Origin: Cochliopodium minus
Lineage: Eukaryota > Discosea > Himatismenida > Cochliopodiidae
Assembly (NCBI GenBank): GCA_024220525.1
Contig: JAMYWO010000041.1
Location: 91,562 to 117,276, forward strand
Direction: 5' to 3'
DNA length: 25,715 nt
Shown: in pieces, positions 1 through 25,715 of the stretch
Position numbering within the stretch: the first letter of the stretch is position 1
Layout of the letters: every line of letters starts with the position of its first letter
Program-made: the position numbers and the translations under genes
Notes under the pieces: generated by a model
What the model was told of the DNA's origin: nothing
Seen by the model: the letters and a program-made list of their open reading frames with translations, nothing else
The model's database searches: none

Positions 1-2591
1 TCAGAGAGTTTGTTTTTCAAATATTCAATCTCTTTTTGTTTATTTTCGATTTCACTTTCGAGTTCAGGAATCTTATTCTCAACATCTTGTTTTTCATTCT
101 CAAGATGCTTTATCTTTTCAGAGAGTTGTTTGTTTTCTTTTTGAGACTCTTTCAATTTTTCGTTTGATTGCTTTTCTGATTCTGAAATCTCATCAAAACT
201 CTTCTCAAGTTTTTGTTTCTCTTTTGAAATTTGTTTAATTTCATTCTCTACTTTCTCCAATTCTCCTTTTGTTTTTTCGATTTCACTTTTCAAAATTTGA
301 GAGTTTTGTTCAACATCTTGTTTCCTTTGTTCAATCAAATCCTTTTCTTCTTCAAGTTGTTGAATTTTAGATTCATTTACTTGTTTCTCTTTTTCAAGTT
401 TTTCATTGATTTGTTGAAATTCTTTCATCTTCTTTTCTGTAATTTCATTTTTGTTTCTCATTTCTTCAAGTTTTTGTTGTTTATCTTCGATGATTTGTTG
501 ATTCATTATTTGCTTTTCTTCAAATTCTCTTTTCTTTTCTTTCATTTCATTTTCCAAGTTATTTACTTTTTCTCTCGCAACCAATAATTCTCCTTCCAAA
601 ACTTTGAATTTTTTTTCTCTTTCTTTGAGTTCATTTCTTTCTTCCTCAATTTCTTTCTCAACTTGGAATAACTTTGATTCAATTTCTTTCTTTTCTTTCT
701 GTTTTTTAAGTTCTAACTTCTCAAGTTGCTCCTCACTTTCTCTCACTTTCTCTTCCAACTTTTGTTTTTCTTCATTCAATTTTGTGGATTTTTCTTTCAA
801 CTCACTTTCTTTCAACTCACTTTCTTTTATTTTATTTTCTTTTTCATTCAATTCATTTTTGAGATCATCAAGTTCTTCTTTCATCTTCACATTTTCTTCT
901 TTCACTTCTTTTTTTTCCATCTCAAATTGATGTATTTGTTCATCCATTACTTCGATTCTCTTGACAAGTTCATCTTTTTCTTTTATCAACTCTTTTACCA
1001 TGTTCTCTTGTTCATCAAGTTCCTCTTCGAATTTGTGTGATTCTCTTTCAATTTCTTGTTTTTCTTTCTCAAGTTGTTGGATTTTATTCTTTGAATTTTC
1101 TTGATCATCTTGAGATTCACCCAACTTTTGTTCAAAAATTTGTTTCTCTTTCAAAATTTCTTCTTTTTGATTCTCCAAAAGTTTGAGTCTTTCTTTGGAT
1201 TGTCTTTCTTTTTTGACAAAATTATTTTTTTCTTCTTCAAGTTTTTGATTCATTATTTCAAGTTTTTTTGCTCTTTCTCCAACTTCTTTGTTTTCTTTCA
1301 AAGCATCTTCAAGTTTCTCTTCAATATATTTCTTTTCTTCAACAATCGAACTGTTTTCAGATTGGAGAGATTCAATTTGTTTGTTGAGTTTCTCAATTTC
1401 TTCTTTCAAAGATTCAACATTTTCTCCTTCTTTCTCAACTTCTAAATTGTATTTTTCTTTGAGGAGTTCGATTTGGTTTGAGAGATATTGTTGGTTTAGA
1501 AGGTTTTCTTTTAACTTTTCATCACTTTGATCTTTTTGATTTTTGAGAGATTCAATTTCTTCGAGAAGAGATTCTTTTTCAATATCGTAGTATTTCTTCT
1601 CTTTATCCATTTCATGGTTGAGTATCTCTATGTCTTCATTCAAATCTTTAATTTCATTTTGTTTGGATTGAATTTCATTCACCAAATTTTCTATTTCGTG
1701 CTTTGAATGATTGTAATTTTGTTCAAGGATGATGTATTCTTGTTTCAACTTTTTGAAATTTTCGATTAAAGAAGAATTATTTATTTTTAGATCTTCAATC
1801 TCTTTCTCAAGAAGTTCTTTCCTCTGGTTGAGATCGTCTCTTTCTTTTGTAACTTGAACAATCATCTTTTCCTTTTCTTCCTTTTCATTTCCCAATTTAT
1901 GAGCTCGTTGTAACAAATTGTTTTCACTTCTTGACAATATTTTCAACTGTTCTTTGAACTTTGAACTCAATCTTTTCTCCATTTCAACCAATTTTCCTAA
2001 TTTATATGAATTTTGATCAACTTTTTGCTTTTCACTTTCCAACAGTTTCATTTGTTCTAACACTCTCACCAATTCTTCTTCCTTCTCCAACAACTTTTTG
2101 TCGTTCTCTACTTTCTCCTTTTTCAAAATTTCTTCATGTTCTTTCATCTCTAAAACTTTTTCTTCATATTGTTTGTACTTTAAGCTCAACTCTTCCTTTT
2201 CTAACAACAATTTATGGTTTTCTTTTTCTGCTTGTTTCTTTTCTTGTTCCAATATGTTGGATTCAGTTTTTAGACTGTTTGCTTGGAACTTGAGGTCTTC
2301 AACCATTTTGTAGAATTGTTCTGTTTGGGTGTGGCTTTCTTCTATTGTTGTTTCAAGTTGCTTTTCCAAATTCTCCATATCTCCATCCATTTTTACTTTA
2401 TCTTTTCGTAATTCCTCCATTTTTACTTCCAATTCCTCTTTTTCCTTTTCTGAGCGAGAAAACTTTTCATTCAATTCACTTTCTTCGTTTGATAACTTCA
2501 TTAGATATTGCTTTAAAGAGTTATTCATTTCTTCATTTCCTTTGTTTTGTTCTTTCAACTCTTTGTTGGTTTTCTCAAGATCATCTCTCTC
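1..2591 (-). CDS. Large coiled-coil protein, internal fragment (both ends missing)
   Basis: The minus strand is open from base 2591 to the left edge: about 863 codons without a stop, and no intron is apparent. The predicted protein is almost wholly Glu, Lys, Gln, Asn, Leu, Ile and Ser with leucine heptads, so it should form a long parallel coiled coil. It has no cysteine clusters, membrane segments or recognisable globular domain. A short direct repeat near 797-828 doubles the peptide KESEL. Its upstream side ends at the single N at 2592, and the frame is still open at base 1, so neither terminus is in the window. It resembles the giant coiled-coil protein at 10860-24150 in composition, but I found no long shared sequence. 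It could be a separate gene or another part of that one. Its molecular function is unknown; a cytoskeletal, Golgi-tether or centrosome-type scaffold is only a guess. Confidence 0.72.
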
Positions 2592-2592
2592 N
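2592..2592. other. Assembly join: single N (left junction)
   Basis: This is an ambiguous base where two unrelated reading frames meet: coiled-coil coding on the minus strand to the left and focadhesin-like coding on the plus strand to the right. The right side starts abruptly inside a codon series with no start codon or splice acceptor. It marks a contig-to-contig join, so the true gap length is unknown. Confidence 0.9.
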
Positions 2593-2669
2593 GAAAAGAG
2601 ATTGTTGGCTATCTCTTCCATTGCGAGATCCCTCACTTTCATCTTCTTTTCTGAGATTAATTGCGTCGA
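2593..2669 (+). repeat. 77-bp inverted duplicate, left copy (contig overlap)
   Basis: These 77 bases, directly after the N at 2592, are the exact reverse complement of 24152-24228, which directly follow the N at 24151. Beyond 77 bases the match stops on both sides. Both copies encode the same 25 residues of the focadhesin-like protein, beginning EKRLLAISS. The best reading is one genomic locus present twice because two overlapping contigs were joined in the wrong orientation. It is not a biological inverted repeat. Confidence 0.92.
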
Positions 2670-5600
2670 AAAGATAAAGGTTTTGAAGATCATCAAACTT
2701 TTTCTACAATTCTATGGCTCTGGTGATAAATCTCTCGACAATTATTTGTATTTTAATGTCGTTCCATTTCTATTGTACCCTCTTTTAAATTACATTTCTT
2801 ATCCAAACAAAGAACTAAAAGAGATATCCAACACAGTTTTGCAAATGGTGAACAAAATCCTTCATCAAGCCCCAAACGAAGATTTTCAAGGGTTAGAAAG
2901 AATAATAACGAGCAATTCAAAGTTTATCTTTGAAAAAGTTAGCTCTCCTCTTCTATTTCTTCAATTTTCAGAGGAGTTTATCCAATCTTTGACTATGGAG
3001 AACAGTTTTGAGAAGATAAGTTGTTGGTTGGATGAAGTGGGTGATAACTTGGACTCAATAGAAAAGTCTATCAAAGAAAAACAATTGACCGAAGAAAAAT
3101 TTGAGATATTCAATGTAGGAAGGTTAACCAAGTTTCTACTTTGTGGGTTTCTAGTTCACAAGAACGAAGAAGTAAGATTAAAAACGATAAATGTTCTCAA
3201 AAGGGTAGCTGCGTTCGATGAAATAAACTGTATTGAACTTCTCCCTCTAATTCTTTTCCAATTAAAGAGAGAAACTGAAGAGAAAGTTCAGTTAGAGTTG
3301 ATGTATTTTCTTCCATGTTTGGCAAAAACAAAGTGGTCTGTTGGTCCTGTCATGAATGTCCTTTCTATTTTTGCAGAAAACTTAAAGTTGAGATCAATTG
3401 GAATAAGATTGCTTTATCAACTCTGGGTTGTTCAAGAGAAAACTTTTTCCAAGCTTCAAAAGTTCTTGCTTCATTATGATTCAAATTTATCAGAGGAGAT
3501 TAGAATATCCATAGCTTTGACAATCAGAGATATCTGTAAAAAACTTCCAGACAGAGGAATAGATGTGATCAAAACACTCAACAAGATCATCGCTGAAGAG
3601 AAACATTGCATTCCTGTTTGCTTGGCACTTGAATCTTTGCATATTATGATTGAGACTCAACTTTTGGACTTTAGGAAACTTTTCAATGTAATTAACTCCA
3701 AACTTGCGAATGATACTAGACCTTCTGTCATATCTTCATTCTACAAAATAATTAGTTTGTATGCTGAAACCGAGATAGATCCTGAAAATCCTTTCACTAT
3801 ACAAGTATTAGAGACTTTGTGGAAAGGGACCACTCACAAAGACGAAAGAGTTAGATCCTCTTCCCTACAATCCATTTCCGCTATTGCTAAAAGAGATAAA
3901 GTGTTGATTGAAAACATTAAAACTGAAGATCTTGTTTTGTTTCTCAGCGACTCAAGTCCACTCGTAATCACGGAAGCAAAAGTTTTGTTGAAAATTTTGT
4001 TGGAAGAAGAGTTACTTAAAAGTAAAATAAAGACAGAGAAAGTTGGTGTTTCTTCTGAACCTTGCCAAGGTGTAATCAATTCTGTCAAAGAATATATCAC
4101 TTCCGAGTATGAAAATGCATTTAGACCTGCAATGAGAAACTATTTGTCTATTTCTGCTCTTTGGTCGTTCCAATTTCAAACAAAAAGAGTTGCTACCAAT
4201 GCCAAACAAAAAAGAAACTTGATCACTTTGAAAGCTAAAGCCTACCAAAGAAAGTTGAAAGAAATGATCAATGATATAGATAACAACACTTGGCAGTTAA
4301 AAGTCATTTCGATACATGGATGGATCTATTACATGGAGCATTATTTGAAGGCATTAATGTTGGATCTAGTCGAGGAATTGTCGGAAAAGGAGCAAGTGCC
4401 ATCTAATGAGAAGCAGTTGTATGAGATCATCGTAAAAAGATTCAGGACAGAAATTTTGGAAAAACAATCTTCACCATCTTCTTACCAAAACAGCATCTTT
4501 GCTTTTTGTGCACTTTCATTGTACATTCCCAAAAACGAGCATTTGTTGATATCCTCCATCATTGACTACTTGATCGAAAGTTATGAAAACTCTGTTGAAG
4601 AGCAATCTTGGAGAAGAAGTTCCATCACACTAGCCCTCGCTGTTTCTTTACAAAATTTGCACACAAGTGATATCGACAGACTTGAAAGGGTTTCGGATAT
4701 TCTCGAAAAGGAGTATTTGGAATGTTCCTCTGAAGACGAAGAAAACAAGAACTGGAGATCTTTTTCTTCTATGTTGGGTCTTGGAATCATTGTTTCTGGA
4801 ATCCAGTTCTATTCTTATAACTCTTTGTCCAATGAACAAACTGAAGAAAACTCCAAGAAAAAGTTGATTGAAAAGCTTTGTTCTCTTATCACTTCTCAAT
4901 GTTTTGAAAGTCAAAGAAGTATTTTGAAGATCTCTTCCCATTTGGCTTTGTCTTATTGTGCTGCATCATTTTTCAGAGTAAAAGACAAACCAAAGCTTGA
5001 AACAATGTTTGAAAAACTCTCTCTTCTAGAAAACGAGAAAGATGAGAGTCATTTGTTGTCTTTGACAGTTTTCACAATTTACAACTTGAAAAGTGGATTG
5101 ATAGATCAAAACAAAGCATACGAAATATTCGGAAAATTAAACAAGATTGCACAATGTAAACCACAAGAGGGTGTTGAAACCTTTTCTCTCATATCTTTGG
5201 GAACATTGATCAATCACATGTTAGCAGAGGGAATCAAATTGGAAGAAAATGCAATCACTTCTGTGAAGAATTTGATTTTTGGGAGAGTCAACGAGAAAAC
5301 AACTTCTTTGGAAGTTAAAGTGGATCATCTTCTCGGTATATCCAATCTCATAGGATGTAATCTCATTATACCAATAGCCCAAGAGACTCTGAGCTCCGAA
5401 AAGTCTTTCTTTTTGTATTTGCACAGAAATTTAAACTCTGCAATACTCAGAGATTCCAACCAAGTCAACTTTGTCGAGCAAATAACGGAACTTTTGAAAA
5501 GTAGCTACAAAAACGAAGAGATCAACAATAAAATATGTGGTATCTCTTCTGTTGTGTTAGGATCTTTATCAAGAGAGCTTCCTTCTCTTTCCGAATCAGA

Positions 5601-6870
5601 ATCCCGTCTCACTTCGAATTTGGATCATTTGCCCAAAAACAGTGTGATGAGATTAGTCTTTGAAAATTTGGAGGATGTTTCTTTAGGACAATTAGAAAAG
5701 AATAGCTTCTCTGTTTCAGAATCTCTTTCTCTTTTCACTGAAATTTCTCCTAAAAAACTTCCTCAAATTAAATGGAGCATCTTTCTTCGCAAACTCCTCC
5801 AAAAAAGCAAAGATTTTCCAAATGTCGTCTCTCAATGCATTTTGTTCGCCACTAAACACAACACAGACACCTCTCCCATCATAGATCTTCTTTCTCAATA
5901 CTCTTCTTTCACCTTTTCTTCCTCCTCAGATGTACATAACGTTATTTTCGATTCCCTTCCTATTCTTCTTTCTGTTTTCAACACAAGCAGATCCACCGAG
6001 TTGATTTCCGAAATTTTGGAGAGTTTCTTCAAACAAAGCTCTTCTTTTTCTTCAAAGAAAAGGTTCTTAGTTTCTTTCAAAAAGTGTTTGTTCGAAGCCA
6101 ACAACGGGAAGATAAGTTCCACTCTCATTTCGAACATGAGAAGCATAGTGCTACAAATTTTCAACCTAGTGCCTTCTCCTTTCGTCTTTGAAGAAAACAC
6201 AAACTTCCAAGAAGTGAAAGAAGGTCAACAAATCTTGGATCTTTTGTCAGATTGTTTCTCGGAGTTTCAAGGAGATCTGAGACCTTTTTTGGTGGGAACT
6301 TTGAACAATCCGACCACTCTCGACAAAGAAAAGTGCAAAGTTGTTTACATCGCTACCAAACTCGTCGAAAACAATGTTTTGGAGATTTCTTTTCTCGGAA
6401 GATGCAGAAGTTGGTGTTTGTCACTCCCTAGCGACAACTATTTCTTGCAAGTCTCTTCCATTTGTCTTTGCAGTGTCTTTGTATCTGCTCTCAAAACTTT
6501 GCCTTCCAACGTTTACAAAGCTTTTCTTGTCGACACACTCGATTCCCTAACTTTGTGCACCAACTCACAAGTTGCACTTCACCTCATCTCGTTTCTGTCT
6601 TTTTATTTCGGAAGTTTATCTTCGGAAAAAGTCGTTTTCCCTATCAATTTGTTATCTTTCTACTACCAAAAACAACAAAACGATCTCAACAAGTTGTTCC
6701 CTTCTTCTTTGTCTTCTTTTTTGATCCCTTTCGGAACTCAATCTTACTTTAAGGGTCAATCTGGTGTTGTTCAAAGCGTCGTTTCCAAACTTTTGTCTGC
6801 ATCTTTAAAAGATAATTGTGATCCCATCAAACAAAACTTGAACTCTATCCTTCATTCTTTCAAAAATTAA
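2593..6870 (+). CDS. Focadhesin/RST1-like HEAT-repeat protein, C-terminal part (1,425 aa; misassembled)
   Basis: This is the C-terminal 1,425 residues of an alpha-helical HEAT-type protein, ending in TAA at 6868-6870. The strongest family signal is at about 3230-3760. There, a segment of the type LLPLILFQLKRE, then LKLRSIGIRLLYQLW, TIRDICKKLPDRG and finally DTRPSV follows the order and spacing I recall from the DUF3730 core of focadhesin. In the rebuilt protein this lies near residue 500-660, much as in human FOCAD (about 1,800 aa). Known for the family: human FOCAD and plant RST1 are large cytosolic cofactors of the SKI complex and cytoplasmic exosome in mRNA decay; that role here is inference. 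The plus-strand frame stays open left of the N back to 2329, but that stretch is antisense to coiled-coil coding. The true upstream sequence is on the minus strand at 24229-25222. No intron is seen in this part. Confidence 0.75.
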   Translation, partial: EKRLLAISSIARSLTFIFFSEINCVEKIKVLKIIKLFLQFYGSGDKSLDNYLYFNVVPFLLYPLLNYISYPNKELKEISNTVLQMVNKILHQAPNEDFQGLERIITSNSKFIFEKVSSPLLFLQFSEEFIQSLTMENSFEKISCWLDEVGDNLDSIEKSIKEKQLTEEKFEIFNVGRLTKFLLCGFLVHKNEEVRLKTINVLKRVAAFDEINCIELLPLILFQLKRETEEKVQLELMYFLPCLAKTKWSVGPVMNVLSIFAENLKLRSIGIRLLYQLWVVQEKTFSKLQKFLLHYDSNLSEEIRISIALTIRDICKKLPDRGIDVIKTLNKIIAEEKHCIPVCLALESLHIMIETQLLDFRKLFNVINSKLANDTRPSVISSFYKIISLYAETEIDPENPFTIQVLETLWKGTTHKDERVRSSSLQSISAIAKRDKVLIENIKTEDLVLFLSDSSPLVITEAKVLLKILLEEELLKSKIKTEKVGVSSEPCQGVINSVKEYITSEYENAFRPAMRNYLSISALWSFQFQTKRVATNAKQKRNLITLKAKAYQRKLKEMINDIDNNTWQLKVISIHGWIYYMEHYLKALMLDLVEELSEKEQVPSNEKQLYEIIVKRFRTEILEKQSSPSSYQNSIFAFCALSLYIPKNEHLLISSIIDYLIESYENSVEEQSWRRSSITLALAVSLQNLHTSDIDRLERVSDILEKEYLECSSEDEENKNWRSFSSMLGLGIIVSGIQFYSYNSLSNEQTEENSKKKLIEKLCSLITSQCFESQRSILKISSHLALSYCAASFFRVKDKPKLETMFEKLSLLENEKDESHLLSLTVFTIYNLKSGLIDQNKAYEIFGKLNKIAQCKPQEGVETFSLISLGTLINHMLAEGIKLEENAITSVKNLIFGRVNEKTTSLEVKVDHLLGISNLIGCNLIIPIAQETLSSEKSFFLYLHRNLNSAILRDSNQVNFVEQITELLKSSYKNEEINNKICGISSVVLGSLSRELPSLSESESRLTSNLDHLPKNSVMRLVFENLEDVSLGQLEKNSFSVSESLSLFTEISPKKLPQIKWSIFLRKLLQKSKDFPNVVSQCILFATKHNTDTSPIIDLLSQYSSFTFSSSSDVHNVIFDSLPILLSVFNTSRSTELISEILESFFKQSSSFSSKKRFLVSFKKCLFEANNGKISSTLISNMRSIVLQIFNLVPSPFVFEENTNFQEVKEGQQILDLLSDCFSEFQGDLRPFLVGTLNNPTTLDKEKCKVVYIATKLVENNVLEISFLGRCRSWCLSLPSDNYFLQVSSICLCSVFVSALKTLPSNVYKAFLVDTLDSLTLCTNSQVALHLISFLSFYFGSLSSEKVVFPINLLSFYYQKQQNDLNKLFPSSLSSFLIPFGTQSYFKGQSGVVQSVVSKLLSASLKDNCDPIKQNLNSILHSFKN

Positions 6871-7256
6871 AATGAAATATTTATTAACACTTTAAAAAAG
6901 GATTCAAAAGATAATCAAGCCTTTTCCCGAGGAGCTTTATCTATCTTTTTTTTTCAATTCCTTCATGTTAAATTTAAAAAAAGGAGAAATTATAATTCAA
7001 CTAAAATTTTTTTCTAATCTTTATTTTTATTTATCATAAATCACATCTTCACACCAAAATTGAAAAATATAAAATTAAATATAAAAAAATTTATAAAAAA
7101 AAAAAAAAAAATTAAAAGGTAAATATACTTCCTTAATTTCTTACTCTCAACTTTCATTCAAATCCATAATTTTAAATAAATTTCTTGAATACAATCAATA
7201 ACAATTAATCTTTAAAAATATAACCGTTTTTTTTATTGAAACAGATAAAAATATAA
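6871..7256. other. AT-rich intergenic spacer (focadhesin-like 3' end to RCC1-like 5' end)
   Basis: These 386 bases have no supported gene. They are strongly AT-rich with a run of 17 A at 7095-7111 and several T and A tracts. The spacer must hold the 3' processing site of the focadhesin-like gene and the promoter of the RCC1-like gene. I see no convincing TATA box or tRNA. Confidence 0.6.
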
Positions 7257-8765
7257 ATGAAACAAAATTCAACTTCTTGCCCTTCATTTCACAACATATT
7301 CGTTAAAGGTATAAAAAAATCACGAAATAAAAATGAATACTTTTAATTATTTTTTTTTTAAAAATTTCAGAAAATGGGGATGTTTATTCATTTGGAATGA
7401 ACACTGAGGGACAATGTGGAACAGGAAACACAAACGAAGTTAACACACCAACCAAAATAATGAACAATCCAAACATAAAATCTATTGTGTTGGGACTTAA
7501 TCATTCATTTTATATTGAGAGTAAATTTCAAATTTTATTTTATTTATTCTTTCAATGATTTTTCTCTGAATAGATAATGGAGATTTGTATGCATGTGGTA
7601 AAAACAACTATTTTTTTTTCATTTTTCTTTTATATCTTTTCAATTTTTTTTTTAAAACAGGAAGAAACAAGAAAGGACAGTTGGGAATAACAGATAACAA
7701 AACAGATTTGTCACAGTTTACTAAAATATGCTCCAACGTAACACAACTTGCAACATCTAAAAAGAAGACAATAATACAAAAAGGTAATTCCTATTTCTTC
7801 TAAATTTTACAGTTTTTTTATTAATTTTTTTTTTGAAAAAGATGACGGCAAAATTTTTTGGGCTGGGCATTGGACTGGATTAGAAATTGATAGTAATGGT
7901 TTTACTGAGATTGTTATTGATGATGTAACTTCTTTTTCTTGTGGAGATGATCATTGTCTATTTTTAAAGAGTATTTTTTCTTCTTTTTTTAATTGAAAAT
8001 TTAATTATTTGTCAAAGAAAACAAGGAAGTCTGGGTAATGGGAAACAACGAAAATGGACAGTGTGGGTTCGATGACAGTGTTGAAAAAGTAGAAGTTCCT
8101 CGTCTTTTATTGACTGACCCAAACATCATTTCTGTTGTTGCAGGTTACATGTATTCCTCATTTATCTTGACAAGTAAACCAAAGATTTAAAGATATTTCA
8201 ACAAAGAAATTAAAAATTTATTTAATTATTTTAAAGAAGATGAAAATGGGACAACTATCTTGAAAAGTTTTGGAAATAATACTTTTGGTCAAAGAGGAGA
8301 AGGAAATTCTCAAGAAATAAAAACTTTTGATTCTGTTCAAAACATTTCCACTATTCATTGCGGTGGTTGCCACACCTTTATTCTTACTCGTAAATCAAAA
8401 TAATCTGTTATAATATTTAAATAATCTGTTTTAATAGAGGAAGGAGATGTATATGGAAGTGGTGGAAATGATAAAGGACAACTTGGAATTGGAATTAAAA
8501 CTTTTAAGGTAAAGAAATTTACTAAAGTTATTGGAGATGTTTCTTTCATTACAACTGGATTCAATCACTCCATTTTTGTCAAAAGTAAAAAATATCTATT
8601 TTTAAATTTTTTTAATATTATAATTTAATTTTTTGGATAGAAAACAAAGAAATTTTTGTTTGTGGAAAGGGAGAAAATGGGCAACTTGGAATAGGTGATA
8701 AAGTGAATGTGAATTTACCTCAAAAACTTGAATTTGAAGATCTTAAATTAATTCAAAACAATTGA
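7257..8765 (+). CDS. RCC1-repeat seven-bladed beta-propeller protein, 9 exons (352 aa)
   Basis: Exons: 7257-7308, 7371-7520, 7574-7597, 7661-7783, 7842-7970, 8018-8173, 8237-8389, 8438-8584 and 8641-8765; stop TGA at 8763-8765. All eight introns (47-63 bp) have GT and AG ends. Splicing gives 353 codons in frame. Start ATG 7257 gives MKQNSTSC and runs through FHNIFVK into the first blade, ENGDVYSFG. Repeats follow: SFGMNTEGQCG, YACGRNKKGQLG, a degenerate FWAGHW blade, VMGNNENGQCG, SFGNNTFGQRG, YGSGGNDKGQLG and FVCGKGENGQLG, each with a downstream CGxxH-type or G-N-H-S strand. Exons 1 and 9 (17 and 41 residues) should close one blade together. RCC1 propellers serve as Ran exchange factors or as protein-protein platforms. 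There is no basic N-terminal tail like that of nuclear RCC1, so the partner is unknown. A possible AATAAA lies at 8794-8799. Confidence 0.88.
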
Positions 8766-8840
8766 AAAGAAAAGAAGATTTCTTTATGAAAAGAATAAAT
8801 AAAATTTTTAATCGAAAAACAATTAAATTTTTTAAACCCC

Positions 8841-9205
8841 TTAAAGGATCATTGGAACATCTTCTTTAGGAATATTATCCTTTTTTTTCTTTAAAAAGCT
8901 GAAAAATCCTTTTTTGGGAGTTTTTTCTTTTTTTTCGTTTACATTGTTTTTTGCTTCATTGGATGTTTTCTCCTTGTAATATTCATGGGAAATCCCATTC
9001 TTGTCGAGGAAATAATTTTTGGCATCATCTGTTTTCTCCTTGATGAACTCTGAAACATCTTCGATCTTCTCCTCAACATCAAGCCCAGTTCTATCCTTTA
9101 TGAATTCATTTGCATCCTCCATCTTCTCCTTGACATCTATCCCAGTGATATCTTTGACATATTCATTTACTTCTTTTAGTTTTTCTTTTGATACATCTTT
9201 GTCAT
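8841..9205 (-). CDS. Second (alternative?) terminal exon of the LEA-like gene
   Basis: The minus strand is open from 9205 to the TAA at 8841-8843 (about 121 codons). It carries the same repeats as the upstream gene, including DANEFIKDRTGLDVEEKIE, followed by a lysine-rich tail with PKKGFFSFLKKKK and the end DVPMIL. This tail is homologous to the tail of the preceding exon (PPKKGLFNYF ... IPPKIL). There is no good in-frame start at its 5' side, since the first in-frame ATG is at 9122 inside a repeat. A splice acceptor fits just upstream (CTTTACAAAG, last base 9206). A donor GTATCC at 9307-9302 joins it in phase 1, removing 102 bp and the first terminator at 9285. I infer an alternative 3' exon. 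A decayed tandem copy is the other possibility. It converges on the RCC1-like gene, with only 75 bp between stops. Confidence 0.55.
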
Positions 9206-9284
9206 CTTTGTAAAGAAAACAAATGAATTTTGAGTTTAAATTTTTTAATTTTTTTTTTTTTGAAAAGTTTTCTTTTTAAATAAA

Positions 9285-10584
9285 TTAGAGTATTTTAGGA
9301 GGGATACCATTTGGGAAAAGTTTATCAGGCTTTTGATTTTGATCTTGATCTTGATTTTTGTTCCTGAAATAGTTGAATAATCCCTTTTTAGGAGGAATTT
9401 TCGGTCTTTCTTTTTTATCGTTTAAATTCTTTTTCGCTTGCTCCTTCTTCATACCTAAAAAACTGGTTGCATCCTCAATCTTCTCCTCAAAATCAACCCC
9501 AGTCTTCTCCTTGATGAATTCATTCGCATCATCAGTTGATGAATTCTGCAGCATCCTCAATCTTCTCCTCGACATCAAGCCCAGTTCTGTCCTTGATGAA
9601 TTCATTCACATCGTCAGTCTTCTCCTTGATGAATTCTTTGGCATCCCCAGTTTTCTCCTTGATGAATTCTGCAGCATTCTCAATCTTCTCCTCAACATCA
9701 AGCCCAGTTCTGTCCTTGATGAATTCATTCGCATTGTCAGTCTTCTCCTTGATGTATTCTTTGGCATCTCCAAACTTATCTTTGAGGGTATTCCCAGCAT
9801 CCCCAATAGTATCCTTCAAGTTGTCCTTGGTATCCTCCAAAAACTGTTTTGTCTTGGATCCAACCCTCCCCATCTTCATTGTCGCATCATCTTTCTTATC
9901 CTTCAAAAAATCTTTGGCATCCTCCCATTTCTCCTTCAGATCAGAACTCTTCTGATTGATCCCAAAAAACTTTTTAGCCTTGTTCCCCGTCTCAGACAAA
10001 GTCTCCTTGAGACCCTCCTTCTTCTCCTCGAGATAATCCTTCACATTCTCCAAAGTCTCCTCAGCATCCTCCTTCTTTCGATTGAGAAAGCTCTTCGCAT
10101 TTGACAATGGCTTACCTAACTTATCCTTCACATCTTCTTTCATTTCATTGGCATATTCCTTTGTTTTCTCGAGGTTCTCTTTTGCTGTTTCTTTTCCTTT
10201 GTACCAGTAATCATCTATCTTTGTTTTTAAGGTTTCTTCTTTCGCGCTTTTGAAGGGATTCACAAAGAATATCACTGGTATGCTAAGAATTGCCAGAAAA
10301 AGAAATACGTTTTTTGGTGTCAACAAGTATTGATATGGTGCCATGTATGCTTTTATTTTTCTCAGATTCAATCCAAGTCTTGATGCCAATGGTTTTTTCT
10401 CATTCATTTTCATTTGTTCTACATTTCAATTAAAATTTAAATCATAATTTAATAGAAGCAAGAAATTTCAAAAGATTTTGAATTAATTTGTTTTACCTTG
10501 TTCCTTTTGTCTTCTGTTTTCCACAGATACTTCACGTGAAGAAGTTTTTTCATCTTGATCATGTATATTTCTTCTTAATGACAT
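9285..10584 (-). CDS. Membrane-anchored LEA-like 11-mer repeat protein (frameshifted)
   Basis: Exon 1 is 10584-10497, starting ATG with MSLRRNIHDQ. A 78-bp phase-1 intron (10496-10419, GTAAAA...TGTAG) leads to exon 2 from 10418. Near residue 60-80 is one hydrophobic segment, VFLFLAILSIPVIFF, preceded by basic residues, so it is a likely single-pass anchor. The rest is a long, highly charged amphipathic helix with 11-residue repeats (for example DAKEFIKEKTG, NANEFIKDRTG), like group 3 late-embryogenesis-abundant proteins. Known for that type: disordered when dry, helical on membranes, linked to desiccation or stress. That role here is only inferred. The first frame stops with TGA at 9532-9534. 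Compared with neighbouring repeats, 8 bp (GGAGAAGA) are missing there, and the repeat continues in another frame to a TAA at 9285-9287. So the gene is either truncated after about 322 residues or the assembly is wrong here. Confidence 0.6.
9541..9771 (-). repeat. 123-bp tandem repeat within the LEA-like gene
   Basis: Two near-identical units start at 9541 and 9664, exactly 123 bp (41 codons) apart. The second unit diverges in its last 15 or so bases. A third, shorter and diverged copy lies at the 8-bp deletion just left of 9541, and another relative is in the last exon near 9040-9122. The encoded unit combines three 11-residue helical repeats and one of eight residues. Such repeats expand and shrink easily and are also prone to collapse in short-read assemblies. 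Confidence 0.85.
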
Positions 10585-10859
10585 TTATTTGATTAGTTGT
10601 TTTTTTTTTGATATTTTGAAAATGAAGGATAAATTTTTCCTGATAAAATGAAAATATATTTTGCTTATTAATTTTGTCTATAAACAAAATTTCGAATCAT
10701 TTAATTTGATCAAATTAGCTTTTTATAAATAATAAAGTGTTAAAATTAAATATTCGCTTACATTTGTTCAAATTGGACAATATGAATCTTTATAATTGGA
10801 AAAAGAAATAAAAAAGAGAGAAATAACAACAATTTTTTTTTTTTATAAATTTTGATTTT
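10585..10859. other. AT-rich spacer between the giant coiled-coil gene and the LEA-like gene
   Basis: These 275 bases lie between the stop of the giant coiled-coil gene and the start of the LEA-like gene, which are on the same strand. The spacer must contain one 3' end and one promoter. It is rich in A and T tracts, with a TATAAATAATAAA stretch at about 10723-10735. I see no RNA gene. Confidence 0.5.
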
Positions 10860-13800
10860 TTAATTATTTCTTTTCTTTTTATGTAATTTGGACTTCAAAT
10901 TCTCAATCTGATCAACCAATCTGTTGTATCTCTCAAAGCTGACAAAACCATCAAATTCTCTCTCAGGAGTTTCATCGATAGTAGAAGAAACGAGGCTAGA
11001 TTTTTCGTACTTGTGGATGAGCTTTTGAGATTGTTCAAGCTCTTCCTTCAAAGTGTTATTGTCTCTTCTCAACTTTTCAATCTTTTTGTTTTGGAGGAGG
11101 ATGATCTTTTGGGCCTGCGTAGGAGGTTCGGAAGATAACTTGTAGGGAGACTTTGAATTAGGAGAGTTGGAAGAAGAATGCTTCTTTTTGGAGACTAAGA
11201 AAGATTTGTTATGTTCGCTTAAAGTCTCGTTTTGGTTTTCGAGGAGCATCATTTTCTTTTTGATGGTAAGATACTTCTTTTTGAGTTTGTAATTCAAAGC
11301 AGAACTTTCATTAAGCTTTTGGTAGATCTCCGAAATGTGCAAAGGCAAGTTGGATGGTATTTGGAAAGTTCCCAACTTTAAGTTTTCTTCTCTCAGTTCT
11401 TTCACTTGAGAGTCAAGTGTTGACATTTCTTTCTTCATCTCTCTGTTGACATCTAACAATTTTTTGATTGTGATGTCTTTTGATTGGATTGTTTTGAGAT
11501 GATCTTCGTTCACTTCGGGCACTTCTTTTGTTTTTGCAAGTTGGTAGTTCTTTTCTTTCAAAACTTCTACTTCTTTGTGAAGATTTTCAATGTCATCAAC
11601 CAAATAGGACTTTTCTTTCAACAAAACGTTCTTTTCTTCGAGCTCATTCAAGTAGTTCTTCTTCAATGAAGTGATCCAGTTCTGTTGTTGTTCATTAATC
11701 TCCTTTTCACATTCCAATTTCTTTTGTAACAACTTTATCATATCAGAGAATTTTTGCTGAGGAGTGTTAATATCGATATTAATTTGGTTGTACTGCTTTT
11801 CCAAGTGGAGGTATTTCTTCTTCATGGTATGGAAGCGACGTTTTGTTTTCTTGTGACCCTGCATCTCTTTGTCAAAGGCATCGAAGATTCTATCTCCTTT
11901 CCTCTCCAATGTTGCAACTTTTTCTCTTTCTTGCATCAACTCAACTTGCAACACAGTAACTTGCTTTTTGAGTTCTTCACTGTTTTTAACTTCTTCGGGA
12001 TTTTCGGAGATAACTCCACCGCTTTTCATTCTTTCCAACTCTTTCTTTAATCTTTCATTTTCTTCCAATATTTCGCTCAAATCAATCTTTTTTGTTCCCA
12101 TCTCTCCTTCATTTTCAATTTCAAACTTGCTCTTGATCATTTCCAACTGCTTCTTTGTTTTTTCAGATTCATACTTGTATTCTTCGATCTGATCAATAGA
12201 ATCATTGAGTTGATCATTGGTATTCTTCAATTCGATTTCCAACTTTTTTAGATATTTTTCTATCAATCCTTTTTCTTCAGAAGTGGAATCTACTTTTCCT
12301 TTGTAATTTTTCAACTCGTATTTCATTTCAAACATTTCTTCTTCTTTTGTTGGATTTTCCATTTTCAATTTCAACATTTCAACTTTTTCAAGAGCAAAGT
12401 CCAAATCTTTCTGCAGATTATCATTAATGATAGATGATTTCTCGAGTTTCTCTTTGAGGAGATTGCTATCTTCGTTTGATTGTGTGGAATCTCTTTGTTG
12501 GGAGACTTTTGTGGAAGAATCTTTTGATTCTAAGGTGTTTTGTAGTTCTTTCTTCAGGATGCTTATCTTTATCTTTGAGTACTCGAGTTCTTGTTCAATT
12601 TTATTTTTCTCTACTTGTTCTACTGCTTTTTCTTTCTTCGACTTGACCAATAGATCTTTTATCTCTGACAATTCTTCTTTTTGAACTTCCAAAGTAAGCA
12701 CATCTAACTTTTCTATTGCTTTGCTTAAATCATCCTCTACCATCACTCTTTCAATTTCATATTCAGTGGGTTGTTTGGTTTTTATTTCAACAGAGAGCTT
12801 TTCAAGTAATTTTGGAGACAAATTCTTTGTGAGTACTTGGTTTTCCAACTTTAAACTCTCATTTTCTTTTTTGATATTCTCTATTTCATGAGGATTGAGA
12901 AGAGATTCTCCAATAATGACCTTATCATTCTTTCTTTCTTTTATCAGAATATCCATTAACTTTATATTTTCTTTTCTTTCGGAATCCAATTCCTTTCTTG
13001 TTTGTTCCAAAATATCACCTCCGTAAGCAATCAAATCGCCAGATTCTTGAATGTCACCACGATGATAAACATTTTCTGATCTGAGTTCCACTGGGATAGT
13101 GACATTTTCACTTTGTGAGGTAAAGGTCATCAAGTCTTCAGGTAGTTCCCAATTAATGTTGTTTATCTTCATTTTTTGATTATCTTCTTTTAATAAGTTG
13201 TATCTATCCAACAACACTTCAAAGTTTTCTGGCCTAAATGTCTCTTCTGTCATGATATTGATCTGTTGTGGGCTGGAACTTTCAAAGGAGGTAGATGTTG
13301 AATGTTGGGAGAGTTTTTTCTTTCTGAGTTGTTCATTTTCTTTGATCAAATTATTGATTTCCTCTTTCAATTCTTCCATTTGTCTTTCAACATTGTTATT
13401 GTCGATTTCAAAGTTGTTTGGATTTGTTTCTTTCAATTTTTCAAACTCTTTTGTTTTTTCATCTTTCTTTTCTTCTGCTTCTTTTGATTTTTCAACTTCT
13501 AATTTTATTTTCTCATTCAAAACATTCAAATCTTCTTTAGTCTTTTCTATTTTCTTGTTCAAGAGCTGGATTTCTTTGGTAGGTTCTTCTGTTTGTTCAG
13601 TCTTTTCGTTGAGGAGTTTTTCCATCTGCTTTAATCTGTTTTCGTTGATATGTTTCTCTTTTTCAAATTCGTCAACATTAACCTTTGATTCATAAATCTC
13701 TTTCTCAAGAATCTTGATCTGTTTTTCGTGTTCTTTCAAGTGTCTTTCTTTTACTTCTACTTGCTGAGATTTTGAAATTATTTTAGGGTTTTCCATTTCT

Positions 13801-16800
13801 CTTTTTATTCTATCAATTTCTTCATACATTTTTTCAAGGTTCTTTTCAGTTGAAGAAACTTTTTGATTCTCATTATCCAAGTTTTCTTTCAATTGACTCA
13901 TTTCTTCCCTTTTTTTCTCGATTTCCTTCTCCAAGTTTTCAACTTCTTCGCTTGTGAGTATGTTTTGGTTTTCTTTCTCCTTTTCCAATCTTCTTAAGCG
14001 AGTTTGATTTTTCTGTTTCTCCATTTTGATTTCCTCAACTTTGAATTTTATTTCATTCAATTCACTCTCAACTTGTTTTGCTTGTAATTCTCTCTTCTCA
14101 AGTTCTGGTAGTGATAATGAATATTTCAATTTTTCGTTTTCTTTCACAAGTCTACCCAACTGGTTCTTCAATTCTTCTATTTGAAACTCTGGACCATATT
14201 TCTTGTGTTCAACTGCTTTCTCCATTTCCTCATTCAACTTTTCAATCTCTTTAAGTTCTTCTAATTTCTTTTCTTCAACTACCTTTGCTTTCTCTTTTTC
14301 TGCTTTGATTTTCTCTTCCAACTCTTTTATGTCATCTTTTGTCTTTTCTATTTTTTTGTCCAGTACTTGGGTTTCGATAGTAGGTTCCTCTGTCTCTTCT
14401 AATTTATCATTAAAGAGTTTTTCAAACTTTATTAATCTTTTTTCGTTTGAATTTTTGTCATTTTCCAACACTTTTACAACAACATCTGATTTTTTTTTCT
14501 CCTTTTCAAGAATTTCCACTTGTTTTTCGTGTTCCACCAAATCTCTTTCAATCACTTCAACATCTCTTGCTTTTAGTGGAGTGTTTTTCACTTCTGGTAC
14601 TTTTTCGGCAGGTGAGTAGATTTCAAAAGGAGATTGATCCAATTTCTTGAGTTCTTCATTCTCTTTTCTCAATCCTGTGATTTGGATTTTCAAAAGTTCA
14701 ATTTGATCCACTTTGGTGATGGGAGTATTTTGTTGTATTTCACTCGAGAATTCCTTTACTTTTTCTTCTGATGACTTTACTTTATCATTTTCAATATCTA
14801 TTTTCATATCCAGTTTTCCCAAACTTTCTTTTATTCTGTTAATCTCCTCATTCAATTTTTCTATTTCTAAAAGAGAGTTTTTGTGTTGTTTTTCCTTCTC
14901 CAAGTACTCTTTGTTCAATTCTTTCAGGGAGGATTCAATCATTTCTTTGTCTTTTTTGAATTGATCAATCAATAATTTGGAATTAGATTTATCTCTTTCT
15001 AATGATTCAATTTGAATTTCACAAATCAACAACATTTCTTTCAATTTTTCTACTTCTTGATTGATATCTACAGAAGTTGATATTTGGGGATAATAAAGGA
15101 AATCTTTGTTAATATCTGTGAGATCAATCATTTCTTGATTGTCGATAGTAGGTAATTTTCTGAGTTCTTCATTTTCTTTTCTGAGATTCACAAGTAAGTT
15201 GTTCAACTTTTGTATCTTTTCACTTGAATGATCAACAGTTTTTGGTTGAGTTAATTCGAGATGTTTGATGCGTATTTCATTTTCTTTTTCCTTCAATCTC
15301 TCAATCTCTTTCAACTCTTCCACTTTTTTCTCTTCTACTACTTTTGACTTTTCTTTTTCTACCTTGATTTTGTTTTTCAACTCGTTTATTTTAGTTTTTA
15401 TCTTCTTTATTCCCTTTTTCAACACTCTAGTATCTTGCGAAGGTTCCTCAGATTGGATTTCTTTATCTAATAAGTTTTCGAGTTTTTCTAGTTTTTTTTC
15501 GTTGGATTCAACTTCTTTCTCTGTATCTTGAATGATGATCTTTGATTCCATGATCTCTTTTTCAATTATCTCCGCTTGTTTTTCATGTTCTACCAATTCT
15601 TTTTGTATCACTTCAACTTGTAACTTTAGATCTTCTCCTTCGTTTTGGTTGGTTACATTAGGTGAAATTTCGTTTAGGAAGGAGTATTCTAGTTGATTTG
15701 ATTTCTTTATTTCTTTATTTTCATTGTTGAGAGTAATGATCTGATCCTTCAGCACTTGCATTTCATACTCTGATCCAACCAATTGGCTTTGAACTGTTGT
15801 TTCATGAGGGAGAGTGACAGGAGTAAAATCTTCTTCTTCAATGACTCTTATCCTTTCTTCGAATGATCTTACTTTTTCGTTTTCATTTTCTATTTGAATG
15901 TCCAACTTTACCAAATAATCTTTGGTCTTCTTTATTCCTTCATTGAGTTTCTCTATTTCCCCCACAGGTACTTGTTGATTATTCTTTTTTTCTTTCAATT
16001 GATTTTCCAATCTTCTCAGTCTAGTAATGATCATCTCCTTTTCACTGTTGAGTTTCTGAATCAAAGATTTAGAATCTGATATTTCATCATTAATTTCAGA
16101 AATCTTTCTTTCACTTTCCAATGAAAGAACTTTTTTAGGAGCGGAGAAAACATTTTGAGTAGAAATCTCCAACTCTTCAGGCGATTCTTCTATCTTGGAT
16201 TCCTCCTTTGGAGAAACTTGATCTTCAACATAGGATGGTGAGGGATTATTCTCCACTACTTCTACTTTATTCTTCTTCAACGCAGATACTTTCTCGATCT
16301 TTTCGATTTCTTGCTTTTTGAGGAGGATCTCTTTATCTAATCTATCTATTTCTATTATTATTGCCTCTTTCCTTGATTCAGATAATTCTGATAAATTTTC
16401 AATGGTGATCTCCAATCTTTGAGGATCATTGAATTGTTTCAAGTGATTTTCTAAATCTTCTTTTTGTTTGATAGAATCATCAAGATTGTTTTTGAGATTA
16501 GATAACAAATCATTTTGATCAATCATCTTTCCACCACATTCACCACAAAAATCATCTTCACCCTCTACTCCACATTCTGAACAGATCTTCATCAAATGGG
16601 AAGGAATGGATTCTTTATCGATCATAGTACCTCCACATTCACCACAAAATTCATCTTCACCCTCTACTCCACATTCTGAACAGATTTTCATCTTTAAATG
16701 CTCATGTTCTCCTTCATGTGAATGAGAATGATCATGTTGATGTTCTTTATCTCTCATTTCTCCACCACAGTTTGCACAGAATTGATCACTATCTAATCCT

Positions 16801-19800
16801 TCTTTGCCACATTCGGCACATTCCTTTGTAAAGTGTTTCTCTTCTTCTTCTTTCTCGTTTTCAAAGAGATCTTTCATTTCACCACCACACAGACCACAGA
16901 ACATTCCATCACCAGGTTCACCACACAAAGCACAAACTCTGAGATATTCTTTTTCTTCTTCTATTTCTCTAGAGTTTTCTTGAGAGTAGCTGTATTCTCC
17001 TGTCAGGTTCTCTTCCTCATCATCGTATGAACTGTTAACAAAATCCTCTTCGTTTGGAGATATTTCTTCTCCTTCAACTTTGTTTTCTTCGGATGTAGGA
17101 GGTATTATGGGTGGAAGGAGTTCTTTCAGCTCTTCATTCTGTTCTTCCAACATTTCTTTTTTTCTCACCAACAACTGTATCTTTTTGATCATCTTTTCTT
17201 TTTCTTGAACATGCAAATCCATCTCCTCATTGAGCAATTGATTATCACTAGATGCGAGATTCAGTTCTTTTTGGTTGATGAGAAATTTCTTCCTTGTGGA
17301 TGCTAGATGAGATTTGAGATGTTTGACTTGCAACTCTAGATTCTTAATCATCTTTGATTTGTTTTGGAGAACAGAGAGATCACTCGGGGTTGATTGTTTT
17401 TGAATTGTTTCCTTTTGATCTTTTATTTCTATTTTTGCTGTAGAAAGTTGATTTTTGAGTTCGAACACCATATCTGCTTTTATCTCTTTCTCTTCATTCA
17501 AATAATCAATCTCATCCAAAGCCTCATCCAATTCTCTATTGACCTTTGTTATTTTTTTGGAAGATGTATTCAATTCTTCTTCCAAAACATTCATCTCTTT
17601 CTCTACAAACACAAATTGACTTTGGATATGTTCTTTTTCGTTTTGGAGGATCTTGTAATGGTCAACTTTTTTGTTTAATCTGTTTTCTGATTCACTAAGT
17701 TTACTGTTTGTGTCGAGCAATGTTGTTTCTTTTTCCCTAAGCCTTTCTTTGAGATCTTCCACATGTTCATTTGATGTCTTCAATTTTTCTTCAAGAACTT
17801 TCTTTTCTTCAAGAACGTTTTTCAAATTGTATTCTAAACTTTCTATTTCCATCTTTTCTTTCTCTACTTCTTTCTTTGAAATAACCAATTCTTCTTGAAC
17901 CTTTGAAAAATCTATCTCCAACTGTTCTACTTGCTTTTCGAATTTAACAAGAAGAACAGACTTTTGTTTCACCATCTGAACGAGTTTTTCCTTTTTCGTG
18001 CTCAAATCTAGTTGTATTTGAGTAGAGGATCTATTTAAAGTTTCAAGTTGTTCATTCAGAGCTTCTTTTTCTTTTAGTGATTTTTCTATTTGTTCTTCTA
18101 TTGCAAGCTTTTGTTCATTGAAGATCTCCTCTTTGATTTTGATTTCTTCATACTTGGATTTTACTTGTTGGTTCTCCATTTCGAGATTCACAATCTTCTT
18201 TTGGTAAATCTCTTTTTCTTTTTTGGATTTGATTTGAGAAGATTCAAGAATTTTGATCTGATTTTGAAATTTAAAGAGATTCTCATTCAAATTGTAATTT
18301 TCTTTTCTCAACTTTTCTTCATCCTCCTCAATCCTTTTTATCTTTTTCTCCAATTCAGATATGGCAAGAAGATTTTCTTCATTCATTCTCTTAAGCTCTT
18401 CATTTTCATCAGATGATTTTTCAATCTTCTCTTCGTACTCAAGTTTTGTTTTGGTGAGAGCGGTGACTTGTTTTATGAGATGTTTGCTTTTCTTGTTGAG
18501 TTTTTCGATTTGATTATTGGTTTCTTCAATCTTCTTTTCCATTTCTTCCTTCTCTTTGGTGATATCATCAATCTTGATCATGAAATCCTCTATCCTATTT
18601 GTTGATTCTTCCAACTTGATTTTAGTAAATTCATAATTCTTTTCTATCTCCAAGAACTTAAACTCGATCTCCCTTCTCTCATTCTCGGATGTTCTGTATT
18701 TTTTATCCACTTCAATCTTTTGTAACTCTAATTCATTCAGTTTAGATTCACTCTCCTGAAGTTTGCGAGTAGCAGAAACAACTTGTTTTTGATACAAAGA
18801 GATCTTTTTCTCCAACTTATCTTTTTCTTTGAGGAGATCAGAGAGTTCCACTCTGATTTTTGATGTTTCGATTTTGATCTGATTATTTTCTTCATTTGCA
18901 TCTTGGAGTTTGGTATTTAGTGTTTCGTTCTCTTCTTTCAAATTTTCTACTTGCATCTCTGTTTGATAAACTTCTTTCTCCAAGATTTCGTTTTCTTTTC
19001 TGAGTGAATTGATCTCCAATTTAGATTTCTCGACATCAAACTGTATTGTCTCCAATTTCTCTTGGAATACAAATTTTGATTTCTCCATCTTTTTTTCCAA
19101 GCTTTGGATTTCATTCTTTAATTTTTCAGAGTTTGATGTTTCTTGTTTCAATTCCTCTTTCAAGCTATCATATTTCTGTTTTTCAAAATCAATTTGATTT
19201 TCGATCTTTTCTTTCTCACTTTTAAGTTCTTCGATTTGTAAATCAAAAGAATTGATGATTTGGTCTTTCTTTTCGCTTTGTACGTGAAGATTTTTGTTCT
19301 CTTCTTTGTAATCAACAATCTCTAAAGATAGCAACTCTTTTTCTTTGTTCACATCTTCTATTGCTTCATCAAGATTTTTGTTTGTTTGTTCAAGTCTTTT
19401 GATCTTTTCTTCCAATATTCTGTATTCCTTCGTAGATTTTGACAACTTCTCGATCATTAGTTTTTCTTTCTTTGAACTGATAGAAATTTTCTCATTTGCC
19501 AAGATCAAATCGTTCTTCAAGTTATTCTCAGATTTTGCCAATGTATCTATTTCTTCTTTCAACTTGTTTGTTTCTTCTGAAGAGATCTTATTCTTTTCAA
19601 CCAATAATTCAAGCTGGTTTTCTACTCTTTCTTTTTGTCTTTGCACTTGAACTATTTTTTCTTCTAACACTTTTACATCGTTGAGTGATTTTGATATTTC
19701 TAGGTTCATTTCACTCATTTCCTTTTCATTGTTCTTTAGTTTTAGTGTCAATATATCAATTTCGGTTGTATATTTCTTCAAATTTGATGAAATATTTTCT

Positions 19801-22800
19801 TTCTCATTTGTCATGTCATAAACCTTTGATTTTAATTGTCTCTTTTTTAAGTTCAACTTGTTGATTTCTTTGAGATTCTTTGAGATCTTTTCTTCACTTT
19901 CTTTTATCTCCAATATATCTTGCTCTGATCTCTCAATCAATTCATTCATCTTCTTTTTGAGAAATTCTTGGCTTTTTTGAAGCTCTTCTATTTTTTCTTC
20001 GTATCTTTTGTTATTTTTCTCGCTTTCTGAAAGTTTTTTGGAAAGTTTTTCTTGATCCAAATTTAGGTTTTCTTCACTTTCCCTTAGATAATCATTTTCT
20101 TTTTCCAACTGTTCTTTCAATCTTTGAGAAATGGCAAGATCAGATTTCAATCCCTTTTTCTTTTCTTTCAACTTTTCTATTTCTTGTTGAGAGGTTTTTT
20201 CCTTTTCCATGATCTTATCTTCATACATGTTTTGCATATTCTGTATATCTTCTTTGAAAGAGTTTGATTCTTTTGTTTTCTCATTTGTTAATTCCTCCAA
20301 TCTTAATTTCATCTTGCTGTTATCAGATTTGAGTGAATGAAGATCATTTTCGAGTTCATCAATAGTGTTATGAAGATTATCATTCTCGGATGTAGAGAAA
20401 TTCATTTGCTTTTTGATTTTATCCAATTCAACTTTAATTTCTTCATTCTCATCATCCAATTTGTTGATTATCTGCTTGGTTTTCTTTCTTTCTTTTTCAA
20501 AATCTTTGTATTGTTCGATTATTTCATCTTTCTCTCTTAGAGTTGATTCAAGTCTTTGTCTAATCACATTTTCGGATTCATTCAGATTAGATATTTCCAT
20601 TTCAAGCTTTTCTATCTTTTCTTTTTGATCATTTCCAAGCTTTAGTAGATCGGATATTTCATTTTCCAATTTATACTTCTCATTTGCCATCATCTTGACT
20701 TTGCTTTCCAGATCTTGAATCAATTTCATTTTATCCGAGTGGAGATCTTGTAGTTTGTTGTGTTCTAGTTCCAGCTTATCTAGTTTAGATTCTAAATTCT
20801 CATTCTTCTCTTCAGATTTAGTAATTTGTGATCTTAGATTCTCATTTTTCTTGTTCATTTGATTTCTAATCTCCTCTATTTCCCTCCTTTTCTTCTCAGA
20901 TTCGTTATTAAACTCTTCTTTGATCAACTCTTTATCATCTCTCAACTTTTGGTTTTCGTTTTTCAACTTTGTCACTTCAACATCAATCTTCTCAAAGTTT
21001 TCGTGGAGTGTTTCATTCTCTGAATCAAGAACCATCGAGAGTTGTTCAAGTTTCTCAATCTTTTCTTTCATTTCTTTGTTTTCTTTTGCTTCCTCAAGTT
21101 TATGTTTCAACTCGTTTTCAGATTGAGAAAGTGAAACGATGTATTCTCCCATTTGTTGTAGTTTTATTCTTTGTATTTCTCTTTCTTGTTTCGCCTCGTT
21201 GAGTTCATTTTCAACATTTTCCTTTTCTGTTTCTATCTCATTAATTTTTTCAACTACTTTCTTCATTTTTGTTTCGTTATCTTTTTGGTGAATAAGTGAT
21301 TCTTTTATTCCTTTATCCAACTTTACAATCATTTGGTTTGCGTCTTCAAATTGTGTCAACAATTCCTTGTTTTCTTTTTGGATCCTCTCTTTATCTTGTT
21401 CTGCTGTAATATCACTTTCCTCTGTTTGTTCTGTTCCTTCAATTGAATTTCTGTGAATTGATCTTACATAACTTGATTCTTCTAATAGATCTTCTTCTTC
21501 TTGTTGATCCTCGAGAGGTGTATCAACTCTTTCACTAATCTTATTTTTGAATTCTTCAAGTTCTTTATTCTTTAGATCCAATTCCCTTTCTAAGTTGTTG
21601 ATTTTGTCTTCATTGAAATATTGGAAATTATTGATTTCTTTGTTGACATTTTCCAAACTTTCAACCTTTTCTTTGAGGAGATTATTTTCATTGTTGACAG
21701 AATTGTAGGTTGGGGAATTATCATTATTTTCTAATTTCAAATTGGAGAGTTTCTCATTCAACATATCAAGTTGTTTAGACTTCTCAGACAGTTCCTCGTT
21801 CAATACTTGAACCTCTTTAGATTTAGAATTGGAAGATTCTAAAGATTTGTCGACTTTTTCTTCAAGTATCTGTTTCTGTTTTTGGAGATCTTTGAGTTCT
21901 CTAGTAAAATCAATTATCTTTTTCTCATAATTGTTCAACATTTTGTTTGATTCGATCAACTTGTTGTTCTTTTCTTCCAAATCAGTCTGATTGTTTTCTA
22001 TCAACACATTCAACTCATTCACTTTATTTCCGAGACTTTCGTTTTCCTTTTTGTGCTTATTGATAAGTTTTTCTTTCTCTGAATTGAATCTTTCTCTTTC
22101 TATTTCGAAATATTCCACATTCTTCTTCAGATCAATATTTTCAACTTCTAATAAAGAAATCTCCCTATTAAACTTTTGTTCAATCTCTTTAATCTCCTTT
22201 TGTAGATCATTTTCTATTCTTACTTTTTCAATTTCTTTTGTATTGATTTCATTTTTCAAATCATTTATTTTGGAGTAAAGTTTTTCTTGAAACTCTTTCA
22301 ATTCCAATTTTTCTTTCTCTGCCAAGACATTCATCTCTTCAACTTCTTTTGCTTTGAGGTAGTGATTTTGGATCACTTTTTTGAGAGAATCAATGTTTTC
22401 AACATCTTTAATAATCTGATTCTCCAACTCTTTGATCTTTTCTTGTGAAAATAAATATTTACTTTGTGCACTTTTCATTTGTTCGGATTGATGTTGTTTC
22501 TCTATTTCGTTCTTGGAAAGATCATCCTTCAACTCTTCCATTTTCTCTTTAAGATTTAAGACTTCTTTTTCGAGTTCTCCCATATTTCCTGATTTCTCCA
22601 ACTTCTTCATCTCAATCTCTTTGTTTTCTATTTCTTGTGAAAGAGTATCCATCTCAGATATAAGTCTTTGGATCATCAAATCTTTTTGATTGAGATTTTC
22701 CCTTTCTTCTTCAAGCTGATCTTGAAATTGAAGATTGTTTTTCTTCTGCATTTCCACATCATTTTGCAAGTGAGAAACTTGATCATTGAGATCATTCACC

Positions 22801-24150
22801 TCTAATCTTAATTTTTGGATGGATCTTTTGGTATCATCGTTTTCTTTTTGGATTCTATTGTTATCTTCTTCCACTTTTATCAATTTGGAGGATATCTTTT
22901 TGTTCTCATCATTAAGATTCTCAATACTTTCTTGGAGAGATTTGATTTTGATATCGGTTAATGATTTGAGCTCATTCTTTTCCTTTTCTAATCTATCTAC
23001 TGAATGTATCTTTTCATTATTTATTTCATCCATTTTGTTGTTCATATCGAGGATATCTCTTTCATACACTTTGAATTTCTTCTCCAAATCTTTGTTTTTC
23101 TTGGACAACAGGCTCAAATCTTCATCGTCCCTTCTACTTTCCTTGTTCTCATTTTGAATCAACTCAATCTTTTTATTCATAGACTCATTAATCTCTTTTT
23201 GAATGTCAAGAGAATTTGACAACTGTTTTCTTTGTTGTTCCAAAAGAGATATTTGATCATTTAGATCATTCTTTTCTTTGTTGAGATATTCCAGATCGTT
23301 TTGATATTGCAAAGACTTGGAATTCAACAATAATTGTGATTGTTCAAGGTTTTTCTCCCTCACTAACAACTCTTGTGAGAGTTTTTCTTTTTCTTTTTCT
23401 GCATTTTTGAGGATTTCCTTAATTTTTTCTAATTCAATGTTGATCTTCTCAAATTCTTCATTTTGCAAACTCTTTTCTTTTTCATCTCTGAACTTTTGGT
23501 TTTCGTTTTTCAATTTTGTCACTTCAACATCAATCTTCTCAAAGTTTTCGTGGAGTGTTTCATTCTCTGAATCAAGAACCATCGAGAGTTGTTCAAGTTT
23601 CTCAATCTTTTCTTTCATTTCTTTATTTTCTTTTGCTTCTTCAAGTTTATGTTTCAACTCGTTTTCAGATTGAGAAAGTGAAATGATGTATTCTCCCATT
23701 TGTTGTAGTTTCATTCTTTGTATTTCTCTTTTTTGTTTCGCCTCGTTGAGTTCATTTTCAACATTTTCCTTTTCTTTTTCTATCTCGTTAATTTTCTCAA
23801 CTACTTTCTTCATTTTTGTTTCGTTATCTTTTTGTTTCACAGCAAAATTATTTATTTCTTCTTCAAAACAACTAACTTTTTGTTTTGTTTCTTCAAATTC
23901 ATTGTAGATTTCCTTGTTTTGTTCTTCAAGTTTATTAATCACGTTCACCTTTTCTTCTGATCCATATTCAAGTTCTTTAACTTTATTTTGAAGCATTCCA
24001 AGTTCCAATTTGTATTTTAGTTTTATTTCGAGTAATTGGCTCTGTAAGTCTTTGGATCTACGCATTGTTATGTTCAATTCTTCTTGCAGCTCTCTCTTTT
24101 CGTTTTCCAACTCTTCAATCATTTCTATTTCCAATTCAGAAGATTCATCT
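10860..24150 (-). CDS. Giant coiled-coil protein with four central zinc ribbons (at least 4,429 aa, 5' end missing)
   Basis: One open frame of 4,429 codons runs from the N at 24151 to TAA at 10860-10862, with no intron. The frame continues past the N to an ATG at 24200, but that part is antisense to the focadhesin-like gene and should be discarded; the real start is missing. About 95% of the protein is heptad-rich coiled coil. Around residues 2400-2540 the coil is interrupted by an acidic stretch and four CxxCG ... FCxxCGG ribbons with a histidine-rich linker. A second coiled-coil half follows, with three diverged copies of a 270-350-residue module. The last 200 residues are basic and serine-rich in places (KKHSSSNSPNSKSPYK) and end in LHKKKRNN. 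No kinesin, myosin, SMC ATPase or membrane segment is visible. A scaffold or tether is likely, but I cannot name the family; databases often give such proteins vague coiled-coil names. Expression level and partners are unknown. Confidence 0.85.
13330..16100 (-). repeat. Three diverged copies of a 270-350-residue coiled-coil module
   Basis: Within the giant coiled-coil protein an ordered block recurs three times. It runs: a helix with TRLRRLE-type residues, then EIEKLNE, an acidic linker, EHEKQ, an EEP-containing hinge, KIEKTK and finally KVVEEKK. The EHEKQ codons lie at about 15577, 14521 and 13720, spaced 1,056 and 801 bp. The copies are diverged at the DNA level, so the duplications are old. 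Module borders are approximate. Confidence 0.65.
16520..16945 (-). other. Cluster of four zinc ribbons with a His-rich linker, inside the giant coiled-coil protein
   Basis: On the minus strand four motifs of the form CxxCG-x(5-8)-FCxxCGGxM follow one another: CALCG/FCGLCGGEM, CAECG/FCANCGGEM, CSECG/FCGECGGTM and CSECG/FCGECGGKM. This gives 16 cysteines, enough for four Zn(II) sites. Between the second and third (about 16698-16745) is a His-rich linker, HQHDHSHSHEGEHEH, which could bind additional metal. The ribbons resemble the double zinc ribbon and zinc-ribbon families known as binding modules. Ligand and partner are unknown. An acidic, serine-rich stretch precedes the cluster. Confidence 0.85.
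16530..16694 (-). repeat. 99-bp spaced tandem duplication of zinc ribbons 3 and 4
   Basis: The DNA of ribbon 4 (from 16531) and ribbon 3 (from 16630) is nearly identical over about 60 bp, at an offset of 99 bp (33 codons). Ribbons 1 and 2 are much more diverged. The pair is therefore a recent in-frame duplication. Confidence 0.8.
20931..21287 (-). repeat. 357-bp direct repeat, downstream copy (in giant coiled-coil gene)
   Basis: These 357 bases match 23478-23834 without gaps at a constant offset of 2,547 bp. By eye about 11 bases differ (about 97% identity), and one stretch of more than 100 bp is identical. It encodes 119 residues from KDNETKMKKVVEK to LRDDKE. The rest of the flanking coil is not similar. 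Confidence 0.9.
23478..23834 (-). repeat. 357-bp direct repeat, upstream copy (in giant coiled-coil gene)
   Basis: This is the partner of 20931-21287 and lies nearer the N-terminus of the protein. It encodes the same 119-residue helix with about six substitutions (for example M to I and K to E in the EIQRMKLQQMGEY region). The high identity in one protein indicates recent duplication or gene conversion. Confidence 0.9.
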
Positions 24151-24151
24151 N
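24151..24151. other. Assembly join: single N (right junction)
   Basis: This ambiguous base separates the 5'-open giant coiled-coil frame (left, minus strand) from the N-terminal part of the focadhesin-like gene (right, minus strand). The bases to its right, 24152-24228, repeat 2593-2669 in reverse complement. It is a contig join with the left block in the wrong orientation. Confidence 0.92.
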
Positions 24152-24228
24152 TCGACGCAATTAATCTCAGAAAAGAAGATGAAAGTGAGGGATCTCGCAA
24201 TGGAAGAGATAGCCAACAATCTCTTTTC
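24152..24228 (-). repeat. 77-bp inverted duplicate, right copy (contig overlap)
   Basis: This is the exact reverse complement of 2593-2669 and abuts the N. It encodes the same 25 focadhesin-like residues, EKRLLAISS to FSEINCV, then the first two bases of the next codon. On the left block the codon is completed and the protein continues as EKIKVLK. This shows the two blocks are continuous in the real genome. Confidence 0.92.
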
Positions 24229-25222
24229 AGTAGAAAGAAGATCCTCTATCATTATCAATATATCTATGAGAGATTGATTCTTTTTGTTTCCAAAAACAAC
24301 TTCGATGCACAAAGAGATTAATCTTTTCACCATTTTGGAAGATAGTTGGAGGAATTCTTTTTCGTTTTTGATCTTTTTAATGGAAGTAATCAACAAACTG
24401 TTCACCTTGTTCAAAAGATAGGTATTCTTGAATTTTATGTTTTCTGTGATATCCACCAACAAGTTGATGATCAATGAGATGTTCTCTGATCCCTTCGAGA
24501 ATTGTATCAATTGATTGATTATCTCTATCAACTCTGTATCATTCTTTTTCTTCTCGATAAGATATCTCACAAAGTTCTCTATAGCTATCAATCTCTTATC
24601 CAAGAATGTAGATTTCACTATCACTTCATTCAAACATGATTCCAACAAGATATGCCATGTCTCTGGTTTATTGACAAGAATATTAATGTAAGGATTGTTG
24701 GAATCTTCCTTCAAGATCTTTATTAATTCATTCTCTTCATCCCCTTTTCTCTTTATCAATTCTCTTGATATTTTCTTGTTCAATATTTCCAAGCATGGAA
24801 TAAATGTATTCTCATTTAATTTCAACAATGATTTAACCATATCTTCCATCATTTGAGTCAATGTGATTTTTTTGGATTCATTGAGTGATATAATCTTTAA
24901 ATTTTTGATAAATATGAATTATAATTACAAGGATAATAAATATAAAGAAATGATGAGCTGATTTGAACAAATCAAAACTATTTTATAATCAATTATGCTA
25001 TTATTTGAAATTTTATGGTAAATTATATTTTTATACCGAATCAAACACAAATTCTGAGATATTTTCTATTGATGAGATCTTTATAAGATACACATAAGCC
25101 TTTTGTTGATATTGTTGATTTTGATTCGTTAACAAAAATTCAAATAATTCTTTCACTGCAAAAATTTGGGCATTCGTTTGTTTTGATGTAATTTTTTCTT
25201 CAATAAATGCCAATGCTTCCAT
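24152..25222 (-). CDS. Focadhesin/RST1-like protein, N-terminal part (two exons, 309 aa; misassembled)
   Basis: Exon 1 is 25222-25037 (62 codons, starting MEALAFIEEK). A 142-bp intron at 25036-24895 (GTATAA...TTAAAG) is removed in phase 0, and exon 2 runs from 24894 into the join at 24151 (247 codons plus two bases). The spliced junction reads ISEFVFDS-IISLNESKK. From memory this matches the N-terminal region of human focadhesin in pattern: an opening SQAVxxL helix, an AEF...ILNLIPS helix, then a PxxxxLxxxPxxW motif (here NPYINILVNKPETW). Without the intron the exon-2 frame opens only at a TTG, which supports splicing. Joined to 2670-6870 it gives about 1,709 residues, close to the family length. 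The role in SKI/exosome mRNA decay is known for the animal and plant relatives and inferred here. The 3' end is cut by the join, not by mutation. Confidence 0.72.
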
Positions 25223-25375
25223 ATTTTTGTTTCAACACGTGAATATCTCCAATAAATACTTTTTTTTATTATTTTTAATGAATAATAAAAAGAAAATTGT
25301 TAATACTTTCAATATAGGGAATAAGGAAGTTGTCATTCATCAAATATTAGAATACATATTTTCTTTCGAAATAAA
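25223..25375. promoter_or_regulatory. Divergent intergenic region, putative shared promoter
   Basis: Only 153 bp separate the start codons of the focadhesin-like gene (leftward) and the small membrane protein (rightward). The DNA is AT-rich, with T-tracts near 25260 and AATAATAAAAAG near 25283. It must hold both promoters if both starts are right. No specific element can be named. Confidence 0.45.
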
Positions 25376-25705
25376 ATGAATAATTTATCCAGATTCAGTG
25401 GGATGATCTTCGTGGCCATCATTATCATTTATATGACGAATATTTATTTTTATTTTTCCCTTTCTCAAATAGAAATTAACACAAAAGATCTCAATGCAGA
25501 AAACACAGAAAGAATAAACAAAATTGAGCTTGTTGATAAAAAATTGATTGATTCTGCAGATAAATTGACCAATTTAGTTGAAAGCATAGAAGAGAAGACA
25601 GGTACATTCAAAGATGAATTGAATAAGGAGATTGCTGATTTGAAATCTTCTATTGATTCGTTCAAAAAGGATGGAGAGAACGATAATTCTTTTGTAACGA
25701 TTTAA
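25376..25705 (+). CDS. Small membrane-anchored coiled-coil protein (109 aa)
   Basis: A complete frame runs from ATG 25376 to TAA 25703-25705. Residues 9-30 are hydrophobic (MIFVAIIIIYMTNIYFYFSL), preceded by one arginine, so this is a signal anchor or uncleaved signal peptide. Residues 35-100 are a charged helix with heptad spacing (ELVDKKLIDSADKLTNLVES), likely a short coiled coil. I recognise no family. The layout, short tail, one membrane span and then a coil, is a tiny version of the LEA-like protein at 9285-10584, but no sequence similarity is evident. Codon usage resembles the neighbours, and the frame starts shortly after an AT-rich leader, which favours a real gene. A further 3' exon cannot be excluded because the window ends 10 bases later. 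Confidence 0.6.
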   Translation: MNNLSRFSGMIFVAIIIIYMTNIYFYFSLSQIEINTKDLNAENTERINKIELVDKKLIDSADKLTNLVESIEEKTGTFKDELNKEIADLKSSIDSFKKDGENDNSFVTI

Positions 25706-25715
25706 TCAAACCATT

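Follow-up and report, generated by a model that had tools for sequence, protein, structure and literature searches.

A probably misoriented contig splits a focadhesin-like gene in the draft genome of Cochliopodium minus

Gap letters and an inverted end overlap

The stretch of DNA analysed here, referred to as the window, comprises 25,715 bases (C41:91562-117276) of a draft genome of 44.65 Mb in 598 contigs. It hosts the parts of a focadhesin-like gene, two long coiled-coil frames and a set of short tandem repeats. Just two Ns occur within it, both single, at 2592 and 24151. These divide the window into three parts that we label A (up to 2591), B (2593-24150) and C (from 24152), with a gap letter on either side of block B.

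B and C begin with the same sequence in opposite orientation. Positions 2593-2669 (plus strand) and 24152-24228 (minus strand) are exact reverse complements over 77 bases, with 2593 paired to 24228 and 2669 to 24152, and the match fails at a length of 78. Both copies share one reading frame (EKRLLAISSIARSLTFIFFSEINCV). The initial annotation had described single Ns at these two positions, each followed by 77 bases that are exact reverse complements and encode the same piece of protein, and this description is confirmed. A search of the whole genome returned two matches to the 77-mer, both at 100% identity, which are these two places and none elsewhere. For comparison, no other exact inverted repeat in the window exceeds 21 bases, the length of the second-longest, and about 5e-36 pairs of length 77 are predicted from base composition alone.

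Each copy of the overlap has an N at just one of its ends, the two copies mirroring each other. The match stops at 2592, where B ends and C continues, and it stops at 24151, where C ends and B continues. These mirrored boundaries have the look of two overlapping contig ends, one of which has been turned over, while a biological repeat would need to end by chance at both Ns. A candidate extension of the similarity past 77 bases (110 BLAST columns, 91% identity) was rejected, as it is not significant against 1500 random within-window pairs (P 0.06 and 0.18).

Ns were sampled from C41, minus C41:40001-41561 and N-reading stretches, and from 50 kb of C1 and 50 kb of C5, which also contain N stretches. 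The sampled stretches are 73-75% A+T. Anaeramoeba was weighed as a possible source and considered unlikely: A. ignava has 80.65% A+T and its assembler was ABruijn, while Flye was used for A. flamelloides (PMC11550330). Among PDB chains, the enolase piece of this genome is most similar to animal enolases. Nine single Ns are found in 213,707 readable bases, three of which adjoin simple A/T arrays. Some scaffolders write one n at a join, and the single Ns do look like contig joins. At one of them, C41:159593, a minus-strand frame runs on without a stop when the N is given the length of one base, which suggests that this join is correct as printed.

Contigs produced by SPAdes overlap by k, and the initial annotation had taken the 77-base overlap as the signature of this assembler with k=77. 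That claim rests on one overlap. Terminal exact overlaps of at least 16 bases in the flanks of all N runs, single or long, form seven pairs, with lengths of 77, 48, 68, 44, 59, 42 and 53. The six other than 77 all lie in repeats, the 48-base overlap in a dispersed repeat and the five of 42-68 bases in simple A/T arrays, so the fixed-length end overlaps expected at other joins of de Bruijn contigs with k=77 were not seen. This leaves k=77, and SPAdes with it, uncorroborated; they are not refuted either, as correctly merged overlaps leave no trace.

The 48-base overlap was considered as a second case of the same kind. It belongs to C41:22110-42151, a span of 20 kb flanked by single Ns, the two ends of which share 48 bases directly, with a palindrome (AATATGTGTCTGGAGGTCCAGACACATATT). 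We rejected this candidate, as the shared bases are a dispersed repeat and uninformative on orientation; with the query's own locus counted, the repeat has at least 40 near-full-length matches (40 of 293 candidates scored). A literature search for single-N joins or 77-base contig overlaps yielded nothing usable, and the passages of PMC6733440 that were searched describe neither.

A focadhesin-like gene on both sides of the block

The left end of B encodes the C-terminal 1425 codons and the stop of a focadhesin-like gene (2593-6870, plus strand). Residues 217-427 of this part (3241-3873) match DUF3730 (Focadhesin/RST1, Pfam PF12530) with an E-value of 9.9e-40 and 136.9 bits, which passes the curated cut-off of 30.3 and identifies a Focadhesin/RST1 domain. 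There is no Met ahead of residue 85 of the B part, so a further upstream part is needed.

In C, a minus-strand frame is open right into the N at 24151. This part of the gene consists of exon 2 as far as it lies in C (24152-24894), a putative 142-bp GT-AG intron (24895-25036) and a putative exon 1 of 62 codons that starts MEALAF (25037-25222). When 2593-24150 is turned and the overlap is counted once, the two parts form a single frame of 1709 residues, with the one putative intron and no internal stop, in which the 77-mer begins at residue 285. The initial annotation had predicted that this flip and the collapse of the 77 bp would give a continuous focadhesin-like frame, and all 1709 residues are indeed open. 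It had given the affected range as 2592-24228, which is right, the turning unit itself being 2593-24150. An alternative acceptor would result in a 226-bp intron and 1681 residues; the splice sites are putative, as they were placed from GT-AG and frame only.

Human focadhesin has about 1800 residues, with DUF3730 near residue 500. The rejoined frame, in which DUF3730 lies at residues 501-711, would fit this layout. Furthermore, DUF3730 was found once genome-wide, and in a genome search the peptide that spans the join matched the two halves only. Together these results mean that no intact second copy was found, although N-reading stretches could hide one.

The likeness to the Focadhesin/RST1 family lies in an above-cut-off DUF3730 in a long helical protein, and the difference lies in the N-terminal half, which has no profile match here. 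No Pfam family scores above cut-off in that half, and no Pfam domain was found across the join with residues 1-520 of the 1709-residue frame as the query, which cuts DUF3730 off. The membership of the N-terminal half in the gene is therefore argued from frame and position. Solved structures gave no match to the B part up to an E-value of 1; for the C part there were two matches, both at chance level (E 0.19 and 0.63). Our literature search found no paper that combines focadhesin and a protist.

Further along B, at 8841-10425, there are minus-strand frames of short tandem repeats (DDANEFIKDRTGLDVEEKIEDA-like). One of these frames has a putative membrane segment, with weak, sub-cut-off matches to Apolipoprotein and YtxH.

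The left-hand join and the coiled-coil frames

Turning B restores continuity at the right-hand join and not at the left-hand one. Contig A ends in a coiled-coil frame on the minus strand (3-2591), with 863 codons in the window, coding up to the N and with its first Met at codon 22; followed beyond the window, this frame is reported as 3052 codons and crosses an N-reading stretch. The right end of B holds a giant coiled-coil frame, also on the minus strand (10860-24149), of 4429 codons and a stop, with its 5′ end open at the N and its first Met at codon 10. The flip sets these two frames head to head, both 5′-open, which leaves that of A without a start and that of B without a sure start. This implies that a fault remains at the left join: either the missing 5′ ends lie in a gap that is longer than one base, or A is a wrong neighbour. 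The ends of A and B at this join have no overlap in common, and neither occurs a second time in the genome.

In the printed order, if the N is taken as one base, the coil frame of A continues without a stop into the antisense of the 77-mer and reaches an ATG. This favours the printed join. With a one-in-three chance of the frames agreeing, we judge it a likely coincidence, and it carries much less weight than the other evidence.

The coiled-coil frames have some features of their own. The giant frame of B carries four CxxC...CxxC zinc-ribbon-like units mid-frame, and its best Pfam match is to DZR at residues 2406-2462 (E 1.9e-4; 22 bits, under the cut-off of 27.3). Near the right end of B the same frame contains a direct repeat of about 450 bp with 89% identity (23476-23926 and 20929-21379), which might have led to some confusion of read pairs. 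In the coil frame of A, 68 bases (1513-1580) are identical to C41:73410-73477, within another giant coil frame of at least 3077 codons on the same scaffold. This identity starts exactly at the end of a long N stretch.

Interpretation and consequences for the draft genome

By far the best reading of these results, and one we hold with high confidence, is a misoriented contig: three contigs strung together with single Ns, with B backwards relative to C. The exact, N-bounded dovetail of 77 bases, the shared frame, the position of the domain and its single copy all argue for this, as do the sampled single Ns, a third of which adjoin simple arrays, as contig joins would. On this reading, the scaffold was put together from A, B and C, with an N written wherever two of them meet, and B went in the wrong way round with respect to C. 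The 77 bases at the left ends of both would then be one stretch read in opposite directions, the overlap common to two neighbouring contigs. In the cell there would most likely be one focadhesin/RST1-like gene of about 1709 codons on the minus strand, running from 25222 through C and on into B. For this arrangement we infer three things: the two Ns represent contig joins, the turned piece is B rather than C, and the true neighbour of the right end of B is A. The contig-join error that the initial annotation had proposed, splitting a focadhesin-like gene, is in this respect well supported, with the reservation that only the right-hand join is repaired. The case resembles known inversion misassemblies in that a whole contig is turned between gap letters, a split gene is made whole by turning it, and an end overlap is left unmerged. 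It differs in that one of the two joins is unhealed by turning.

The left-hand join bears on a variant of this explanation, which overlaps with it: B and C are neighbours, but either A has been wrongly placed next to the right end of B, or the piece to turn is not B but C with everything to the right of it. The two 5′-open frames that face each other after the flip, and the genome-unique ends of A and B with no overlap between them, are what a misplaced A would leave. However, a plain gap of more than one base that contains both 5′ ends explains the same facts, and the scaffold order A, B, C was linked by data outside this analysis. We consider the variant rather unlikely. A further alternative is that two contigs happen to end in a common dispersed repeat, to which the 77 bases would belong; the 48-base end overlap of the single-N pair at C41:22110/42151 is a repeat of this kind. 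Yet the 77-mer is present at two places only in the genome and codes within the sole DUF3730 gene found, so the chance of this alternative is negligible.

A real inversion in the cell deserves separate discussion. In the staggered-break model, a chromosomal inversion leaves inverted duplications at both edges, and the block shares with such inversions a short inverted duplication at either edge. Here 77 bases would have been duplicated and the focadhesin-like gene split, and the open start that the coil frame of A gains as printed, with the N as one base, would be in keeping with this. That said, both breakpoints must fall on Ns, of which there are nine single ones per 213,707 readable bases in the sample. 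Where such an inversion would show continuous sequence over both breakpoints, there is an N at each, and the duplicate is exactly the contig end overlap. Both gene halves are still fully open, and no other DUF3730 copy was found in the genome. A real inversion is thus very improbable. We give slightly less credence still to a fuller version, in which a very recent staggered-break inversion duplicated 77 bases and disrupted the sole focadhesin-like gene found, and the antisense strand of the duplicate supplied the adjoining coiled-coil gene with a new start (MKVRDLAMEEIANNLF...).

If B is misoriented, as we think, anyone working with this draft will find the focadhesin-like gene in two pieces, chimeric frames where the two Ns stand, and genes in the wrong local order. 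The error is of concern mainly to such users. Stretches bounded by single Ns that share an exact inverted end overlap are easy to recognise, and other drafts could be scanned for this marker. For the organism itself, the gene is most likely biologically ordinary, and its split a technical assembly error rather than a real biological feature.
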